Below are positions 1 to 64,000 of a stretch of DNA of 64,000 nt, piece by piece. The DNA is taken from the NCBI GenBank assembly GCA_018830485.1, contig JAHJRQ010000015.1, positions 186,001 through 250,000 of the forward strand. Reading direction: 5' to 3'. Origin of the DNA: Pseudomonadota bacterium. GTDB taxonomy: Bacteria; Desulfobacterota; Desulfobulbia; Desulfobulbales; Desulfurivibrionaceae. The notes beneath the pieces were generated by a model that searched no databases, was not told the origin of the DNA, and saw only the letters and a program-made list of their open reading frames with translations. How positions within the stretch are numbered: position 1 is the stretch's first letter; each line of letters begins with the position of its first letter. A program made the position numbers and the translations under genes.

Positions 1-688
1 GGCCGTCCGAACCAAGCTGCGCGCGGTATTGTGCGCATCGCTGGGGGTCGGAAAAAAACTCGGCCAGGGGCTGGCCGAGAACATCCTGCCGTTGGCCGAC
101 CCCGAGCAACTGCAGGCCGCTCTCGTTGATGTCGCAGATTTTGCCTTCCGCGTCGCAAAAATAGATCATATCCTTGGAGCCTTCGAAGAAACCGCGGAAT
201 TTCTCCTCGGACAACCGCAGGTCGCGGGTCTGCTCCTCCACCTGCTGCTCCAGGGTCTGATTCAACCGGGACAGATCCGCATGCGCCACTTTAAGCCGTT
301 CGTTGGCCAATTCCAGCGAGAGCGCATCGCCCTTGGCTCGTTCGATAAGCACCGCTGTGTTGTGGTAGTGGAGGGTGAGGATGGCCACCCCGCAGAGCGC
401 GATGGTGTTGAGCCCCCCGCTGTACGGATCGAGTTCGTCCCAGAGCTGCGGCATCCCGGCAAGCCTGAGAACATAGGGCAAAAGATGCCCCACGCCCCGG
501 GAAAGGGAAAACACCACCATGACCAGGGAAAACCAGAAAAAATACGCCCAGAGGATATTCTTGGGTTCAAGCTTTGTGAGCCGCCGGGCATGGGAAAACG
601 CAAAGAAGGCAAGAATGACCATCACGGCGGCGCCGAGATAATCCACCAGATAAACAGGAAACAGGGGCAGGACTATACTTTCTTCCAT
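1..688 (-). CDS. PAS-domain membrane sensor protein, probable histidine kinase N-terminus (partial, runs off left edge)
   Basis: The reading frame starts at ATG 688 and continues past base 1, so only about 229 N-terminal residues are present. The start shares one base with the stop of the upstream gene (TGATG), implying translational coupling. The N-terminus has roughly four hydrophobic segments (about residues 8-28, 44-64, 67-85 and 90-105). A charged coiled stretch (about 115-150, ending LNQTLEQQVEEQTRDLRLSE) follows, then a PAS fold starting EKFRGFFEGSKDMIYFCDAEG. This layout is usual for membrane-anchored sensor kinases, but the kinase core lies outside the window. With the membrane protein upstream and the divergent NtrC-type regulator at 1351 it probably forms one signalling locus. 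A PAS-GGDEF protein cannot be excluded. Confidence 0.75.
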   Translation of the reverse strand, partial: MEESIVLPLFPVYLVDYLGAAVMVILAFFAFSHARRLTKLEPKNILWAYFFWFSLVMVVFSLSRGVGHLLPYVLRLAGMPQLWDELDPYSGGLNTIALCGVAILTLHYHNTAVLIERAKGDALSLELANERLKVAHADLSRLNQTLEQQVEEQTRDLRLSEEKFRGFFEGSKDMIYFCDAEGKICDINESGLQLLGVGQRQDVLGQPLAEFFSDPQRCAQYRAQLGSDG

Positions 689-1164
689 CAGCCCCCCTGC
701 CCGTTTTCGCCCTGTCGCCGAGCTTCCACCTCCTCGCGGAAATCCCGCAGGGAGATAGTGAAAAACCAGAGGGCCGGAACGCAGAGCAGATGATCAAAAC
801 GGCCCATATAATAGAAGTAACTGAGCAGGGTGCGCGGCCCGGCAAAATAATCCTCCACCAGCCTTGCGCCGGAATCCCTGATATCGGGGTACATCTGGCC
901 GGCAAACCAGTGCACGAACAGATGGTCCAGATCCCAGAGGAGAAAAAACAGCAGGGAGAGCTTGAGTGATCGCCAGGAATACCCGGTATCCGGCGGTTTG
1001 GTGTGCAAAACATAGAGGAAGAGCAGCAAGGCCACCCCAAGCAGGAGATGGGCCATCAAATGGACCACCGGGCCTTCCGCCACCCCGTGCCCCTGCACCG
1101 CCCAAGCCGGGCAGCCCCACACAAACGGGAGAACACAACCGAGCAGAACACCGTATTTCTTCAT
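688..1164 (-). CDS. Small histidine-rich integral membrane protein, function unknown
   Basis: 158 residues. ATG 1164 is preferred over longer in-frame starts because a G-rich ribosome binding site precedes it and the protein then begins with a signal-peptide-like segment (MKKYGVLLGCVLPFVWG). About three further membrane segments follow (about residues 34-53, 68-87, 115-138). Histidines lie in or beside them: HLMAHLLLG, DLDHLFVHWF and GRFDHLLC. I do not recognise the family. Position-matched membrane histidines could bind heme or metal, or sit near a quinone site, which is inference only. It overlaps the sensor gene downstream by one base and is divergent from the sigma-54 regulator, so a sensory partner role is likely. 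Confidence 0.7.
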   Translation of the reverse strand: MKKYGVLLGCVLPFVWGCPAWAVQGHGVAEGPVVHLMAHLLLGVALLLFLYVLHTKPPDTGYSWRSLKLSLLFFLLWDLDHLFVHWFAGQMYPDIRDSGARLVEDYFAGPRTLLSYFYYMGRFDHLLCVPALWFFTISLRDFREEVEARRQGENGQGG

Positions 1165-1350
1165 CCGTTCCCCCCGCAATCCGCGCCGCAAAAATTGCGC
1201 CTTTTTCAGAAATAGCAGGTTGCCAGCAGGGACGCAAGCCATATCCGTGTTCGGATTCCTGCCAAGAAGATGTTGCTTGTTTTTCGGAAATGGTGCATCA
1301 ATGGGGAGTTATTGGAAAAAATCCGCCAACCGCCCGCGCTTTCCGGAGAC

Positions 1351-2790
1351 ATGTCCGTGACCTCTGATCAGCCTCTTTCTCCCTGCCCCGATGCGGATTT
1401 TTCCGCCTCGGTTCTCCTGGTCGACGATGACCGCGACATGCTTTCCATGCTGGAACGCCTCCTCCGCAAGAAATTCCGCTGCGAGGTGAAAACCGCGCCT
1501 TCCGCGGAGGCTGCCTGGCAGATCATCGCGGACTGGCGGCCGGACATGGTGCTGACCGATGTCAAGATGCCGGGGATGGACGGGCTGTCGTTCCTTGCCA
1601 AGATCAAGGACGCGTATCCGGCCATTGCCGTAATTATAATGACCGGCCACGGCACGGTGGAGTCGGCCATCGCCGCCCTGAAAAACGGGGCCTACGACTT
1701 TATCCAGAAACCCTTTGACAACGAGCACCTGCTCCACACCCTGCACCGCTGCCTGGAACGCCTCTGCCTGCTTGAAAAAAACCGGCGGCTTCAGAGCCGG
1801 CTCGCCGAGCAGGAAGCCTGCCCCGGCTTCATCGGCACCTCTCCGGCGATCAAGGAGGTCTCCGCACTGATCAGCAGGCTGGCCGATACCGATGTCACCG
1901 TGCTGATCCGGGGAGAATCCGGCACGGGCAAGGAGCTGGCCGCCCGCGCCCTGCATGGGTTGAGCGGCCGGCATTCGCGCCCGATGGTCACGGTGAACTG
2001 CCCGGCCCTGCCGGAGCAAATCCTGGAAAGCGAACTCTTCGGCTATGCCAGGGGCGCCTTTTCCGGGGCGACCCACGACAAAAAAGGACTGTTTCTCGAA
2101 GCCAACACCTCCACCATTCTGCTGGACGAAATCGGCGACCTCCCCATTGCCCTCCAGACCAAGCTGCTCCGGGTTCTCCAGGAAAAGGAGATCATGCCCC
2201 TGGGCCAGACCAAGACCATCCGGGTGGATGTCCGGGTGCTGGCCTCGACCAACCAGGATCTGGAGGAAAAAATCCGCCAGGGCCTTTTCCGTGAGGATCT
2301 TTTCTACCGCCTCAACGTGGTGACCATCACCATGCCGCCCCTCAGAAACCGACAGGAAGACATCCCTCCCCTGGCTCAGCATTTTCTCGCGACCTTTGCC
2401 GCGGAATACGACCGCCAGGGGTTGGTCTTTGCATCGGACGCCATCCCCACCCTGGTGAAACGAGCCTGGAACGGCAATGTCCGGGAACTGCAGAATGTGA
2501 TCAAACGGGCGGTGCTGCTTGCCGATGACACCCCCATCGATGCCCGGACGCTGACGGAACCCGGGGTGGGGCCTTCCGTCCACAGGCCAACGGCCGGGAA
2601 CCTGCACGGCTTGCCCTACAATCTCGCCAAACAGCAGATGGTGGAGGAGTTCTCCGCCGCTTACCTGACCGAGGCCCTGCAGCAGAACGGCGGCAATGTC
2701 ACGGCCGCGGCCCAGGCCAGCGGCATGAACCGCCAGGCCTTTCAGAAACTGCTGCACCGCTTTGGCCTCGTTGCCGACGCGTTCCGGTAA
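1351..2790 (+). CDS. Sigma-54-dependent response regulator, NtrC family
   Basis: 479 residues with the full NtrC architecture. The receiver domain has the acidic pocket VDDD at 24-27 and phospho-acceptor Asp70 in VLTDVKMPG. The AAA+ domain has Walker A GESGTGKE at about 188, the sigma-54 contact loop as GAFSGA at about 235 (GAFTGA variant) and Walker B LLDEIGD at about 257. A Fis-type helix-turn-helix ends the protein (NGGNVTAAAQASGMNRQAF). It activates transcription by RNA polymerase-sigma-54 when phosphorylated. An upstream in-frame ATG at 1270 exists, but ATG 1351 starts just ahead of the receiver fold and has GGAG close by. A sigma-54 promoter lies about 190 bp beyond its stop, in front of the tauE-molybdoenzyme operon, its probable target. 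Confidence 0.95.
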   Translation: MSVTSDQPLSPCPDADFSASVLLVDDDRDMLSMLERLLRKKFRCEVKTAPSAEAAWQIIADWRPDMVLTDVKMPGMDGLSFLAKIKDAYPAIAVIIMTGHGTVESAIAALKNGAYDFIQKPFDNEHLLHTLHRCLERLCLLEKNRRLQSRLAEQEACPGFIGTSPAIKEVSALISRLADTDVTVLIRGESGTGKELAARALHGLSGRHSRPMVTVNCPALPEQILESELFGYARGAFSGATHDKKGLFLEANTSTILLDEIGDLPIALQTKLLRVLQEKEIMPLGQTKTIRVDVRVLASTNQDLEEKIRQGLFREDLFYRLNVVTITMPPLRNRQEDIPPLAQHFLATFAAEYDRQGLVFASDAIPTLVKRAWNGNVRELQNVIKRAVLLADDTPIDARTLTEPGVGPSVHRPTAGNLHGLPYNLAKQQMVEEFSAAYLTEALQQNGGNVTAAAQASGMNRQAFQKLLHRFGLVADAFR

Positions 2791-2821
2791 CTCTCCGGCA
2801 ATACCCGCCACCCTCCGACAT

Positions 2822-2860
2822 AAAAATATGCGCCGCAAAAAAGATGCGGTGCATATTTTT
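2822..2860. terminator. Strong hairpin, probable bidirectional terminator
   Basis: A 16-bp stem pairs 2822-2837 with 2845-2860 with a single G-T wobble, around the A-rich loop 2838-2844. The outer ends are A-runs and T-runs, giving a U-tract in either direction. It closes the regulator gene. A second, perfect 11-bp dyad overlaps it (GCCGCAAAAAA at 2832-2842 and its complement at 2856-2866), so the region can form alternative structures and may also be a protein-binding site. Confidence 0.7.
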
Positions 2861-2975
2861 TGCGGCACTCTCCGACCCGTTTTCCGGCCATTTCCCGTCC
2901 TGCCTCGCCCACCAAAAACAGCGCCGCATACGCACAATCAAAGAGATGCCAAGAACAGCCCGTGCCTTTGACGAA

Positions 2976-2992
2976 TTGGCACTGTTATTGCT
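2976..2992 (+). promoter_or_regulatory. Sigma-54 (-24/-12) promoter
   Basis: TTGGCAC at 2976-2982, five bases, then TTGC at 2988-2991. This matches the TGGCAC-N5-TTGC consensus exactly, with correct GG/GC spacing. Transcription would start near 3003, leaving a leader of about 185 bases before the ATG at 3190. The activator is probably the NtrC-type regulator encoded just upstream. Confidence 0.85.
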
Positions 2993-3189
2993 TTGGCATA
3001 ATGCGAGGGAGAGATCTGCGACCCTCTCCGACATCACCCACTGGGCATCAGGCGCGAACGTTCTGCCCGACAACCGTCCGCGCCTTTCAACCTGTGAACA
3101 AGACAAAGGAGGTGCAACGGCACAAGAGGGGGGACTTTGGGAACGAGCCGTCTTTTAAGACATTTTATCTCAGACAGGAGGTGGATGGT

Positions 3190-4437
3190 ATGAAAGTCAA
3201 GTTCAGTGTGTTGCCGTTACTCGCCCTGGTGATGATGGCCTTGCCCATCATCCCGCAGGCACTGGCCCAGGAAACGGCCCCTGCCCCAACCATAACGCTC
3301 GATAAAACCTCGCTTGCCAACGGCGGCGAAATCACCGTCAGCGGCCAGGCCCCGGCTGGCGCCCAGGTGTATGTCGAGGTCTATGCCGCGGACAAAAAAG
3401 TGCGGGCCAACCGCTTCGACGGCAAAAAGGACCCAAAGACCGGCAAGATTCCCTACAAGTTTTACCTGACCCATGAGATGCCCGCCTTCTACAAGATTTT
3501 CGTACCCAAGGACATGCAGCCCGAGCTGGACACAGCCAAAGCTGCGGGCGGCGGCTGGAAGTATTCCGAGGTGCTGAAGAAAACCGGTGCCGACGCCGCA
3601 TACAGCGAACCAGCCAAGATCAAGATTGACAGCTATCAGGCCACCATCATGGCCAGCATCCTCGGTTCCCGGGGTAAACTGCTGGACGCCATGGACGAAA
3701 AGGCGACAAAAAGCGAATCCATGAAACTGGTGAAAGGCCGTTTCCGCTCGGTTAATAACCTGTTGGGCGCCAATGTCGAGACCACGCCCGAGGGCGTTTA
3801 CACCGCCAAAATGAAGCTGCGTTCTGGCCTCGCTCCAGGCAAGTATAACGTCATCGTCACCGCTGTCACCGCCCGGGCCATGGACGGCGACAAGGAAACG
3901 GTCAAGAAGGTCAAGAGCGAGGTAGCGAGCTTTGAGAACAAGCAAACGTTCCCCACCGTTTACCTCGGCAACGCAGGCACCAGCATCAACCTGATCTGGC
4001 CCTTCCTCCTGACCCTGGCCATCTCGATCTTCGGCGTACTCATGGGCGCGGGCGGCGGCTTCATCCTCAACCCCATCCTGGTCTCCATTTTCCCGGCCCT
4101 GCCCCACACCATCGTGGCAGGCACAGTCATGCCCACCGTGCTCTTTTCTCAGGGCTCCGGTATCTACAACTACTCAAAGATCAAGTTCATCAATTGGAAG
4201 CTCGGTATCGGCGTCGGCTGCGCCATGCTGGTGGGCGGCTTCATCGGCCCCAAGCTCACCGAATTGATCACCCTGGACCAGTTCAAGTTTGCCTTCGGCT
4301 GGATCCTGTTGGTCCTGGCCGGCTTGATGTACTGGCAGACCACCCCCGGCTATCTTGAGAAGAACAAGAAGGAGCAGGCCATCCTCAAGGAGTTCAAGAA
4401 GCGGGCGGAAGAAGCGGCGGCCAAAGGCAACTCATAA
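3190..4437 (+). CDS. TauE/SafE-type exporter subunit with large periplasmic N-terminal domain
   Basis: 415 residues. ATG 3190 is chosen because AGGAGGT precedes it and the protein then starts with a clear signal peptide (MKVKFSVLPLLALVMMALPI, cleavage near ALAQ-ET). Residues about 30-260 form a soluble, beta-rich extracytoplasmic domain (phrases such as LANGGEITVSGQAPAGAQVY suggest an Ig-like start). From about 265 come roughly four membrane helices with the family signature GVLMGAGGGFILNPILVS and HTIVAGTVMPTVLF, then a charged tail. This is only one of the two repeats normally found in a TauE/SafE permease of about 250 residues; the following gene supplies the other. The family exports sulfite, sulfoacetate or related anions. 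First gene after the sigma-54 promoter. Confidence 0.85.
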   Translation: MKVKFSVLPLLALVMMALPIIPQALAQETAPAPTITLDKTSLANGGEITVSGQAPAGAQVYVEVYAADKKVRANRFDGKKDPKTGKIPYKFYLTHEMPAFYKIFVPKDMQPELDTAKAAGGGWKYSEVLKKTGADAAYSEPAKIKIDSYQATIMASILGSRGKLLDAMDEKATKSESMKLVKGRFRSVNNLLGANVETTPEGVYTAKMKLRSGLAPGKYNVIVTAVTARAMDGDKETVKKVKSEVASFENKQTFPTVYLGNAGTSINLIWPFLLTLAISIFGVLMGAGGGFILNPILVSIFPALPHTIVAGTVMPTVLFSQGSGIYNYSKIKFINWKLGIGVGCAMLVGGFIGPKLTELITLDQFKFAFGWILLVLAGLMYWQTTPGYLEKNKKEQAILKEFKKRAEEAAAKGNS

Positions 4438-4458
4438 CACCATCAGGAGGAATCCGTT

Positions 4459-4848
4459 ATGAAAGTAGATTTCTGGGGTCATGAATTTGAAGTCAACATG
4501 TGGATCGGCTGCCTGGGCGGCTTTCTCATCGCCATTATGTCCTCGATGTTCGGTTTCGGCGGCGGCCCGTTCATGGTGCCGCTGATGACCGTCGCCCTTG
4601 GGCTGCCCATGTACATCGTGGTCGGCAGCTCGCTCTTGGCCATCTTTTTCAACACGGCCATGGGTACTGTCCGGCACATGCAGTTCGGCAACTTCGACCT
4701 GCTGCTCTTTCTGGCCATGTTTCCGGCGGCCCTGCTGGGCGGCTATTTCGGCCCGCAGATCGCCAAACGCTTAAGCCCGGTGGTGGTGAAACGTGTTGCC
4801 TGCGTGGGTCTGGTGCTGCTCGGCCTTAAGCTGCTGGGCCTGTATTAA
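4459..4848 (+). CDS. TauE/SafE-type exporter, second half-size subunit
   Basis: 129 residues, ATG 4459 with CAGGAGG upstream, 21 bases after the previous stop. About four membrane helices carry the second TauE repeat signature, MFGFGGGPFMVPLMTVAL followed by VVGSSLLAIFFNTAMGT. At half the normal permease length it is most simply the partner of the preceding protein, giving a two-gene version of a normally single-chain transporter. The stop, spacing and good ribosome binding site argue against a recent frameshift. Substrate is inferred to be a sulfur oxyanion from family and context. Confidence 0.85.
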   Translation: MKVDFWGHEFEVNMWIGCLGGFLIAIMSSMFGFGGGPFMVPLMTVALGLPMYIVVGSSLLAIFFNTAMGTVRHMQFGNFDLLLFLAMFPAALLGGYFGPQIAKRLSPVVVKRVACVGLVLLGLKLLGLY

Positions 4849-4864
4849 AAACCCATCCGTCCGG

Positions 4865-4911
4865 GTCCGGTTCCGCGGCGCGCTCCTCCCTTACTCGCCG
4901 CGGGGTCGGAC
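4865..4911 (+). promoter_or_regulatory. Intra-operon GC-rich hairpin
   Basis: CCGCGGCG at 4873-4880 pairs perfectly with 4896-4903. An outer five-base pairing (GTCCG at 4865-4869 with CGGAC at 4907-4911) extends it across an internal mismatch. No T-run follows, so it is more likely an RNA processing or stability element between the exporter and receiver genes than a terminator. Confidence 0.45.
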
Positions 4912-4974
4912 CTGGCTCCGGCCCGGGGCTACACCTTGGGCCAGCCACCCTGCGATCCGAAAAGAGGGGACAGT

Positions 4975-5334
4975 ATGGCTCACATTTTCGTCTTGGATGA
5001 TGTCCTGGATGCCGCCGTACTGACCCAGCGAATTCTGAGCAAAAAAGGGCACCAGGTGGAGATTTTCACCGAGGAACGGGAAGCTGTGCTGTATGCCAGG
5101 AAAAACCATGTGGATCTGGCCATCTTGGACATCAATCTGAAAAAAACCAACGGGATCAGTGTGCTGGAAGAACTCAAGCGCGCGGACCCGATGATCCGGG
5201 TCATCATGCTCACCGGATATCTGACCATTGAAACAGCCCGCCAGGCCCTGCGCCTTGGCGCGGCGGATTACTGCGTAAAGCCCGTGGACAAAAGCGAACT
5301 GGAACAGAAGGTCTCCGCCGCGCTGGCCAATTGA
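4975..5334 (+). CDS. Stand-alone response regulator receiver protein (CheY-like)
   Basis: 119 residues, entirely one receiver domain with no output domain. Acidic residues DD at 8-9, phospho-acceptor Asp52 in LAILDINLKK, conserved Thr in MLTGY and Lys in CVKPVDK are all present. ATG 4975 has GAGGGG at good spacing; a longer in-frame start at 4936 would add a non-conserved tail. It sits inside the sulfur operon between the exporter and the molybdoenzyme, so it may act by protein contact, as a phosphate sink, or in feedback on the upstream kinase. Those roles are inference. Confidence 0.85.
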   Translation: MAHIFVLDDVLDAAVLTQRILSKKGHQVEIFTEEREAVLYARKNHVDLAILDINLKKTNGISVLEELKRADPMIRVIMLTGYLTIETARQALRLGAADYCVKPVDKSELEQKVSAALAN

Positions 5335-5372
5335 GCCGCGAACGGCAAGCCACAGAAACAGGAGTCGTAATC

Positions 5373-7487
5373 ATGAAGAAATCAGTCTGGAGCATGTGCG
5401 GCATGTGCACCGTTCGCTGCCCCATCCGGGTCGAGGTCGAAGACAACACCGTGACCTGGCTCGAAGGCAACCAGCACATCCTGAAAGGCGCTCTCTGCGC
5501 CAAGGGGTCGGCCGGCCCTGCCCTGGTGGCCGACAAGGAGCGCCCCCAGCAGCCGCTGATCAGACGCGGCGGCCGGGGAGCAGGCCGCTGGGAAGCGGTG
5601 AGCTGGGAGTTCGCCCTCGACTATATAGCGGACAAGCTGAAAACCATCATCGACCGCCACGGACCGGAGGCGATCATGGCCAGCTCCAGGGGCGGCCCGT
5701 TCCAAGACCTGGTCAAGGCCTTTACCCATGCCCTGGGCTCCCCCAACTACACCGATCACGACAGCGCCTGCGGCCGGAATGTGCACCACGCCAGCATCTC
5801 GCTCTTCGGTTTGGGCCGCAAGGGGTTCATCTACGACATCAAAAACGCCAAGCATCTGGTGCTCTTCGGCCGCAACATCCTCGCCTCGCTTCGCCCGGCC
5901 GAGGTCAACCAGGTCATGGACATGCTGGACAAGGGCGGCAGGCTCACCTATGTGGATGTGCGCCAGACCCTGACCGGGATCAAGGCCACCAATTTTTTCC
6001 AGGTGCGGCCCGGCACGGATTACGCCCTGGCCCTGGCCCTGATCCACGAGATCATCAAGGCCGATGGTTACGACGCGGAGTTCGTGGAGCGCTACACCAC
6101 CGGTTTTGACGAACTGGCCTACTTCGTGGAAAACTATTCGGCGGAATGGGCAGCCAAGGAATGCGGCATCAAGGTCAAGGACATCCACGAACTGGTCGGC
6201 CAGCTCATCGCCGACCGGCCCAAGGTTGTCTTCCACCCGGGCTGGATGCTCTCCCGCTACAACGACTCCTTCTACGCCAGCCGCGCCTTGAACTGCCTCA
6301 ACGCCCTGATGGGCAACATCGAGGTCGAGGGCGGCCTTATCTTTGCCAAGGGCGCCGGGGACTGCGGCGGCAAAGGGCCGCGCAGCCTCACCGAGCTCTC
6401 GCCCAAACCCACCGCCAAACGAGCCGACGGGGTGGGGGACGTGTACAAACAGTTCGAGAAAGGCCCAGGGCTGTTCCATCTTTTCTACAAGGCCATGGCC
6501 ACGGCGCAACCGTATCCGATCAAGGGGATCATCTGCGTCCGCCACGATCCATTCTCCTGCTTCCCCGACCCGCAGGCGCAGAAGGAGGCGCTGGACAACT
6601 GCGACCTCATCGTCTCCATCGACACCCATTACAGCGAATTCGGCTGGTATGCCGACGTGATCCTGCCCGAGTCGACCTATCTGGAGCGCGACAGCATGAT
6701 CGCCCTGCAAAAGGGGATGAAGCCCAGAATGATCATGCGCAGCAAGGCCATCGAGACCCAAGCCGACACCCTCTGCCTTTGCACCATCATCAAGGGGCTC
6801 GCCACCCGGCTCGGGCTTGACCAGTATTTCCCCTTTAACACCGTGCGGGAATTATGGGAGTGGCAACTGGAACCCACCGGCTTTACCCTCGCCGACTTCG
6901 AGAAGAAAGGGTTTGTCGAATACGCGGACAAGCCGGTGCTCTACGACCGGGACAAGCTGGAAGGCAAGTTCAAGACCCCTTCGGGAAAGATAGAAATCAT
7001 CAGCCAGAAGCTCGATGAATGGGGGTTCCCCTCCTGGAAGCCCTACGAAAGTCCGGCAAAACCGCCGAAAGGCCAGTACCGCCTAGTGTTTGGCCGCTCG
7101 CCGCTGCACGCCCACAGCCACACCATCAACAATCCGCTGCTCAACGAGCTGATGCCGCAGAACACTCTGTGGATCAACACCAGGGAGGGGGGCAAGATGG
7201 GAATCGCCGAGGGGGATCTCGTCGATGTCATCTCCGGGGATGTCACCAGCGTGGTCATCGCCAAGCTGACCGATTTCATCCATCCCGAGGCGGTCTATAC
7301 CGTGCATGGGTTTGGCCGCCAGATTCCCTTGCAGACCAGGGCCTACCATGCGGGCATGAGCGACCAGAAGCTCATGAAGGGCCAGTTGCAGAACATGGAC
7401 CCCGTGGGCGGCGGACTCAACCTCTGCGAAACCTTCGTCGCGGTGCGCAAAAGCTCCAAAAATCATCAACGGAAGAGGGAACTATGA
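5373..7487 (+). CDS. Molybdopterin oxidoreductase catalytic subunit, polysulfide/thiosulfate reductase-like, cytoplasmic
   Basis: 704 residues; ATG 5373 with AGGAG upstream. Cys9, Cys12, Cys16 and Cys42 form the N-terminal [4Fe-4S] site (CGMCTVRCP...LCAKG). A molybdenum ligand is expected at Cys133 in DSACGRN. The rest shows the DMSO-reductase fold, including HSHTINNP and a C-terminal molydopterin dinucleotide-binding domain (TRAYHAGMSDQ). Length and motifs fit the PsrA/PhsA branch. Unlike periplasmic PsrA/PhsA there is no Tat (RR) signal; the iron-sulfur motif begins at residue 9, so the enzyme should be cytoplasmic. The partner ferredoxin overlaps by four bases and no membrane anchor gene follows. 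Substrate is unknown; a sulfur oxyanion or polysulfide is suggested by the exporter upstream. Confidence 0.88.
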   Translation: MKKSVWSMCGMCTVRCPIRVEVEDNTVTWLEGNQHILKGALCAKGSAGPALVADKERPQQPLIRRGGRGAGRWEAVSWEFALDYIADKLKTIIDRHGPEAIMASSRGGPFQDLVKAFTHALGSPNYTDHDSACGRNVHHASISLFGLGRKGFIYDIKNAKHLVLFGRNILASLRPAEVNQVMDMLDKGGRLTYVDVRQTLTGIKATNFFQVRPGTDYALALALIHEIIKADGYDAEFVERYTTGFDELAYFVENYSAEWAAKECGIKVKDIHELVGQLIADRPKVVFHPGWMLSRYNDSFYASRALNCLNALMGNIEVEGGLIFAKGAGDCGGKGPRSLTELSPKPTAKRADGVGDVYKQFEKGPGLFHLFYKAMATAQPYPIKGIICVRHDPFSCFPDPQAQKEALDNCDLIVSIDTHYSEFGWYADVILPESTYLERDSMIALQKGMKPRMIMRSKAIETQADTLCLCTIIKGLATRLGLDQYFPFNTVRELWEWQLEPTGFTLADFEKKGFVEYADKPVLYDRDKLEGKFKTPSGKIEIISQKLDEWGFPSWKPYESPAKPPKGQYRLVFGRSPLHAHSHTINNPLLNELMPQNTLWINTREGGKMGIAEGDLVDVISGDVTSVVIAKLTDFIHPEAVYTVHGFGRQIPLQTRAYHAGMSDQKLMKGQLQNMDPVGGGLNLCETFVAVRKSSKNHQRKREL

Positions 7488-7936
7488 ACACCTACACCCT
7501 GTATCTCAACAGCAAACGGTGCATAGGCTGTCACGGTTGCGTGGTCCATTGCAAGGCCAACAAGGGGTTGCCGGTGGGGCCTATCCTCTGCGAAATCAGC
7601 CATGAGCGGCTCAAGTCCGTGCGGGGGGTCCCGAAAACCGAGTTCAAGTTCCGCTCGTGCTACCACTGCGAGGACCCCTTCTGCGTCACCATCTGCCCCA
7701 CCGGGGCGATGAAAAAACGGGAAGACGGCATCGTCTACGTGGATGCGCCAACATGCATCGGCTGCATGGCCTGCGCCGGCGCCTGCCCCTGGGGCATCCC
7801 CCAGCATAATCCCGAGACCAACAAGGCGGTGAAATGCGATTACTGCATGGACCGTTTGGATGCGGGGCTGCAACCCGCCTGTGTAACCAAATGCACCACC
7901 CACGCCTTAAAGCTGATGACTATGAAAGAGATCTAA
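7484..7936 (+). CDS. Four-cluster ferredoxin-type electron transfer subunit (PsrB/PhsB/DmsB-like)
   Basis: 150 residues; its ATG overlaps the stop of the catalytic subunit (ATGA). The Cys clusters of a 4x[4Fe-4S] subunit are visible: CIGCHGCVVHC, CYHCEDPFCVTICPTGA, CIGCMACAGACPWG and CDYCMDRL...CVTKC. It should carry electrons between the molybdoenzyme and a cytoplasmic donor or acceptor. It lacks the C-terminal membrane helix of some homologues, and no PsrC/NrfD-type gene follows. Confidence 0.92.
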   Translation: MNTYTLYLNSKRCIGCHGCVVHCKANKGLPVGPILCEISHERLKSVRGVPKTEFKFRSCYHCEDPFCVTICPTGAMKKREDGIVYVDAPTCIGCMACAGACPWGIPQHNPETNKAVKCDYCMDRLDAGLQPACVTKCTTHALKLMTMKEI

Positions 7937-7937
7937 C

Positions 7938-7977
7938 AGGGGGATGGAAAAAGCCGTCCTGGCTTTTTCCAACCCCT
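7938..7977. terminator. Hairpin closing the sulfur operon
   Basis: GGAAAAAGCC at 7946-7955 pairs perfectly with 7961-7970 across the loop GTCCT. Flanking G-rich and C-rich bases extend the stem. It lies directly after the ferredoxin stop. No strong U-tract follows on plus, so termination may be partial. Confidence 0.55.
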
Positions 7978-8111
7978 GCTAAACAACCCGTGGAACCCCA
8001 GGGCGCTGTCTTTCGCGGCAAACGCCCTGTGCGAGAGGTTTCCGTTCAAGCCCGCCAATCGTATGGCCTGCCAACCCATCAACAAGACGGACACAAAGGA
8101 GACGGACAACT

Positions 8112-8960
8112 ATGGAAACCGCGCAGACACAGATGGTATCTTTTGTTGAAAGGATTCTTCTCGCCACCGATTGCTCCCCGTTCAGCGAAGGCGCCGAACA
8201 GGAGGCTATTTTCTTTGCCCAGGCCTGCGGGGCGGTTTTGACAATCCTGCATGTCATTGAGGCCAATCCGGAATTTTCCACCATCGGCCATGAAACCGCA
8301 CTGGAGATGGAAGAATCGGCCAGGGACCATCTTGAAAAGATTCAGAGGATGGCAACAAACGAAGAAATCAAGGCGGAAATCGTGATCCGCCATTCCGACG
8401 ACCCGGTGGAAGTTATCAACGAGGAGGTCCTCACGAGAAACATAGACATCGTCATAACAGGGCGGAGGGGGAGGCGGGGCATCAAGAAAATCCTGATGGG
8501 AGTGGTGACGGAAAAGGTCGCCTCCATGGTCCCCTGCAAAACCCTCATTGTTCCCAAGGATTTTGTCATTGCAGGCGATGGCGTGCTGCTTGCCACCGAT
8601 GGCTCATCGTTCAGCGAAAATGCGGAAAAAGAAGCCATCAGCATGGTGTCGCGCTGCGACTATTTGAAATACATCTGTGTCGTGTCGGCAGCGGCCACCG
8701 CCGCAGAGCTTGATGAGGCCAAACAGCGCGTCCAGCGCATCACAACCCGGATACAGGCGGAAAACAAAAAAATCACCATCGAAACCGTGGCCGAGATCGG
8801 ATCGCCAAGTGACATGATCGTGCGCGAGGCACGGGAGAAAAAGGTCGATGTGATTATCATGGGCTCCCATGGCAGAACAGGCCTGCAACGGTTGCTGATG
8901 GGGAGCGTGTGCTCCGAGTTGATCGCCTCCGCGCCCTGTTCCGTGCTGATCACCAAATAA
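8112..8960 (+). CDS. Tandem universal stress protein (UspA family)
   Basis: 282 residues with two Usp domains, residues about 10-142 and 155-282. Each ends in a nucleotide-binding-type loop: GRRGRRGIKKILMGVV and MGSHGRTGLQRLLMGS. Start ATG 8112 follows AAAGGAG. It stands alone after the hairpin at 7938. Usp proteins are cytoplasmic stress or energy-status proteins that often bind ATP; the client is not evident here. Confidence 0.9.
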   Translation: METAQTQMVSFVERILLATDCSPFSEGAEQEAIFFAQACGAVLTILHVIEANPEFSTIGHETALEMEESARDHLEKIQRMATNEEIKAEIVIRHSDDPVEVINEEVLTRNIDIVITGRRGRRGIKKILMGVVTEKVASMVPCKTLIVPKDFVIAGDGVLLATDGSSFSENAEKEAISMVSRCDYLKYICVVSAAATAAELDEAKQRVQRITTRIQAENKKITIETVAEIGSPSDMIVREAREKKVDVIIMGSHGRTGLQRLLMGSVCSELIASAPCSVLITK

Positions 8961-9208
8961 CGGACCCTTTCTTCTGCCCGCCGGGTGTTGTCCTTCTCGG
9001 ATAACGCCCGGCGCCGGCAACTTCCCATGCCAAGCGCCACTCTCCCGGCAGCCAACCTCTTAGAAATACGCACAAAAAAAATAGTTGCAGAAAATCTAAA
9101 ATAGATATATTAAGTATTAAGTGAAATTGCTAAACACTTTGTGCCCGCCTGTATTCACCATCTGCGGTTGCTCCTGCGCAGCACAGGAAAATGTTCTTCC
9201 CCTCCCTT
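8961..9208. other. Intergenic region between convergent genes, no gene seen
   Basis: An AT-rich stretch occurs at about 9069-9140 within otherwise GC-rich sequence. I see no convincing reading frame, tRNA or repeat here. The region ends in the bidirectional terminator at 9209. Confidence 0.4.
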
Positions 9209-9246
9209 AAAAAGCCGTCGGACGCAAGTCCGGCGGCTTTTTTTTT
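9209..9246. terminator. Bidirectional intrinsic terminator
   Basis: A stem of AAAAGCCG with continuing GGAC pairs around the loop GCAA and returns as GTCC...CGGCTTTT, followed by a run of T on plus and preceded by A's (U-tract on minus). It separates the converging usp gene and the EF-G-like gene. Confidence 0.85.
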
Positions 9247-9266
9247 ATTGCTGCCTTGCTGCACGA

Positions 9267-11381
9267 TCAATCGGCGTGTTGCGTAGCCAGACCCTTCTGC
9301 ACCTCAGAAGGCACCGGCGCATATTCCTTGAACCGCCGCTTGAAACTGGCCCTCCCCTGGGTGATGGATTTCAGGGCGGTGGTGTACTTGTACTGCTCGG
9401 CCAGCGGGGTCAGGGCCTTGATCACCTGGTAGCGGCCCCGGGATTCCATGCCGCCGATGATCGACCGCCGCGTCTGGAGATCACCCATCACCTCGCCCAT
9501 CACCTCTTCCGGCACCATGATCTCCATCTCGTAGATGGGTTCGAGAATGAGCGGGTCCGCCTGTTGGAAGGCCTCCTTGAAGGCCTGGGCCCCGGCGATC
9601 TTAAACGAGATGTCGTTGGAGTCCACCGCGTGCATCTTGCCGTCGAAAACCATGACCCGCACATCCCGGACATGGGAGCCGGTCATGGGGCCTTCCTGCA
9701 TCTTCTCCATGACCCCCCGCTGGATGGAAGGCAGGTACTTGGCGTCGATGACCCCGCCCACGATGCAGTTGTAAAACACCAGCTTGCCGCCCCAGGGCAG
9801 GTCGATCTCCTCCTTGCCCCGCACGTTGAGATCGGTGGGGTCGGGCGCCCCCTCCACATGGGGCTCGATGCGCAGGTGCACCTCGGCGAACTGGCCCGAG
9901 CCGCCGGACTGCTTCTTGTGGCGGTACATGGCGGTGGCCGGCCTCTGGATCGTCTCCCGGTAGGGAATCTTGGGCTCCTCAAATTCCGTCTTGATCCCGT
10001 AGACATGCTCCAGACGCCAGCGGGCCACCTGCAGGTGCAGCTCGCCCTGGCCCCAGAGGATCAACTGCTTCACCTCCGAGGCAAACTCGGCCTTGAGGGT
10101 CTGGTCCTCGGTCTGCATGTCGCGCAGGGCCTCGCCCAGCTTCTCATCGTCCTTTTTCTCCTTGGCCACAATGGCCGAGCGGATGCGCGGCTCGGGGAAC
10201 TCGATGGGCGCCACCCCCACCCGTTTCTCCTTAGCGTGCAGGGTATGGTTGGTATTTGTGCCCTTCATCTTCAGGGTCGCGCCGATGTCGCCGGCGGAGA
10301 GCTTCTTCACCTGATTGCGCTCCTTGCCGTCCATGATGAACAACTGGGCTAGACGTTCGGTGTCCCCGGTCTGGTAGTTGACCAAATCCTGCCCTTCGCT
10401 CACCTCGCCGGAACAGACCTTGAAAAAAGTGATCTTGCCCAGATAGGGCTCCACCAGGGTCTTGAAAACAAAGAGCACCGGAGGCCCGGCCGGGTCGCAG
10501 GCAAGCTCCCCGCTGTCCAAGGTGTGCTCGGGCAGCATCTCCTGGGCCGTGGGCGCCACGTTGTCGATGAAGCCCATCATCCTGCCGCTGCCCATGTTCT
10601 GCTTGGCGGAGAGACAGAAGATCGGAAAGAGCGAACGGTTGCGCATTCCGATCTTGAGCCCCATGCGCATCTCATCCTCATCCAGGCTGCCCTTGTCGAA
10701 ATAGAGCTCCATCAAAGCTTCGTCGTTTTCCGCCGCCTTCTCCACCAACTCGTTATGGAGCTTGTCGGCTCGCTCCTTTTCGCTCTCCGGGATGGGGAGC
10801 TTCTCGGGTTTGCCGCCCTCGGGAGGGAAGCGGTACATGGTCATCTTGAGCAGATCGATGATGGCGTTGAAGCCCTGACCCTGGTTGACCGGGTACTGCA
10901 TGAGCACCGGTGCCGAGCCGAAGCGTTCCTGCAGGGAAGCCACCGCAGCCTCAAAGGCCGCCTTGGGATGATCCACCTGATTGATCGCAAAGATGGCGGG
11001 CTTAGCGAATCGCTCCACCGAGTTCCAGACCAGTTCGGTGCCCACCTCCACCCCGTACTGGGCGTTGATCAGCATGATGCAGGTGTCGGCCACCCGCAGG
11101 GCGGAGACGATCTCGCCCACAAAATCGTCCAGACCGGGGGTGTCGATGATGTTGATCTTGTAGTCCCGCCACTCGGTATGCAGGGAGGTGGCGTACACCG
11201 AGTTGCCGCGCTCCTGCTCGATCTGGTGATAATCGGAGATGGTGTTCTTGTCCTCGACCGTGCCGCGCCTCTTGGTGAGCCCCGCCTCGAAAACCATGGT
11301 CTCGGCCAGGGTTGTCTTGCCGGATTTGACACTGCCCAGCAACACGATGTTCTTGATGTGCTTGTCGTCATAGACTTTCAT
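9267..11381 (-). CDS. Elongation factor G-like GTPase (EF-G paralogue)
   Basis: 704 residues; ATG 11381 has AGAGGTGG upstream. The P-loop reads GSVKSGKTT (16-24) rather than the GHVDAGKTT of true EF-G. The switch II motif is DTPGLDDF, with Leu84 where translational GTPases carry the catalytic His. NQVD replaces NKxD as the guanine specificity motif. EF-G domains II-V follow (RETIQRPATAMYRHKKQSGGSG, and IMVPEEVMGEVMGDLQTRRS near the C-terminus). It belongs to the EF-G-like group that includes FusA2-type and ribosomal-protection-like paralogues. Role is unknown: ribosome recycling, stress translation or protection are possible. It is unlikely to be the housekeeping EF-G because it is monocistronic and away from rpsL-rpsG-tuf. 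Confidence 0.88.
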   Translation of the reverse strand: MKVYDDKHIKNIVLLGSVKSGKTTLAETMVFEAGLTKRRGTVEDKNTISDYHQIEQERGNSVYATSLHTEWRDYKINIIDTPGLDDFVGEIVSALRVADTCIMLINAQYGVEVGTELVWNSVERFAKPAIFAINQVDHPKAAFEAAVASLQERFGSAPVLMQYPVNQGQGFNAIIDLLKMTMYRFPPEGGKPEKLPIPESEKERADKLHNELVEKAAENDEALMELYFDKGSLDEDEMRMGLKIGMRNRSLFPIFCLSAKQNMGSGRMMGFIDNVAPTAQEMLPEHTLDSGELACDPAGPPVLFVFKTLVEPYLGKITFFKVCSGEVSEGQDLVNYQTGDTERLAQLFIMDGKERNQVKKLSAGDIGATLKMKGTNTNHTLHAKEKRVGVAPIEFPEPRIRSAIVAKEKKDDEKLGEALRDMQTEDQTLKAEFASEVKQLILWGQGELHLQVARWRLEHVYGIKTEFEEPKIPYRETIQRPATAMYRHKKQSGGSGQFAEVHLRIEPHVEGAPDPTDLNVRGKEEIDLPWGGKLVFYNCIVGGVIDAKYLPSIQRGVMEKMQEGPMTGSHVRDVRVMVFDGKMHAVDSNDISFKIAGAQAFKEAFQQADPLILEPIYEMEIMVPEEVMGEVMGDLQTRRSIIGGMESRGRYQVIKALTPLAEQYKYTTALKSITQGRASFKRRFKEYAPVPSEVQKGLATQHAD

Positions 11382-11612
11382 GCGGCGCCACCTCTCTTGG
11401 TCGATATGATTACCAGCCAGCCGACATGGACTGGGGGGGAATTGCATTAGGTTTGCATTAGATTCAGGATAGCAAAAAAGAGGGATGGTCAGCAGATTTT
11501 TTTCCCGGGGATGAACAATTTTTCACAGGCGTGGCAGAGGTTGGCGTTCCGCGCCGCATCATGGTATAGTGCGCTTTTCCCTGCACAACCCAACAAAAAT
11601 GGACTCGTAACA
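11382..11612. other. Intergenic region of divergent genes with a possible plus-strand promoter
   Basis: Between the EF-G-like gene and the AcuI-like gene. TTGGCG at 11541-11546 and TATAGT at 11565-11570 with 18-bp spacing form a candidate sigma-70 promoter for the plus-strand gene. No reading frame is supported. Confidence 0.35.
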
Positions 11613-11693
11613 GCTGCCCTTCGACAGGCTCAGGGTGAGCGGCACTAACTTAACGTATTGATATTCCGTTCGTGCCGGGCCTGCCGAAGCACC
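11613..11693. repeat. REP-like imperfect inverted repeat
   Basis: CCCTTCGACAGGCTCAGGG near 11617-11635 is mirrored by the complement at about 11667-11690, as an interrupted palindrome of about 80 bases. The left arm closely resembles the TTCGACAGGCTCAGG repeats scattered in many proteobacterial genomes. It lies in the leader of the reductase gene. Confidence 0.6.
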
Positions 11694-11745
11694 TGTTTGC
11701 AGCACATTACAAATTATCTCGAGCCCAGCTACAAGGAGCACCCCC

Positions 11746-12744
11746 TTGCCCACCACCTTCCAGGCCATGGTCGTCACGCAACCCTCCCCCGGCCAGTTCC
11801 AGCGGGGTATCGTCACCAGAAATCTCGACGATCTGCCGCCGGGCGAGGTGCTCATCCGGGTGCGCTACTCTTCGCTCAATTACAAGGATGCCCTCTCCGC
11901 CTCGGGCAACCGCGGCGTCACCCGCCGCTTTCCGCACACCCCGGGCATTGACGCTGCAGGCGAAGTGCTGGGCAGCGATTCGCCTGATTTCTCCCCGGGC
12001 GATGCGGTAATTGTCTCCTGCTACGATTTCGGCATGAATACCGCGGGCGGCTTTGCCCAGCGCATAAGGGTGCCGGCCAGATGGGTCATGCCGCTGCCCG
12101 AGGGACTCTCCGTAAGGGAGAGCATGATCTACGGCACCGCCGGCTTTACCGCGGCCCAATCCGTTGACCGGTTGCAACGGTACCCGGTGCTGCCCGAGCA
12201 GGGCAAGGTTCTGGTCACCGGCGCCACAGGCGGCGTGGGCAGCATGGCCGTGGCCATGCTTTCCCTGAGCGGCTTTACCGTGGCCGCCGTAACCGGGAAG
12301 CCGGAGCAGGAACCATTCTTGCGCGACCTGGGCGCCCGGGAAATTGTCCTGCGGGAAGACAGCATCGACCGCAGCGGCCGGATGCTGCTCAAGGAAAAAT
12401 GGGCCGGAGTCATCGACACGGTGGGGGGCGAGATCCTGGCCACGGCCATCAAGTCCACCCGCTACGGCGGCGCAGTCACCTGCTGCGGCAATGTTGCCTC
12501 ACCGGACCTGCCCCTGAACGTCTATCCTTTTATCCTGCGCGGGGTAAGCCTTCTCGGCATCGACAGCGCCGAATGCCCCATGGCGGTGCGCATCCCCATC
12601 TGGCAGAAGATCGCCACCTGCTGGCGGCTGCCAAACCTCGAACGCCTTACCACGGAGATTTCGCTCAAGGAGCTTGACCAGCATATCGAATATATTCTAC
12701 AAGGAAAGCAGAAGGGACGGGTGATCCTCAATCTCGACGCCTGA
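11746..12744 (+). CDS. acuI: YhdH/AcuI-family NADPH-dependent acryloyl-CoA reductase (zinc-less MDR)
   Basis: 332 residues, matching the family length. The start is TTG 11746, chosen because AAGGAG stands at correct spacing and the N-terminal strand (FQAMVVTQ) begins right there. Family motifs include YSSLNYKDALSASGN, TPGIDAAGEV and the dinucleotide fold VTGATGGVGSMAVAMLS; no structural zinc Cys cluster. The enzyme reduces acryloyl-CoA or quinone-like enones with NADPH. It stands ahead of an unknown lipoprotein gene with 36 bp between, possibly co-transcribed but not functionally linked. Confidence 0.85.
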   Translation: MPTTFQAMVVTQPSPGQFQRGIVTRNLDDLPPGEVLIRVRYSSLNYKDALSASGNRGVTRRFPHTPGIDAAGEVLGSDSPDFSPGDAVIVSCYDFGMNTAGGFAQRIRVPARWVMPLPEGLSVRESMIYGTAGFTAAQSVDRLQRYPVLPEQGKVLVTGATGGVGSMAVAMLSLSGFTVAAVTGKPEQEPFLRDLGAREIVLREDSIDRSGRMLLKEKWAGVIDTVGGEILATAIKSTRYGGAVTCCGNVASPDLPLNVYPFILRGVSLLGIDSAECPMAVRIPIWQKIATCWRLPNLERLTTEISLKELDQHIEYILQGKQKGRVILNLDA

Positions 12745-12780
12745 CCCCGGTTTCACTCCACCAACGCACAGAGGTCCGCC

Positions 12781-13365
12781 ATGCGCCTGCATACCGCCAT
12801 CCTGCTCGCCCTTGTTCTCTGCCTGACTTCGGGTTGCGGGACCATGCTGCCGGTGGCCAAAACCACGGACGAATCCCGCTGGGACAGCTTTGACCAAGTC
12901 AAGGCATCCTTTGACCTGATCGTTCCTTTTTCAACCACAAAAACCGACCTGCAAAAGCTCGGCTTCGATCCCTACCAGACCGCCAATATCCAGATTCTCA
13001 ACTATCTGGCCATCATCGCCAAATTCATGCCCAACACCAACATCACCAAGGCCGATCTGCCCCCCGGGCTTCAGGGCTGCGTGGAGGCAACGGATTCCTG
13101 TATCGCTTACGAGCTGAAGACCCAAAACCTTAAAAGCCAGCGGCAGGGCAATCTCTTCCTTGACCTCCTGCGCTTCAAGCGCCAGGCCCACCAGACCGGC
13201 TGGCGCTTTTCCGCCTTCATTGTCCTGGTGGACGACCTGGTGGTGTACAAACTCTGGGACGGACAACCCCGCATCGAGGGGGAGGTGTACAAAAAGAACC
13301 CCCTCGGCCCCCTCCAGGAGCCCGCGGACCTTGCCACGGACGCCGCGGTGGTGGGCACCTTTTAG
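12781..13365 (+). CDS. Lipoprotein of unknown function
   Basis: 194 residues. Residues 1-19 are a lipoprotein signal ending in the lipobox LTSGC, so it should be lipid-anchored facing the periplasm. The mature part has no motif I recognise; LVDDLVVYKLWDGQPR near the C-terminus and a Cys pair in GCVEATDSCIAYEL (one possible disulfide) stand out. AGAGG precedes the start. Confidence 0.75.
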   Translation: MRLHTAILLALVLCLTSGCGTMLPVAKTTDESRWDSFDQVKASFDLIVPFSTTKTDLQKLGFDPYQTANIQILNYLAIIAKFMPNTNITKADLPPGLQGCVEATDSCIAYELKTQNLKSQRQGNLFLDLLRFKRQAHQTGWRFSAFIVLVDDLVVYKLWDGQPRIEGEVYKKNPLGPLQEPADLATDAAVVGTF

Positions 13366-13387
13366 CCTCTCGCCCCACCCCTGCCTC

Positions 13388-14389
13388 CTACTCCGGCCGG
13401 ATGACCCGATGGGCCAGGCCCAAAATGCGTTTATCCACAACAAGCCCGATGGCCTTGGCCGTTGTCAGGTTAATGGCAAGATAATCCTCCGCCGTTTCCA
13501 CCGGCAGGTCGCCGGGTTTTTTGCCCTTGAGGATCTGGTCGGCCAGACGGGCAACCTGCCTGGTTATTTCCATGTCGTCAAAACCGTAGCTGAACAGAGC
13601 GCCCTGTTCGACATAACTGACACGGCTACCGGTGGAGAGCACCATCTTTTTCCTGATGGCCAGTTCGGCAAAATCCTTGATCCGGGACATGACCATGCCA
13701 TCCCGGGGAAGATACACGGAATCGACGCCCTCGGGCCACTGGGCGATCAGGGCGTCGATCTCGGCCTGATCGCGGACCGTCCTGGCAAGCAGCTTCAGGC
13801 CCAGACCGGCGGCGCCCTGCCGAGCAGTCTCCAGGGAGGCGAGAGCACTCGTATCCTCGGGATTGTACGGCACCAGCACATTCCTGATCTGCGGAGCGAT
13901 TTCGACAGACCACTGCAGCCGTTTGGCCTCGCTGTCGGCCAGCATCACCCCGGTAGCATTCTCCCCCGGATGCTTGAGGTCCTTCACCAGTTTACCCTGA
14001 ACGACGTTGTTGGCCGGCCCGAAGAGCAGCGGAATATTTCTCTCCCGACAGAGCCTCTGGGCGGCATTAGCCGCCACAAAGGGTGCAGCATAGACCAGAT
14101 CGGGCTTGCGGGCCGCGAGCAGGGCCATGGCGGCATCCAGTTCCCCGACCCCCTCCACAACCCCGTTAAAGACATACTCGACATCCTGCCCTTCAATGTA
14201 CCCTCTCTCCCGCAGGCCTGCCTTGAATCCCGCCAATAACGGCAGAGTGTTTTTCGAGTAGAGCAGGATTGCGATGACCAGCGGCCTTTCCGCCTTTTTC
14301 ACCCTTTCCGCCGCCTGAGCACAGGCAGGCCAGAGCACTCCGCCGGTCAAAAGGACAATCAGCATGCACACCATCATTTTTTTTCGCAT
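13388..14389 (-). CDS. ABC transporter substrate-binding-like periplasmic protein (TrpX/DUF534-type)
   Basis: 333 residues; ATG 14389 is chosen for AAGGAA upstream and the signal peptide that follows (MRKKMMVCMLIVLLTGGVL, cleavage near AQAA). The mature part resembles the periplasmic-binding, BMP/ABC_sub_bind group: IAILLYSKNTLPLLAGFKAGLRE, then VYAAPFVAANAAQ, and the C-terminal GKKPGDLPVETAEDYLAINL characteristic of that family. No permease or ATPase gene is adjacent; instead a hybrid histidine kinase is divergent 164 bp away. This pairing suggests a ligand-sensing role, perhaps presenting ligand to the kinase's extracytoplasmic domain. Confidence 0.82.
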   Translation of the reverse strand: MRKKMMVCMLIVLLTGGVLWPACAQAAERVKKAERPLVIAILLYSKNTLPLLAGFKAGLRERGYIEGQDVEYVFNGVVEGVGELDAAMALLAARKPDLVYAAPFVAANAAQRLCRERNIPLLFGPANNVVQGKLVKDLKHPGENATGVMLADSEAKRLQWSVEIAPQIRNVLVPYNPEDTSALASLETARQGAAGLGLKLLARTVRDQAEIDALIAQWPEGVDSVYLPRDGMVMSRIKDFAELAIRKKMVLSTGSRVSYVEQGALFSYGFDDMEITRQVARLADQILKGKKPGDLPVETAEDYLAINLTTAKAIGLVVDKRILGLAHRVIRPE

Positions 14390-14553
14390 GGGAATTCCTT
14401 TTCTTGTCTGGCTCATGGTATGATTTTTTAAAATTTCTTGGGTATCAGCATGCTAGCAGAGGAAACAAGGGAATTCCAAGGAAAATTGTCCGTGGCGCAG
14501 GCGCTTCCATGGTGAACAGCCCCAGGCCTCTGACTCAGGAGAAGAGCCAGCCC

Positions 14554-17184
14554 ATGCCGCACAGTATCCGCTTCCGATTAACCGCCTCCCTGACCGGACT
14601 GGCTGTCGCCCCTTTGTTGCTTGTCGGGGTGATCTTTTCCGTCATGAACTACTCCGCCCTCAGACAGCAGGCCCTGGTTGAACAACAGCTCCAGGCCCAG
14701 CGGGTCGGTACGGTGGTGAGCTCCTTTGTCCACGAGCTGGCCAGCCAACTGGAGCTGCTGGCCCGGATGCATGACGGATTCACCAACGCCCCCGCCCCGG
14801 ACCAGAAATGGGTGCTCGACGAGCTGCTCGTCTTTGAAAACCGCTTCCAGGAACTGAGCCTGCTGGGACCGGAGGGAACCGAACTGATCCGCCGCAACAA
14901 AGGGGCAATTGTTCTCACCACGGAGCTGAAAAAGTACGCAGGCGACCCGGCCTTCCAACACCCCTTCTCCTCTGGTCAGACCTACTTCGGCTCCATTCAC
15001 CTGAACCCGGACTCCGGCGAACCACTGATGACCATCGGCGTTCCCCTGCACTCTCCCTTGAGCGGCAAGACCGTGGGTGTCCTCCTTGCCCAGGCCCGTC
15101 TGAAAAAAATATGGGAGCTGCTGGCCTCCCTACCCGTCCGGGATGGCGAAACCGTCTTCCTCGTCGATGACGCCGGTGCAGTGGTGGCCCACCCCAACCC
15201 GTCCGTTGTCCTGGCCGGCAGCCATTTCGACCTCCCTGCCAGCCTGCCGGGCTTTAGGCAAGGCCTTGGAAACGGCCGAGTGGCGCTGGCCGCGGAACAA
15301 ATCGATCTCGGTCGCCACTCCCTCTCCGTGGTTGCCCAACGCTTGGAGTCGGAGGTGTTGGCCCTGGCCCACAATACGCTGTTTCTCATCTCCCTGTTGA
15401 TGCTGGCCGCCCTGGCAACGGCGGTATTCCTCTCCATCCTGGCCATCAACACTATCACCCGGCCACTGCACGAGCTGGCCTCCGCCGCCAGACAGATCCA
15501 TGATGGTGATTTGAGCAAACAGGTGGGGTATATCAGCAAAGACGAGGTTGGCGAGCTGGCCATGGCCTTCAATGCCATGACCGCCCGCCTGGGCCGGTCG
15601 ATGGAAGAGATGGCCGACGAAATCGAGGAGAGGAAACAGGTGGAGCAGGCCCTGACCCAGGCCGCCAGGGAGTGGTCCGCGGCCATGGACGCCTCAGCCG
15701 ACCTCATCTACCTGCTGGACCTCAACCGCTGCATCGTCCGGGCGAACAAGACCTTTTACCGGGCCACCTCCACCAGCCAGGAAACCGCCGTCGGCCGCCA
15801 CGTCATCGAGATCATCCATCCGCATGGAGAGCCCATCCCCTGCCCCGTATGCCGGGCGCAGGAGGAAAAACGCGACCTGCAGCTTGTCATGGAAGCGGAT
15901 GATCCCGACAACCCTGTGGGCCGCCCCATTGAAATCACGGTGAAGATCGTCCGCGACCAGGCGGAGCAGCCCCTGAGCATCCTCACGACCCTCCATGACC
16001 TCAGCTCCGCCCGTGCCTCGATGGAGGAAAAGGCCGCCCTGGAACGGCAGCTCCAGCAAGCGCAGAAGATGGAGGCCATCGGCACCCTGGCCGGCGGCAT
16101 TGCCCACGACTTCAACAATATCCTTGCCATTATCCTGGGTTACACCGAATTGGCCATGACGGACACGAACCGGGAAGATTGCCGCAGCCATCTTGAAGAA
16201 GTCACCAAGGGGGCGCAACGGGCAAAAGAGCTTGTTCAGCAGATCCTCACCTTCAGCCGCAAGATGGAGCAGCAGAAACATCCCCTGCAAATCTCACTGG
16301 TGCTCAAAGAGGCCTTGAAGATGCTGCGCGCCTCCATCCCCACCACCATCGAGATCAAACACAACATCCTTTCCGACGCCACGGCCCTGGCCGACCCCAC
16401 CCAGATCCACCAGATCGTGATGAATCTCTGCACCAACGCCTACCACGCCATGCGCGAAACCGGGGGGATTCTCTCCGTTTCCCTGGACGAGGTGGAACTG
16501 GGGGATGATTTCGCCGGGGCCGGATTAACGCCGGGAAGATATCTCAAACTAGAGATACACGACACAGGCTGCGGCATTGCTCCGGCGATACAGGAGAAAA
16601 TTTTCGAACCTTATTTCACCACCAAACAAGTGGGAGACGGCACCGGGATGGGTCTTGCCGTGGTGCACGGCATCGTCAAAGACCACCACGGCCATATTGC
16701 GGTGGAAAGCGAGGAGGGCACAGGCACCAGCATGCAGGTCTATCTGCCCATAACTGCGGAAAATCCGGCGGACCCGGCAACCACGGACGCGCCGGAACAT
16801 CTGGACGGAAACGGGGAACGCATCCTCTTTGTCGACGACGAGGAACAGATCCGGAGGGTTACTGCGGCCATGCTCTCCAGCCATGGGTATCAGGTGACCT
16901 GCGTCGCCAATGGGCAGGAGGCGCTGGCGGAATTCAGCCAACGCCCGGAGAACTACCAGTTGCTTATCACGGACATGACCATGCCGGCCATGACCGGGGC
17001 GGAACTGGCCCGGCGGATTATCGCCCTCAAGCCGGGAGTGCCGGTCATTCTCTGCACCGGCCAAAGTGACCTGATCAACCGGGAAAAAGCCTTGGCCATG
17101 GGGGTTAGCGAATACCTGAGCAAACCGTTCGACATGCAGACAATTCTGCGGGCAATCAGGAGCTCCCTTACAAAAAGCGAATAG
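14554..17184 (+). CDS. Hybrid sensor histidine kinase with Cache, HAMP, PAS and receiver domains
   Basis: 876 residues from ATG 14554 (an in-frame ATG at 14509 would add 15 residues; GGAG lies 12 bases before 14554). Order: membrane helix 10-32, extracytoplasmic Cache-type domain about 40-270, helix 273-298, HAMP about 300-352, PAS about 370-490, HisKA with phospho-His518 in GGIAHDFNN, ATPase with N box (NLCTNAYHAMRETGG) and GTGMGLAVVHG, and C-terminal receiver with Asp807 in LLITDMTMP. The PAS region contains CPVCRAQEEK, a Cys pair. The receiver can pass phosphate to a separate histidine phosphotransfer protein not found here. Divergent from the binding-protein gene. Confidence 0.93.
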   Translation: MPHSIRFRLTASLTGLAVAPLLLVGVIFSVMNYSALRQQALVEQQLQAQRVGTVVSSFVHELASQLELLARMHDGFTNAPAPDQKWVLDELLVFENRFQELSLLGPEGTELIRRNKGAIVLTTELKKYAGDPAFQHPFSSGQTYFGSIHLNPDSGEPLMTIGVPLHSPLSGKTVGVLLAQARLKKIWELLASLPVRDGETVFLVDDAGAVVAHPNPSVVLAGSHFDLPASLPGFRQGLGNGRVALAAEQIDLGRHSLSVVAQRLESEVLALAHNTLFLISLLMLAALATAVFLSILAINTITRPLHELASAARQIHDGDLSKQVGYISKDEVGELAMAFNAMTARLGRSMEEMADEIEERKQVEQALTQAAREWSAAMDASADLIYLLDLNRCIVRANKTFYRATSTSQETAVGRHVIEIIHPHGEPIPCPVCRAQEEKRDLQLVMEADDPDNPVGRPIEITVKIVRDQAEQPLSILTTLHDLSSARASMEEKAALERQLQQAQKMEAIGTLAGGIAHDFNNILAIILGYTELAMTDTNREDCRSHLEEVTKGAQRAKELVQQILTFSRKMEQQKHPLQISLVLKEALKMLRASIPTTIEIKHNILSDATALADPTQIHQIVMNLCTNAYHAMRETGGILSVSLDEVELGDDFAGAGLTPGRYLKLEIHDTGCGIAPAIQEKIFEPYFTTKQVGDGTGMGLAVVHGIVKDHHGHIAVESEEGTGTSMQVYLPITAENPADPATTDAPEHLDGNGERILFVDDEEQIRRVTAAMLSSHGYQVTCVANGQEALAEFSQRPENYQLLITDMTMPAMTGAELARRIIALKPGVPVILCTGQSDLINREKALAMGVSEYLSKPFDMQTILRAIRSSLTKSE

Positions 17185-17202
17185 AGACCACAGGAAACCG
17201 TT

Positions 17203-17340
17203 ATGAAAATCATCGAATGGGAAGTTTATCTGCGTGGATCTGATGCACTTTTTAAAAAATGGTTTGTGGAGCACCTGCAGACCACGGATTACCGCTATGT
17301 AAAGTTCTTCAAGGGCGTCGGCGTATCGAAGCTTCCCTGA
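17203..17340 (+). CDS. Small protein, 45 residues, function unknown
   Basis: ATG 17203 follows ACAGGAAA, 18 bases after the kinase stop; the frame ends at TGA 17338-17340. The peptide begins MKIIEWEVYLRGSDALFKK and has no membrane helix. Its spacing, start signal and amphipathic composition support a real gene co-transcribed with the kinase, but there is no family match I can name. Confidence 0.4.
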   Translation: MKIIEWEVYLRGSDALFKKWFVEHLQTTDYRYVKFFKGVGVSKLP

Positions 17341-17348
17341 AGCCTCCG

Positions 17349-18296
17349 TCAGACGACGCCCACCCCCCGCAGCAGGGCAAGGAAATCCCTCTGCGCAAGC
17401 CGGGTCAGGCCGGCATGCCCAGCCAGCTCCAAGGCCTGGCGGTATTCCTGGGGCAGCAGCATGCGGTCCAGGGGCGGGAAATCCATGGCCCGGCCGCAGG
17501 GGCGGTATTGATCCATGACATTGACATAGGTGGCTGGCGAGATATCCCTGGCCAGAAAGCCGAAGATCTCCCGGGTTTCGGCCAAGCCCTCCGGCATGAT
17601 CAGATGACGCACCAGCAGGCCATGCCCGGCAAGCCCCTGGTCATTGACCACCAGATCCCCCACCTGGCGGTGCATCTCGCCGATGGCCAGCCTGGCCTTT
17701 TCCGGATAATCCTCTGCCCTGGCAAAGCGGCGGGAGCTTTCCCCTGACCAAAACTTGAAATCCGGCATGTAGATGTCGACGATCCCTTCCAGCAACCGAA
17801 GGGTCTCCACCTCGTCGTAGCCGCTGGTGTTGTAGACCAGGGGCACAGAAAGCCCTCCCTCGACGGCAAGGGGCAAGGCCTCCAAAATCTGCGCCACCAC
17901 ATGGCTGGGCGTGACCAGATTGATGTTGTGGCAGCCCTGCCGGGCAAGGCGCAGCATCATTTCCGCCAGTTGCTGGGCAGTGACCTCCTCCCCTTCCCCC
18001 TGATGGCTTATTTCGTAGTTTTGACAGAAGACGCAACCGAGGGTGCAGCCGGCGAAAAAAATGGTGCCCGAGCCGCCATGTCCGACCAAGGGGGGTTCCT
18101 CTCCGAAATGGGGGTGATGGGCCGCCACCTTCGCCTGCCTGCCGGTGCGGCAGAATCCCTTTTCCCCGGCCAAGCGGTTCACTCCGCAACGCCTCGGGCA
18201 GAGGTGACAGCAGGAAAGCAGCTCACTGGCCGCATCTCTCCGGAAAAGCAGCTCGCCGGAGGCGTGAAGGGCAAGATAGCGTGGCGCAGAAGACAC
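17349..18296 (-). CDS. Radical SAM protein, PflA-like uncharacterised family (COG1313-type)
   Basis: 315 residues from GTG 18296, preferred because GAGGGGGGA precedes it and the family-like opening SAPRYLALHASGEL follows; the frame is open further upstream. The radical SAM motif CTLGCVFCQNYE (CxxxCxxC) follows an upstream Cys cluster (CCHLCPRRC...FCRTG) that may hold an auxiliary centre. Further conserved text is NTSGYDEVETL and DIYMPDFKFW. Members look like activating enzymes, but their substrates are unclear. Divergent from the Fur-type regulator at 18562. Confidence 0.85.
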   Translation of the reverse strand: MSSAPRYLALHASGELLFRRDAASELLSCCHLCPRRCGVNRLAGEKGFCRTGRQAKVAAHHPHFGEEPPLVGHGGSGTIFFAGCTLGCVFCQNYEISHQGEGEEVTAQQLAEMMLRLARQGCHNINLVTPSHVVAQILEALPLAVEGGLSVPLVYNTSGYDEVETLRLLEGIVDIYMPDFKFWSGESSRRFARAEDYPEKARLAIGEMHRQVGDLVVNDQGLAGHGLLVRHLIMPEGLAETREIFGFLARDISPATYVNVMDQYRPCGRAMDFPPLDRMLLPQEYRQALELAGHAGLTRLAQRDFLALLRGVGVV

Positions 18297-18526
18297 AGGA
18301 TCCCCCCTCAGACAGGCAGTTTCGCCGGGCTGGAAGCGTGCCGGCAGCCACAATCGGACAAACGACCAAAAAATTCCCTTCGCTTCCCACAAGGGAAACC
18401 CGGAAGCCTAGATGCCGGCAGGCTGTTTTTTTCCATGACTGCCGGACGCATTCCGCGCACAGCACCATTATGGCATGGTACGACGCAATGCCAAGTAAAA
18501 AAAACTTGCGCATCCCTTGATCCTCC

Positions 18527-18545
18527 TGTAATAAGAACTATTATC
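18527..18545. promoter_or_regulatory. Candidate PerR/Fur operator
   Basis: TAATA at 18529-18533 and TATTA at 18539-18543 form a perfect inverted repeat around AGAAC, AT-rich like known Fur/PerR boxes, starting 34 bp ahead of the regulator's ATG. Autoregulation is inferred. Confidence 0.5.
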
Positions 18546-18561
18546 AAACAAGGAGGACAAT

Positions 18562-18960
18562 ATGTCGCAACTCAACAATCACAGCCTTCGGATTACCAAG
18601 CAACGACAGATCATTCTTGATGAGTTGTGCAGCGTCACCTCGCACCCCACGGCCGACGTGCTCTACCAGATGGTGCGCAAGCGGTTGCCCAAGATCAGCT
18701 TGGGCACGGTCTACCGGAATCTGGAGATCATGTCCGAATGCGGGATCATCCAAAAACTCGATATCGGCGGCACCCAAAAGCGCTTTGACGGCGCGCCCCA
18801 TATCCATTATCATGTGCGTTGCAACCATTGCGGCCGGGTTGACGACCTTGATCTCCCGCCCGACTTTAATGTGGAAAAAGCAGCAGGCGAACTGACCTCC
18901 TTCAAGATTCTCAGGCACCGGTTGGAGTTCACCGGCCTCTGTCCGGAATGCCAGGCCTGA
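18562..18960 (+). CDS. Fur-family transcriptional regulator, PerR-like
   Basis: 132 residues; AAGGAGG precedes ATG 18562. The winged helix is clear (TADVLYQMVRKRLPKISLGTVYRNLEIM). The metal region HIHYHVRCNHCGRVDDL and the C-terminal CPEC give the two CxxC pairs of a structural zinc site. The DNA-binding part and the genes downstream (SOR, ferritin, flavodiiron protein) favour a peroxide/iron-responsive PerR-type role over iron-only Fur. It is separated from the SOR gene by a MITE-like repeat and a rubrerythrin relic. Confidence 0.9.
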   Translation: MSQLNNHSLRITKQRQIILDELCSVTSHPTADVLYQMVRKRLPKISLGTVYRNLEIMSECGIIQKLDIGGTQKRFDGAPHIHYHVRCNHCGRVDDLDLPPDFNVEKAAGELTSFKILRHRLEFTGLCPECQA

Positions 18961-19046
18961 TTTCCCCCCGGCCCGGTTTTTCCTACACAGACCGTGGAAA
19001 ACCATGTACAATACGGAAGACAGTCACCGTACCGAAACATAATTGC

Positions 19047-19178
19047 GGGAACCTTAAAAAAATCGTGTCGGATATGTTTTCCGCCATCCCGGCGAAAGCC
19101 GGCATCCACTAATTTCGCGAGGTTCTGAAAAAACCGAACAACGGCTTTAGCCGGTGTGACAAATTCTGCAAAGTTCCC
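19047..19178 (+). mobile_element. MITE-like dispersed repeat, copy A (132 bp)
   Basis: Bounded by terminal inverted repeats GGGAACCTT (19047-19055) and AAAGTTCCC (19170-19178). It is flanked on both sides by TTGC (19043-19046 and 19179-19182), a possible four-base target duplication. A second, inverted copy occurs at 59416-59545. No coding capacity. It sits between the PerR-like gene and a broken rubrerythrin. Confidence 0.75.
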
Positions 19179-19237
19179 TTGCCTTTGACGCGGGAAGGTA
19201 CCCCATGAGCTCCTTGCTAGGAACCCGCAGGGAATAA

Positions 19238-19340
19238 AACATCAACTGCGGCTATCTCCACCACGGCCCGGAAGCCCCGGAGAAATGCCTGGCCTGCGCG
19301 CACCACCGAGATCATTTTGAACTGCATGGCGAAACTGGTA
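19238..19340 (+). pseudogene. Remnant of rubrerythrin C-terminal rubredoxin domain
   Basis: Reading from 19238 gives [20 protein letters not shown], then [12 protein letters not shown]. This matches the CxxCGY-H-G--AP--CPAC-H-R-HFEL pattern at the C-terminus of rubrerythrins, though the first Cys of the first pair is lost (N-I-N-C). An in-frame TAA lies directly upstream (19235-19237) and no diiron four-helix domain is found, so it is a relic. The frame runs on into the start of the SOR gene. The MITE-like repeat 56 bp upstream may have accompanied the deletion. Confidence 0.7.
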
Positions 19341-19358
19341 ACCCAAGGAGGAACGATC

Positions 19359-19733
19359 ATGGCTGAAAAACTGCAAGTGTACAAATGTGAATTGTGCGGC
19401 AACATCGTCGAGGTCTTGCACGGCGGGGTGGGCGAGCTCGTCTGCTGCGGCCAGCCCATGACCCTGCAGACCGAGAACACCGTGGATGCGGCAAAGGAAA
19501 AACATGTGCCGGTGATCGAGAAGGTGACGGGCGGCTACACGGTGAAGGTGGGGGCCGTTGCCCACCCAATGGAGGAGAAACACCATATCGAGTGGATCGA
19601 GCTCATCGCCGGAGACAAGGCATACCGCCAGTTCCTCAAGCCCGGCGATGCCCCGGAAGCCTTTTTCGCCGTGGACGCTCCCTCCGTCAGCGCCCGCGAA
19701 TACTGCAATCTCCACGGACTCTGGAGGGTCTGA
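19359..19733 (+). CDS. dfx: Desulfoferrodoxin (2Fe superoxide reductase)
   Basis: 124 residues; ATG 19359 with AAGGAGG upstream. The desulforedoxin-type centre I has [11 protein letters not shown] and LVCCGQPM (Cys10, 13, 29, 30 region). Centre II ligands appear in [22 protein letters not shown] and CNLHGLW. It reduces superoxide to hydrogen peroxide in the cytoplasm using rubredoxin or similar electrons. The ferritin gene starts one base after its stop. Confidence 0.96.
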
Positions 19734-19734
19734 G

Positions 19735-20250
19735 ATGCTGAGCAAAACCATTGAAAAGGCTCTCAACGAGCAGATCAACGCGGAATTCTATTCCTCCTAC
19801 ATGTATCTGTCCATGTCCACTTATTTCGACTCCGTCGGCTTGCCCGGCGCGGCGCAGTGGATGCGGGCCCAGACCCAGGAGGAATGGTTCCACGGCATGA
19901 AGCTCTTCGGGTACGTCAACGAACGGGGCGGCCGCGTGGCCCTCAAGGCCATCAAGCAGCCCCCCGTCGACTGGAAATCGACCCTGCACGTCTTCCAGGA
20001 TGTCCTCAGCCACGAGCAGAAGGTGACAGGCCTGATCAACAACCTGGTCAACCTGGCCCAGGAAGAGAAGGACCATGCCACCAACATCTTCCTGCAATGG
20101 TTTATCTCCGAGCAGGTCGAAGAGGAGGCCAATGTCGGCGCGGTGCTCGATAAGCTCAAGCTCATCGGCAAGGATGCCACCGCCCTGTTCACTCTGGACG
20201 CCACGCTGGGGCAACGGGTCTTTACCCCGCCGCAGGCTTTGGGAGAGTAG
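19735..20250 (+). CDS. ftnA: Non-heme ferritin (FtnA-type)
   Basis: 171 residues. The four-helix bundle and ferroxidase-site residues are visible: NEQINAEFYSSYMYLSM, EEWFHGMKLF, and LAQEEKDHATNIFLQWFISEQVEEE. GGAGGG at the end of dfx serves as ribosome binding site, so the two are co-translated. It stores iron and removes free Fe(II), complementing SOR, whose peroxide product would drive Fenton chemistry. Confidence 0.95.
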   Translation: MLSKTIEKALNEQINAEFYSSYMYLSMSTYFDSVGLPGAAQWMRAQTQEEWFHGMKLFGYVNERGGRVALKAIKQPPVDWKSTLHVFQDVLSHEQKVTGLINNLVNLAQEEKDHATNIFLQWFISEQVEEEANVGAVLDKLKLIGKDATALFTLDATLGQRVFTPPQALGE

Positions 20251-20326
20251 CATCCTTCCCGCTTTCCGCCGGAAGGGCAATTGCTCTTTGCAAAAAGCGC
20301 AAACTTTGGTTAAAAAAAGCGGACCC

Positions 20327-20357
20327 CTGCCGACCCGAACGGTCGGCAGTTTTTTTT
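20327..20357 (+). terminator. Intrinsic terminator after the dfx-ftnA pair
   Basis: CTGCCGACC (20327-20335) pairs perfectly with GGTCGGCAG (20341-20349) around CGAAC, followed by eight T's. It lies only 17 bp ahead of the flavodiiron gene, so that gene either depends on read-through or has a promoter overlapping the hairpin. Confidence 0.85.
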
Positions 20358-20373
20358 AACAAGCGAGGACAAC

Positions 20374-21567
20374 ATGGCTGCGATAGAAATCAAAAAAGAC
20401 ATCTACTGGGTCGGCGCCGTGGACTGGAACATCCGCGACTTTCACGGCTACTCCACGGAAAAAGGCACCAGCTACAACGCCTATCTGGTCAAGGACGAAA
20501 AGATCGCCCTGTTCGACACCGTCAAACATGAGGTGAAGGGCGACCTGGTCCACCATCTCTATCAGGTGCTGGGCGACCCGAGCAAGATCGATTACATCAT
20601 CGTCAACCATGTGGAAATGGACCACTCCGGCTCCCTGCCGGAGCTGATCGAGCTGATCAAGCCGGAAAAGATCTTTTGCTCGCCCATGGGCAAGAAAGCG
20701 TTGATCGAGCATTTCCACCGGGAAGACTGGCCGTTCGAGGTCGTGTCCACCGGCGATTCGATCAGCCTCGGCAAAAAAACGGTACAGTTTCTTGAAACCA
20801 AGATGCTGCACTGGCCGGACAGCATGTTCTCCTATATTCCCGAGGACAAGCTGCTCATATCGAGCGACGCTTTTGGCCATCACTGGGCCACCTCGGAACG
20901 CTTCGACGACGAGGTGGACCCCCATGAACTCATGGTGCATGCCTCCAAGTATTACGCCAACATCCTGATGATCTTCTCCCCGATCGTCCAGAAGCTGCTT
21001 GCCCAGGTCAAGGAAATGGGGTTGCAGATCGAGATGATCGCCCCGGACCACGGCGTGATCTGGCGCACCTCGCCCCAAACCATCCTTGAGGCCTACGACC
21101 GCTGGAGCCGTGGCGAAACAAAGAACAAGGCGGTGATCATCTACGACACCATGTGGCACAGCACCGAAAAGATGGCCAAGGCGGTGATGAACAGCCTGCT
21201 CCAGGCCGGGATCACCAATGTCAAGATGCTGCATGTCCGCAAAAACCACCGCAGCGACATCATCACCGAGGTGCTGGACGCACGCGCCATCGTCCTCGGC
21301 TCGCCCACCCTGAACAACAACATCATGCCCGCCATGGCCGACATCATCACCTACATGAAGGGGCTGCGCCCGAAAGACAAGATCGGCGCGGCCTTCGGTT
21401 CCTTCGGCTGGAGCGGCGAGGCGGTAAAGCATCTCACCGGTCACCTGACGGATATGGGCTTTGCTATCATCGGTGAAGGGGTCAAGATCAAGAACGTCCC
21501 CAGCCACGAGGCGCTCAAGGGTTGCTCCGAGCTGGGCAGCGCCGTGGCCGCGGCCATGAAGAAATAG
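20374..21567 (+). CDS. fprA: A-type flavoprotein / flavodiiron oxygen reductase
   Basis: 397 residues. The N-terminal beta-lactamase-like domain carries the diiron ligands HVEMDHSG (H-x-E-x-D), HWPDSM, SSDAFG and PDHGVIW. The C-terminal flavodoxin domain (from about residue 250) has the FMN loop YDTMWHSTEKMA and GSPTLNNNIMP. These proteins reduce O2 to water, or NO to N2O, with rubredoxin electrons. Ribosome binding site GCGAGG. Context with SOR and ferritin favours oxygen reduction. Confidence 0.95.
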   Translation: MAAIEIKKDIYWVGAVDWNIRDFHGYSTEKGTSYNAYLVKDEKIALFDTVKHEVKGDLVHHLYQVLGDPSKIDYIIVNHVEMDHSGSLPELIELIKPEKIFCSPMGKKALIEHFHREDWPFEVVSTGDSISLGKKTVQFLETKMLHWPDSMFSYIPEDKLLISSDAFGHHWATSERFDDEVDPHELMVHASKYYANILMIFSPIVQKLLAQVKEMGLQIEMIAPDHGVIWRTSPQTILEAYDRWSRGETKNKAVIIYDTMWHSTEKMAKAVMNSLLQAGITNVKMLHVRKNHRSDIITEVLDARAIVLGSPTLNNNIMPAMADIITYMKGLRPKDKIGAAFGSFGWSGEAVKHLTGHLTDMGFAIIGEGVKIKNVPSHEALKGCSELGSAVAAAMKK

Positions 21568-21634
21568 GAATTCCTTTTGCCTCCTGCCCGTCCTTTTCGG
21601 CCGGCAGGAGGCTCTTCTCTGGAGAGGAGTCGAC

Positions 21635-22330
21635 ATGGCAGGCCAGAGAAACCTCAAGAAAACCGTTCTTGCCCTGCTCCCAGGACCGGACATCGATCGA
21701 ATCCTCTCCCTTCTGACCGCACATCCTCCCGAAGCGTTGCTCAACGCCCTGTTCTCCGGCATCTGCCACGCAGACCCAAAAACCCGCTGGCACGCGATCA
21801 CCGCCATGGGCGCCACCGTGGCCCGTCTTGCCGGCCAGGACATGGAAGCGGCCAGGGTGGTCATGCGCCGCTTCATGTGGAGCCTCAACGACGAATCCGG
21901 CGGCATCGGCTGGGGCGCCCCAGAGGCCATGGCCGAATGCTTGGCCTTGCATGCCGGACTGGCCGAGGAATATACCAAGATCCTCGTCTCCTTCATGCGG
22001 GAGGACGGCTTTTATCTCGAACTCCCTGCCCTCCAGCGCGGCCTGATGTGGGGAGTGGCGCGGGTGGCCCAGGTCCGTCCGGACCTGCTCCGGGCCTGGC
22101 AGGCGGACCGCTACCTCCCTCCCTATCTCGATTCGGAAGACTCCATGGTCCGGGCCTTGGCGGCCCGCGCCTCAGGACAACTCCGGGTCGTTGCGGCGAG
22201 AGAAAAAATCGCATGCGGCCTCGGGAATAGCACGGAATTCCCCCTGTATGCAGACCACCGCCTAACCACCGTCACCACCGACCAGCTTGCCCGTGAAGCC
22301 CTTGCCGCCCTGGCGCTTGTTGCAGAATAG
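21635..22330 (+). CDS. HEAT-repeat protein, DVU0298 family
   Basis: 231 residues made of helical repeats; recognisable phrases are KTRWHAITAMG, FMWSLNDESGGIGWGAPEAM and EDSMVRALAARASGQL. Resembles the DVU0298-type proteins of Desulfovibrio and relatives. ATG 21635 with GGAGAGGAG upstream, 67 bp after fprA. Function is unknown; helical repeat proteins usually mediate protein contacts. Confidence 0.82.
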   Translation: MAGQRNLKKTVLALLPGPDIDRILSLLTAHPPEALLNALFSGICHADPKTRWHAITAMGATVARLAGQDMEAARVVMRRFMWSLNDESGGIGWGAPEAMAECLALHAGLAEEYTKILVSFMREDGFYLELPALQRGLMWGVARVAQVRPDLLRAWQADRYLPPYLDSEDSMVRALAARASGQLRVVAAREKIACGLGNSTEFPLYADHRLTTVTTDQLAREALAALALVAE

Positions 22331-22486
22331 CCGTATCCTTTTTTTTGCCATTCCTCTTCCGTCCCTCTCCGCCCATTGCTTTCCCCGGAACGAAGTGGTA
22401 TATTTCATGAGTTTAACATTTATCTCTTTGATTTTGCACATATTTACACTTAGCGCGACAGCCGGTTTTTTTATAAAAGGAAGCTC

Positions 22487-23437
22487 GTGGAGCACGAAGA
22501 CATCAGTTCAGTTGTAAAAAATCAAAAACTCACCGAAATCTTCGCCAAGATGAACCTGGGCGAACTTCCAGCCATCTCCGGACACGTCAATGAGGTTCTG
22601 AAGATAACCCTCGATAAGCGCGCTTCGGTAAACTGTGTTTCCAAGGTTATCCTCAAGGATTATTCGCTCACCAACAAGGTTCTCCAGGTTGCCAACTCGG
22701 CCTATTATATTCGCGGAGCACACATCACCACCATTGAGCGAGCCGTAGCCTCCCTTGGCCTGGATGTTGTCCGGGAGCTTGCCCTTTCCATCAGCCTTAT
22801 CGAAGAGTTCCTCAAGTCCGGCGGCGACAAGGACAGCCTCAGCAGACAAATGGCTATTTCGCTGCTCAGCGCCAACCTCAGCAAGCTTGTGGCCCAGCAA
22901 TACAAAATTCCGGTTTCGCCGGAAGAAGCTTACATCTGTTCACTTTTGCACGATCTGGGCCGCATTATCATGACCATCTATTTTCCGGATGTGTACCGGC
23001 GCATCGAGGCGGGAACGACCAGCGGCAGTTCCGAGGAGGCCATGTGCCGTTTGATGTTCAAACAGCTCACCTTCCATGAGATCGGCCAGGAGATTGCCCG
23101 CTTCTGGAATTTTTCCGGCACCATTGTCGCCTGCATGGACCCAAACCCGCCGGAGGTGGAATCCTTGGTTGAGCCTTTGCCTCTCCTGCAAAATCTTGCA
23201 GTTTTTTCCAACCTCTTTATCCGGGATATTTGCTACAAAAGGCCGCCCCATGTCATGGCCCGGCGATTCAAAAAACTCTTCCCCTTAAAGATGCTTCCGC
23301 TCCTTGAAATGGCGCTTACGCTGGCCGACACCGTAGGCAACGTCTCGGGGGTTATCCGCTACGGCCTCACCACGCTCAAATACCGGAGCAAATGCATCGC
23401 CACCGCACGCAAATACCAAAAAAAATCCGCTGCCTGA
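22487..23437 (+). CDS. HDOD domain protein
   Basis: 316 residues from GTG 22487, with AAAGGAAG upstream. An HDOD domain covers about residues 20-215 (LGELPAISGHVNEVLKI, NKVLQVANSAYYIRG, AVASLGLDVVRELALS and YICSLLHDLGRIIMTIY). HDOD proteins lack the full HD phosphohydrolase motif and act in signalling, often with cyclic-di-GMP, chemotaxis or stress systems. The C-terminal 100 residues are not recognised. Preceded by an AT-rich stretch likely holding its promoter. Confidence 0.88.
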   Translation: MEHEDISSVVKNQKLTEIFAKMNLGELPAISGHVNEVLKITLDKRASVNCVSKVILKDYSLTNKVLQVANSAYYIRGAHITTIERAVASLGLDVVRELALSISLIEEFLKSGGDKDSLSRQMAISLLSANLSKLVAQQYKIPVSPEEAYICSLLHDLGRIIMTIYFPDVYRRIEAGTTSGSSEEAMCRLMFKQLTFHEIGQEIARFWNFSGTIVACMDPNPPEVESLVEPLPLLQNLAVFSNLFIRDICYKRPPHVMARRFKKLFPLKMLPLLEMALTLADTVGNVSGVIRYGLTTLKYRSKCIATARKYQKKSAA

Positions 23438-23510
23438 CCCGCTCCGCATCACCCCGCCCACCGGCCCCCCGCGTGTTCCACCGGCCCGCTCTCAATATCC
23501 CGGCATTTTT

Positions 23511-23540
23511 TCTCCTGATGAGCGCTCATCAGATTTTTTC
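23511..23540 (+). terminator. Perfect palindrome with T-run, probable terminator of the HDOD gene
   Basis: CTGATGAGCGCTCATCAG at 23515-23532 is a perfect 18-bp palindrome followed by ATTTTTT. It ends only eight bp before the -35 of the Rrf2 promoter, so an operator role is also possible. Confidence 0.6.
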
Positions 23541-23570
23541 TTGACAATCAAGGCCCGGACTCGATATAAG
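23541..23570 (+). promoter_or_regulatory. Sigma-70-type promoter of the Rrf2 gene
   Basis: TTGACA at 23541-23546 and TATAAG at 23565-23570, 18 bp apart. AT-rich sequence continues to about 23600 and may hold the Rrf2 binding site. Confidence 0.65.
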
Positions 23571-23614
23571 ACTAAAAATATCTCATATATCCTTTTTTAA
23601 CTTTGGACGGTGCC

Positions 23615-24079
23615 ATGCGACTTACCCGGGCCGGAGAATACGGAATACGCTGTGTTCAGCACCTCGCCAGGCATGGCAAGGGAGCGCTGGTCAGCAGAAA
23701 GGAGATAGCCGTGCGCACCGATGTTCCGCCGCACTTCCTCGCCAAGATCGCCCAGCAGCTTGCCAGGGCCGGGATCATCGAGATCCAGCAGGGAGCGAAC
23801 GGCGGCTACCGCCTGCTGCGCGACCCTTCGGAGATCACCCTGTTGGCGGTGATCGAGGCGATCATCGGCGGAATATCCCTCAACGACTGCGTGGGTCGCC
23901 CGGAATCTTGCCACAACAGCCCGCTCTGCACAGTGCACAGGGTCTGGAACAAGGCCAACCGACAGCTTCGGGCAACCCTGCAGGAGGCGGATTTTGCCAC
24001 CCTGGCGAAGGAAGATTCCTGTTGCCTGACGCCTTGCCCCGAGACCGCCGGCCATAACGGGTCCATCGAAAAAAAATGA
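23615..24079 (+). CDS. Rrf2-family regulator with probable iron-sulfur cluster
   Basis: 154 residues; ATG 23615 gives the canonical family start MRLTRAGEYGIRCVQHLA. The winged helix includes RTDVPPHFLAKIAQQLARAG and QGANGGYRL. Cys92, Cys99 and Cys105 (CVGRPESC...LC) match the three-Cys site that binds [2Fe-2S] or [4Fe-4S] in IscR, NsrR and RsrR. It precedes the cytochrome bd operon, so control of oxygen respiration by O2, NO or redox is a sensible inference. Confidence 0.9.
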   Translation: MRLTRAGEYGIRCVQHLARHGKGALVSRKEIAVRTDVPPHFLAKIAQQLARAGIIEIQQGANGGYRLLRDPSEITLLAVIEAIIGGISLNDCVGRPESCHNSPLCTVHRVWNKANRQLRATLQEADFATLAKEDSCCLTPCPETAGHNGSIEKK

Positions 24080-24151
24080 TTTGACCGGGCAAATGTCCTC
24101 CATATACAACAAAGAAACAGGATCTCTTTTTATCCGCTGAGGAATTCACCC

Positions 24152-24376
24152 ATGACCGCTCTGCCAAAACAAGTGTATTTTTTTTATCGAGACGGCTTCC
24201 GCTCCATGGTGGTGGGGAAAACCCTGTGGAAGATCATCGCCGTCAAACTGTTCATCATGTTTGCCGTTCTCAAACTTTTTTTCTTTCCCAATTATCTCAA
24301 CACCAATTTCCACACCGAGCGCGACCGGGCTGAGCATGTTCTGGAGAACCTTACCAAAACGCCACCTGCCCGTTGA
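24152..24376 (+). CDS. DUF4492 small membrane protein, cytochrome bd-associated
   Basis: 74 residues with one membrane helix (LWKIIAVKLFIMFAVLKLFFF). The start MTALPKQVYFFYRDGFRSM and the position directly before cydA fit DUF4492, which is commonly encoded with cytochrome bd in anaerobes. It may aid assembly of the oxidase; that role is not established. Confidence 0.8.
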   Translation: MTALPKQVYFFYRDGFRSMVVGKTLWKIIAVKLFIMFAVLKLFFFPNYLNTNFHTERDRAEHVLENLTKTPPAR

Positions 24377-24420
24377 CACAGGTAGATTTACCTTCTTTTT
24401 TCGCCGCTTTTTTTAATCAT

Positions 24421-24440
24421 GGCAGGAATTCGCTCCTGCC
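24421..24440 (+). promoter_or_regulatory. Short hairpin in the cydA leader
   Basis: GGCAGGA at 24421-24427 pairs with TCCTGCC at 24434-24440 around ATTCGC, 24 bp upstream of the cydA start. No T-run follows. It may influence cydA translation or separate its expression from the upstream gene. Confidence 0.35.
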
Positions 24441-24464
24441 GCCAGCACACAGAAGGAGGATATT

Positions 24465-25994
24465 GTGGGAGATCAAATCCTAACCACGGTGGATTGGGCC
24501 CGGGCGCAATTCGCCCTGACCGCCATGTATCATTGGATTTTTGTACCGTTGACCCTGGGATTGTCCTTTCTCCTCGCCTTTTTTGAGACCATCTACGTCA
24601 AAACCGGCAACGAGGAATGGAAAAAACTGACCAAATTCTGGATGACCCTTTTCGGCATCAACTTCGCCATCGGGGTGGCCACCGGCATCATCCTGGAATT
24701 CCAGTTCGGCACCAACTGGTCCAACTACTCCTGGATGGTGGGCGATATCTTCGGCGCACCCCTGGCCATCGAGGGCATCTTCGCCTTCTTCATCGAGGCC
24801 ACCTTCTTTGCCGTGATGTTCTTCGGCTGGCAGCGGGTCTCCAAGGGATTCCATCTCTTTTCCACCTGGATGGTGGCCGTGGGCTCCAACCTCTCGGCGG
24901 TCTGGATTCTCGTGGCCAACGGCTGGATGCAGTTCCCCGTCGGCATGGCCTTCAATCCCGACACAGCCCGCTTTGAGATGCAGAATTTCTGGGAGGTCGC
25001 CCTCTCTCCGGTGGCGGTGCACAAGTTCACCCACACCACCAGCTCCGCCTTTCTGCTCGCCGCCCTCTTTGTCGTGGGCATCTCCGCCCTCTTCCTCCTG
25101 CAGGAGCGGCACCAGAAAATGGCCAAGCGCAGCATGGTGGTCGCCGCGGTCTTCGGCTTTGTCGCTTCCCTCTTTGTCGGCCTCACCGGCGATGAAGCAG
25201 CCTTCAGCGTGGCCCAGAGGCAACCCATGAAACTGGCCGCCATGGAAGGGCTGTATGTGGGGCAGGAAAAAGCCCCCCTCGTCGCCATGGGCATCATCAA
25301 TGCCAGCAAGCAACCGGGCGACGACCTGCCCGCCTTTTATCAGGAGGTGAAGATCCCCGGCCTGCTTTCGCTCCTGGCCAACCGGGATCCAAACAGCTTT
25401 GTCCCCGGCATCAACGATCTGGTCTTCGGCAATGCCGAACGCAATATCGTCGGCGCCGAACAGCGGATGGTCACCGGCAAGATCGCCCTGGCCGAGCTGG
25501 CGCGGTACAAGTATGCCAAGGGCACGGGCGATGAGGCGGAAGCCGCCGCTGCCCTGGCCATTTTTGACCAGCACAAGGGGGATCTGGGCTACGGCCACCT
25601 GACCAGCCCGGTCGAGGCCGCGCCGCCGGTGGCCACAACCTTCTACAGCTTCCACATCATGGTGGTGCTGGGCACCCTCTTCCCGGTGATCTTTCTGGCT
25701 GTGCTCTATTTCGCCTTCAAGGGCACCCTGGAGTACCAGCGCTGGCTCAACCTGATCTGTTTCTTTTCCATCTTCCTGGGCTATGTTGCCAGCCAGGCCG
25801 GCTGGGTCGTGGCCGAGGTGGGCCGGCAGCCCTGGGCCATTCAGGGTCTGCTGCCGGTGGGCGTGGCCGTTACCAATATTGCCGCAAGCAACGTCAAGAC
25901 CACCTTCTTCATTTTCCTGACCCTGTTCACCGCCCTGCTGCTGGCGGAGATTCGCATTATGATGAAGCAAATCAAGATCGGACCGGAGGCATAA
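24465..25994 (+). CDS. cydA: Cytochrome bd quinol oxidase subunit I
   Basis: 509 residues from GTG 24465 with AGAAGGAGG upstream. CydA features are the N-terminal heme ligand region TAMYHWIFVPLTLGLSF, GxNFAIGVATGI, HKFTHTTSSAFLLAA and the C-terminal QAGWVVAEVGRQPWAIQGLLP signature. The Q-loop is of moderate length. The enzyme reduces O2 to water with menaquinol in the cytoplasmic membrane; in a sulfur anaerobe it serves oxygen removal and limited respiration. Confidence 0.97.
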   Translation: MGDQILTTVDWARAQFALTAMYHWIFVPLTLGLSFLLAFFETIYVKTGNEEWKKLTKFWMTLFGINFAIGVATGIILEFQFGTNWSNYSWMVGDIFGAPLAIEGIFAFFIEATFFAVMFFGWQRVSKGFHLFSTWMVAVGSNLSAVWILVANGWMQFPVGMAFNPDTARFEMQNFWEVALSPVAVHKFTHTTSSAFLLAALFVVGISALFLLQERHQKMAKRSMVVAAVFGFVASLFVGLTGDEAAFSVAQRQPMKLAAMEGLYVGQEKAPLVAMGIINASKQPGDDLPAFYQEVKIPGLLSLLANRDPNSFVPGINDLVFGNAERNIVGAEQRMVTGKIALAELARYKYAKGTGDEAEAAAALAIFDQHKGDLGYGHLTSPVEAAPPVATTFYSFHIMVVLGTLFPVIFLAVLYFAFKGTLEYQRWLNLICFFSIFLGYVASQAGWVVAEVGRQPWAIQGLLPVGVAVTNIAASNVKTTFFIFLTLFTALLLAEIRIMMKQIKIGPEA

Positions 25995-25998
25995 CACA

Positions 25999-27135
25999 AT
26001 GATAGGAAATCTGGATCACTCGACGCTACAGCAACTCTGGTGGCTGATCACCTCCCTGGTCGGTTCGCTCTTTCTCTTCCTGACCTTTGTGCAGGGCGGA
26101 CAGACCCTGATCTTCACCCTGGCCTCCACCGAAGAGGAAAAAACGCTCATCATCAACGCCATGGGCCGCAAGTGGGAACTGACCTTCACCACCCTGGTCC
26201 TCTTCGGCGGCGCCCTGTTCGCGGCCTTCCCGCTCTTTTACGCCACCAGCTTCGGCGGGGCCTACTGGGTGTGGATGCTCATTCTCTTCACCTTTATCCT
26301 CCAGGCGGTGAGCTACGAATTCCGCAAGAAACCGGATAACGTTCTCGGGGCCCGCACCTATGAAATCTTCATGTCCATCAACGGCAGTGTCGGCCTCCTT
26401 TTGATCGGCGCGGCGGTGGGCACCTTTTTCACCGGTTCCCGTTTCAGCCTCAACCTCTACAACTCCGTGACCTGGGCCACCTCCTATCGCGGACTGGAAG
26501 CGGCGCTCAACCCGTTCAACCTGGCCTTCGGCCTGTTTCTGGTGTTCCTGGCCCGGATCTTGGGCGCCATGTACATCGTCAGCCACATCGACCATGCCCC
26601 CCTGGTCAAACGCGCCCGCAAGGCAACCTGGATCAACCTGCTCTGGGCCCTGCCTTTTTTGCTCACCATCCTGATCAGCTTTGTCACCATGGACGGGTTT
26701 GCGGTGAACCCTGAAACAGGCACTGTGTTCATGGAGAAGGGCAAATATCTCAACAATCTGCTGGCCATGCCCGTGGTGCTGGTCCTGCTCCTGGCGGGGT
26801 TGGGTTCGGTGATCTATGGCGTGGCCGCCACCGGCTTTCTCAACAAGAACAGCGGCATCTGGTTCGGCGGTATCGGCACCGTGCTGGTTGGGCTGGCGAT
26901 CTTTTCCCTGGCCGGCTACAACAACACCGCCTTTTATCCGTCGTTAAGCGACCTGCAGTCGAGCCTCACCATTTATAACGCCTCCAGCAGCAAATACACC
27001 CTCACGGTCATGAGCTATGTGGCCTTGGCAGTGCCCTTTGTCCTGGCCTATATCGCCTATGTCTGGAAACTGATGAATGCGAAACAACTGACCCTGGCCG
27101 AGCTGAACGGTGAAGACGCCAAGGAAATGTATTAA
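25999..27135 (+). CDS. cydB: Cytochrome bd quinol oxidase subunit II
   Basis: 378 residues, four bases after cydA. Multiple membrane helices with CydB motifs: WWLITSLVGSLFLFLTFVQGGQTL, GRKWELTFTTLVLFGGALFAAFP and GAMYIVSHIDH. It is the non-heme partner of CydA. Confidence 0.96.
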   Translation: MIGNLDHSTLQQLWWLITSLVGSLFLFLTFVQGGQTLIFTLASTEEEKTLIINAMGRKWELTFTTLVLFGGALFAAFPLFYATSFGGAYWVWMLILFTFILQAVSYEFRKKPDNVLGARTYEIFMSINGSVGLLLIGAAVGTFFTGSRFSLNLYNSVTWATSYRGLEAALNPFNLAFGLFLVFLARILGAMYIVSHIDHAPLVKRARKATWINLLWALPFLLTILISFVTMDGFAVNPETGTVFMEKGKYLNNLLAMPVVLVLLLAGLGSVIYGVAATGFLNKNSGIWFGGIGTVLVGLAIFSLAGYNNTAFYPSLSDLQSSLTIYNASSSKYTLTVMSYVALAVPFVLAYIAYVWKLMNAKQLTLAELNGEDAKEMY

Positions 27136-27153
27136 CCGATAAAGGAGCTCTCC

Positions 27154-27246
27154 ATGAATACAATTTTACTCGTAGGCTGGCTGGTCGTTCTGGTTGTTTC
27201 GTACCAGGGCGCCATCATCGCCCTCAAGAAAACCGACCTGCTGTAA
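27154..27246 (+). CDS. CydX-like small subunit of cytochrome bd
   Basis: 30 residues starting MNTILLVGWLVVLVVSYQGA: a single membrane helix with a short basic cytoplasmic end (ALKKTDLL). ATG 27154 follows AAAGGAG 18 bp after cydB and a strong terminator follows. Small single-helix subunits (CydX, CydS, CbdX) stabilise hemes in other bd oxidases; sequence similarity to E. coli CydX is weak. Confidence 0.75.
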   Translation: MNTILLVGWLVVLVVSYQGAIIALKKTDLL

Positions 27247-27270
27247 GCCTCAACAAACTGGAAGTCGTGA

Positions 27271-27303
27271 CCGGCGCGGGATAGTTCCCGCGCCGGTTTT
27301 TTT
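27271..27303 (+). terminator. Intrinsic terminator of the cyd operon
   Basis: CCGGCGCGGG (27271-27280) pairs perfectly with CCCGCGCCGG (27287-27296) around ATAGTT, then seven T's. Confidence 0.93.
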
Positions 27304-27335
27304 CTTTCCTTCAATCTTCTTCCGAGTCAGCAATA

Positions 27336-27384
27336 TTGTTTGACAAACAAACATCTTGACAGTCAAACAATCACTCTGTATTCT
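27336..27384 (+). promoter_or_regulatory. dmeF promoter with overlapping MarR-type dyad
   Basis: TTGACA (27356-27361), 17 bp, TATTCT (27379-27384). A perfect nine-base inverted repeat, TTGTTTGAC (27336-27344) and GTCAAACAA (27362-27370), brackets the -35. Within it TTGACAGTCAA is itself an 11-mer palindrome. This is a natural operator for the MarR regulator encoded at the end of the operon. Confidence 0.65.
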
Positions 27385-27472
27385 CCCTCTCTGTGCCCCT
27401 TGCCTTCCTGCCGAGCAGGACTTTCACCGGAAGCGCATCGGGCAACACCTTTTCTAAAGAGAGAGTCCCCCA

Positions 27473-28414
27473 ATGCACACCCATTCCCTTGACACCTGGC
27501 AGCACCCCCATGACTTCACCGTAATCCAGGAGCACGGCGAGAAGCGCACCCTGCAGGTGCTGGCCATCACCGCCGTCACCATGCTCTTCGAGATTGCCGC
27601 CGGCATGGCCTATGGCTCCATGGCCCTGCTGGCCGACGGCTGGCACATGGGCACCCATGTCGCCGCCTTCATGATCACGATCTTCGCCTACCGTTTCGCC
27701 CAAAAGCACGCAAACAACAAGGCCTTTGCCTTCGGCACCGGCAAGGTCAGCGTCCTTGGCGGCTTTGCCAGCGCCATCGCCCTGATCGTCGTGGCCCTGG
27801 TCATGCTCGTCGAATCCGGCCAGCGGATATTCAGTCCGCAGCCGATCCATTTCAACGAGGCCATTGGCGTGGCCGCTCTGGGGCTGCTGGTCAATATCGC
27901 CTGCGCCTTTCTGCTGCAAGACCACCATGACCACGACCATGGTCACGACAAGGAGGACCATCATCATCACCATGACCACAACCTCAAGGCGGCGTACCTG
28001 CACGTCATGGCGGACGCCCTGACCTCGGTTCTTGCCATTGGCGCCCTGATTTCTGGCAAATACTTCGGCTGGCATTGGCTTGATCCCCTGATGGGCATCG
28101 TCGGCGCGCTGGTCATCTCCCGCTGGGCCTATAGCCTGGTGCGGGAAACCGGCGGGATACTCCTGGACGGCAGCATCAACGCCGCAACGCTTGGGGCCAT
28201 AAAAGAAAAAATCGAGGGCGCGCTGGACAACCGGATTGCGGACATGCATGTCTGGAAAGTCGGTCCGGCCCACTACGCGGCCATCCTCTCCATTGTCACC
28301 CATTATCCGCAGAAGATCGGCTACTACAAGGAACTGCTGCGCGATTTCCCCAATCTCGCCCACCTCACCGTGGAGATCCACACCTGCGAGGGCGAGACAT
28401 GCGTGCCCCGATGA
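27473..28414 (+). CDS. dmeF: CDF-family divalent metal efflux transporter, DmeF-like
   Basis: 313 residues. The N-terminal HTHSLDTWQHPHDF, then SMALLADGWHMGTHVAAF and the metal-site motif HVMADALTSV, are typical of DmeF (Co/Ni efflux). A His-rich loop lies between helices IV and V (about residues 143-165: DHHDHDHGHDK followed by HHHHHDHN). Six membrane helices and a cytoplasmic C-terminal domain ending HTCEGETC. It exports divalent metals in exchange for protons. Co-translated with a MarR regulator. Confidence 0.92.
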   Translation: MHTHSLDTWQHPHDFTVIQEHGEKRTLQVLAITAVTMLFEIAAGMAYGSMALLADGWHMGTHVAAFMITIFAYRFAQKHANNKAFAFGTGKVSVLGGFASAIALIVVALVMLVESGQRIFSPQPIHFNEAIGVAALGLLVNIACAFLLQDHHDHDHGHDKEDHHHHHDHNLKAAYLHVMADALTSVLAIGALISGKYFGWHWLDPLMGIVGALVISRWAYSLVRETGGILLDGSINAATLGAIKEKIEGALDNRIADMHVWKVGPAHYAAILSIVTHYPQKIGYYKELLRDFPNLAHLTVEIHTCEGETCVPR

Positions 28415-28839
28415 GCGAGATTGCCAAGCTTTCCCATCAGCTCGTTGAACTGTACGAAAAGCTCTCGTCCTGGGAACAGGACGTGGTGAAAAGCTCGGGC
28501 CTTTCCACCGCCCAGATGCACACCATCGAGATCGTCGGCCATGGAGCGCAAGGAGGAGGTGCCCTGCGCATGAAGGAACTGGCCAAGAAGATGGGGGTGA
28601 CCACCGGCACCCTCACCGTCATGGTCGACCGGCTGGAGCAGCAGGGGTTGTTGCAAAGAACGCCCCACGAAACGGACCGGCGCTCCTACCTGATCGCGCT
28701 GACCGAAAAGGGGCAGAACCTTTTTGCCGAACACCACCAGTACCACCTGCGCCTCACCGAAGAGATCACCGCCATCCTGTCCGCAGAGGAGCAGGCGCTG
28801 TTCAGCGCAGTGCTGGAAAAGATCATCGGCCAGATATGA
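28411..28839 (+). CDS. MarR-family transcriptional regulator
   Basis: 142 residues from ATG 28411, which overlaps the dmeF stop (ATGA); an in-frame ATG at 28399 is also possible. The winged helix is clear: MKELAKKMGVTTGTLTVMVDRLEQQGLLQRTPHETDRR. Probably represses its own operon through the dyad at 27336-27370, responding to metal or another ligand; inference from position. Confidence 0.9.
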   Translation: MSEIAKLSHQLVELYEKLSSWEQDVVKSSGLSTAQMHTIEIVGHGAQGGGALRMKELAKKMGVTTGTLTVMVDRLEQQGLLQRTPHETDRRSYLIALTEKGQNLFAEHHQYHLRLTEEITAILSAEEQALFSAVLEKIIGQI

Positions 28840-28865
28840 GAATCGTATTGACCCGGCATTAAATA

Positions 28866-28930
28866 CGTCATGCCCGAATGTTTTCGTCGGGCATCCATCC
28901 CTCTGGATTCCCGCCTTCGCGGGAATGACG
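28866..28930. repeat. REP-like double hairpin
   Basis: Two perfect eight-bp hairpins lie side by side: ATGCCCGA/TCGGGCAT (28870-28877 and 28887-28894) and ATTCCCGC/GCGGGAAT (28907-28914 and 28919-28926). Outer CGTCA (28866) and TGACG (28930) are also complementary. The second arm is the widespread ATTCCCGC-CTTC-GCGGGAAT repeat. Confidence 0.75.
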
Positions 28931-28980
28931 GTTTATGTAGTTAACCACCGAAGCAATAATCTCGCAGACCCCGGCGTCAA

Positions 28981-29010
28981 GAGTCTCGGGGGTCAGGTCT
29001 TGAAAAATAG
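28981..29010 (+). repeat. Short direct repeat, left copy
   Basis: GAGTCTC then GGGGG then TCAGGTCTTGAAAAATA. It recurs with one indel and two substitutions at 29847-29875, so the two copies bracket the MITE-like element and the toxin-antitoxin pair. The core GGTCAGGTCTTG resembles sequences seen beside IS200-like/REP-associated transposases. Confidence 0.6.
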
Positions 29011-29033
29011 ACGGCGGGGGGGGTACGTTGTTA

Positions 29034-29176
29034 TCTAGTGTCCTTCCGGAAACAATGTTTCCTGCTCGATGCTATCAGCGTTCAGCAAAAAACTTAATCA
29101 AGTAAGCGCGTTAAGCTAAAAGCTGATAGCTTAACGCGTTCTTCTGGAAAGACGAGTTTCCGGATGAACACTATCT
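29034..29176. mobile_element. MITE-like element with terminal and internal inverted repeats
   Basis: The ends are imperfect inverted repeats: AGTGTCCTTCCGGAAAC on the left and the complement of GTTTCCGGATGAACACT on the right. A perfect 11-bp dyad lies inside (CGCGTTAAGCT 29107-29117 with AGCTTAACGCG 29128-29138). No coding capacity; about 143 bp. Confidence 0.6.
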
Positions 29177-29265
29177 ATTTTTCTATTGCATCATTCTGTC
29201 CCGAGAATTACGGGCGAACATAAAACATTGATGACAATAGGCACACACTGAGGTATGGTTTTTCC

Positions 29266-29562
29266 ATGAAGACATTTCGATGGAATCATGAAAAAAACGA
29301 ACAACTCAAGGCTGAACGAGAAGTTTCCTTCGAAGAGATTGTGCTTGCCCTGGAAGGAGATGGCCTCCTTGACATCTTGCAACACCCCAACGAATCAAAA
29401 TATCCAAGCCAACGTATCCTTGTTGTGGAGTTGGATGATTATATTTATCTCGTTCCATTTGTAGAAGAGGCTGATTACTACTTTTTGAAAACGATTATTC
29501 CCAGCCGCAAGGCAACCAGAGATTATTTGGCAGGAGGCAATAGAAATGAAAAAACTCGATGA
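29266..29562 (+). CDS. BrnT-like toxin of a type II toxin-antitoxin pair
   Basis: 98 residues. FRWNHEKNEQLKAEREVSFEEIV matches the BrnT opening (F-W---K---L---GVSFEE), and FLKTIIPSRKATRDYL matches the C-terminal part of the family of RelE-fold ribonucleases. The antitoxin start overlaps its last bases, as usual for this arrangement. Base composition is noticeably more AT-rich than neighbouring genes, consistent with acquisition. Confidence 0.75.
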   Translation: MKTFRWNHEKNEQLKAEREVSFEEIVLALEGDGLLDILQHPNESKYPSQRILVVELDDYIYLVPFVEEADYYFLKTIIPSRKATRDYLAGGNRNEKTR

Positions 29563-29875
29563 GTTTGAAAAAGATGTTTTAGACGCCTATGAAAAAGGCG
29601 ATCTGATCTCAACAAAACCATCCGCGAAGGAAAAAGAAAAATACAAGGCTGCCGCGCAGGCCACCTTTCTGAAAGACCGCCGTGTAAATATTCGTCTATC
29701 TTCCCCGGATTTAAGGGACATACAGGCACGGGCGCTTGAGGATGGTGTTCCCTATCAAACCCTCATTGCCAGCATTATCCATAAATATGTCAGTGGGAGA
29801 TTAGTCGAAACCCCTTCACGTCTCACTACGCGCTCCGCCGGTCGGAGAGTCTCGAAGTCAGGTCTTGAAAAATAA
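29546..29875 (+). CDS. CopG/BrnA-like antitoxin with unusual C-terminal extension
   Basis: 109 residues, overlapping the toxin gene by 17 bases. The DNA-binding ribbon-helix-helix-like part is RRVNIRLSSPDLRDIQARAL and QTLIASIIHKYVSGRL. The last 20 or so residues (after SGRLVE) are encoded by a copy of the short direct repeat also found at 28981, so the natural C-terminus was probably replaced or extended by repeat insertion. Whether the antitoxin still works is unknown. Confidence 0.75.
   Translation: MKKLDEFEKDVLDAYEKGDLISTKPSAKEKEKYKAAAQATFLKDRRVNIRLSSPDLRDIQARALEDGVPYQTLIASIIHKYVSGRLVETPSRLTTRSAGRRVSKSGLEK
29847..29875 (+). repeat. Short direct repeat, right copy (within the antitoxin 3' end)
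   Basis: GAGTCTCGAAGTCAGGTCTT and GAAAAATAA; near-identical to 28981-29010. It provides the stop codon of the antitoxin gene. Confidence 0.6.
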
Positions 29876-29899
29876 GTTTTTCGCACCCTTTTGTCCCCC

Positions 29900-30517
29900 T
29901 CAGCCCGCCTCCTGCCTATCGCCCCGCCCAATCAGAAAAATGCCGTAGGTGGCCCGCAGGTTGGGAAGCAAACGGACGATATTCCCGGTTTCCTGTTGCC
30001 GGTGGGTGTTGATCGCCACCTCCTTGAGGATGACGATGTCCTTTTCCCTGGCAAAGTTGCGAAAATCCCGGAGGGTGATCACCCGGATGTTGGGGGTATT
30101 GTACCATTCGTAGGGCAGCTCCGGGCTTCTCGGGGCATAGCCCGCGAAGAGGAGCTGCAACCGGATGCGCCAAAAGCTGAAGTTGGGGAAGCTGACAATG
30201 ATCTTTTTGCCGATGGCCAGCAGGGTGTCGATGAGCGCGACCGGCTCGTAGACCTGTTGCAGGGTCTGGCTGATGACGATGTAATCGAAGCTGTCCGGCG
30301 GATAATCCGCGACCTCCAGGTTGAAATCCCCCTGAAGCACGGAAATCCCCTTGGCGATGCAGACAGCCACCTCGGCCTCATCCTTCTCGATGCCCGTGGC
30401 CTTCACCCTTTTCTGCTCCTTGAGGTACTGGAGCAGCTCCCCCTCCCCGCAGCCGAGGTCAAGCACCCGCGAACCCGGTTCGATCCAGGAGGCGATGATC
30501 TGCAGATCAAAACGCAT
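29900..30517 (-). CDS. metW: MetW-family methionine biosynthesis protein
   Basis: 205 residues from ATG 30517, the family-like start MRFDLQIIASWI. The SAM-binding motif RVLDLGCGEGELL is present, followed by GIEKDEAEV, LQGDFNLEVADYP and DYIVISQTLQQVYEP. It overlaps metX by 11 bases. MetW proteins pair with and stimulate MetX homoserine acetyltransferases in several bacteria. Confidence 0.93.
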   Translation of the reverse strand: MRFDLQIIASWIEPGSRVLDLGCGEGELLQYLKEQKRVKATGIEKDEAEVAVCIAKGISVLQGDFNLEVADYPPDSFDYIVISQTLQQVYEPVALIDTLLAIGKKIIVSFPNFSFWRIRLQLLFAGYAPRSPELPYEWYNTPNIRVITLRDFRNFAREKDIVILKEVAINTHRQQETGNIVRLLPNLRATYGIFLIGRGDRQEAG

Positions 30518-31661
30518 GAGTTCTGCCCTCTGAAGTCCCCTCCTGATAAATCCGGGAGAGAAACGCCCCCACCAGGGCGTGCAGCCTTTCATTGGGCAGC
30601 AGGAAGGCGTCATGGCCCCAGTCCGACTGGATCTCGCAAAAACTCACATCCAGCCCGCTTCGCTTGAGGAGTTGCACCAGGGCCCGTGACTGCTCGGTGG
30701 GGTAGAGCCAGTCCGAGGTGAAGGCCACCACCAGGAAACTGATTTCCGCCCCACTCAGCCCGCTGGCCGCGTAATCGTCCAGATCGAAATAATCCGCGGC
30801 CTTGGTCAGGTACAAAAACGAATTGGCGTCAAAGCGCTCGACAAACTTGTTGCCCTGGTAGCGCAGGTAGCTCTCCACCTCGAAGCCCGCGTCAAAATGA
30901 AAGGAAAGGGCGTCCCGGCTCTTGAGCTGCCTGCCAAACTTCTGCCGCATGGATTCGTTGGAAAGATAGGTGATATGCCCGATCATCCGGGCCACGGCCA
31001 AGCCGAGATCGGGCTTGGCCTGGCCGTAATAATCGCCCCCTTGCCAATGGGGATCGGCCATGATCGCCTGCCGGGCCACCTCGTTGAAGGCTATTGATTG
31101 GGCGGAATGCCGGGGCGTGGTGGCCAGGGGGATTGCCGCCCGGACCATCTGCGGATAACGGGCACACCAGGCCAGGACCTGCATGCCGCCCACCGAGCCG
31201 CCCACCACCGCGAGCAAGCGAGAAATGCCGAGATGATCGATGAGCGCCTTTTGCGCCGTCACCATGTCGCCGATGGTGACCAGGGGAAAGGATACCCCGT
31301 AGGGCTTGCCGGTGACCGGGTTGATCGAGGAAGGGCCGGTGGAGCCCATGCAACCGCCCAACACGTTGGCGCAGATGACAAAATAGCGCTCGGTATCGAT
31401 GGCCTTGCCCGGACCGACCATGATCTCCCACCAGCCGGGCCTGGCATCCTCTGTGGTGTAACAGCCAGCCACATGGGAATCCCCGGTGAGGGCATGGACC
31501 ACAAGAATGGCGTTGCTCTTGTCCGGCGCCAGGGTGCCGAGGGTTTCGTAGGCAAGGGTCATCGGGCCCAACCGCTCGCCGCTTTCAAGCACCAGCTCGT
31601 GGGGCGGTTCGCCAAAGGTGAAAAACTGCTTTTCTACCAGGTTGAGGCAGGCGGGGTTCAT
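30507..31661 (-). CDS. metX: Homoserine O-acetyltransferase
   Basis: 384 residues, alpha/beta-hydrolase fold. Nucleophile Ser is in VVGGSVGGMQ; the Asp and His of the triad lie in FTSDWLYP and WGHDAFLL. MGSTGPSSINP and NAILVVHALTGDSH are MetX signatures. It acetylates homoserine for direct sulfhydrylation. Starts three bases after metY. Acetyl versus succinyl specificity in this fold can switch, so the acyl donor is inferred. Confidence 0.94.
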   Translation of the reverse strand: MNPACLNLVEKQFFTFGEPPHELVLESGERLGPMTLAYETLGTLAPDKSNAILVVHALTGDSHVAGCYTTEDARPGWWEIMVGPGKAIDTERYFVICANVLGGCMGSTGPSSINPVTGKPYGVSFPLVTIGDMVTAQKALIDHLGISRLLAVVGGSVGGMQVLAWCARYPQMVRAAIPLATTPRHSAQSIAFNEVARQAIMADPHWQGGDYYGQAKPDLGLAVARMIGHITYLSNESMRQKFGRQLKSRDALSFHFDAGFEVESYLRYQGNKFVERFDANSFLYLTKAADYFDLDDYAASGLSGAEISFLVVAFTSDWLYPTEQSRALVQLLKRSGLDVSFCEIQSDWGHDAFLLPNERLHALVGAFLSRIYQEGTSEGRTHAF

Positions 31662-31664
31662 GAC

Positions 31665-32921
31665 CTAGATCTTCGCAAGCGCCTGGGCAAGATCGTCGAT
31701 AATATCCTCCACCGCCTCAACTCCCACGGAGAGCCGGACCAGATCCGGGGTGATGGAGAGATTCTTCTTCGGCTCCTCGGCAAAGGAGAGATACTGGCTG
31801 GAATAGGGATGGATCACCAGGCTCTTGCAGTCGCCGATGTTGGCCAGGTGATAGACCAGCTTCAGGCTGTTGATGAAGCGGAAACAGGCGGACTGATCCG
31901 CCAGGCCGAAGGTCAGCATGCCGCCGAAGCCCAAACCCCGGAACTGTTTTTGCGCCACCCCATGCTGGGGATGATCGGCAAAGCCGGGGTAATTCACCCA
32001 TTGCACCTTGGGCTGCGAGGCGAGAAAGGCGGCGACCTTTTCGGCATTGGCCAGGTGGCGCTCCATCCGCAGGGCCAGGGTGTCCAGCCCCAGCATGGTC
32101 AGATAGGCATGGAGCGGCGCGGCGGTGGTGCCGAAATTGATGTGCAGCTCCCGCCAGACCCGGTCCAGATAGGCAAGCTCGCCCTTGCGCTCGACAAAGG
32201 GGGCAAAGTCTCCAAACCGCTCGCTGCTCCAGTTGAAATTCGCCCCGTCGATGACCACCCCGCCTGCCGCGTCGCCGTGGCCGCTGAGGTACTTGGTCGT
32301 GGAGTGGATGACGATGTCCGCGCCCAGCTCCAGGGGGCGGCACAGGTACGGAGTGGCCAGGGTATTGTCCACCAGCAGGGGCAGGCCGTGGCTGTGGGTG
32401 AGTTCCGCTGCCCGGGCCAGGTCCGGCACATCCATCTTCGGGTTGCCGATGGTTTCAAGGTAGACAAACCGGGTTTTCCCGTTGATCGCCGCCTCAATGG
32501 CCGCCGGATCGGTGGGCTCCACAAAGCGGGCCGTGATCCCGTACTTCTTGAAGACGTTGGCAAAAAGCACATAGGTGGACATGAAGAGCGAGTTGCCGCA
32601 GACAAACTCGTCCCCGGCGCGGAGCAGGGCCAGGCAGGCGTTGGTGATCGCCGCCATGCCCGAAGCCATGAACACCGCGCCGCGGCCGCCTTCGAGTTCG
32701 GCCAGCTTCTTTTCCAGCACCCGGTTGGTGGGGTTGGTGAGCCGGGCGTAGATATGCTCGGTGGTCCGCCCGCCAAAGGTATCGCTCAAGCTCTCCGCCG
32801 TCTCGTGGCAATGGGCCGCGGTCTGGAAAATAGGGGGCAGGGTGGCGCCCTGCCACTCCCCCGGGGTGAGGGCGGCATGAATCACCCGGGTATGAAAATG
32901 CATTTTCTTCTCAGTGTCCAT
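31665..32921 (-). CDS. metY: O-acetylhomoserine sulfhydrylase (Cys/Met PLP enzyme)
   Basis: 418 residues from ATG 32921 (GGAG at good spacing). The PLP Lys is in HSTTKYLSGHG; also TNPTNRVLEKKLAELEGG, PLLVDNTLATPYLCRP and the C-terminal RLSVGVEAVEDIIDDL. It makes homocysteine from O-acetylhomoserine and sulfide, a direct use for the abundant sulfide of this organism. Operon order is metY-metX-metW. Confidence 0.93.
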   Translation of the reverse strand: MDTEKKMHFHTRVIHAALTPGEWQGATLPPIFQTAAHCHETAESLSDTFGGRTTEHIYARLTNPTNRVLEKKLAELEGGRGAVFMASGMAAITNACLALLRAGDEFVCGNSLFMSTYVLFANVFKKYGITARFVEPTDPAAIEAAINGKTRFVYLETIGNPKMDVPDLARAAELTHSHGLPLLVDNTLATPYLCRPLELGADIVIHSTTKYLSGHGDAAGGVVIDGANFNWSSERFGDFAPFVERKGELAYLDRVWRELHINFGTTAAPLHAYLTMLGLDTLALRMERHLANAEKVAAFLASQPKVQWVNYPGFADHPQHGVAQKQFRGLGFGGMLTFGLADQSACFRFINSLKLVYHLANIGDCKSLVIHPYSSQYLSFAEEPKKNLSITPDLVRLSVGVEAVEDIIDDLAQALAKI

Positions 32922-32964
32922 GGCGCGTCTCCGGCTCTCTTCGTTTTCGGGGATACAGGATTGC

Positions 32965-33012
32965 CTGCGGGGGTTTCCGGCCCCGCTTTTCGAAAAGACT
33001 ACCACATTGTGG
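32965..33012 (-). promoter_or_regulatory. Cluster of small palindromes in the metY leader
   Basis: A hairpin GCGGGG/CCCCGC (32967-32972 with 32981-32986), CTTTTCGAAAAG at 32986-32997 and CCACA-T-TGTGG at 33002-33012 occur in tandem. They lie 45-90 bp upstream of metY. They do not resemble a SAM riboswitch core; operator or processing sites are possible. Confidence 0.35.
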
Positions 33013-33067
33013 CAGCATGTTCATAGAAAAAAACCGCCGTCATTCTCCATTTTTCACTTTTCATTCT

Positions 33068-33937
33068 TCACTTTTTCCCCTCCCGGGTAAAATCCGCCAA
33101 TTGCCCGACCAGCTCGGCATGGATGCTGCCGTTGCTCGCCACCACCTCCGGGACATAGGGGGTATATTCCTCGCCGTCGTAGGTGGTCAACCTGCCCCCG
33201 GCCTCGCTCACCAGCAGCATGGCGGCGGCGGTATCCCAGGGCTTGAGGTTGATCTCCCAGAAGCCGTCGGTTCTGCCGCAGGCAAGATAGGCGAGATCAA
33301 CCGCCGCGGCCCCGGTCCGCCGCACCCCCTGGCATCGGGTCAGCAACCGGGCGAGGACTGCCATCACCCCCTCGACCTCCTGGGCAATGGCATAGGGAAA
33401 GCCCGTGGCCAGGAGGGAGTCCTGCAAGGTTGCCGCCCCGGAAACCTGCATGGCCCGGCCATTGAGCCAGGCGCCGCTGCCGAGGCAGGCGCAGAAAAGC
33501 TCGTCCTGCATGGGCGCGTACACCACGCCGACCTTGCTGACCGTGCCCACGGCATAGGCGATGGACACGGCAAAAAACGGAAAGTCGTGGGCGAAATTGG
33601 TGGTGCCGTCCAGGGGGTCGATGACCCAGACCGGGCCCTGGGGCAGGTTTTTATAGGAGGAATGCGACTCTTCCGCGAGAAAACCGATGCCGGAGCCCGC
33701 TTCCCGCAGCATGGCAAGCACGGTCTGCTCCGCGGCCACATCCGCCTCGGTGACCAGGTCAATGCTCCCCTTGTGGGTTATCCGGTGGGGCTTATTGTGC
33801 AGGTCTCGCAAGACGCTGCCCGCGGCAAGGGCCGCCCCGGCCGCAGTGCGCAGAATCTCCCCCAGGGCCGGGTCCTTGCAGGCCGCGACACACCGGGCTA
33901 TCCTTTCATCCTCGCCTTCGTTTCCAATACCAGCCAT
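33068..33937 (-). CDS. suhB: Inositol monophosphatase family protein (SuhB-like)
   Basis: 289 residues from ATG 33937 (GGGGAG upstream). Metal-dependent phosphatase motifs: GSIDLVTEADVAAE, GFLAEESH, WVIDPLDGTTNFAHDFP and KPWDTAAAMLLVSEAGG. It hydrolyses inositol-1-phosphate or similar sugar phosphates. Divergent from the MFS gene. SuhB-type proteins can also act in rRNA antitermination. Confidence 0.92.
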   Translation of the reverse strand: MAGIGNEGEDERIARCVAACKDPALGEILRTAAGAALAAGSVLRDLHNKPHRITHKGSIDLVTEADVAAEQTVLAMLREAGSGIGFLAEESHSSYKNLPQGPVWVIDPLDGTTNFAHDFPFFAVSIAYAVGTVSKVGVVYAPMQDELFCACLGSGAWLNGRAMQVSGAATLQDSLLATGFPYAIAQEVEGVMAVLARLLTRCQGVRRTGAAAVDLAYLACGRTDGFWEINLKPWDTAAAMLLVSEAGGRLTTYDGEEYTPYVPEVVASNGSIHAELVGQLADFTREGKK

Positions 33938-34099
33938 TGTTCTCCCCATAATCGCTCAGATTCACCTCGTGAAATACCATGCGCACAGCAATCCCCTTTG
34001 CAGGATCAGCCGAGTTGCGATACACTGCAAAAAAATCAGCCGGCTCCAATACCACCGGCGCGAAACCCCGCTCTTCTTTCCAGAGGCCAGATCCCTTCC

Positions 34100-35542
34100 G
34101 TGTCTTCCCCTGCAAACAAATGGCCCATCTTCCTCATCGTGGCCACCGGCGTCTTCATGTCCACACTGGACAGCAGCATGGTGAACATCGCCCTGCCCTT
34201 CATCATGGAGGAGTTCCACAGTTCGCTGGCCGACACCCAGTGGGTGGTGATGATCTACCTGCTCACCATCACGGCCTCCCTCCTTTTCTGGGGCCATCTT
34301 GGAGACCGGCTGGGCAGGGGCAGGATATACACCGCCGGGTTGTTGATCTTCGGCGTGGGCTCCCTGGCCTGCGCCTACGCCCCAGCCCTCTCCTTCCTGA
34401 TTTTTGCCAGATTCTGCCAGGCCCTGGGCGGGGCGATGATGATGGCCGCCGGCCCCGCGATCATCAAGGAAACCTTTCCTAAAGAACAGTTGGGCCGCGG
34501 CCTGGGGTTGATCGGCATGGCCGTTTCCCTCGGCCTGATGAGCGGCCCGAGCCTGGGTGGTTTTTTGCTCGGGCTCGCTTCCTGGCGCGTCCTTTTCTTT
34601 ATCACGGTCCCGCTGGGGCTGATCTTCGCCTTCCTCGCCATCCGGATACTGCCCGGTCCGGCCAGGCGATACTCCGGCCCGCTGGATTGGCTTGGCAGCC
34701 TGGCCTGGGCCGCCGCCCTTGTTCTTTTTTGCCTGACCCTGGCCCATGCCTCCTCGGCCGACTGGTCAGCCACCCGGCTGCTCCTCACCGGCACGGCCGG
34801 GACGGGCGCCCTGTGCTGCTTTGTCGCCGTCGAATCCCGGCTGCCCCATCCGCTGCTGTCCATGGCGCTTTTTCGCAGCCGCCATTTCAGCCTGGCCATA
34901 ACCAGCGCCGTGCTTTCCTTCATGGTGCTCTTTGCCGTAATCCTGCTCATCCCGTTTCATCTCGACAGGGTCCTCGGATTGCCGCCTTCGAAAATAGGCC
35001 TGGTCATGCTGGCCATTCCCTCCTCGATCCTGCTGGTTTCCCCCCTGGCCGGCTGGCTTTCCGATTATGTCGGGGCGCGATTCATCTCCACCCTGGGGCT
35101 GAGCGTCTCCACCCTGGGGGTGTTGCTGCTCACCACGATTGAAGCCGCAACCTCGCCGCCGGTTATTGCCGGGCACTTGATGTTGCTTGGCCTGGGCCAG
35201 GCCCTGTTTTTGTCGCCAAACAGCGCCTCGGTCCTGAGCCATGTGGAGGCCGACAAGGCCGGAGCAGCCGCGGCCCTGCTGGCCACGGCAAGAAATCTGG
35301 GCATGCTCCTGGGCATCGCCCAGGCCGCCCTGCTTTTCTCCCTGTTTTTTCGCGGGGAAACCAACGGCTTCGACTTGCGGGATTTCAGGCCGGAACATAC
35401 CGCCTCCTTCCTGACCGCCCTGCACGCGACCTTGCTGGGAGCGGCCCTGAGCGGCCTGCTCGGCATAACCGCCTCCTGGCTCCGGGGCAACGCTACACCC
35501 CAGATCCCTCCTGCCGTCAGGCCTCCAGGTCAACGATCCTGA
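34100..35542 (+). CDS. MFS transporter, DHA2 (EmrB/QacA) family
   Basis: 480 residues from GTG 34100; upstream sequence is open but lacks membrane or family features. About 14 membrane helices. The family signature TLDSSMVNIALPFI and GRGRIYTAGLLIFGVGSLACA, FARFCQALGGAMMMAAGPAI and GLMSGPSLGGFL are all present. It exports drugs or other amphipathic compounds using the proton gradient. No adaptor (EmrA) gene is adjacent. It converges on the FliK-like gene with a 26-bp overlap at the 3' ends. Confidence 0.88.
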   Translation: MSSPANKWPIFLIVATGVFMSTLDSSMVNIALPFIMEEFHSSLADTQWVVMIYLLTITASLLFWGHLGDRLGRGRIYTAGLLIFGVGSLACAYAPALSFLIFARFCQALGGAMMMAAGPAIIKETFPKEQLGRGLGLIGMAVSLGLMSGPSLGGFLLGLASWRVLFFITVPLGLIFAFLAIRILPGPARRYSGPLDWLGSLAWAAALVLFCLTLAHASSADWSATRLLLTGTAGTGALCCFVAVESRLPHPLLSMALFRSRHFSLAITSAVLSFMVLFAVILLIPFHLDRVLGLPPSKIGLVMLAIPSSILLVSPLAGWLSDYVGARFISTLGLSVSTLGVLLLTTIEAATSPPVIAGHLMLLGLGQALFLSPNSASVLSHVEADKAGAAAALLATARNLGMLLGIAQAALLFSLFFRGETNGFDLRDFRPEHTASFLTALHATLLGAALSGLLGITASWLRGNATPQIPPAVRPPGQRS

Positions 35543-36593
35543 CCCTCTCCAATTGCGCCGCAGCCTCCATCCCGGACTTCACTGATTCCAGCATGGAGCC
35601 TTTGGCGACCCGGCAGGAAAAACGGACCGACTCGTACCCGAGCTTGCCCAGCAGCTCGGCCAGCTCACCGAGTTGCGGGGCCAAATACTCCCGAACCGCT
35701 TCGGTGCCCACGAGACATTCCCCTTGCAGGGAGCGGTCCTTGACCCGGATCTGGATCTGCAGCTCCCCCAACCGGCTCATCTCCAAAAAAAATGAGAGCG
35801 CGTAGCCCCGCTCCTCGCCGGTTGCCGCCTGATCCTCCCCGCTGTCCAGGATGAAAAGCCACTGTCCCACCCCGGCGCCCATGGCAAAAAGGCAGGGAAA
35901 GAGGAGAAATTGCGCCTTTTGGGGCGAAGCGGGCAGGGCATTGATTTCGCCCTGCAACTCCAGGAGCAGCCCGAGCTTCTGCATGGCTGCGGCGTTTGCT
36001 TTGCCGAGAATCGCGGTTTTGTCCGCGGTCAGCAGGGCAAGCAGCTCCTGGAGCTTCCCCCCCTCCCGGCGTGAGCCGCTCTCCTCCCCAACAACGCCGC
36101 TGCCCAGCATGGTCAAGAGACGGATGATCCGGTCCGGGTCGGGTTCCGCTCCCATGGCGGTATTGGCGAAATTCTGGAGCATCCCGGCCTGCTCGGCCAG
36201 ACCCTTTTCCGCCTCCGCAAGAAAAGCGAGGCCGAGCAAGGCCCGCAAACCTTTGCCCATGGCGGCGGGATCGGCACAGTACTGACGCAGAAACTCCTGG
36301 GCCGCGCCTTTCTTGTCCGCCACCCGCAGCCACAGAGGCTCGGTTTGCCGCACCTCCAGCCACAGCGTGCTGCCCGGTTTCAGCGCCACCTCGCTTCTCG
36401 CCTCGACGAGCTGCCCGCCGATATCGAGCACCACCTTGCCCTCCGGGGTAATCCCGGCTACCTCCCCCCGGACCAATTGCCCCTGCCCGAACAACACCGA
36501 GGCAGGCAATCCCGGCTTGGGGCCGCCCTCACTCCGGTCCGCAGCCGGCGATTGCATCCCCTTGGCTACAAAGGGGGATCCTCCAATTTTCAT
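35517..36593 (-). CDS. FliK-like protein (flagellar hook-length control C-terminal type domain)
   Basis: 358 residues from ATG 36593. The C-terminal 90 residues (GELQIQIRVKDRSLQGECLV and EYLAPQLGELAELLGKLGYE) resemble the Flg_hook domain of FliK. An N-terminal beta domain (LVRGEVAGITPEGKVVLDIGGQLVEA) and a helical middle part precede it. No flagellar genes flank it, so it may be a FliK-like protein of other function. Confidence 0.6.
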   Translation of the reverse strand: MKIGGSPFVAKGMQSPAADRSEGGPKPGLPASVLFGQGQLVRGEVAGITPEGKVVLDIGGQLVEARSEVALKPGSTLWLEVRQTEPLWLRVADKKGAAQEFLRQYCADPAAMGKGLRALLGLAFLAEAEKGLAEQAGMLQNFANTAMGAEPDPDRIIRLLTMLGSGVVGEESGSRREGGKLQELLALLTADKTAILGKANAAAMQKLGLLLELQGEINALPASPQKAQFLLFPCLFAMGAGVGQWLFILDSGEDQAATGEERGYALSFFLEMSRLGELQIQIRVKDRSLQGECLVGTEAVREYLAPQLGELAELLGKLGYESVRFSCRVAKGSMLESVKSGMEAAAQLERVRIVDLEA

Positions 36594-36648
36594 GCGTAAA
36601 CCGCCTTGTCTGCCTGATTCGGGAGATGTCCGGGAAAAATCGCGGGAG

Positions 36649-38577
36649 TTACTGGAGAGGCAGAACCACCCGAACTTCCAGACCGCCGCCCGGATGGGGC
36701 TTGAGGGAAAAACTGCCGCCATGGGCGCGGACAACCCGTTCCACCAGGGTCAACCCCATGCCGGTCCCATAGGTTTTCGTGGTGAAAAAGGGATCCTTGG
36801 CCTTATCCAGATAGAATTCAGGGATCCCGGGGCCGGTGTCGAGGACCGAAACAACGGCTTGCCCTTCGGCGACGGAAACGAGGATGGTCAACCTGCCCCC
36901 ATCGGCCATGGCCTCCACCGCGTTCTTGAACAGATGGAGAAACACCAGGCGGATCTGGTGCATGTCTCCCGGGACCACCGGCTCCACCGGGGGACATTCC
37001 ATCTCCCAGGTAACGCCGTGTTTCGTCATGCTCGACTGGAGCAGGAGAGCCGTCTTCCTGATCAGCTCGCAGAGCGAGAGCTCCTCCTTGTGGATCTCGC
37101 CCTGCCCGACAAAATCAAAGAGATCCTCCAGGGTGGATTCCACCCGCTCCGTTTCGTGGATGATGACATTGAGATATTTTTCCCACTCGGCATCGACATT
37201 TTTTTTCTTCAGGATACGGGAGACCCCGCCGATGGAGGTGACCGGGTTCCTGATGATGTGGACCAGCTGGGCGGCCATGTGACCCAGGGCGGAATACCGC
37301 TCCGCCTCGACCAGCAGGTCCTTGTTCCGGTCAAGCTCCTGGTTGGTCGCCTCAAGCTCCGCCACCTTCTGCTGCATCTCGTTGTACAGATGACTCTGTT
37401 CGATGGCAAGGCTGGCCTGGCTGGCAAAAAGCTCCAGGGCGCCGACATGGCTGTCTTCAATGAACCGCCGGGTCACATAATTGTCGGCGATAATCACCCC
37501 GAAGGCCCGGCCGGGAGAGTACAGCGGCACCACGACAAAGGCATCCTCGTCAAGGATATTGATGAGACCCCTGGGCACGCCAAGGTCGGGGAACCTAGCC
37601 TCCGTCCTGTCCCTGCGCTCACGAACCCTACCCCCGTTGTGCCTCCTGTTATTTCCGAGGCGCCGCTCAATGGGCATCGGCACCCAGGCGTTTTCCGGCG
37701 AAACCCTGAAGCTCCTCCGGCTCAGCACGGAATTGATCAGGATATTGTCGGTATCCTCGGCCGAAACCACCAGATTCCTGACTATGGCATTGACCGCCGC
37801 ATCATGGCTCTTGCTGGTTTCCTTGAGATTGTCAACGATCTCCAGAAAATTAAGATCCCGCTCCTCGATCTCCTCCCAGACCCGCCCCGCCTCCTCCCGG
37901 GAACTCGGGCCGATGGCCATCTTCCCCCGCAAAAACCGGCGATCCGCATCGAACATAAGCAAAAACGCCCGGTTGAAGCCCAAACCTTCCCGGGAGGTGA
38001 TCCCCACCAAAACCGCGCGCAGGATCTGGTCGAGCTCCACGGTGCTCAGATAGACGCTGTTCATCTTCACCGACAACTGATGCAGGAGCTGGATTCTGAA
38101 ATGCGCCTCCTCCAGCTCCTCATGGTATTTGCGGTTTTCAAATACCAGCCGCCGCTTTTCCAGGGCCTTGCGCGCCACATGGAATATTTCCTCGAACTGC
38201 ACCGGCTTGGACAGATAGTCCGTGGCGCCCTTGCGCATGCAGTCCAAAACCACCCGCAGCTCGGAGACACCGGTGAGCATCACCACCGCGGCATCGGGAT
38301 ATTGATCTATGATTCGGGGCAGAAGGGAGAGGCCATCGGTGTCAGGAAGACCGATGTCAAGAAGGACCAGGGCCACGTTGCGGGAGGCCAGCACCTGCAG
38401 AAGCGCGGTCGCCGAAGCGCATTCCGCCACGGCCAGTCCATGCTCTTCGAAATAGATCCTGAGCGGTTCGCGGATTGCCGCATCATCATCAACAATGGCG
38501 ACAACCTCGCCGTTTTGCAGCAGTTGCCCCAGAGAAAGAGAGACATGGTGGTGTAACCCGGAAACCGCCTCGACCAT
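36649..38577 (-). CDS. Receiver-GAF-histidine kinase signalling protein
   Basis: 642 residues. Receiver domain first (acidic pocket VDDD at 29-32, Asp74 in LVLLDIG), then a GAF-type domain of about 200 residues with a long basic insertion (ERRLGNNRRHNGG), a coiled segment, HisKA with His440 in LVHIIRNPVTSIGG, and an ATPase (FLHLFKNAVEAMADGG, LDTGPGIP, GTGMGLTLVERV). ATG 38577 is taken as start; GTG 38586 is possible. The receiver at the N-terminus suggests it is itself phosphorylated by another kinase. Confidence 0.9.
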   Translation of the reverse strand: MVEAVSGLHHHVSLSLGQLLQNGEVVAIVDDDAAIREPLRIYFEEHGLAVAECASATALLQVLASRNVALVLLDIGLPDTDGLSLLPRIIDQYPDAAVVMLTGVSELRVVLDCMRKGATDYLSKPVQFEEIFHVARKALEKRRLVFENRKYHEELEEAHFRIQLLHQLSVKMNSVYLSTVELDQILRAVLVGITSREGLGFNRAFLLMFDADRRFLRGKMAIGPSSREEAGRVWEEIEERDLNFLEIVDNLKETSKSHDAAVNAIVRNLVVSAEDTDNILINSVLSRRSFRVSPENAWVPMPIERRLGNNRRHNGGRVRERRDRTEARFPDLGVPRGLINILDEDAFVVVPLYSPGRAFGVIIADNYVTRRFIEDSHVGALELFASQASLAIEQSHLYNEMQQKVAELEATNQELDRNKDLLVEAERYSALGHMAAQLVHIIRNPVTSIGGVSRILKKKNVDAEWEKYLNVIIHETERVESTLEDLFDFVGQGEIHKEELSLCELIRKTALLLQSSMTKHGVTWEMECPPVEPVVPGDMHQIRLVFLHLFKNAVEAMADGGRLTILVSVAEGQAVVSVLDTGPGIPEFYLDKAKDPFFTTKTYGTGMGLTLVERVVRAHGGSFSLKPHPGGGLEVRVVLPLQ

Positions 38578-38755
38578 TAGAAACACCCTGCGGACAATAA
38601 ATGCTGCGCCTCGGCATGAGGATTGAGGCCCGTCACACTATCCCTTCCGGTCCAGGCCATGGCAGCAATGAGAAACTCGATTTAAGCGCGTTGCCCAAGG
38701 TGCCGTTCCGCGCTTCAGCATGGCAGAATTATTTTTTTCGCAACGGCCTACGACA

Positions 38756-38785
38756 ATGCTAGGACGACAGGCAAAGCACTGTCAA
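38756..38785 (-). promoter_or_regulatory. Candidate sigma-70 promoter for the kinase gene
   Basis: On minus, TTGACA (38785-38780) and TAGCAT (38761-38756) are 18 bp apart, about 180 bp ahead of the start codon. Confidence 0.45.
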
Positions 38786-38797
38786 GGGAAATAACCT

Positions 38798-38812
38798 GTG
38801 CCTGACAGGCAC
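38798..38812. promoter_or_regulatory. Perfect 15-bp palindrome
   Basis: GTGCCTG-A-CAGGCAC, centred in the intergenic region between the divergently placed kinase promoter and the YeeE terminator. A candidate operator; factor unknown. The remaining part of the 38578-38905 gap contains nothing else I can support. Confidence 0.35.
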
Positions 38813-38827
38813 CGGAGCGGAAGATCG

Positions 38828-38867
38828 AAAAAAAATCGCATTCCCCGAAACAGCCGGGGAATGCGAT
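38828..38867 (-). terminator. Intrinsic terminator of the YeeE/YedE gene
   Basis: ATCGCATTCCCC (38835-38846) pairs perfectly over 12 bp with 38856-38867; the A-run at 38828-38835 supplies the U-tract on minus. Confidence 0.9.
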
Positions 38868-38905
38868 CCATCATCACCCATGCCGAACCAGCGGCATGAT
38901 GAACG

Positions 38906-40168
38906 TTACATCTCAACCATCAACTTGCCGGTATCCTCGTTCCAACTGACAATGAGGTACCAGAGGCACATGGCCAGCGCAATCACCGCCAGGGTGCCGC
39001 CGTATCCCAAAAAGGTGTCCGGCATGTAAATCCATTGACCCAGCAGTCCGCTTTCCTCGGCAGTCCCTTCCCAGGCCCATTCCCTAACCATCGGGGTCAG
39101 AATGGCATTGGACACGCCGAAGGTGATAACGGCCAGCCAGAGCTTGACCTGGCCTTCGCCTACTCGCCACAGGGTTCCGGTACCGCAGCCGCCGGCCAGC
39201 ATGGCGCCAAGCCCGAAGACAAGCCCGCCGAACACCGCGCCAAAACCGAAGGTGCCGCGCACATAGTGCACCGGCTCCCGCAGACCGGTGGCCTTGACCA
39301 CCGCAATGCCGACGGCAAGGAGCAGGATGCTCACCATGACACCCTTTGCCATGTTGATATTCCCGGTCATGTGCGGTTCACGGAAGGCCTGGACCATGCA
39401 CCAGCGTCCGCGCTGCATGGTATAGCCGAGCCCTGCTGCGATGAGCAGCAGACCGCTCAAGCCGCCGGCGATGCCAAGATATCCGTCCTCGGCGAGATTA
39501 TCATAATCCGCCATATAAATGACCTGATCCCCATAGGCATAGGCGCCCCAGATCAAGCCGACCAGGGCCAGAACGCCGAGAATCCTCCGCATGACCACCG
39601 GAACCTCGATGGTCTTGGCGCCTCCGGCCCCCCAGGTGATGTTCTCCATCTCCCAGTAGATGTACTTGAGGCCGAGAATCACGCCCATTATCAATCCCAG
39701 CCACATGGCAAAGCCATTGGCGGCCAGATTGCCGATGGCGTTGTACATGCCGCCAACGTTGCAGCCGCCGGCAAAAACGGACCCGATGCCCATAAGCACA
39801 CCGGCCACCAGCCCCTTGACCGTCTCCAGGACCGGCGGGATGCGGATGTCGAAATTATCGCCCAGGTTGGCGGACAAAAAGGCCCCGGCCACAAAACCGA
39901 TGCCGATCACCGAGCCGGTGTCGAGCAGGGCGCTTTTGGGAGCGGCAGCCTCCCACAGGCCGATGGTATCCCACAGGCCGAGCCCGTAGATGATCCATTC
40001 CCCCCAATTCCGGATGGCCCCAACCGCACCCCACGGCCGAGCCCAGACCAGAGCCAGCACGCTCAAAAAGGCGACGATCATCCCCGCCGTAACGGGACTC
40101 CACTCCTCCTTGCACATCTTGTTATACAGCTCCCTGGCCTTGCTCCCCATCACGCTTTCTTCGCCCAT
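38906..40168 (-). CDS. yedE: YeeE/YedE-family sulfur compound transporter
   Basis: 420 residues from ATG 40168 (GGAGG upstream). Around ten membrane helices in two repeats. Each repeat carries the signature with a buried Cys: VFAGGCNVGGMYNA and MLAGGCGTGTLWR; a third site is QRGRWCMVQAFRE. YeeE imports thiosulfate by passing it along conserved Cys residues. This protein faces a divergent tusA-dsrE operon and is probably a sulfur-anion importer feeding TusA. Confidence 0.9.
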   Translation of the reverse strand: MGEESVMGSKARELYNKMCKEEWSPVTAGMIVAFLSVLALVWARPWGAVGAIRNWGEWIIYGLGLWDTIGLWEAAAPKSALLDTGSVIGIGFVAGAFLSANLGDNFDIRIPPVLETVKGLVAGVLMGIGSVFAGGCNVGGMYNAIGNLAANGFAMWLGLIMGVILGLKYIYWEMENITWGAGGAKTIEVPVVMRRILGVLALVGLIWGAYAYGDQVIYMADYDNLAEDGYLGIAGGLSGLLLIAAGLGYTMQRGRWCMVQAFREPHMTGNINMAKGVMVSILLLAVGIAVVKATGLREPVHYVRGTFGFGAVFGGLVFGLGAMLAGGCGTGTLWRVGEGQVKLWLAVITFGVSNAILTPMVREWAWEGTAEESGLLGQWIYMPDTFLGYGGTLAVIALAMCLWYLIVSWNEDTGKLMVEM

Positions 40169-40306
40169 TCCAGACCTCCTCTCCCATTTTTTTTGCAAAT
40201 CATTACAAAACGATAGCCTGCCATCCAAAAAAACGAAAAGCCCGTTGCAATTATCAAAACTATGCCGCGAATGTACCGATACCACCCTTTACCCGTGCCT
40301 TAAAAT

Positions 40307-40324
40307 TTTGTCAAGTTTGACAAA
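40307..40324. promoter_or_regulatory. Inverted repeat upstream of yedE
   Basis: TTTGTCAA and TTGACAAA separated by GT, a perfect eight-bp dyad that includes a TTGACA -35-like element on minus. It lies about 140 bp ahead of yedE and could coordinate the divergent genes. Confidence 0.45.
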
Positions 40325-40633
40325 CCATTTCCCTGATTCGCCCCCCGTCTCCCCAAAGCATCCATGCCTCCATACTCCATAATCTTCTTGAATTATGGCC
40401 TCTTTTCCTCCCTGTCGCACCATGAATTACCATTCACAAATTCCCTTGACATGCCCCATGAATATTGGTAGAGACCCAAAGGTACACGAAAGAGCCTGCG
40501 TATTTTTCTTTGTGTCAAAAAACCCGCCACGCGTGGCGGGATCCGAGTTGCCGTGCATAATTCACTGGCGCTTGTTTCTTATTTTTTTTGAGTTTGCAGA
40601 ATTACCCCTACACCCTTTTTTATGGAGGAAACC
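40325..40633. other. Remainder of the yedE-tusA divergent intergenic region
   Basis: Contains TTGACA at 40446-40451 with a weak -10 (TAGAGA) 17 bp on, and the perfect 18-bp palindrome CCCGCCACGCGTGGCGGG at 40523-40540 about 95 bp before tusA. The palindrome may be a terminator-like hairpin in the tusA leader or a binding site. No gene is seen. Confidence 0.4.
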
Positions 40634-40894
40634 ATGAGCGACAATGTCACAGTAGCCCCCGATGGTATCACCCCGACCCGCACCCTGGATGCAAAAGGCC
40701 TGAGCTGCCCCATGCCCCTGTTGCGCACCAAGAAAGAGATGGACAAGATCAACGCCGGCGAGATCCTGGAGATCCTCGGCACCGATCCCGGCTCCCGCAA
40801 CGACCTGCCCGGCTGGTGCACCCGTTCCGGCCACACCTACATGGGCGAAAAGGAAGATGCCGGCTTCTTCCGCTTCTACATCCAGAAAAAATAA
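40634..40894 (+). CDS. tusA: TusA-family sulfur carrier protein
   Basis: 86 residues; ATG 40634 with TGGAGG upstream. The sulfurtransferase motif is GLSCPMPLLRTKKEM with active Cys25, which carries a persulfide. The rest has the TusA beta-alpha fold (ILEILGTDPGSRNDLPGWC), with a second Cys. First gene of the plus-strand cluster. Confidence 0.95.
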   Translation: MSDNVTVAPDGITPTRTLDAKGLSCPMPLLRTKKEMDKINAGEILEILGTDPGSRNDLPGWCTRSGHTYMGEKEDAGFFRFYIQKK

Positions 40895-40965
40895 GCTTTT
40901 TTACTCCACACGACGCGGCCGGGGCACAAGCCCCGCGTCTTCAATTTTGCATCAGGAGACAGGAA

Positions 40966-41280
40966 ATGGCTAAAAGTTTAGGTATTTTTGTTACCTCCCC
41001 CCAGAACATGCGCCATGTCATGGGGATCACCACGGCCGCCAAGGCCAAGGGCTCCAAGGTAAAGGTTTTCTTCACCTGGTACGGCGTTCATCTGACCAAA
41101 TGCAAGGAGTTTTCCTCCCTCTGCGAACTGGCGGACGAAGTGTCCATCTGCGTGGACAGCTACAAGAAGAGCGGCTACGATCCCGCCGATATCCCCAAGG
41201 GTCTTGAGGCCAAGGACATGGCCACCCAGGGCCAGCACGGGGCGATCATCGAAGACTACGAATGCTACCTGACCTTATAA
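40966..41280 (+). CDS. DsrE-family protein
   Basis: 104 residues. DsrE-like opening LGIFVTSPQNMRHVMGITTAAKAKGSKV (shown in parts: a Rossmann-like strand, helix, strand). Cys46, Cys53 and Cys62 fall in the region where DsrE/TusD hold their active Cys (VHLTKCKEFSSLCEL). It should accept or donate sulfane sulfur with TusA. GGAGAC and AGGAAA precede ATG 40966. Confidence 0.85.
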   Translation: MAKSLGIFVTSPQNMRHVMGITTAAKAKGSKVKVFFTWYGVHLTKCKEFSSLCELADEVSICVDSYKKSGYDPADIPKGLEAKDMATQGQHGAIIEDYECYLTL

Positions 41281-41290
41281 GGAGAAAACC

Positions 41291-41605
41291 ATGTCCAAGA
41301 AAGTAGGCTTTCTGCTGGTAAACAAGGATTACACCCTGGACGGCATTCGCTCCGCCCTGGGATTGGCTGTCGAGAACATGTACGCGTATGCCTATGTTCT
41401 GAACAACGAATTGACCGACGTAAGCGACTACCACAAGGAAAACATCGACTGGATCCGCGACATGGAAGGCGAGGTGTACACCACCGTGGACGCCAACGTC
41501 GAAAATCTCGGTCTGGTCAAGACCTCCCTTGAGGAGATCGGCCAGCAGTTGCGGGACCTCGATTTCGTTATTCCTTACGGCATCATGCGCTCCGACAAGA
41601 GCTGA
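41291..41605 (+). CDS. DsrE/DsrF-like protein without cysteine
   Basis: 104 residues, ten bases after the previous gene with GGAGAAAA as ribosome binding site. The fold resembles the DsrE/DsrF type (KKVGFLLVNKDYTLDGIRSAL, AYAYVLNNELT), but the protein has no Cys at all, so it cannot itself carry sulfur. A structural partner role, like TusC/DsrF, is inferred. Confidence 0.7.
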   Translation: MSKKVGFLLVNKDYTLDGIRSALGLAVENMYAYAYVLNNELTDVSDYHKENIDWIRDMEGEVYTTVDANVENLGLVKTSLEEIGQQLRDLDFVIPYGIMRSDKS

Positions 41606-41642
41606 GATAATTATTGATCAATCAACAATAAGGAGTGTTCCA

Positions 41643-41816
41643 ATGAAACTCTTGAATGTATATCGTTCCGAGCCCAATGACGACACCAAGAAGCTGGTGG
41701 AGATCGTCTCCGAGGGTCGCGATGCTGAATCCTTTGATCTCAACGTTGAGAGCCCGGACTACAGCGCATTGGTGGATAAGGTTTTCGCGGCCGATCAGAC
41801 CATCTGCTGGTGGTAA
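41643..41816 (+). CDS. Small protein of the tusA-dsrE cluster, possibly DsrH/TusB-like
   Basis: 57 residues; AAGGAG precedes ATG 41643. The ends recall a shortened TusB/DsrH: it opens LLNVYRSEP (TusB: LHTLHRSP) and closes ICWW (TusB: MAW), with Cys55 near the C-terminus where DsrH has its conserved Cys. The similarity is read by eye and could be chance. Confidence 0.65.
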   Translation: MKLLNVYRSEPNDDTKKLVEIVSEGRDAESFDLNVESPDYSALVDKVFAADQTICWW

Positions 41817-41851
41817 GCAAGATTTTTTCAGCCCATGCGGACTGAAGCACG

Positions 41852-41882
41852 TCCCTGGCCGTCATCGGCCGGGGATTTTTTT
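41852..41882 (+). terminator. Intrinsic terminator of the tusA-dsrE operon
   Basis: CCCTGGCCG and CGGCCGGGG pair around TCAT with one mismatch, followed by eight T's. Confidence 0.85.
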
Positions 41883-42048
41883 TGCCGGGAATCGAATTTT
41901 CCTGTGCATTCCCGCCATGAATATCGTAAGATTTTTCAGGACGGGAGCCAATGAGGCCTGCGACCTCCTGACCGGGCGCGGGCAGTTTCCGGCAAGCTGA
42001 ACGCTCTGGAACGCGTCTGCGGATTAACCTCATGACGGATTTCGCACT

Positions 42049-42732
42049 ATGATCTGGAAATCGCGACTCACAGTGGGGGGAATCTCCCGCCCCAAGACCC
42101 TCCTCTTCCTGTTGCTCACCCTTTCCTTCCCCTTACTGCACAGCGGTTGTTCCACCACACAGGCGCCTCCTCAAATCGCCCAGCTTCCACCGGCGGAAAG
42201 CCCGGCTCCCCCCCATTTTTTCCCGGATGACGAAGATATCGACCCGGGCCTGCCGGTTACAGCCCCCCTGAAGGCTCCCAAAATAGTCATCAAAAAAGCC
42301 AAGAAAAAGCTTTTCCTCTATTCCGAGGAAAAGCTGCTCCGCACCTACCCCGTGAAGCTCGGCTTCAACCCGGTTGGCGACAAGGTCCGCCAGGGGGATA
42401 AGCGCACTCCGGAGGGGAGCTATTACATCTGCGTTAAAAACCCGCGCAGCAAATACCACCTCTCCCTTGGCTTGAGTTACCCCGGCGTTGAAGACGCGGA
42501 ACGCGGTCTTGAGCAAAAGCTCATTACAAAAAACGACCGCGACCGGATCATCGAGAGAATCTCCAAAAAATCCATCCCCCCCTGGGACACCCCTCTGGGC
42601 GGAGAAATATTCATCCATGGCGGGGGGGAAACCTGGGACTGGACCTATGGCTGCGTCGCCCTGCGCAACAAGGACATTGAAGAATTATTCAAGGTTGTCG
42701 CCCTGGGCACCGAGGTTGTCATTCAGCAGTAA
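42049..42732 (+). CDS. L,D-transpeptidase (YkuD) lipoprotein
   Basis: 227 residues with a lipobox at LLHSGC after a hydrophobic N-terminus. A Pro-rich linker leads to the YkuD domain: IVIKKAKKKLFLYSEEKLL at its start and the catalytic IHGGG...YGCVAL motif with Cys nucleophile. It forms 3-3 peptidoglycan cross-links or attaches proteins. It converges with the second transpeptidase gene. Confidence 0.88.
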   Translation: MIWKSRLTVGGISRPKTLLFLLLTLSFPLLHSGCSTTQAPPQIAQLPPAESPAPPHFFPDDEDIDPGLPVTAPLKAPKIVIKKAKKKLFLYSEEKLLRTYPVKLGFNPVGDKVRQGDKRTPEGSYYICVKNPRSKYHLSLGLSYPGVEDAERGLEQKLITKNDRDRIIERISKKSIPPWDTPLGGEIFIHGGGETWDWTYGCVALRNKDIEELFKVVALGTEVVIQQ

Positions 42733-42739
42733 ACCCGCC

Positions 42740-43804
42740 TCACTTCCCCATCGCCACCGGTGTTTCATGCACCCAGACCCAGGTTCCCGGATCACCCTTG
42801 GTCGCCTCCTGCCAATTCCCCTTGCTTGCTGCCTTGGGCCTTGTCCACTCAAAGAGCCAGAGGGCGTCCTTGGGCGCCAGATTCACGCACCCATGGGAAT
42901 TGGGCAGGCCGAAAAAATCGTGCCAGTAGGAGGTGTGCAACCCGTATGATTGATGGAAATACATGTGCCAGGGCACATCCTCCACATAGTAACGATCCGC
43001 GTCACCTTCCCCGCCGCTCATTTTGCCGATTCTGACCTTGGCCCAGATCCGGAACAACCCCTTGATCGTTGGAAACCGCTCATCGCCGGAAGAGACCAGG
43101 GTGGCGAAAACCAACCGGTCCCCCTCATACGCCGACAGGGTCTGCTCGGTAAGATTCACCTCGATCCAGCGCTCCGATTCGCCGATTTCCTCCGGGCGGA
43201 GCGCGGGTATGACCATGGCCAGGCGGCTGTAGGGAACCCAGGCGCCGGTGCCGATCCTGCACCACTTGCGCTGCTCGACTTCCCGCGTCTCATGGACAAT
43301 AACCAGAGATCTCGCCGGCACCACGGCCGGGTCCTCCTCTTCAACCGGCGGCACGCCGGGGCCTGGAGAGACGCGGGTGTGGAAGATCATCCAGGCGAAT
43401 TTCCTGTCAAAATCCCGCGGCACCAAAACCCCTTGAAAGTTAGAGGGCTTGGCGAGACGGAGCTTGTCCGCCCGGAGGTATTCCCGCTCATTGATTTTGT
43501 ACCACCCCTGGCCATCCACCATGATCGGCTGGGGATCGCTGAGGCTGACCCACATGAAGCCCGGTCTGGTAACCCGGACCGGCGCCACCCCGGCACGTTC
43601 GTCCTGCGGCTGGCCATAGACGGGCACAGCATCCCCCAGGATCTGGGCATAGGTCAGGGACAAAACATCGCCTGTCCTCTCGGGAAACGGACAGACAAAC
43701 TGTTTTTCCGCAAGACCCTCTTCGGCTCCGGCCCGGCACAGTTCGGCCTGATATCCGAAAAAGATCCCCAACCCCAGCCAGAAAAAAACGGCTCTCCGCA
43801 CCAT
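42740..43804 (-). CDS. Secreted L,D-transpeptidase (YkuD)
   Basis: 354 residues with an N-terminal signal peptide (FFWLGLGIFFGYQAELC). Residues about 50-210 form SH3-like segments (VPVYGQPQDE, VIVHETREVEQRKW). The YkuD domain follows (WIEVNLTEQTLSAYEGDRLV) with catalytic HTSYWHDFFG...NSHGCVNL. It acts in the periplasm on peptidoglycan. The domain layout differs from the convergent gene, so these are not recent duplicates. Confidence 0.9.
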   Translation of the reverse strand: MVRRAVFFWLGLGIFFGYQAELCRAGAEEGLAEKQFVCPFPERTGDVLSLTYAQILGDAVPVYGQPQDERAGVAPVRVTRPGFMWVSLSDPQPIMVDGQGWYKINEREYLRADKLRLAKPSNFQGVLVPRDFDRKFAWMIFHTRVSPGPGVPPVEEEDPAVVPARSLVIVHETREVEQRKWCRIGTGAWVPYSRLAMVIPALRPEEIGESERWIEVNLTEQTLSAYEGDRLVFATLVSSGDERFPTIKGLFRIWAKVRIGKMSGGEGDADRYYVEDVPWHMYFHQSYGLHTSYWHDFFGLPNSHGCVNLAPKDALWLFEWTRPKAASKGNWQEATKGDPGTWVWVHETPVAMGK

Positions 43805-43810
43805 CAGCCC

Positions 43811-44143
43811 CTATGCCTTGATATGTTCTTCCGCAAGCATCCGGTCAAGGAATCCAAGCAAAAACTGGCGCTGGGCCGGGGTGGCATAGCTGATGCACGA
43901 ACAATGCAGGTTGCTCTGGCTGCGGACCAGAAATTCGGCAATCAGCCGGCTCCGTCCCAGCTCGATCCCGAAGAAAAAAGGGCCGCATTGCCCGTGCCCT
44001 TGCTGGGCCTCGGCCAGCATATCCTCCGGAACCGGCAGCCAGAACATCCCCTCCATGGGGCCGGCTTTCAAGGTCCGCTTCAGATATGATTCAAGATTAT
44101 CCTGTTCTTCCTTGCTCAACTCATCAACAACAAACTGACGCAT
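43811..44143 (-). CDS. Conserved-looking small protein, function unknown
   Basis: 110 residues from ATG 44143 (AGAGGA upstream); longer in-frame starts lack features. No signal peptide. Three Cys are spread through CGPFFFGIELG and LHCSCISYA. I do not recognise the family. It lies six bases upstream of the transpeptidase gene on the same strand. Confidence 0.65.
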   Translation of the reverse strand: MRQFVVDELSKEEQDNLESYLKRTLKAGPMEGMFWLPVPEDMLAEAQQGHGQCGPFFFGIELGRSRLIAEFLVRSQSNLHCSCISYATPAQRQFLLGFLDRMLAEEHIKA

Positions 44144-44295
44144 GGCACATCCTCTGCTGGTTTCCGGTGAAAGTTCCTTTTTCGGCTCGCTTTGCCCGGC
44201 AATCCCCGGCAAAAGCATATCATAACAGTACCAGAATAGCGGCAAGCTGTCACCAGAGAGACTGCCTCCCATGGCCAGCCGCTCTTGCTTTACAT

Positions 44296-44324
44296 TTGAC
44301 AGAATCCTGCCCGGACAGTATCCT
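44296..44324 (+). promoter_or_regulatory. Sigma-70-type promoter for the hinT-mob genes
   Basis: TTGACA (44296-44301), 17 bp, TATCCT (44319-44324), 47 bp before ATG 44371. Confidence 0.6.
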
Positions 44325-44370
44325 GCGCCGAACCATTCCCCAGCGAACCAGGAGAAACAAGGAGAAAAGG

Positions 44371-44712
44371 ATGAGCAACCCCTGTCTTTTCTGCAGGATC
44401 GCCAGCGGTGAAATCCCTGCCAAAAAATTGCATGAGGACGATGAGGTCGTCGCCTTCTGGGACATCTCCCCCCAAGCGCCCACCCATTTTCTGGTCATCC
44501 CCAAGAAACATCTCAGCGGCCCGGGGGCTATTTCCGCCGAGGACGAAGCGCTCATCGGCAAGGTCGTCCGCATCGGCGCGCAACTGGCCCGGGAAAACGG
44601 CGCGGAACACTGCCGGCTGGTCATGAACAACGGCGCCGAGGCGGGGCAGACCGTCTTCCACCTGCATCTCCACGTTCTCGGCGGCCGGCCCATGTCCTGG
44701 CCGCCGGGCTGA
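44371..44712 (+). CDS. hinT: HIT-family hydrolase (HinT-like)
   Basis: 113 residues; AAGGAGAAAAGG precedes ATG 44371. Opening CLFCRIASGEIPAKKLHEDD and the histidine triad HLHLHVLGG are diagnostic. Hydrolyses adenosine phosphoramidates. Followed after 34 bp by mobB. Confidence 0.94.
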   Translation: MSNPCLFCRIASGEIPAKKLHEDDEVVAFWDISPQAPTHFLVIPKKHLSGPGAISAEDEALIGKVVRIGAQLARENGAEHCRLVMNNGAEAGQTVFHLHLHVLGGRPMSWPPG

Positions 44713-44746
44713 GCCGAAAACCGTCACCACCACACCAGATACCGAC

Positions 44747-45406
44747 ATGCCTCCAGTCATCGCATTCATCGGCAAGCCCGACTCCGGCAAGACCACGCTT
44801 CTTGAGAAGCTCATCCCGGAACTGCGGCGCCGCGGCTACCGCATCGGCACCATCAAGCACCATGTCCATGCCTTTGAAATGGACAAGCCCGGCAAGGACA
44901 CCTGGCGCCACAAGCAGGCCGGCGCCAATACCGTGGCCCTCTCCTCACCCACCGGCCTGGGAATCATCCGCGATGTGGACGAAGATCCGGCCATCGAGGA
45001 GCTGGTGGGCCGCTATTACGGCGATATCGACCTGGTCATCGCCGAGGGCTACAAGCGGCTGAGCCTGCCCAAGATCGAGGTCTTCCGCAGCGCCCAGCAT
45101 GAGGCTCCCTTGCCGAACCGGGATGACACCTGGGTCGCCATGGTCAGCGACACCGCCGGGGTCGCTGATCTCCCCTGCTTCGGACTGGAGGATGTCGCCG
45201 GTCTGGCGGATTTTCTGGAGGAGCGGTTCATCACACCCTTTGCCAAGCAAAAAACCAGCCTGCTGGTCAACGGTCAGCCCGTTTATCTCAATGCCTTCGT
45301 GGAGAGCTTCCTCCGCCAGGCCATCACCGGCATGACCTGCTCGCTCAAGGGGTGCCAGGATCCCCGGGAGATCATCATCACCATCCGCCAGGACCTGCCG
45401 CAATGA
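44747..45406 (+). CDS. mobB: Molybdopterin-guanine dinucleotide biosynthesis adaptor MobB, with C-terminal extension
   Basis: 219 residues versus about 170 in E. coli. Walker A is GKPDSGKTTL; TIKHHVHAFEMDKPGKDTWRH (split here by eye) and VIAEGYKRLSLPKIEV are MobB signatures. The last 55 residues (SLLVNGQPVYLNAFVES and SSLKGCQ-like text) form an added domain seen in some anaerobe MobB proteins. Works with MobA to make the guanylated cofactor needed by enzymes such as the one at 5373. Confidence 0.9.
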   Translation: MPPVIAFIGKPDSGKTTLLEKLIPELRRRGYRIGTIKHHVHAFEMDKPGKDTWRHKQAGANTVALSSPTGLGIIRDVDEDPAIEELVGRYYGDIDLVIAEGYKRLSLPKIEVFRSAQHEAPLPNRDDTWVAMVSDTAGVADLPCFGLEDVAGLADFLEERFITPFAKQKTSLLVNGQPVYLNAFVESFLRQAITGMTCSLKGCQDPREIIITIRQDLPQ

Positions 45407-46002
45407 GCCAGCGGATTGCCCAGGTTGCCGGGGTGATTCTGGCGGGGGGCAAAAGCTCGCGCTTCGGGAGCAACAAGGCCCTGGCCCTCCACCAGGGCGA
45501 CGCCCTGGTGGAGGGGATCAGCCGCAGGCTTGCCGCACTGTTTCCGGAAACCCTGCTCATCACCAACACACCCGAGGAGTACGGGTTTCTCGGCTGGCCC
45601 ATGGCCAAAGACCTCTATCCTGATTGCGGCCCCCTGGCCGGCATCCATGCCGCCCTGCGCACGGTTTCCCAGCCCCGCATCTTTGTCTGCGGCTGCGACA
45701 TGCCGCTGGTCAATCCGGACCTGATCCGTTTCCTCTGCGAGCTGGAAGGCGGCCATGACATCGTGCTGCCCTGGCTGGACGAGGGGCCGGAGCCGCTCTA
45801 CGCGGTGTACAGCAAAAAAGCCCTGCCGATTATCGCGGAACAGCTCTCCAATAAACAATACAAGATCGGCAGGTTGTTCGACACATTGCGCATCCGCAAG
45901 GTTACACCCGAAGAGATCTTGCGGATCGTGCCGGATCTCACCACCTTTCAGAACATCAACCACCAGCATGACCTTGCCCGTCTTGCCGCCATGGGGGTGT
46001 GA
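45403..46002 (+). CDS. mobA: Molybdenum cofactor guanylyltransferase MobA
   Basis: 199 residues; the ATG overlaps the mobB stop (ATGA). Nucleotidyltransferase motif GVILAGGKSSRFGSNKAL and the metal-site ICGCDMPLV-type text (FVCGCDMPLVNPDLI) are present. It transfers GMP to molybdopterin. Confidence 0.94.
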   Translation: MSQRIAQVAGVILAGGKSSRFGSNKALALHQGDALVEGISRRLAALFPETLLITNTPEEYGFLGWPMAKDLYPDCGPLAGIHAALRTVSQPRIFVCGCDMPLVNPDLIRFLCELEGGHDIVLPWLDEGPEPLYAVYSKKALPIIAEQLSNKQYKIGRLFDTLRIRKVTPEEILRIVPDLTTFQNINHQHDLARLAAMGV

Positions 46003-46005
46003 GCC

Positions 46006-47208
46006 ATGCCGACCCTCTCGCTGAAAGAAGCGCAACACCGGATTGTCCGCCACTGCTCCACCCTCGCCGCGGAGGAGGTTGCCCTTTCGGAGGCCGCTGG
46101 CCGCATTGCCGCGCAAGCGATCAAGGCGACCCGGGCAGTGCCTGACTTCGCCCGTTCCGCCATGGACGGCTATGCCGTCAACAGCCTTAACCTGACCGGC
46201 GATACTGTTCCGGTATCTTTACAGGTAACCGGCGAGATTGCCGCTGGCGCCACCGATCTGCCACAGCTTACCGGGAAAAACGCCATCGCGATCATGACCG
46301 GCGGCGCCTTGCCTGCCGGGGCGAATCAGGTTGTTCCCTTTGAGCGCTGCCAAAGAAACGGCTCCGCGGTGCTGGTGGACACTCCGCCCCGCCCCGGCGC
46401 CTTCATCCGCGCCAGAGGCGCGGACCTGGGAGCCAAGCAAACCATTGTCCGGGCCGGGGCACGAATCGAGCCCCAGCACCTGCCGCTCCTGGCGGAAAGC
46501 GGGCTACCCCGGGTTTCCGTGGTTGGCTGCCCGGAGCTGGCCATCATCTGCACGGGCAGCGAATTGCTCGATACCGTCGATACCCCGGAGGCCGGCCAGA
46601 TCGTCGGCGGCAACCGTTACCTGCTCGCCGCCCTCATCCAGGGCGCCGGGGCAACATCCCGCGATCTTGGCCTGGTGGCCGATGACTGCGCCCGGATCGT
46701 CGCCTTACTCAAAGAGGCCCTGCACGGCCCCTCCCACGGGGTGTTTACCACCGGCGGCATGGGTCCGGGCAACTACGATCTCCTGCCCCAGGCCTTTGCC
46801 AAACTCGGCATTCGCCCTGTGTACACCGCCCTGGCGGTCCGCCCTGGCCGCTCCACCATGTTCGGCCTCTACAACAACAAGCCGGTCTTCGCCCTGCCCG
46901 GCCCGCCGCCCGCGGTTTTCCTGCTGTTCCACGAGCTGGTCCTGCCGGCCCTGCGCGCCATGCAAGGGCTATCGCGTCCCTTGCCCCCCCTGGCGCGCGC
47001 CACCCTCGCCACCCCCGTAACCTTAAAAAAAACCGGGCTGCTCAACCTCAAAGGCGCGGTGGCCAAGCTCAGCGGCAAAACACTCACCGTCCGCCCCGCA
47101 GGCAAAAACGAGCCGGCCAACGCCATCATCCATCTGCCGCCCAACCGGAAGCATCTGCGGGCCGGGGAGGATGTCTCCCTGCGCCTCTGCACCTCCGCCT
47201 TTTGCTAA
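46006..47208 (+). CDS. moeA: Molybdopterin molybdenumtransferase MoeA
   Basis: 400 residues, three bases after mobA. MoeA motifs: VPDFARSAMDGYAV, IMTGGALPAGANQVVPFE, TGSELLDTVDTPEAGQIVGGN (read in parts) and GPGNYDLL, FALPGPPPAVFLLF. It inserts molybdenum or tungsten into adenylylated molybdopterin. Completes a mobB-mobA-moeA operon. Confidence 0.94.
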   Translation: MPTLSLKEAQHRIVRHCSTLAAEEVALSEAAGRIAAQAIKATRAVPDFARSAMDGYAVNSLNLTGDTVPVSLQVTGEIAAGATDLPQLTGKNAIAIMTGGALPAGANQVVPFERCQRNGSAVLVDTPPRPGAFIRARGADLGAKQTIVRAGARIEPQHLPLLAESGLPRVSVVGCPELAIICTGSELLDTVDTPEAGQIVGGNRYLLAALIQGAGATSRDLGLVADDCARIVALLKEALHGPSHGVFTTGGMGPGNYDLLPQAFAKLGIRPVYTALAVRPGRSTMFGLYNNKPVFALPGPPPAVFLLFHELVLPALRAMQGLSRPLPPLARATLATPVTLKKTGLLNLKGAVAKLSGKTLTVRPAGKNEPANAIIHLPPNRKHLRAGEDVSLRLCTSAFC

Positions 47209-47312
47209 ACGCACAGCAGCGTCCCGCCCTCTTGATTTCTGCCCTGCTCCATGATACAACCCCCTCTGGTAGAGACTTTTAGCGACACGGCACCATACTC
47301 AAGGGGATATCC

Positions 47313-48578
47313 ATGCTCGAATTGCGTTTCATCAGGGAAAACCTGGATCTCGTCAAAGAAAAACTCGCCTTCCGGGGGATCACCGATTCCCGCATCGACG
47401 ATTTTGCCGCCATCGACCGCAAGCGCCGCACCCTGCTCTCCGAGGTGGAATCGCTGCGCAACAAACGCAAGACCGCTTCCCAGGAAATCGGCAATCTGAA
47501 AAAGGCGGGGGTCGACGCAGAAGGACCCATGGCCGAGATGCGGCAGGTGGGGGAGCGGATCAAGGAGATAGAAACCGATCTGGTTACTCTGGAGGTAGAT
47601 CTCCAGAACATCGTCATGACCCTGCCCAACCTCTGCGACGATTCCGTGCCCAAAGGCGCCGACGACAAGGACAACCTGGAAATCAAGCGCTGGGGCACGC
47701 TGCCGCAATTCGCTTTTGCCGCCAAAGCCCACCATGAGCTGGGGGAAGCGGCCGGGGTCATCGATTTTGAACGGGCGGCCAAGCTCTCCGGCGCGCGCTT
47801 TGCCGTGCTCAAGGGGTTTGCCTCCCGCCTGGAGCGGGCGCTGATCAACTTCATGCTCGATCTCCACACCCAGAAGCACGGCTACACCGAGATCCTCCCC
47901 CCGTTTCTGGTCAATTCCCAGACCATGACCGCCACGGGCCAGTTGCCGAAATTCGCCGCGGATCTTTTTGCCATCAAGGACTGGGATCTCTGGCTGATCC
48001 CCACCGCCGAGGTGCCGGTGACCAACCTGCACCGGGACGAAACCCTGGCCGAGCATGAGCTGCCCATCAAATACACGGCCTACACCCCCTGCTTCCGTTC
48101 CGAGGCCGGGGCCTATGGCCGCGACACCCGGGGGCTTATCCGCCAGCACCAGTTCGACAAGGTGGAGCTGGTGAAATTCACTACCCCGGAGACCTCAGGC
48201 GTCGAGCTGGAAAGCCTGCTGGCCGACGCGGAAGAGGTGCTCCAGCTCCTGGCGCTGCCCTACCGGGTGGTGCAGCTCTGCAGCGGGGATCTCGGTTTTT
48301 CCGCCAACAAAACCTACGACATCGAGGTGTGGATGCCCGCCCAGGACACCTACCGGGAGATCTCCTCCTGCAGCAATTTCGGGGATTTTCAGGCCAGGCG
48401 GGGGGGGATCAGGTACCGGCCCAAGGGCCACAACAAAAGCGGACTGGTCCATACCTTGAACGGCAGCGGCCTGGCCGTGGGACGAACCCTGGCCGCCATT
48501 TTTGAAAACTACCAGCAGGAAGACGGCTCCATCGCCATCCCCACGGTGCTGGAGCCCTATTTTGAGAAAAGATTTTAA
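47313..48578 (+). CDS. serS: Seryl-tRNA synthetase
   Basis: 421 residues, full length. The N-terminal tRNA-binding coiled coil (residues about 30-105) precedes the class II core: [34 protein letters not shown] (motif 2, in parts), and motif 3 [19 protein letters not shown]. Charges tRNA-Ser (and tRNA-Sec if present). Confidence 0.97.
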
Positions 48579-48627
48579 AGAAGAGACGGGAGTGATGTAA
48601 TCTTCCCATTGTGACAGACGGAGAGGG

Positions 48628-50091
48628 TCACTTCAGGACATACCTGTTCTTGCCGCCCTGCTTGGCCTCGTACATGTTCTGATCGGCCCGCTCCAGCAGG
48701 CTCTGCCCGCTTTCCCCAGCCCGGTATTGGGCCACGCCGATGCTCACGGTTTTGCGCACCGTTTCCTTGGGATTCGGCTGAAAAATCTCCCCGGCAAACC
48801 GGGTTCTGACCCGCTCCGCCACCACGGTCGCTTGTTCGCCGCTGGTTTCCGGCAGGATGATGGTGAACTCCTCCCCGCCGTACCGGCAGGGAACATCATT
48901 GACCCGGAGCGACTCCGCGATCACCTGGCCCAACCGGGCCAAAACCCGGTCTCCATCGGCATGTCCGTATGTGTCGTTGTGGTGCTTGAAATTGTCGATA
49001 TCCAGAAGGAGCAGGGAAAGCGGATGGCCGTGCCGGTTCGCCCGCTCAACCTCAAGCTGCAGATGGGTGTTGAAGTACCGCTTGTTAAAAAGTTTGGTCA
49101 GCTCATCAACCAGGCTGAGTTCCTTGTAGCGACGCTCGCTTTCGGCCAGGGATTTCTCGGCCTTGACCCGTTCGGTGATATCGATGATATGCTCGACAAT
49201 CCCGATGAGATCCCCGGACGGCCCCTTGAAAGGCGTGGAAACGATGCTGTAATGGACGTTCTGCCCATTCCGGCCCACCCGTTCGATCTCGCGCTCAACG
49301 CGCTTTTCCCCTTTTTTGACCTGCTGGAGCGGGCACGCCTCTGTTTCGCACAGACAGGAATGGAAGATCTCGTAACATTTGTGGTTCTGGGACTTCTCCC
49401 TGGTCATTCCGGCCATCTTGAGAAAGGAGTCGTTGCAGCGCAGAAGATTGCAATGCTTGTCCACCAGGATAATGCCCCCGGCAACGGTCTTGAATATCTG
49501 ATTGATTTCCACATAGGCCTGCTCCGCCTCCATGGTCATGGCGTTGGCCCGGCTCAGCGCTTCTTCCAGTTGGAGATTGTTGTCCACCAGCTCCTTTTGC
49601 ATTTCCGCCAGGGCCAGGTCGTCCTCCTCCCGCTGCAGGCAATCGCGCACCTGCTGAGCGGCGGCGGACAACCAGATATCGAGCACCCTCCGCTCAACGG
49701 GCTTGGCCATGAAATAATTGACCCCGGCGGCAATGGCCGTGGCAATGTCCTCCGGGCTGTCCTTGCCGGAAATCATCAGGATGGTGAGGTATTTCCCCCG
49801 TTCCGAGGCCCGGAATGTTCTGGAGAGCTCAAGCCCGTCCATATCCGGCAGCATCCAGTCCATGAGAACGAGATGCGGGAAGGAGGCGGCAAATGCGGCC
49901 TTGGCCGAGGCGGCGGCGGGACAGACCACAACGGTGTAGCCCTGGCTTTCCACGATCCTTCGCAAAAGATCGCAAACAGCCTGATCATCCTCGACAATCA
50001 GGGCGGTAAGCCCTGTATTTCCCGCCGCACGCTCTGTCAAGACAGATGCTCCGCTGAATTCTTCGGCGGTATCCCGCCGGAGTCGTGTCAC
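48628..50091 (-). CDS. Diguanylate cyclase with receiver and PAS domains
   Basis: 487 residues from GTG 50091; TTG 50040 has a better-spaced GGAG and would give 470. Receiver (VEDDQAV...LVLMDWMLPDMDG), coiled coil, PAS with a Cys-rich part (CYEIFHSCLCETEACPL), then GGDEF with active-site GGEEF in CRYGGEEFTIILP. It makes cyclic-di-GMP when the receiver is phosphorylated. The Cys cluster in the PAS domain might bind a metal or respond to redox. Confidence 0.93.
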   Translation of the reverse strand: MTRLRRDTAEEFSGASVLTERAAGNTGLTALIVEDDQAVCDLLRRIVESQGYTVVVCPAAASAKAAFAASFPHLVLMDWMLPDMDGLELSRTFRASERGKYLTILMISGKDSPEDIATAIAAGVNYFMAKPVERRVLDIWLSAAAQQVRDCLQREEDDLALAEMQKELVDNNLQLEEALSRANAMTMEAEQAYVEINQIFKTVAGGIILVDKHCNLLRCNDSFLKMAGMTREKSQNHKCYEIFHSCLCETEACPLQQVKKGEKRVEREIERVGRNGQNVHYSIVSTPFKGPSGDLIGIVEHIIDITERVKAEKSLAESERRYKELSLVDELTKLFNKRYFNTHLQLEVERANRHGHPLSLLLLDIDNFKHHNDTYGHADGDRVLARLGQVIAESLRVNDVPCRYGGEEFTIILPETSGEQATVVAERVRTRFAGEIFQPNPKETVRKTVSIGVAQYRAGESGQSLLERADQNMYEAKQGGKNRYVLK

Positions 50092-50150
50092 GCCTCGTTA
50101 CAAAGTATAGCAAATCCATCCGCTTTGTTTCAAAAAATCTGGCGCCGGCC

Positions 50151-51248
50151 TCATTCCTTGGTCAAGGCCAGCTCGATCAGCCGGTCGAGCAGGGCAGGAA
50201 AAGGCAAGCCATGGGCGGCGGCCGCCTGGGGCAGCAGGCTGGTGGGGGTCATCCCCGGAATGGTGTTGGTCTCAAGCACATAGATGCCATCCTCGGCAAC
50301 AATCATGTCTGTCCGGCTGTAGCCTTTGAGATGCAAAGCCCGGTGCGCGGTCAGCGCCATCGCCTGCGCCCTGGCGGTTATCTCGGGATCCAGCTCCGCC
50401 GGGCACACCTCCCGGGACGCGCCCGCCTGGTATTTGGCCTGATAATCAAAAAAGGCGAACTCCTCGCCGGGGATGATCTCCACCAGGGGCAGGGCGGCGA
50501 GTTCCTTGTTGCCAAGCACCCCGCCGGTGATCTCCCTCCCCCGCACATACTGTTCCACCATGACCTCGCTGTCGAAGGTGAACGCCTTGGCCAGCCCCTG
50601 CACCAGATCCTCTTCGCTGCGGGCCAGGCTCATCCCCAGGCTGGATCCCTGGCGGATGGGCTTGATGACCACGGGCAGGGAAAGATGCGAAAGCAACCGG
50701 CCGGGATTCTGCTGATCCTCCGGCTGCGCCATCTCCCAGGCGGCCACTGTGAGCCCTGCCTGCTTATACAACACCTTGGCCAGATTCTTGTCCATGGCCA
50801 GGGCGGAACCCAACACCCCGGCCCCCTGGTAGGGAATGCCCAGCAGATCGAGAAAGCCCTGCATGGTGCCGTCCTCACCCAAGGGCCCATGGAGCAGGAT
50901 AAAGGCCATATCGATCGTCTCGGCATCCGCTGCCAACCGGGCCAGGTCCGTGGCCGGATCGTAACGGCGAACCTCATATTTTTCCCGGTTGAGCGCCTGC
51001 TCCACCTCTGTGGCCCCGGCCAGCGAAACCTCGCGCTCGCCGGATTTTCCCCCGGCGATCAGCGCCAGACGAATCTTGCACCCAGGGGGTATAAGTTTCG
51101 TTTGAGCAGACAAGCTGCTCAACTCAGCTTTGCACCCAGGGGGTATAAGTTTCGTTTGAGCAGACAAGCTGCTCAACTCAGCTTTGCACCCAGGGGGTAT
51201 AAGTTTCGTTTGAGCAGACAAGCTGCTCAACTCAGCTTTATTTTCCAT
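50151..51248 (-). CDS. ddl: D-alanine-D-alanine ligase with an N-terminal triple 18-residue repeat
   Basis: 365 residues from ATG 51248. Residues 58-365 are a normal Ddl: IRLALIAGGKSGEREVSLAG, LHGPLGEDGTMQGFLDLLGI (in parts), VIKPIRQGSSLGMSL, YVRGREITGGVLG, TDMIVAEDG and LETNTIPGMTPTSLLP. Residues 4-57 are three identical copies of an 18-residue unit beginning KAELSSLSAQTK and ending PPGC, encoded by three perfect 54-bp repeats. This segment is not part of the ATP-grasp fold. The enzyme makes D-Ala-D-Ala for peptidoglycan. Confidence 0.92.
   Translation of the reverse strand: MENKAELSSLSAQTKLIPPGCKAELSSLSAQTKLIPPGCKAELSSLSAQTKLIPPGCKIRLALIAGGKSGEREVSLAGATEVEQALNREKYEVRRYDPATDLARLAADAETIDMAFILLHGPLGEDGTMQGFLDLLGIPYQGAGVLGSALAMDKNLAKVLYKQAGLTVAAWEMAQPEDQQNPGRLLSHLSLPVVIKPIRQGSSLGMSLARSEEDLVQGLAKAFTFDSEVMVEQYVRGREITGGVLGNKELAALPLVEIIPGEEFAFFDYQAKYQAGASREVCPAELDPEITARAQAMALTAHRALHLKGYSRTDMIVAEDGIYVLETNTIPGMTPTSLLPQAAAAHGLPFPALLDRLIELALTKE
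51077..51238. repeat. Three perfect 54-bp tandem repeats inside ddl
   Basis: Units are 51077-51130, 51131-51184 and 51185-51238, with no differences between copies. Each contains an eight-bp inverted repeat (TTGAGCAG...CTGCTCAA). Unit length is a multiple of three so copy-number change keeps frame. Confidence 0.97.
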
Positions 51249-51418
51249 AGCTTTTTTCCGAATAGTTGCGTACTGAATTGTAAGGAATCCTGCTGCCAAG
51301 GCGGCGCAATCATGAAGTGCCCGCCAAGGCACGTTATCCTTATAATAAGTTCCCTGCTTCTTTTGTAGGGTTTTTTACAGCTACCCGGAAAAACTCCTGC
51401 CAGGCGGAAAACACCTCC

Positions 51419-52819
51419 ATGAATCAGCATGCCATCCAACGATTGCGGGAAATTGTCGGCCAGGATCAGGTAACCACACTCCCGGAAGAGCTGGCCTGCT
51501 ACTCCTATGACGGCACCGGCCAGGAATATCTCCCCGTGGCCGTTGCCTTCCCCGGCTCCACCGAGGAAGTGTGCCGCATCATGCAACTCGCCTCCGCCAC
51601 CCCGTTTCCCGTGGTGCCGCGGGGGGCGGGCACCGGCATGACCGGCGGCGCCCTGCCGGTGGCGGGCGGCCTGGTCATGGCCATGAGCCGCCTGAACCGC
51701 ATCCTGGAAATCGACCCGGCCAATCAGATCGGGGTGGTAGAGCCGGGGGTGATCACCGGCGATCTGCGCAAAGAGGCGGCCCGCCACAACCTCTATTACC
51801 CGCCGGACCCGGCCAGCCTGCAGTTCTGCACCATGGGCGGCAATGTGGCCGAATGCGCCGGTGGCCCGAGCGCGGTGAAGTATGGGGTAACCCGCGACTA
51901 TATCCTTGGGTTGGAAGCGGTGCTGCCCGATGGCAGCCTCATCCATACCGGGGTCAGGACCGCCAAGGGGGTGGTGGGCTACGATCTTACCCGGTTGCTG
52001 GTGGGGTCCGAAGGCACCCTGGCCATCATCACCAAGATCACGGTCAAGCTCCTCCCCGCCCCGGAGGCCCGCGCCACCCTGCTGGTTCTCTGCACAGGCA
52101 TGGTCGAGGCAGCCTCCCTGGTGGCGGCCATCCTCGCCCGCCATACTCCCTGCACCCTGGAATACATGGACCGCACCGCCCTGGCCATTGTCCGGGACAA
52201 ACTGCCGTTCCCTTTTCCGGAGGAAGCCGGAGCCCTGTTGCTTCTCGAGCTTGACGGACAGAAGGATACCGTGCCCCTTGCCACCCGCCAACTCACGGAT
52301 TTTTTACAGACCCAACCGGGAATCCTCCAGAGCCGTACCGCCGCAAACGAAGCCGAGGCCGAGCAGCTCTGGGCAGCACGGCGCGCCATCTCGCCTTCGG
52401 CCTTCAGCCTCAAGCCCCACAAGATGAGCGAAGACGTGGTGGTCCCCCGCAGCCGCTTGCCGGAGCTGGTCTCCTGCACCGAAAAATTGAGCAGGGAACT
52501 CGGGGTGGTCATCTTCACCTTCGGCCACGCCGGAGACGGCAATATCCATGTCAATATCATGCTGGACCGGAATATTCCGCAAGAGGTGCGCCAGGCCAAC
52601 ACCGCCAAGCAGCTTCTTTTTGAGGAGGTGCTGCGGTTGGGCGGCACCCTGTCCGGCGAACACGGCATCGGCCTGACCAAGGCGCCCTATCTGGACATGG
52701 AGCTTGACCCGCCGACCCTGGCGCTCATGCAACAGATCAAAAAACTCTTTGACCCGCGCAACATCCTCAACCCGGGCAAGATCTTCCCTTCCCGGGTCGC
52801 GCCGGAAAAAAATATTTGA
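51419..52819 (+). CDS. glcD: FAD-binding oxidase, GlcD / D-lactate dehydrogenase type
   Basis: 466 residues from ATG 51419. FAD-binding PCMH domain: PFPVVPRGAGTGMTGGALPV, ASLQFCTMGGNVAECAGGPS (in parts) and GYDLTRLLVGSEGTLAIITK; C-terminal FAD-linked oxidase domain: FGHAGDGNIHVNIM and LSGEHGIGLTKAPYL. Oxidises glycolate, D-lactate or another 2-hydroxyacid. No iron-sulfur GlcF partner is adjacent. Confidence 0.9.
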   Translation: MNQHAIQRLREIVGQDQVTTLPEELACYSYDGTGQEYLPVAVAFPGSTEEVCRIMQLASATPFPVVPRGAGTGMTGGALPVAGGLVMAMSRLNRILEIDPANQIGVVEPGVITGDLRKEAARHNLYYPPDPASLQFCTMGGNVAECAGGPSAVKYGVTRDYILGLEAVLPDGSLIHTGVRTAKGVVGYDLTRLLVGSEGTLAIITKITVKLLPAPEARATLLVLCTGMVEAASLVAAILARHTPCTLEYMDRTALAIVRDKLPFPFPEEAGALLLLELDGQKDTVPLATRQLTDFLQTQPGILQSRTAANEAEAEQLWAARRAISPSAFSLKPHKMSEDVVVPRSRLPELVSCTEKLSRELGVVIFTFGHAGDGNIHVNIMLDRNIPQEVRQANTAKQLLFEEVLRLGGTLSGEHGIGLTKAPYLDMELDPPTLALMQQIKKLFDPRNILNPGKIFPSRVAPEKNI

Positions 52820-52845
52820 CAATCAGCGCAAGGATCGGCTATATA
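52816..52845 (+). promoter_or_regulatory. rpsU promoter
   Basis: TTGACA (52816-52821), 18 bp, TATATA (52840-52845). The -35 overlaps the stop codon of the oxidase gene. Confidence 0.7.
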
Positions 52846-52948
52846 AACGGTTTCTTTTTAAAAATCTGCGCCATTTCAAGTTGTTCTGAAGCAGGCGTTG
52901 GCTGAAAATTCTGAAACGTGACGTTGCAACCCGCATACTGGAGAGATC

Positions 52949-53143
52949 ATGATTGAAATAGAGGTAAGAGGGGATATCGAACAGGCGATCCGGCTGCTCA
53001 AGAAGAAAATGCAGCTCGATGGGATGAAAAAGGAACTCAAGCGCCGCGAGTACTACGAAAAACCCAGCGACAAACGCCGCCGCAAGCAGGCCGAGTCCAA
53101 ACGGAAACTCCGCAAGCTCATGATGCGTACCGAGCGCGACTAA
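52949..53143 (+). CDS. rpsU: 30S ribosomal protein S21
   Basis: 64 residues, lysine/arginine-rich. IEIEVRGDIEQAIRLLKKKM followed by LKRREYYEKPSDKRRRK is diagnostic of bS21. GGAGAG precedes the ATG. The leader of about 100 bases after the promoter is uninterrupted. Confidence 0.96.
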   Translation: MIEIEVRGDIEQAIRLLKKKMQLDGMKKELKRREYYEKPSDKRRRKQAESKRKLRKLMMRTERD

Positions 53144-53161
53144 CGTGCCGCTCTTCCTCGA

Positions 53162-54154
53162 ATGAAACCCAAACGAGGAAAACCCGCTGATCATTGCCCA
53201 CGCTCCGACCGGGCCCGGCCCCAGTTGCCGGCTCCCTCCTCTTCATCCGGCGGAGCGTCTCTTTTTTCCGAGCCTTTTCTCGACCAGTTCATCCAGTACC
53301 TCAGCCTGGAACGCCGCCTGGCTGCCAACACCATCCTGGCCTATCAGGCCGACCTTGTTTCCTTTCTTGATTTTCTTCGTCCGCAGCGCCTTACCCAACT
53401 CAGCCAAGTTGACGCCGGCCACCTGCGCGCCTACCTGGCCCATTGCCACGCCCAGGGCATCTCCAGCCGCAGCAATGCCAGGCGGATCTCCTCGCTGCGC
53501 GCTTTTTTCAAGTTTCTCCTGGCGGAAAAATATCTCACCGTTGATCCCTGCGGTATCCTGGATCTGCCCAAGCCGGGCCGGCCGCTGCCCAAGGTGCTCA
53601 CCATCCCCGAGGTGAACCGGCTTCTTTCCCCGCCAACCAACGACAATGCCCTGGCCCTGCGCAACCACGCCATGCTGCACCTGCTGTACGCCACCGGCAT
53701 GCGGGTCTCGGAGCTGGTCAATCTGCCCCTGGCCGGGGTCAATCTCATGGGCGGTTATGTCCGGGTTTTCGGCAAGGGCTCCAAGGAACGGCTCATCCCC
53801 TTTGGCGAGGCGGCCCGGGAGTACCTCAAAATCTACACCCAAAACGGCCGCCCGAGGATTCTCAAAAAAAGAACCAGCGATCTCCTCTTTGTCACCGGGC
53901 ACGGCAAGCCCATGACCCGTCTGCGTTTCTGGCAGATCGTCCGGCAAAGCGCGCGCCTGAACGGCATCGTCAAGAAGATCAGCCCCCACATGCTCCGCCA
54001 CTCCTTTGCCACCCACCTGCTGGAACATGGCGCGGATCTCCGCTCCGTGCAGATGATGCTGGGCCATGCCGACATCGCCACCACCCAGATTTACACCCAT
54101 GTGGACAGCAACCGCCTCAAGTCCGCCCACCGGAAATTCCACCCCCGGGGCTGA
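53162..54154 (+). CDS. xerD: Tyrosine recombinase XerC/XerD
   Basis: 330 residues. N-terminal SAM-like domain FLDQFIQYLSLERRLAANTI; catalytic residues are visible as Arg in TGMRVSELVNLPL, Lys in GKGSKERLIPF, HMLRHSFATHLLEHGADLRS (H-x-x-R, in parts), GHADIATTQIYTHV with the Tyr nucleophile. Extra 30 N-terminal residues are Pro/Ser-rich. Resolves chromosome dimers; no integron or phage context, so it is a housekeeping Xer. Confidence 0.93.
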   Translation: MKPKRGKPADHCPRSDRARPQLPAPSSSSGGASLFSEPFLDQFIQYLSLERRLAANTILAYQADLVSFLDFLRPQRLTQLSQVDAGHLRAYLAHCHAQGISSRSNARRISSLRAFFKFLLAEKYLTVDPCGILDLPKPGRPLPKVLTIPEVNRLLSPPTNDNALALRNHAMLHLLYATGMRVSELVNLPLAGVNLMGGYVRVFGKGSKERLIPFGEAAREYLKIYTQNGRPRILKKRTSDLLFVTGHGKPMTRLRFWQIVRQSARLNGIVKKISPHMLRHSFATHLLEHGADLRSVQMMLGHADIATTQIYTHVDSNRLKSAHRKFHPRG

Positions 54155-54254
54155 TTTTCCCTCCCTGCCCCGCTCCATCCATTGTCACCCCGCCCCCGAT
54201 GGTCTATAGTTGAAAAAAGAAATAGGCACACACCCTGCGGAGGCCTCACCAGCT

Positions 54255-56915
54255 ATGGAAGTCATCACCACCCATGTAAACGCCGATTTTGACGGGCTGG
54301 CCTCCATGATCGCCGCGCACAAGCTCTACCCCGAGGCGGTGCTTGCCTTTTCCGGCTCCCAGGAAAAAAACCTGCGGGACTTCCTCGCCCAGTCGGTGCA
54401 ATACCACTACACCTTTCAGCGCTTGAAAAACATCCCCCAGGATCAGATCCAACGGCTCATCGTGGTGGACACCCGCCAGGGCTCGCGCATCGGCGATTTC
54501 AGCCAATGCCTGAACAACCCCGGCCTGGACATCCACCTCTACGACCACCACCCGGACACCCCGGAAGATCTGCACGGCTCGGTGGAACACGTCCGGCCCG
54601 TGGGCTCCACCACCACCATCTTTGTCCGCCTCTTCCGGGAAAAAGGGATCCGGCTCACCCCGGAGGAGGCCACCCTCATGGCCATGGCCATCTACGAGGA
54701 CACCGGCAACTTCGCCTTCGACACCACCTGCCCCGAGGATCTGGAGGCCGCGGCCTGGCTGCTTGGTCAGGGCGCGAACCTCAACGCCATCTCCCAGTTC
54801 ATCGCCCAGGAACTCACCAGCCAGGAAGTCACCCTGCTCCACGCCCTGATCAAATCCGCCCACACCTACACCATCCACGGTCTGGACCTGGTGGTGGCCA
54901 AGATAGAACTGCCTGAATATATTGACGAATTTTCCGTCATTGTCCGCCGCTTCATGGTGATGGAAAACCTCGACACCCTCTTTGCCCTGACCCACATGGC
55001 AGGGCGCACCCTCCTCATTGCCCGCAGCCGGATCCCGGAGGTAAACGCCGGGGCCATTGCCCGGGATTTCGGGGGCGGAGGCCATGCCTCGGCCGCCTCG
55101 GCCACCATCAAGGATCTCACCCTGATCGAGGCGGAAGAAAAACTGATCCAGCTCCTGCACAAGCATGTCCGCCCCCGGCGTCTGGCCAGGGAGCTGATGT
55201 CCGCGCCGGTGATCTCCGGCCCGCCGACGCTGACGATCAGCGAGGCGGATGAGATGCTCAACCGCTACAACATCACGGTGCTGCTCATCGTCAATGACCG
55301 GCACGAGCCGGTGGGCCTCATCTCCCGGCTGGTGGCGGGAAAGTCCATCCACCTTGGCTTGGGAAACTCGCCGGTGAGCGACTATATGACCACCGACTTC
55401 GCCACCCTGCCCCCCACCGCCTGCCTGGCCGACATCCAGGAACTCATCATCGAAAACCGCCAGCGCTTCATTCCGGTGGTGGAAGAAGGCAAGGTTGCGG
55501 GGGTCATTACCCGCACCGACCTTCTCCACCTGCTGGTCAACGATCCGGCCCACATCCCGCGCCGGTTGCTGACCGGCACCGATCAGCCCTCCACGGCCCG
55601 CAACCGCAACCTCACCGGCCTGATGGCGGAGGTTTTAAACCGCGAAATCATCACCCTGCTGCAAACCCTGGGCGAGGCGGCGCAGGAAACCGGCGGCCAT
55701 GCCTACGCGGTGGGAGGGTTTGTCCGCGACCTGCTGCTGCATATCAAAAACCTCGATCTGGATGTGGTCATCGAGGGCGATGGCCTGGCCTATGCCAAAA
55801 AGCTGGGGAAAAAACTCGGCGGCAGGGTGCGCACCCATGAAAAATTCGGCACCGCCGTGGTAACCCTGCCCGACGGCCTCAAGATCGACATCGCCACCGC
55901 CCGCCTTGAATACTACGAATATCCGGCCGCCATGCCCACGGTGGAACTGAGCTCCATCAAGCTCGACCTCTACCGGCGAGATTTCACCATCAACGCCATG
56001 GCCATCCACCTCAACCCGGACACCTTCGGCACCCTGGTTGATTTTTTCAACTGCCAGAACGACCTGAAAGACCGGCAGATCAGAATCCTGCACAACCTAA
56101 GCTTTGTGGAAGACCCGACCCGGATCTTCCGCGCCATCCGCTTTGAGCAGCGCATGGGCTTCAAGATCGGCAAGCATACGGAGAAGCTCATCAAAAACGC
56201 GGTGAAGATGGAGCTGTTCGACCGCTTCTCCGGCAAGCGGTTTTTCAACGAACTCACCAGCATCCTTTCCGAGGAAAACCCGATCCCGGCCATACACCGC
56301 ATGGCTGATCTGGGGCTGCTGCGCTTCCTCCACCCCACCCTCCGCATCGACCCGAAGCTCTCCACGATCCTGGAAGAAACCCGACAGGTTCTGGCCTGGC
56401 ATCGGCTCCTCTACCTGGACCAGCCCTGCCGACAGTGGCTGGTCTATCTGCTGGCCCTCATGACCGGCCTCACCACCCGGGAGCTGTCCGCCTTTTGCGA
56501 ACGCTTCGAGGTGCCGCCTACGCAGCGGCAGTTTCTTGTCCGGGAAAAACTCGCTGTTACCCGAATTGGACAGATCATGAAGCGCGCCATGCCGGAAAGC
56601 CCCAGCGGACTCTACCACCTGCTCAAGGATCTTTCCCCGGAAGGACTCCTGCACCTCATGGGGATCACCAAAAAGAAATCCGGAAAAAAGGCCGTTTCCC
56701 TTCATGTCACGGAGTGGAGCCAACTGAAGCCGGAAACCGACGGCAACGACCTGGAAAAAATGGGCTACCTGCCGGGGCCGCTCTATGGTACCATCCTGCG
56801 CTGCCTGCTCAACGCCCGCCTTGACGGCCTGGTGCACGACCGGGCCACGGAAACCGCCTTTATCAAGGAACATTTCTCCCTCCCGGATCACGATACCGCC
56901 CATGGACATCCCTAA
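54255..56915 (+). CDS. DHH-CBS-tRNA nucleotidyltransferase fusion (CCA/A-adding type)
   Basis: 886 residues from ATG 54255 (GGAGG upstream); TTG 54210 is less likely. DHH phosphoesterase part with NADFDGLAS, VVDTRQGS and DHHPDTPED, and DHHA1-type GGGGHASAASATI; two CBS domains (about 315-435); then a class II nucleotidyltransferase from about 480: AVGGFVRDLLL, DLDVVIEGDG, YRRDFTINAMAI and EDPTRIFRAIRFEQRMGFKI (in parts). This fusion occurs in deltaproteobacteria and related phyla and repairs or matures tRNA 3' ends. The DHH part may act as exonuclease or oligoribonuclease. Confidence 0.94.
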   Translation: MEVITTHVNADFDGLASMIAAHKLYPEAVLAFSGSQEKNLRDFLAQSVQYHYTFQRLKNIPQDQIQRLIVVDTRQGSRIGDFSQCLNNPGLDIHLYDHHPDTPEDLHGSVEHVRPVGSTTTIFVRLFREKGIRLTPEEATLMAMAIYEDTGNFAFDTTCPEDLEAAAWLLGQGANLNAISQFIAQELTSQEVTLLHALIKSAHTYTIHGLDLVVAKIELPEYIDEFSVIVRRFMVMENLDTLFALTHMAGRTLLIARSRIPEVNAGAIARDFGGGGHASAASATIKDLTLIEAEEKLIQLLHKHVRPRRLARELMSAPVISGPPTLTISEADEMLNRYNITVLLIVNDRHEPVGLISRLVAGKSIHLGLGNSPVSDYMTTDFATLPPTACLADIQELIIENRQRFIPVVEEGKVAGVITRTDLLHLLVNDPAHIPRRLLTGTDQPSTARNRNLTGLMAEVLNREIITLLQTLGEAAQETGGHAYAVGGFVRDLLLHIKNLDLDVVIEGDGLAYAKKLGKKLGGRVRTHEKFGTAVVTLPDGLKIDIATARLEYYEYPAAMPTVELSSIKLDLYRRDFTINAMAIHLNPDTFGTLVDFFNCQNDLKDRQIRILHNLSFVEDPTRIFRAIRFEQRMGFKIGKHTEKLIKNAVKMELFDRFSGKRFFNELTSILSEENPIPAIHRMADLGLLRFLHPTLRIDPKLSTILEETRQVLAWHRLLYLDQPCRQWLVYLLALMTGLTTRELSAFCERFEVPPTQRQFLVREKLAVTRIGQIMKRAMPESPSGLYHLLKDLSPEGLLHLMGITKKKSGKKAVSLHVTEWSQLKPETDGNDLEKMGYLPGPLYGTILRCLLNARLDGLVHDRATETAFIKEHFSLPDHDTAHGHP

Positions 56916-57525
56916 ACTCATTCAGGAAATTGCCATCCTTGCCCCGCCGTTTCTGCTGGCCCTCACGGTGCACGAGTTTGCCCACGCCTATATCGCCTAC
57001 AGGTTTGGCGACCCCACCGCCCAACGCCTGGGCAGACTCACCCTCAATCCGCTGAAGCATCTCGACCCCCTCGGGGTTTTGGCCTTTCTGATCATGAAGA
57101 TCGGCTGGGCCAAACCGGTGCCGGTGGATGCCCGTTATTTTGAAAACCCGCGGAGGGACATGATCTGGGTTTCACTGGCCGGGGTTTCCGCCAACTTGGC
57201 TCTGGCCGTGGTCAGCGGCCTTGCCGTCCGGCTGCTGATCCCGTTCGCCAACCTGCTGCCCATGGCGATCTTCTGGCCGCTCATCCAGATGATTGCCGCC
57301 AGCGTCTGGATAAACGTGATGCTGGCCGTGTTCAACCTGATCCCCATCCCGCCCCTGGACGGCAGCCAGGTGCTCAGCAATCTTCTTCCCCACAATCTTG
57401 CCAGGGTGTACAACAAGCTGGAGCCCGTGGGCTTCTTCATCCTGCTGGCCCTGTTCTATACCGGTGTCATCCCGAAAATCATGCGCCCCCTGATCTCCTT
57501 TGCCCAAGGGCTGATCCTGGGCTGA
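56902..57525 (+). CDS. Site-2 protease family membrane metalloprotease (M50)
   Basis: 207 residues, overlapping the previous gene by 14 bases. Five or six membrane helices. Zinc motif HEFAH in ALTVHEFAHAYIAYRFG and the second motif NLIPIPPLDGSQVL. Small M50B proteins of this type cut within membrane segments; targets unknown. Confidence 0.92.
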   Translation: MDIPKLIQEIAILAPPFLLALTVHEFAHAYIAYRFGDPTAQRLGRLTLNPLKHLDPLGVLAFLIMKIGWAKPVPVDARYFENPRRDMIWVSLAGVSANLALAVVSGLAVRLLIPFANLLPMAIFWPLIQMIAASVWINVMLAVFNLIPIPPLDGSQVLSNLLPHNLARVYNKLEPVGFFILLALFYTGVIPKIMRPLISFAQGLILG

Positions 57526-57615
57526 AAATTTATTGCCTGTACCTCTCTGGTCCGTGCTACACTTGACACGCAGGGCTACATTTTTGGCAAGAGAGACACA
57601 AAAGGAAGGCGTTGA

Positions 57616-58368
57616 ATGAGCCCGTACACCCCGGACATCCACGAAGTACTTGCCTATGAGATAAAAAAGGAGATAGCGGACCGTTATTTCGGCTTTCGCA
57701 AACTCATCGAGGAAGACAAACTGGACTTTGCCGAAAAAACCAGGCAATACTCCCTTATTCTCGAAAAACGGATCAGCTTTGACCTGATCCGCATCTACAT
57801 TATCCTTAAAGACGAAGAGCTTATATACCAATTCTTTGCGCTCACCGGGTTGCCGGCGGCTTTTTGCTACGACCCTTACCTCACCGAATCCGCCACCATC
57901 CGGCAAAGGGTGTTTTCCGGGGTACCTATCCACGGCCTCACCCATAGCGGTCGCTTTAAAAATATGATATTTGACTGCTACGAGCGCTTGGAGACGCATG
58001 TGGCCGAATACCGGACAAAGTTCGATGAACTCAGAAAATACCGAGAGGAAATCTCCGAAGAAATTGAAACCTTTTACCGGAAAAACGACCTGGGCTCCAT
58101 CATGGGCTTCCTCAAAACCCTGGGAAATCCCAACAAGTCTGGCAGCATGGAGGGCGGCATGGAAGTGGGGATGGCCGGAAGCCTGGAGCGAAAAATGCGC
58201 ATCGATCCGCCAATGCCGCCGGAACAGTATCTGCCGGTAATCCCGCCCTTGCCCCAACTGGCAACTATTCGCGCCCCGCTCAAAGAACTCATTCGTGCGG
58301 CATACGAGGATCACGGCACCGAACTTATCCAGCTTTTGTCCCGGAAAGACACCCCTGCCCCCCGATGA
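57616..58368 (+). CDS. Unknown protein with coiled coil
   Basis: 250 residues; GGAAGGCGTTG precedes ATG 57616. No signal peptide or membrane helix. An amphipathic, charged helix covers about residues 120-165 (VAEYRTKFDELRKYREEI and SEEIETFYRKND); a Gly/Met-rich stretch follows (GSMEGGMEVGMAGS) and a Pro-rich segment. No family recognised. Confidence 0.7.
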   Translation: MSPYTPDIHEVLAYEIKKEIADRYFGFRKLIEEDKLDFAEKTRQYSLILEKRISFDLIRIYIILKDEELIYQFFALTGLPAAFCYDPYLTESATIRQRVFSGVPIHGLTHSGRFKNMIFDCYERLETHVAEYRTKFDELRKYREEISEEIETFYRKNDLGSIMGFLKTLGNPNKSGSMEGGMEVGMAGSLERKMRIDPPMPPEQYLPVIPPLPQLATIRAPLKELIRAAYEDHGTELIQLLSRKDTPAPR

Positions 58369-58459
58369 ACGTCTCCACCGATTTTTTTTGCTTTTTTAAA
58401 AAACACCAGGTATGGTGCTCGGTAACACGCTAATTATCAATGTAACACCGAAGGAGCCT

Positions 58460-58582
58460 ATGAATTTCCCGTCCCCCGTTCGCCTGCACCATTTTGGCAA
58501 GGGAGTCGAATTCATGCCTCGAAAGAAACGCAACGATTTGCCTGAGGATTGTGTGTATAATCCCATGAGGCAGCGGCAATAA
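58460..58582 (+). pseudogene. Deleted relic related to the 59127 transposase fragment
   Basis: A 40-codon frame with AAGGAG before ATG 58460. Its DNA from about 58495 matches the inverted copy near 59310 (GGCAAGGGAGTCG...ATGCCTCGAAAG and ACGCAACGATTTGCCTGAGG-type text), and then the tail ATGAGGCAGC, but the roughly 100 bp in between are missing. MPRKKRND resembles the N-terminus of REP-associated tyrosine transposases. Probably non-functional. Confidence 0.5.
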
Positions 58583-58609
58583 AAAATCTATTCCTACAGG
58601 AGAAAGGGC

Positions 58610-59092
58610 ATGCTGAAAAAAGTTTTTATGGTTGCTTTGTTTGTTATGATTACGGCGGGCTTATCGATTGCGGGAGGAACCGTCGGTAAGGATTACGGCA
58701 AGCAGCCGTGGGTGGTCAACATCGAAGATCTGACAGAACAAAATGAAAATTTCCGTGCCGCGCAGTGGACGGGGCAAAACCTTCAGATGACCGTCATGTC
58801 GGTTAATCCAGGCGGGGAGATAGGCCTCGAGAAGCACGACGAGGGCGATCAGTTCATCCGTGTTGAAAAAGGGAATGCCCGTGTTGTGATGGGCGCGTCG
58901 AAGGATACAATGACTTTCGACAAAAAAGTTTCAGATGAATGGGCCATCCTTATCCCAGCCGGCTTCTGGCACAATATTATCAACGAAGGGGATAAACCGC
59001 TCAAGGTTTACGTTATTTACGCTCCACCCGAGCACCCCGCGGGGACATTGCACAAAACTGTCAAGGAATCGGAAGCCGCCCACGGTCATTGA
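58610..59092 (+). CDS. Exported single-domain cupin
   Basis: 160 residues with a signal peptide (KKVFMVALFVMITAGLSIAG). Cupin motif 1 is GGEIGLEKHDEGDQFIRVEKG and motif 2 IPAGFWHNIINEGDKPLKVY (both shown in part), with His and Glu metal ligands. Similar proteins are found beside metal or mercury genes, but function is not known. AGGAGAAAGGG precedes the start. The gene is bracketed by inverted transposase relics. Confidence 0.85.
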   Translation: MLKKVFMVALFVMITAGLSIAGGTVGKDYGKQPWVVNIEDLTEQNENFRAAQWTGQNLQMTVMSVNPGGEIGLEKHDEGDQFIRVEKGNARVVMGASKDTMTFDKKVSDEWAILIPAGFWHNIINEGDKPLKVYVIYAPPEHPAGTLHKTVKESEAAHGH

Positions 59093-59126
59093 CCGGGGAG
59101 GAGGGGTCGTCCATTGACAAAGGACA

Positions 59127-59351
59127 TCACTGCTGCCTCATAAAATTGCAAAGGAATTCAAATAACGGCTCGGGAGTCTCTTTGGGATGTAATGAATTTG
59201 CGAAAAAGATGACCACCCGATCAAGGAGACCCGAGCCGCGGCACACAATGACACAATCCCCGGGAAAATCGTTGCGTTTCTTTCGAGGCATGAACGACTC
59301 CCTTGCCGGGCAGACTCCATAGGGTCTTCGTTTAATCGTAGTTTCATACAA
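59127..59351 (-). pseudogene. Degenerate REP-associated (IS200-like) transposase fragment
   Basis: From about residue 21 the frame reads FMPRKKRNDFPGDCVIVCRG and then RVVIFFANS, recalling MPR-R---PG---HV--RG----IF of Y1 transposases TnpA-REP. The histidine motif (HUH) and catalytic Tyr are absent. The DNA contains an imperfect dyad: GGCTCGGGAGTCTC (about 59166-59179) and GGAGACCCGAGCC (about 59224-59236). Confidence 0.5.
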
Positions 59352-59415
59352 TGTATGACAACTCGCGCCCCCATAATTCGTCGGTGTCGGCGCCGCAGGT
59401 TACAGGAACACTTTA

Positions 59416-59545
59416 GGGACCTTTGCACAATTCGTCACACCGGTGAAAACCGTGTTCAGTTTTTTGAGAACCTCCCGAGATTACTGGATACCGGCTTCCC
59501 CCGGGATGACGGAAAATTATTCGACACGATTTTTTCAAGGTTCCC
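59416..59545 (-). mobile_element. MITE-like dispersed repeat, copy B (130 bp)
   Basis: Inverted relative to copy A at 19047-19178. Ends GGGACCTTT (59416-59424) and AAGGTTCCC (59537-59545). Long shared stretches include AAAAATCGTGTCG and CACCGGTGTGAC-type text on the minus strand. No clear target duplication here. Confidence 0.75.
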
Positions 59546-59734
59546 TGTACTTATAATTCCGCCTTGGTTTTGAGTTGAGCCAATCAATACCAACACCGCT
59601 GCATCATTCGCTGCTGATCCAAAAATCGAACATATTTTTCAAACCAGAATGCTTGCCAAAAACTCCACACCTTGGCGGTCATGCGGATGATCGTGGCATT
59701 CTGTTGCTTATCGCTTTTCTCCTCAATGACACCC

Positions 59735-59749
59735 ACAGGCATATCCTGT
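59735..59749. promoter_or_regulatory. Palindrome upstream of umuD
   Basis: ACAGG-CATAT-CCTGT, a five-bp-arm dyad 12 bp ahead of the umuD ATG. It is a candidate SOS operator, though it is not the E. coli LexA consensus. The rest of the 59546-59760 interval holds nothing I can name. Confidence 0.3.
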
Positions 59750-59760
59750 ATATTGGGACC

Positions 59761-60204
59761 ATGAACCTTTCCTCCTCCCCAACCATCTCAGCGGTCTATA
59801 CCTTCGACCGCAAAGGCGAACTGAAACGCCCCCTCTTTGCCTGCAGCGTCTCCGCGGGATTTCCAAGCCCGGCGGACGACTACATCGAAGGCAGGCTCGA
59901 CCTCAACGAACTCATGGTACCCAACCCAGCCGCCACCTTCTTTGTCCGGGTGGCAGGCGACTCCATGCTCGGGGCCGGCATCCACCACAACGACATCCTG
60001 GTGGTGGATCGGTCCCTTGAGCCGATCAGCGGCAAGGTGGTGATCGCGGTGGTCAACAATGAGCTGACCGTGAAACGGCTGGTTAAAAACGGGGAGAACA
60101 TCTGCTTGAAGGCAGAAAGCCCCGACTATGCAGATATCATCATGACCGAAGGAAACACCTGCGAGATCTGGGGGGTGGTCGCCTTCGTGGTCCACGCCCT
60201 GTAG
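59761..60204 (+). CDS. umuD: UmuD-like S24 peptidase
   Basis: 147 residues. Self-cleavage site Ala32-Gly33 in CSVSAGFPSPADDY, nucleophile Ser68 in VAGDSML and general base Lys105 in ELTVKRL. After RecA-stimulated cleavage it joins UmuC to form DNA polymerase V. The umuC gene starts nine bases later. Confidence 0.94.
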   Translation: MNLSSSPTISAVYTFDRKGELKRPLFACSVSAGFPSPADDYIEGRLDLNELMVPNPAATFFVRVAGDSMLGAGIHHNDILVVDRSLEPISGKVVIAVVNNELTVKRLVKNGENICLKAESPDYADIIMTEGNTCEIWGVVAFVVHAL

Positions 60205-60213
60205 GCCTGCCCC

Positions 60214-61530
60214 ATGCCAGCCATCTTTGCCCTGATCGACTGCAACAACTTCTATGTCTCCTGTGAACGGGTGTTCAACCCCGAGCTTGCGGGCAAACCG
60301 GTGGTCGTGCTCTCCAACAACGACGGCTGCATCATCGCCCGCTCCAACGAGGCCAAGGAACTGGGCATCACGATGGGGGAGCCATATTTCCGATGCAAAC
60401 CCCTGCTCGAGCGTCATCAGGTCCGGACCTTCTCCTCCAACTATGCCCTGTACGGCGACATGTCCCAACGGGTCATGGAAATCCTGAGCCGGCTGGAGCC
60501 CCAAGTGGAGATCTATTCCATCGATGAGGCCTTTATCCGGCTGCCTCTGGCCGGCGAGGAGACCCTGCGCAGAACCGGCGAGAACATCCGGAACACCATC
60601 CGGCAGCAGACCGGCATCCCGGTCTCCATCGGCTTTGGCCCCACCAAAACCCTGGCCAAGATCGCCAACCGCCTGGCCAAAAAAATCCCGGAGCATGGCG
60701 GGGTGTTTGCCATACTGCCGGGCAGCGATATTGATGCTGTCCTGAAGAATATCGAGGCGGGGGAGGTGTGGGGCATCGGTGGCCGCTCCACACGGAAACT
60801 GGCCGGACAAGGCATCCGCACCGCCTACGACCTGAGCCGGGCCAACGAGACCTGGATCAGAAAGCACCTGAGCATCACCGGAATCAGGACCATGCATGAG
60901 CTGCAGGGCCTCTCCTGTTTCTCCTTAGAGGAGGGCCCGGTGCCCAAACAATCCATCGCCTGCTCCAGATCATTTGGCGCCCTGGCAAGTGATCTCCATG
61001 AGATGCGCGAGGCAGCTTCTTCCTATGTCTCCCGTGCAGCCGAGAAGCTCCGTGGCCAACAGCTCAAGGCCGGATGCCTCACCCTGTACCTCACCACCAA
61101 CCGTTTTCGCACCGACCTGCCCCAGTATGCCAACAGCAGAACCATTGCCCTGCCCTGCCCCACCTCGGACACGGCCGAGCTGATCGAACAGGCGGTGCGC
61201 TGCCTCAAAGAGCTGTTCCGGCCGGGGTATGCCTACCAGAAGGTGGGGGTGGTCCTCACCGATCTGATCCCGGCCCATATCCACCAGGGCAACCTATTCG
61301 CCACCCCCCGCAGGAACCGGGACAACCTTTCCCAGGCCCTTGACCGGATCAACCAACGCTGGGGCACGGACACGCTCCAGTACGCCTCTGCCGGGCTGAG
61401 CAAACCCTGGCACCATAAACAGGCTATGAAATCGCCCTCCTATACCACCAACTGGCGAGAGCTTCCTGTTGCCCAAGCGTGTCTGCCGCCAAGACTGACA
61501 GTGAATGCGCACACTGTCCCAGAAACCTAA
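60214..61530 (+). CDS. umuC: UmuC, Y-family DNA polymerase V catalytic subunit
   Basis: 438 residues. Catalytic residues: Asp in FALIDCNNFYVSCERVF and YSIDEAFIRL; VVVLSNNDGCIIARSNEAK (NNDGC motif) and GFGPTKTLAKIANRLAKK follow. Performs translesion synthesis in the SOS response. Confidence 0.95.
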   Translation: MPAIFALIDCNNFYVSCERVFNPELAGKPVVVLSNNDGCIIARSNEAKELGITMGEPYFRCKPLLERHQVRTFSSNYALYGDMSQRVMEILSRLEPQVEIYSIDEAFIRLPLAGEETLRRTGENIRNTIRQQTGIPVSIGFGPTKTLAKIANRLAKKIPEHGGVFAILPGSDIDAVLKNIEAGEVWGIGGRSTRKLAGQGIRTAYDLSRANETWIRKHLSITGIRTMHELQGLSCFSLEEGPVPKQSIACSRSFGALASDLHEMREAASSYVSRAAEKLRGQQLKAGCLTLYLTTNRFRTDLPQYANSRTIALPCPTSDTAELIEQAVRCLKELFRPGYAYQKVGVVLTDLIPAHIHQGNLFATPRRNRDNLSQALDRINQRWGTDTLQYASAGLSKPWHHKQAMKSPSYTTNWRELPVAQACLPPRLTVNAHTVPET

Positions 61531-61575
61531 AATAGAGCCTGTTTTATTTTAGGTTAACTAACTAACCTAAAATAA
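61524..61575 (+). terminator. umuC terminator region with competing hairpins
   Basis: TTATTTTAGGTTA (61544-61556) pairs perfectly over 13 bp with TAACCTAAAATAA (61563-61575). The first arm can instead pair with AACCTAAAATA at 61525-61535, which overlaps the umuC stop codon, so two structures exclude one another. AT-rich stem, no long T-run. Confidence 0.5.
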
Positions 61576-61813
61576 GCGACCGCAACAAACCACAAGGTTC
61601 CGGTTGTTTTCAATTCCGCCGTCCGAATCACACTGAGAGGTGGCCCCAGTAAATAGGACAGTGTGTTAAGGTGGACAGTCGCACACTGACTGGCGATGAG
61701 ATAAGACCCCTCTACGATTTACACAAAATTCTTTACACTTCTTCCAGAGAATTTGTGGGTGAACCGGAATATCTTTACAGGCAAACCAGCGTTACCCTAA
61801 CCCTGCCACATTC
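61576..61813. other. Intergenic region with possible mobile-element end
   Basis: GGCCCCAGTAAATAGGACA near 61640 followed by a GGACA/GGAC-rich stretch looks like a solitary insertion-sequence end. An imperfect dyad CACAAAATTCT...AGAATTTGTG spans about 61718-61760. No gene is seen. Confidence 0.3.
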
Positions 61814-61921
61814 CCGTACGTGATATTTTCTGTTTTTTTACGGCGTCCATTCTTATTTTTATCCCGTACGTTACATTTTTCTTGTTTTAAAACAGTCATG
61901 GTGATAATTTGTACCGTACGA
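61813..61921 (+). promoter_or_regulatory. Three evenly spaced CCGTACG operator-like repeats
   Basis: CCGTACG occurs at 61814-61820, 61864-61870 and 61914-61920, exactly 50 bp apart. Each contains the self-complementary CGTACG. The last ends 23 bp before hipB. AT-rich DNA lies between. A HipB-type autoregulator is the obvious candidate to bind them. Confidence 0.65.
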
Positions 61922-61943
61922 TACGTTTTGTTGGGAGGAAATT

Positions 61944-62228
61944 ATGAACCAAGATGATATCTCTTACGGCGCAATTCACAACGCTCAAGAACTTGGCCGT
62001 CTCGTGCGCGCTCATCGCAAGCGCCGGAGTCTGACGCTTGAGACCGTTTCCGGGCTTGGCAATATGAGCCCCCGTTTTTTGTCCGAGTTTGAACGGGGCA
62101 AGGAGACTGCCGAGATCGGCAAGATTTTGAAGGCGCTTCGCACCCTTGGCCTGGAGGTGGTAATTCAGCCGCGCGGACGAGGGGCGTCCGGGGTTTGCCC
62201 GGGCCAGACCGCAGGGGAATCCCAATGA
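61944..62228 (+). CDS. hipB: HipB-like XRE antitoxin/regulator
   Basis: 94 residues; GGGAGGAAAT precedes ATG 61944. Helix-turn-helix: LGRLVRAHRKRRSLTLETVSG, then GNMSPRFLSEFERGKETAEIGK (parts). The stop overlaps hipA (ATGA). It neutralises HipA and represses the operon. Confidence 0.9.
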   Translation: MNQDDISYGAIHNAQELGRLVRAHRKRRSLTLETVSGLGNMSPRFLSEFERGKETAEIGKILKALRTLGLEVVIQPRGRGASGVCPGQTAGESQ

Positions 62229-63478
62229 GTGTGGTTGATGCCCTGAATGTCTGGCATGCGCAGCGCCTGGCAGGTCAACTCCGGCGCAACCCGTTTGGAG
62301 CCATGGGGTTTCATTACGACCCGGAATGGCTTGCGGGCGGGGGCTTTGCCATCTCCCGCAGCCTGCCGCTCACGGCCCGCGAATTTGCTCCCGAGAGCGG
62401 CATCGCCCATCGTTTCTTCGCCAATCTGCTGCCCGAAGGGACGGTGCGCGAGCGCCTTGTCCGCGACCTCAAGCTGCCAGATACGGATTTCGATCTGCTG
62501 CTCGCTTTCGGCGGCGAATGCGCCGGGGCGCTGTCGGTCTTGCCGGAAGGCCTTCGGCCTGCACAGGAGGAGCAGTACAGGGAGCTAACGGAAAAGGAGC
62601 TGGTCGACCTGGTGGCGCGACGGGGCGCGATCCCTGCGGCTTGGCCGGCGGGCCAGCGTCCGCGGCTGTCGCTTGCCGGAGCCCAGGACAAGTGTCCGGT
62701 GCTGGTGCATGACGGCCGGTATTTCCTGCCGCAAGGCGAGGCGCCCTCCAGCCACATCCTGAAATTCGAGCTGGCGGACTATCACCATCTACCCGCGTAT
62801 GAAACTTTCACAACCAGACTCGCAAGGGCCATCGGTTTGCCGGTGGTGGACATCGTCATGCGCTCAAGCGGGCGGACCCGCTATGCGCAGATCACCCGCT
62901 ACGACCGACTGCGGAATGAAGGCGGCGGGGTGTGGCGGTTGCATCAGGAAGATTTCTGTCAGGCCCTGGGCCTTGGACACGAAAAGAAATACCAGGAGCA
63001 CGGTGGCCCGTCCTTTGCCGAGTGTTACCGCCTGGTGCAGGAGGCTTCCAGCGAACCGGCCATTGACGCGCAGCACCTGTTGCGCTGGCAGATATTCAAT
63101 GTCCTGGCGGGCAACTCGGACGGTCACGCCAAGAATCTCTCCCTGCTGCACTTGCCGGATGGCCAGACCCGTCTGGCGCCGTTTTATGACCTGGTGTGTA
63201 CCCGCGCGATCGAGCGTATTGATCAGCATCTCGCCTTTGAGGTCGGGAGCGAGCGCAACCCCTGCCTGATCACCCCGTCTCACTGGGAAGCACTTGCCAG
63301 GGCGTGCGATGTACGACCTCGGTTTCTCGGCAATCTGCTGGAAGAGGCTGCTTCACTGCTTCAGGAACACCTCGTGCCCGTACGCGAGGCATTCGAGGCT
63401 GATTACGGCGTCTATCCGGCCCTGCAACGCATCGAACAGATCGTATCTAAACAATGCCGGCGGTTCGCGAAAAGATAG
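62225..63478 (+). CDS. hipA: HipA-like serine/threonine kinase toxin
   Basis: 417 residues from ATG 62225. HipA N-terminal part (FRFANLLPEG-type: HRFFANLLPEGTVRERLV), SLAGAQDKCPVLV, and the kinase catalytic NSDGHAKNLSLLHL and FYDLVCT. E. coli HipA phosphorylates glutamyl-tRNA synthetase, inducing dormancy. The catalytic Asp and metal-binding Asp are present, so the toxin appears intact. Confidence 0.92.
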   Translation: MSVVDALNVWHAQRLAGQLRRNPFGAMGFHYDPEWLAGGGFAISRSLPLTAREFAPESGIAHRFFANLLPEGTVRERLVRDLKLPDTDFDLLLAFGGECAGALSVLPEGLRPAQEEQYRELTEKELVDLVARRGAIPAAWPAGQRPRLSLAGAQDKCPVLVHDGRYFLPQGEAPSSHILKFELADYHHLPAYETFTTRLARAIGLPVVDIVMRSSGRTRYAQITRYDRLRNEGGGVWRLHQEDFCQALGLGHEKKYQEHGGPSFAECYRLVQEASSEPAIDAQHLLRWQIFNVLAGNSDGHAKNLSLLHLPDGQTRLAPFYDLVCTRAIERIDQHLAFEVGSERNPCLITPSHWEALARACDVRPRFLGNLLEEAASLLQEHLVPVREAFEADYGVYPALQRIEQIVSKQCRRFAKR

Positions 63479-63896
63479 CCGGAAAATTCATCCGCTGAAT
63501 CCGTGGATGAACCTGTTTTTTTTACCGTCTGGAGAGCGTAAGCCGCGCTAAGAGCTTTGCCTCGGCAAGCCGACTTGTCTTCAGCGTAATTTTTATTTCC
63601 GATTTTTTCATGGCCGGACGGAGGGAAATGGGTACCCGACGTCGGAAGTGGCAATGCCCGCAGGAATCGCGCACAAAATAGTTCGGCATTGCCTCCTCCA
63701 TGGACTCGATTATCTACCGGCACGGTGTACAAGTCGTCGAATCCACAGAGAATATGTCGAACAAAATCTAATAGTTGGCGAAAAAATGGTGGGAGGATCG
63801 CCGCGCCTGTGAGTGATTGGGCCACACAGGGCTCCTCTCTTGCCTAACAATATTTTTTACAGCCATGGGGATAACTGCCTTGCACATGGCACCATA
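63479..63896. other. Region downstream of hipA without a supported gene
   Basis: Short open frames occur on both strands, but none has a convincing start signal, length or motif. Composition is mixed. It could be decayed mobile DNA. Confidence 0.35.
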
Positions 63897-63926
63897 TACC
63901 CCCAATGTTACCCCCCAGTTACCCCC
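63897..63926. repeat. Three TACCCCC repeats
   Basis: TACCCCC at 63897-63903, 63909-63915 and 63920-63926, one helical turn (11-12 bp) apart. Such phased C/G-runs can be protein-binding iterons. Confidence 0.5.
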
Positions 63927-63961
63927 GGATTGCAATGGTTTTCCTTGCACAACCCCGGACA

Positions 63962-63998
63962 CAAAAAAGCCCACAAACCTTATGGAATGCGGGCTTTC
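63962..63998 (-). terminator. Probable minus-strand terminator at the right edge
   Basis: AAAGCCC (63966-63972) pairs with GGGCTTT (63991-63997); the A-run 63963-63968 is a U-tract on minus. It would end a transcript entering from beyond the window. Confidence 0.5.
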
Positions 63999-64000
63999 TG

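Follow-up and report, generated by a model that had tools for sequence, protein, structure and literature searches.

The question raised by this locus is what a sigma-54 operon that joins a two-part TauE/SafE transporter, a stand-alone receiver, and a molybdoenzyme does for its host, and in which direction a sulfur anion would move through it. The answer favored here, at about an even chance, is that the host takes up a sulfur oxyanion, with thiosulfate the likeliest one, and reduces it in the cytoplasm, under unusual signaling. The window is the whole 64,000-nucleotide stretch analyzed (G000:C13:186001-250000), from a genome of 2.89 Mb in 26 contigs; judged by tauN, Desulfobulbaceae bacterium UBA2273 (96%) is the closest named genome, and Desulfurivibrio sp. 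S2_56 stands at 81%. Five forward-strand genes follow a -24/-12 site in the order tauN (3190-4437), tauC (4459-4848), receiver (4975-5334), molybdoenzyme (5373-7487), and Fe-S subunit (7484-7936). The first-pass annotation had called these genes tightly arranged, which describes the 21-nt gap after tauN, the 38-nt gap before the molybdoenzyme, and the 4-nt ATGA overlap between molybdoenzyme and Fe-S subunit, but fails before the receiver because the gap there is 126 nt. An inverted repeat, GGAAAAAGCC/GGCTTTTTCC (forward strand, arms 7946-7955 and 7961-7970), is the likely terminator. The double universal-stress-protein gene past this hairpin (8112-8960, forward strand) was considered as an operon member and rejected, because the hairpin precedes it and the linkage is found only in close relatives.

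The gene upstream of the operon (1351-2790, forward strand) encodes an NtrC-type activator with a receiver, an AAA+ domain, and a Fis-type HTH. A perfect -24/-12 promoter had been claimed behind this gene and was found at 2977-2992 (TGGCACTGTTATTGCT, forward strand), 186 bases 3' of the activator gene and approximately 200 bases 5' of tauN. A single site is weak evidence, because the genome contains 11 exact matches to TGGCACNNNNNTTGCW versus 2 to the reversed pattern. The homologues give strong support for a conserved site before tauN: 49 of 98 loci have a match to at least 9 of the 11 letters in the 420 nt ahead of tauN, compared with 5.4% of 7606 control windows (two of 100 loci were dropped for short upstream sequence and a few contigs are present twice). 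For matches of 10 or more letters at these loci, the next gene is tauN 27 times and any other label three times at most. The activator loop reads GAFSGA in the window gene and in the 20 closest listed rows, where the window gene is counted twice and some contigs are also counted twice; more distant homologues have GAFTGA. Serine may be able to stand in for threonine in this loop.

Although both TauE repeats are present, they are spread over two genes rather than carried on one chain. The two TauE/SafE halves that had been recognized cover complementary parts of the 237-position Pfam TauE profile (2-113 in tauN, 125-237 in tauC), with scores of 66.9 and 86.8 bits against a gathering score of 32.6. 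TauN has a signal peptide (by eye) and approximately 230 residues ahead of its membrane part that are modelled as a periplasmic Ig-like sandwich, while TauC has 129 amino acids. The C-terminal tail of TauN is conserved. In the predicted structure of TauN the Ig-like domain has a pLDDT near 90 and the membrane half is poor; comparison of the model with the PDB gave no match at E 0.001. The possibility of one TauE gene broken by a frameshift was rejected, because tauN and tauC are separate adjacent genes in many genomes. Two loci, L266 and L267, have a single 557-565-amino acid Ig-TauE protein in place of the pair, with the same neighbors. Because the fused protein of L266 aligns with both TauN (end to end, E 2e-11) and TauC (E 1e-15), there is a strong inference that the two together form one predicted transporter. 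Functions of TSUP proteins in sulfate reducers have so far been impossible to predict from sequence, according to the accessible text of PMC5840216.

The molybdoenzyme, at 704 amino acids, has as its best solved match the Thermus thermophilus structure 2vpw, deposited as thiosulfate reductase (full length, E 3e-110). Residues C9, C12, C16, and C42 form the cluster set and C133 is at the place of the molybdenum ligand, aligned to Cys173 of 2vpw, which we take to be Mo-binding. All 81 aligned homologues retain C133 and the Fe-S cysteines. The first-pass annotation had proposed a PhsA/PsrA-like catalytic subunit without a Tat signal, and this stands: the N-terminus has only eight residues ahead of the Fe-S motif with no signal peptide, and none of 82 homologues has a twin-arginine motif. 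By sequence the enzyme is PhsA-like and not a filed PhsA, because it scores 503.5 bits against the PhsA equivalog model, under the cut-off of 694. Its partner is a PhsB/DmsB-like subunit with 16 cysteines in four 4Fe-4S motifs (by eye), and no membrane quinol subunit PhsC is encoded among the operon genes. Formate dehydrogenases typically have a histidine directly after the cysteine ligand. In the homologues this position is glycine in 50 of 81 and could be histidine in at most five of 81, and a formate dehydrogenase identity was rejected on this residue and on 2vpw being the closest solved relative.

Divergent from the activator gene are a small membrane protein (688-1242, reverse strand, likely start 1164), a histidine kinase (1-688, reverse strand; its C-terminal part lies beyond the window edge, with the whole gene at G000:C13:185117-186688) and, downstream of the kinase and beyond the window, a second stand-alone receiver. 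This divergent set was absent from the first-pass account. The kinase has a membrane N-terminus followed by PAS, HisKA, and HATPase domains. The small membrane protein has 13 invariant residues among 24 homologues, five of them histidine; it matches no Pfam family, and its model (pLDDT 79) had no match in the PDB. The receiver built into the operon, noticed at first reading, is a 119-amino acid protein in which the Asp pair, phospho-Asp, Thr, and Lys are all present (by eye).

The module is real, widespread, and conserved. Among 297 genomes sampled evenly across the phylum, a tauN orthologue (E <1e-80) occurs in 22; at E 1e-10 the number is 36, the extra 14 being weak TauE matches. The molybdoenzyme occurs in 74 genomes at E <1e-180 and in 80 at 1e-100, and dsrA is over its cut-off in 143. 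The proposed sulfur setting is borne out by dsrA in all 22 tauN genomes, and dsrA is also present in 72 of the 74 molybdoenzyme genomes, counts in which the genomes are not independent and whose Fisher values take no account of relatedness. Carriers are spread over many families; Nitrospirota are represented among the named carriers of tauN, and Desulfobulbus elongatus (L156) is a cultured carrier. Synteny is kept in close relatives as anticipated, though two of the 22 tauN genomes are without the enzyme that the other 20 have. The row tauN-tauC-receiver-molybdoenzyme was found in 19 of 120 loci (L070-L189, duplicates included). Among 48 tauN loci flanked by 7 kb or more on each side, a selection biased to relatives of the window, tauC was found in 45 (by automatic gene picking), the molybdoenzyme in 24, either it or a NarJ-fused molybdoenzyme in 27, and a kinase, receiver, NtrC-type, or GAF-HisKA gene in 28. 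When loci were instead selected by the molybdoenzyme, a TauE-type gene was within six genes in 6 of 20, some of these loci being cut by contig ends; the enzyme adjoins TauE genes in other lineages too. The Desulfobulbus-type run (for example in L150 and L153) reads membrane protein, kinase, receiver, enzyme, Fe-S subunit, GAF-PAS-HisKA protein, tauN, tauC, PEP-synthase-like protein, dual-specificity phosphatase, and NtrC-type gene, while L266 and L267 read membrane protein, kinase, NtrC, Rex-type gene, Ig-TauE, small membrane protein, enzyme, and Fe-S subunit. The Rex-type gene within the latter operons is over the cut-off of NCBIfam subfamily NF003995, and in both operons it comes after a -24/-12-like site, with 10 and 9 of 11 letters.

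The first-pass annotation had also held that this is not a standard operon. A search by title and abstract, with subscription literature mostly outside its reach, found no paper describing it; however, it is a conserved operon, with genes in common with a Desulfovibrio cluster already published. That cluster, DVU0251-DVU0245 or Dde_0597-0605, comprises TauE, a conserved hypothetical protein, a PtxB-like protein, a kinase, a receiver, a PEP-synthase-like protein, and a dual-specificity phosphatase (PMC4001038). In the accessible text of the same paper, insertions in the TauE and receiver genes result in nitrate resistance (fitness 11.44 and 9.14), rex mutants are likewise resistant, a leaky thiosulfate transporter is suggested, and mild thiosulfate defects are cited as unpublished data; the wording "putative thiosulfate transporters" is repeated in PMC9723548. 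Matched by annotation, length, and order, the same set is seen in L247 and L255 (TauE, kinase, receiver, PEP-synthase-like gene, and phosphatase) and in L249 (DUF169, small membrane protein, TauE, NtrC-type, phosphonate-binding protein, kinase, receiver, and PEP-synthase-like gene).

The evidence favors import and a cytoplasmic reduction of the thiosulfate type over export, because mutants in the nitrate cluster resist nitrate and the authors of that work propose a leaky thiosulfate transporter. Export of the product, as proposed in the first-pass annotation, was taken from the family name, whereas the only genetics available for a comparable gene set speak for entry of an anion, possibly uptake of thiosulfate (PMC4001038). 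For export, TauN/TauC would expel the surplus of sulfite, or of some other anion, that the enzyme makes in the cytoplasm. This would suit the TauE/SafE name, the description of Cupriavidus TauE as a sulfite exporter (PMC3949148), the passing of the Pfam cut-off by both halves, and the known problem of sulfite toxicity; but in Desulfovibrio, mutants that have lost the transporter of the comparable cluster are protected from nitrate, suggesting entry (PMC4001038), sulfite is consumable by dsr-positive cells, and no sulfonate enzyme was noticed nearby (by eye only). Export is considered rather unlikely.

Uptake and reduction also has observations against it. The thiosulfate defect is second-hand and nitrate resistance could be indirect; the enzyme is under the PhsA cut-off, and PhsAB was scarce in Desulfolithobacter, as described in PMC9751629; two of 22 tauN genomes are without the enzyme and only 6 of 20 enzyme loci have a TauE-type gene near; the Cupriavidus protein is described as an exporter (PMC3949148); and sequence does not allow TSUP functions in sulfate reducers to be predicted (PMC5840216).

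The enzyme could also work in the oxidizing direction, for example on sulfite, polysulfide, or sulfane sulfur in disproportionation, with electrons passing to complex I or NAD(P). The 74 homologues placed in a tree make up one family whose partners vary between TauE or tauN, Nuo genes, and a NuoF-C-terminal/GltD-like flavoprotein. Several lineages have the enzyme gene at the head of nuoABCDH or next to the flavoprotein, and in Desulfolithobacter dissulfuricans the NuoB protein GF1_30520, whose tag comes after the PhsAB-1 tags GF1_30490/30500, is reported as found only under thiosulfate disproportionation (PMC9751629). The window operon, however, has neither Nuo genes nor an NAD(P)-type flavoprotein, the closest relatives of the enzyme are reductases, and reverse electron flow through Nuo driving thiosulfate reduction fits equally. 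Oxidation appears distinctly unlikely.

Even less can be said for a substrate other than a sulfur anion, such as formate or a nitrate-like or other oxyanion handled by a system in sulfate reducers. The enzyme family is broad, a NarJ-fused molybdoenzyme replaces the enzyme in some operons, and nitrate apparently enters via the related cluster (PMC4001038). However, no energetic use of nitrate is known for Desulfovibrio, according to the accessible part of that paper, the cysteine ligand lacks the following histidine of formate dehydrogenases, and nearly all enzyme carriers have dsrA. Such a substrate is very improbable.

In the scheme that we infer for uptake and reduction, including its substrate, direction, electron donor, receiver target, and signal, the membrane sensor pair (the small histidine-rich protein and the kinase) would pick up the signal and the NtrC-type protein, once phosphorylated, would fire the -24/-12 promoter. 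TauN and TauC would join as one TauE-type transporter, its Ig-like domain on the periplasmic side, and carry the anion inward. The PhsA-like enzyme and its four-cluster subunit would then convert thiosulfate to sulfite and sulfide, the sulfite would be handed on to DsrAB, and the stand-alone receiver may tune expression or transporter activity. A more speculative suggestion, to which we give a small chance, is that the receiver, together with the PEP-synthase-like protein, phosphatase, and ATPase-less GAF-PAS-HisKA protein of relatives, forms a phosphorelay gating the TauE transporter. If true, phosphorylation would switch the entry of sulfur anions (and nitrate) on and off, in addition to transcription. 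How thiosulfate and sulfite enter sulfate reducers and disproportionators, and which enzyme splits thiosulfate, is unsettled, and the module provides a named candidate. It also points to a reason for the nitrate resistance that a TauE gene and rex may have in common, and is relevant to the use of nitrate against oil-field souring.

Several known systems share parts of this operon. As in PhsABC and PsrABC, the catalytic subunit is nearest to 2vpw and the PhsA model, with a PhsB/DmsB-type partner and a cysteine at the molybdenum place, but the window enzyme has no Tat signal, no membrane subunit C, and a score under the PhsA cut-off. A SoeC-like membrane subunit gene, as in the sulfite dehydrogenase SoeABC with its cytoplasmic SoeA, is likewise absent from the operon. 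Compared by description, the "thiosulfate reductase-type protein" of Desulfolithobacter is also a PhsAB without subunit C in a dsr-positive disproportionator, and it was scarce during thiosulfate disproportionation (PMC9751629); its PhsAB-1 tags run on into Nuo tags, as in L131, and the accessible text of PMC9751629 reports no TauE link. The MOLY cluster, which is linked to sulfur disproportionation, likewise has molybdopterin A and B subunits and occurs in Desulfobacterota and Nitrospirota, but is predicted to be extracellular and has a TorD-type chaperone (PMC12998232); membership was rejected since the operon has no TorD-type chaperone gene and the enzyme no Tat motif. Membership in YTD was rejected as well, the yedE-tusA-dsrE genes being absent from the operon. 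Both repeats of TauE/SafE (TSUP) transporters are present in tauN/tauC, which differ in being split in two genes, in the large periplasmic Ig-like domain, and in having a receiver in the operon. The window locus shares with the Desulfovibrio nitrate cluster a TauE permease, a kinase, and a 119-amino acid stand-alone receiver, a comparison made by annotation, length, and order only. The PEP-synthase-like protein and dual-specificity phosphatase of that cluster occur in many tauN operons; the window operon is without them, but locus L260 of the same genome has them. The nitrate cluster, in contrast, has a phosphonate-binding-type protein and no molybdoenzyme listed, and its TauE is one chain without an Ig domain as far as L247 and L249 show. 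The operon is thus a variant built from familiar elements, namely a TauE transporter in split form, an enzyme resembling PhsA, and a regulatory set like that of the nitrate cluster.

The small membrane protein encoded at 688-1242 on the reverse strand of the window and its homologues usually have the kinase as their companion. Thirteen residues are invariant across 24 sequences (A22, Q24, H26, E30, G31, H35, H39, W64, W77, H85, D124, H125, and P130 in the numbering of the trimmed protein), and a metal, haem, or quinone site is possible; no matching Pfam family was found. The reverse-strand open reading frame at 9267-11447 looks, by eye, like an EF-G-like translational GTPase.

The gene content of related operons varies. 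In some tauN operons, the PhsA-like enzyme is replaced by a molybdoenzyme with a fused nitrate-reductase-delta (NarJ-like) chaperone domain (loci L159:5173-8091, where the domains were tested, L072, L114, L137, and L148). Desulfobulbus-type operons have GAF-GAF-PAS-HisKA proteins without an ATPase domain directly 5' of tauN (L166:7999-9672, the one tested against Pfam, and L153:8190-9857), and a Rex-type redox repressor gene lies within the TauE-molybdoenzyme operon at L266:4646-5350 and L267:12355-13077. Elsewhere, nuoABCDH genes follow or lie next to those for the PhsA-like enzyme and its Fe-S subunit (L131:12175-19155, L086, L263, L265, L274, L275, L278, and L284), as though this pair stood in for complex I's NADH input module. 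In Nitrospirota and Desulfobacterota, the PhsA-like enzyme is also found alongside a flavoprotein in which a GltD-like part is combined with the C-terminal Fe-S domain of NuoF (L175:15546-17465 and similar).

The source genome has another set of genes for a kinase, stand-alone receiver, dual-specificity phosphatase, and PEP-synthase-like protein at approximately 3700-10740 of L260 (G000:C10:184001-202000). No TauE gene is labelled at this cluster; the set resembles the Desulfovibrio nitrate cluster (PMC4001038).

Follow-up and report, generated by a model that had tools for sequence, protein, structure and literature searches.

Does the possession of a YTD gene cluster mark a bacterium as able to disproportionate sulfur? 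The mechanism of bacterial sulfur disproportionation is not settled, and two papers from 2026 differ over the YTD cluster of Umezawa et al. 2020 (as cited in PMC12998232), which in sulfate reducers could be a sign either of disproportionation or of sulfur oxidation in general. The initial annotation of the DNA analysed here (a stretch of 64,000 nucleotides, hereafter the window) recognised a YTD-like cluster and took its presence as a hint that the organism can disproportionate elemental sulfur or thiosulfate.

Organisation of the cluster

The span 38906-41816 comprises precisely the five YTD genes (Table 1). Coordinates, strands and family matches bear out the arrangement first annotated, with yedE divergent from tusA-dsrE-chpA-chpB; the terminator placed behind the tusA arm is present as a hairpin, with a second hairpin behind yedE besides, and the two small conserved-looking genes, chpA and chpB, do recur in related loci. 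Successive genes of the tusA operon are separated by 71, 10 and 37 bp, and a GGAG-like ribosome-binding site precedes each of the five genes. The DsrE-like protein matches PF02635 weakly (E value 0.0015, under the curated cut-off), the chpA and chpB products returned no accepted family in family searches, and an Rfam search of the cluster region returned no RNA family.

Table 1. Features of the YTD locus (window positions) and of the MOLY cluster elsewhere in the same genome
Feature	Position	Strand	Remarks
Receiver-GAF-HisKA-HATPase gene	36649-38586	-	conserved neighbour, possible regulator
Terminator-like hairpin 3' of yedE	38833-38869	-	longer than the hairpin 3' of chpB
yedE/yeeE, sulfur transporter, YeeE/YedE family	38906-40168	-	420 aa; PF04143, E value 7e-43
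Divergent promoter region, yedE/tusA	40169-40633		465 bp
tusA, sulfur carrier	40634-40894	+	86 aa; CPMP motif (Cys25); PF01206, E value 1e-25
dsrE-like, read as DsrE of DsrEFH type II	40966-41280	+	104 aa; invariant Cys62
chpA, probably DsrF-like subunit (DsrE fold)	41291-41605	+	104 aa
chpB, probably DsrH-like subunit	41643-41816	+	57 aa; conserved in 42 loci
Terminator-like hairpin 3' of chpB	41851-41876	+	
MOLY cluster	contig C26, about 59.7-63.4 kb (L123 5690-9391)		chaperone, Tat PhsA-like molybdoenzyme, FeS protein

The yedE-tusA promoter region also contains a perfect 18-bp palindrome, TTTGTCAAGTTTGACAAA (40307-40324). It was dropped as a candidate operator, its full form being shared only with the nearest relative; one half recurs more widely and can be read as the -35 box of yedE. 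A few kilobases downstream of the cluster lie mobB-, mobA- and moeA-like molybdenum cofactor genes (44747-47208, +), read by eye.

Identity as YTD and distribution

Thermosulfurimonas dismutans S95 is proven to disproportionate S0, sulfite and thiosulfate (PMC12998232), and its genome likewise carries dsr genes. Alignment with this strain returned all five orthologues in the same order (yedE 51 %, tusA 63 %, dsrE 49 %, chpA 52 % and chpB 47 % identity). On the strength of this orthology and shared gene order, the locus is an authentic and ordinary member of the published YTD cluster, as initially proposed. About 100 related loci, that of T. dismutans S95 included, share the five-gene order, which places the cluster far beyond chance. 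Scanning 84,980 species genomes with ChpA gave 80 loci, and ChpA was present in 35 of 38 relatives of the source genome (25/25 of good quality); wherever the contig is long enough the other four genes adjoin chpA in the same order, with few exceptions for yedE. Orientation varies, yedE being divergent here, in most mesophilic relatives and in nearly all Desulfobulbales-like loci, and co-directional in Thermodesulfobacteria-like loci, as in T. dismutans S95. In one genome, MAG_22309_dsfv_022, two YTD loci were seen (L042 and L065, ChpA identity 93 % and 64 %), representing either a second copy or contamination.

The initial annotation regarded grouping of the proteins with homologues from non-disproportionators as evidence against its proposal. 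Four of the five proteins, however, are nearer to those of Desulfopila aestuarii, a sulfate reducer, than to their counterparts in T. dismutans, and because YTD proteins follow taxonomy, grouping by sequence cannot settle whether an organism disproportionates.

The yedE-proximal kinase gene, which distinguishes this locus from that of T. dismutans S95, has a homologue adjoining yedE in 20 of the 42 YTD loci that are divergent and long enough on that side, an adjacency that reaches down to about 50 % ChpA identity; none was seen in 25 co-directional loci, where the matching-side flank was not measured. On the other side of the cluster, an L,D-transpeptidase-like gene (identified by eye) is kept in the four nearest relatives only. 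As the YTD papers found by literature search make no mention of a histidine kinase, this neighbour is a new detail on YTD loci, and its conserved position suggests that the REC-GAF-histidine kinase may regulate the yedE-tusA module.

A probable sulfur-transfer complex of the DsrEFH type II kind

TusA matches E. coli TusA in the PDB (E value 9e-13) and keeps the CPxP cysteine, and the cysteine motifs of YeeE (C136, C257 and C328) match those of Spirochaeta thermophila YeeE. Cys62 of DsrE (numbered residue 67 in T. dismutans) is invariant across 44 sequences and corresponds to Cys67 of the cable-bacterium DsrE, which has been proven to carry sulfur (PMC13293266).

Profile searches against the PDB gave only a marginal archaeal DsrE-like chain for DsrE (2qs7, E value 0.09) and only chance matches for ChpA (E value 0.07 or more); hence, we compared folds for ChpA. 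Its predicted structure (pLDDT 92.5) has a DsrE/TusD fold, with YchN, TusD and the DsrE of DsrEFH among its nearest solved structures (Z 8.6-10.2). ChpB is a small alpha/beta protein with an invariant WW at its end; its fold match to TusB, a DsrH homologue, ranks among unrelated alpha/beta folds (Z 4.5) and is not distinctive, so we read it as probably DsrH from its size, its place in the operon and the published complex. Given the fold of ChpA and the invariant DsrE cysteine, dsrE-chpA-chpB most likely encode a DsrEFH type II sulfurtransferase acting between TusA and DsrC.

Cable bacteria have a close parallel, the YeeE-TusA-DsrEFH type II system (Electronema aureum GS; PMC13293266, PMC13047784). 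Going by its published description, it shares a dsrE with the active cysteine, a DsrE-fold second protein, a very small third protein, tusA within the operon and an adjoining yeeE; the present host differs in having a MOLY cluster besides (see below). For the cable-bacterium homologues, sulfur passes in vitro from TusA to DsrE to DsrC and this is lost in C67S, transfer from DsrEFH type II to DsrC is one-way in vitro, and the E. aureum proteins form a 1:1:1 complex that exchanges sulfur with TusA and DsrC (PMC13293266). Two other related systems are DsrEFH type I in Allochromatium vinosum and TusBCD in E. coli: they share with ChpA the DsrE-superfamily fold (Z 8.6-8.9) and likewise stand between TusA and an acceptor of the DsrC/TusE type, but ChpA identity is below 10 %, DsrE here lies under the Pfam cut-off and the dsrABD of this organism are of the sulfate-reducer kind rather than the oxidative kind.

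Genome context and the MOLY cluster

The source genome (2.89 Mb, 97.9 % complete) shares its family with Desulfurivibrio alkaliphilus AHT2, a species that disproportionates S0. The initial annotation had proposed looking for dsr, apr, qmo and sat elsewhere in the genome, and a dissimilatory set was indeed found: dsrA, dsrB and dsrD; a DsrC that keeps both C-terminal cysteines; aprA; qmoC together with a qmoA-like protein; sat, at the end of a contig; and a DsrK-like protein close to an NrfD protein. Contig C10 encodes two more membrane proteins of the NrfD type (L134 5760-6944 and 12561-13754), which may resemble the DsrP homologues known from cable bacteria.

Only four PF00384 molybdoenzymes are encoded. 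Two of the frames hold an in-frame TGA and are probably selenocysteine formate dehydrogenases; a third, PhsA-like and without a Tat signal, lies in the window (5376-7487, +); and the fourth, on contig C26, is a Tat-signal-bearing PhsA-like enzyme, preceded by a TorD/DmsD-type chaperone and followed by an FeS protein. In T. dismutans these genes stand in the same order and MolyA is 49 % identical to this one, and by identity and order the C26 set is a MOLY cluster, the other leading candidate cluster for disproportionation beside YTD. D. alkaliphilus gave no clear MOLY in a homology search, though it disproportionates S0. Adjoining MOLY on C26 are a histidine kinase, a response regulator and a NosL-like gene. 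The PhsA-like enzyme of the window is paired with a small FeS protein (5376-7936, +) near TauE/SafE-like genes and response regulators, and several relatives likewise have the pair at a distance of roughly 30 kb from YTD.

The PF00384 family search found neither NapA nor NarG nitrate reductase in the genome. Despite this, an NrfA-like multihaem cytochrome is encoded on contig C13 (about 152.6-154 kb; L180 1516-3186, -); its frame is open over 556 codons, an apparent stop being an alignment artefact.

Association of YTD and MOLY with dissimilatory sulfur metabolism

We sampled 148 genomes spread over the phylum, scoring YTD by chpA and calling MOLY from a MolyA of 46 % identity or more plus its chaperone. 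In this sample dsrA was found in 79 genomes, YTD in 28 (all with dsrA) and MOLY in 11 (all with YTD). Fisher tests, which ignore relatedness, gave p of about 2e-9 for the YTD-dsrA and MOLY-YTD associations each and 2e-6 within dsrA carriers. Five weaker MolyA-like matches (40-45 %) had no matching chaperone adjoining and no YTD. The strict co-occurrence of YTD with dsrA, and of MOLY with YTD, assigns YTD to dissimilatory sulfur metabolism, with MOLY nested within it. YTD is broad, however, being present in 28 of the 79 dsrA carriers. Desulfosediminicola flagellatus carries both clusters and, according to its description, did not grow by thiosulfate disproportionation, S0 disproportionation not being reported for it. 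Considering this species, and that every good-quality relative of the source genome carries YTD, the cluster is not diagnostic of disproportionation.

Proposed role and alternative explanations

We read the five genes as a YeeE-TusA-DsrEFH type II sulfur-trafficking module feeding DsrC, the likeliest use of which would be in the oxidative half of disproportionation and/or in sulfur oxidation (probability roughly 75 %). This reading builds on the gene identities, gene order, orthology, conserved cysteines, DsrE-like fold of ChpA and genome context observed here. YeeE would import sulfane sulfur, presumably as polysulfide or thiosulfate; TusA would take it on Cys25 and pass it to Cys62 of DsrE; and the DsrE-DsrF(ChpA)-DsrH(ChpB) complex would load DsrC. 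Loaded DsrC would then enter the Dsr pathway, with DsrAB presumably running oxidatively in vivo, and Apr, Qmo and Sat could take sulfite on to sulfate. The module would probably serve alongside sulfate or sulfur reduction in an organism with MOLY and without NapA or NarG, with growth by disproportionation a possible outcome. We infer the route from YeeE to DsrC for this organism as a whole; for homologues, its last two steps have been reconstituted in vitro. Counting against this reading, thiosulfate did not persulfidate cable-bacterium TusA or DsrEFH (PMC13293266), D. flagellatus carries YTD and MOLY but did not grow on thiosulfate alone, and the fold of ChpB does not link it to DsrH.

That YTD is a dedicated marker, so that this organism grows by disproportionation, was the view of the initial annotation, and it is possible, if short of an even chance. 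Novak et al. 2026 reported that every S0 disproportionator in Desulfobacterota and Nitrospirota has YTD, in agreement with the association that the initial annotation gave, but found it also in proven negatives, and concluded that YTD alone cannot serve as a marker (PMC12998232); the presence of MOLY and the kinship with D. alkaliphilus speak for this view, whereas the many YTD-bearing sulfate reducers, the breadth of YTD among dsrA carriers (28/79) and the thiosulfate-negative carrier of both clusters speak against it. Plum-Jensen et al. 2026 found the marker reading poorly supported and preferred general sulfur oxidation (PMC13293266); on this view YTD would mark not disproportionation but the oxidation of sulfide or sulfur by way of a reductive Dsr pathway run in reverse, with electrons passing to an external acceptor. 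We hold this second view tentatively, as a minority reading. It accords with the one-way transfer to DsrC, with the coupling of sulfide oxidation to nitrate in D. alkaliphilus and with the NrfA-like cytochrome, but nitrate is an unlikely acceptor given the lack of NapA and NarG, and in Desulfolithobacter the YTD proteins were more abundant during thiosulfate disproportionation than during sulfate reduction (PMC9751629). The two views overlap, as S0 oxidation is half of disproportionation. Far less probable is a system for thiosulfate uptake and assimilation like YeeE-YeeD (TsuA-TsuB) of S. thermophila, with DsrE-like helpers and unrelated to energy metabolism. The adjoining YeeE- and TusA-family genes and the conserved cysteine motifs are common to both systems, yet the halves of the transporter align in swapped order, three extra DsrEFH genes are present here, and scores fall far under the NCBIfam cut-offs (TsuA model, 95.5 of 645 bits; YeeD, 19.2 of 147.5 bits); the strict co-occurrence of YTD with dsrA (28/28) and the failure of thiosulfate as donor for the homologues in vitro also argue against assimilation.

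For the trafficking module that we favour, the question of whether its host disproportionates sulfur is separate, and here we put the chances as roughly even. The complete YTD cluster, MOLY, dsrABD, dsrC, aprA, qmo, sat and the presence of D. alkaliphilus in the family weigh in favour; the commonness of YTD in relatives and in dsrA carriers, and its occurrence in D. flagellatus, weigh against. Together, YTD and MOLY make sulfur disproportionation plausible without proving it, and with MOLY also in the genome the hint is better founded than the initial annotation could know. More speculatively, and in our view rather unlikely, YTD and MOLY may be two arms of one S0 pathway, in which exported MolyAB would activate or split extracellular sulfur, YeeE-TusA-DsrEFH type II would carry the product on to DsrC, and the module would be under the control of the REC-GAF-histidine kinase.

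Implications

The genome brings in a genus of the D. alkaliphilus family, represented largely by MAGs, that carries both leading candidate clusters for sulfur disproportionation. The nesting of MOLY within YTD, and of YTD within dsrA carriers, gives testable expectations as to the carriers able to disproportionate, and the neighbouring kinase gene offers a handle on the regulation of YTD. Should YTD and MOLY indeed be two arms of one pathway, the genus would represent a largely uncultured group of S0 disproportionators.
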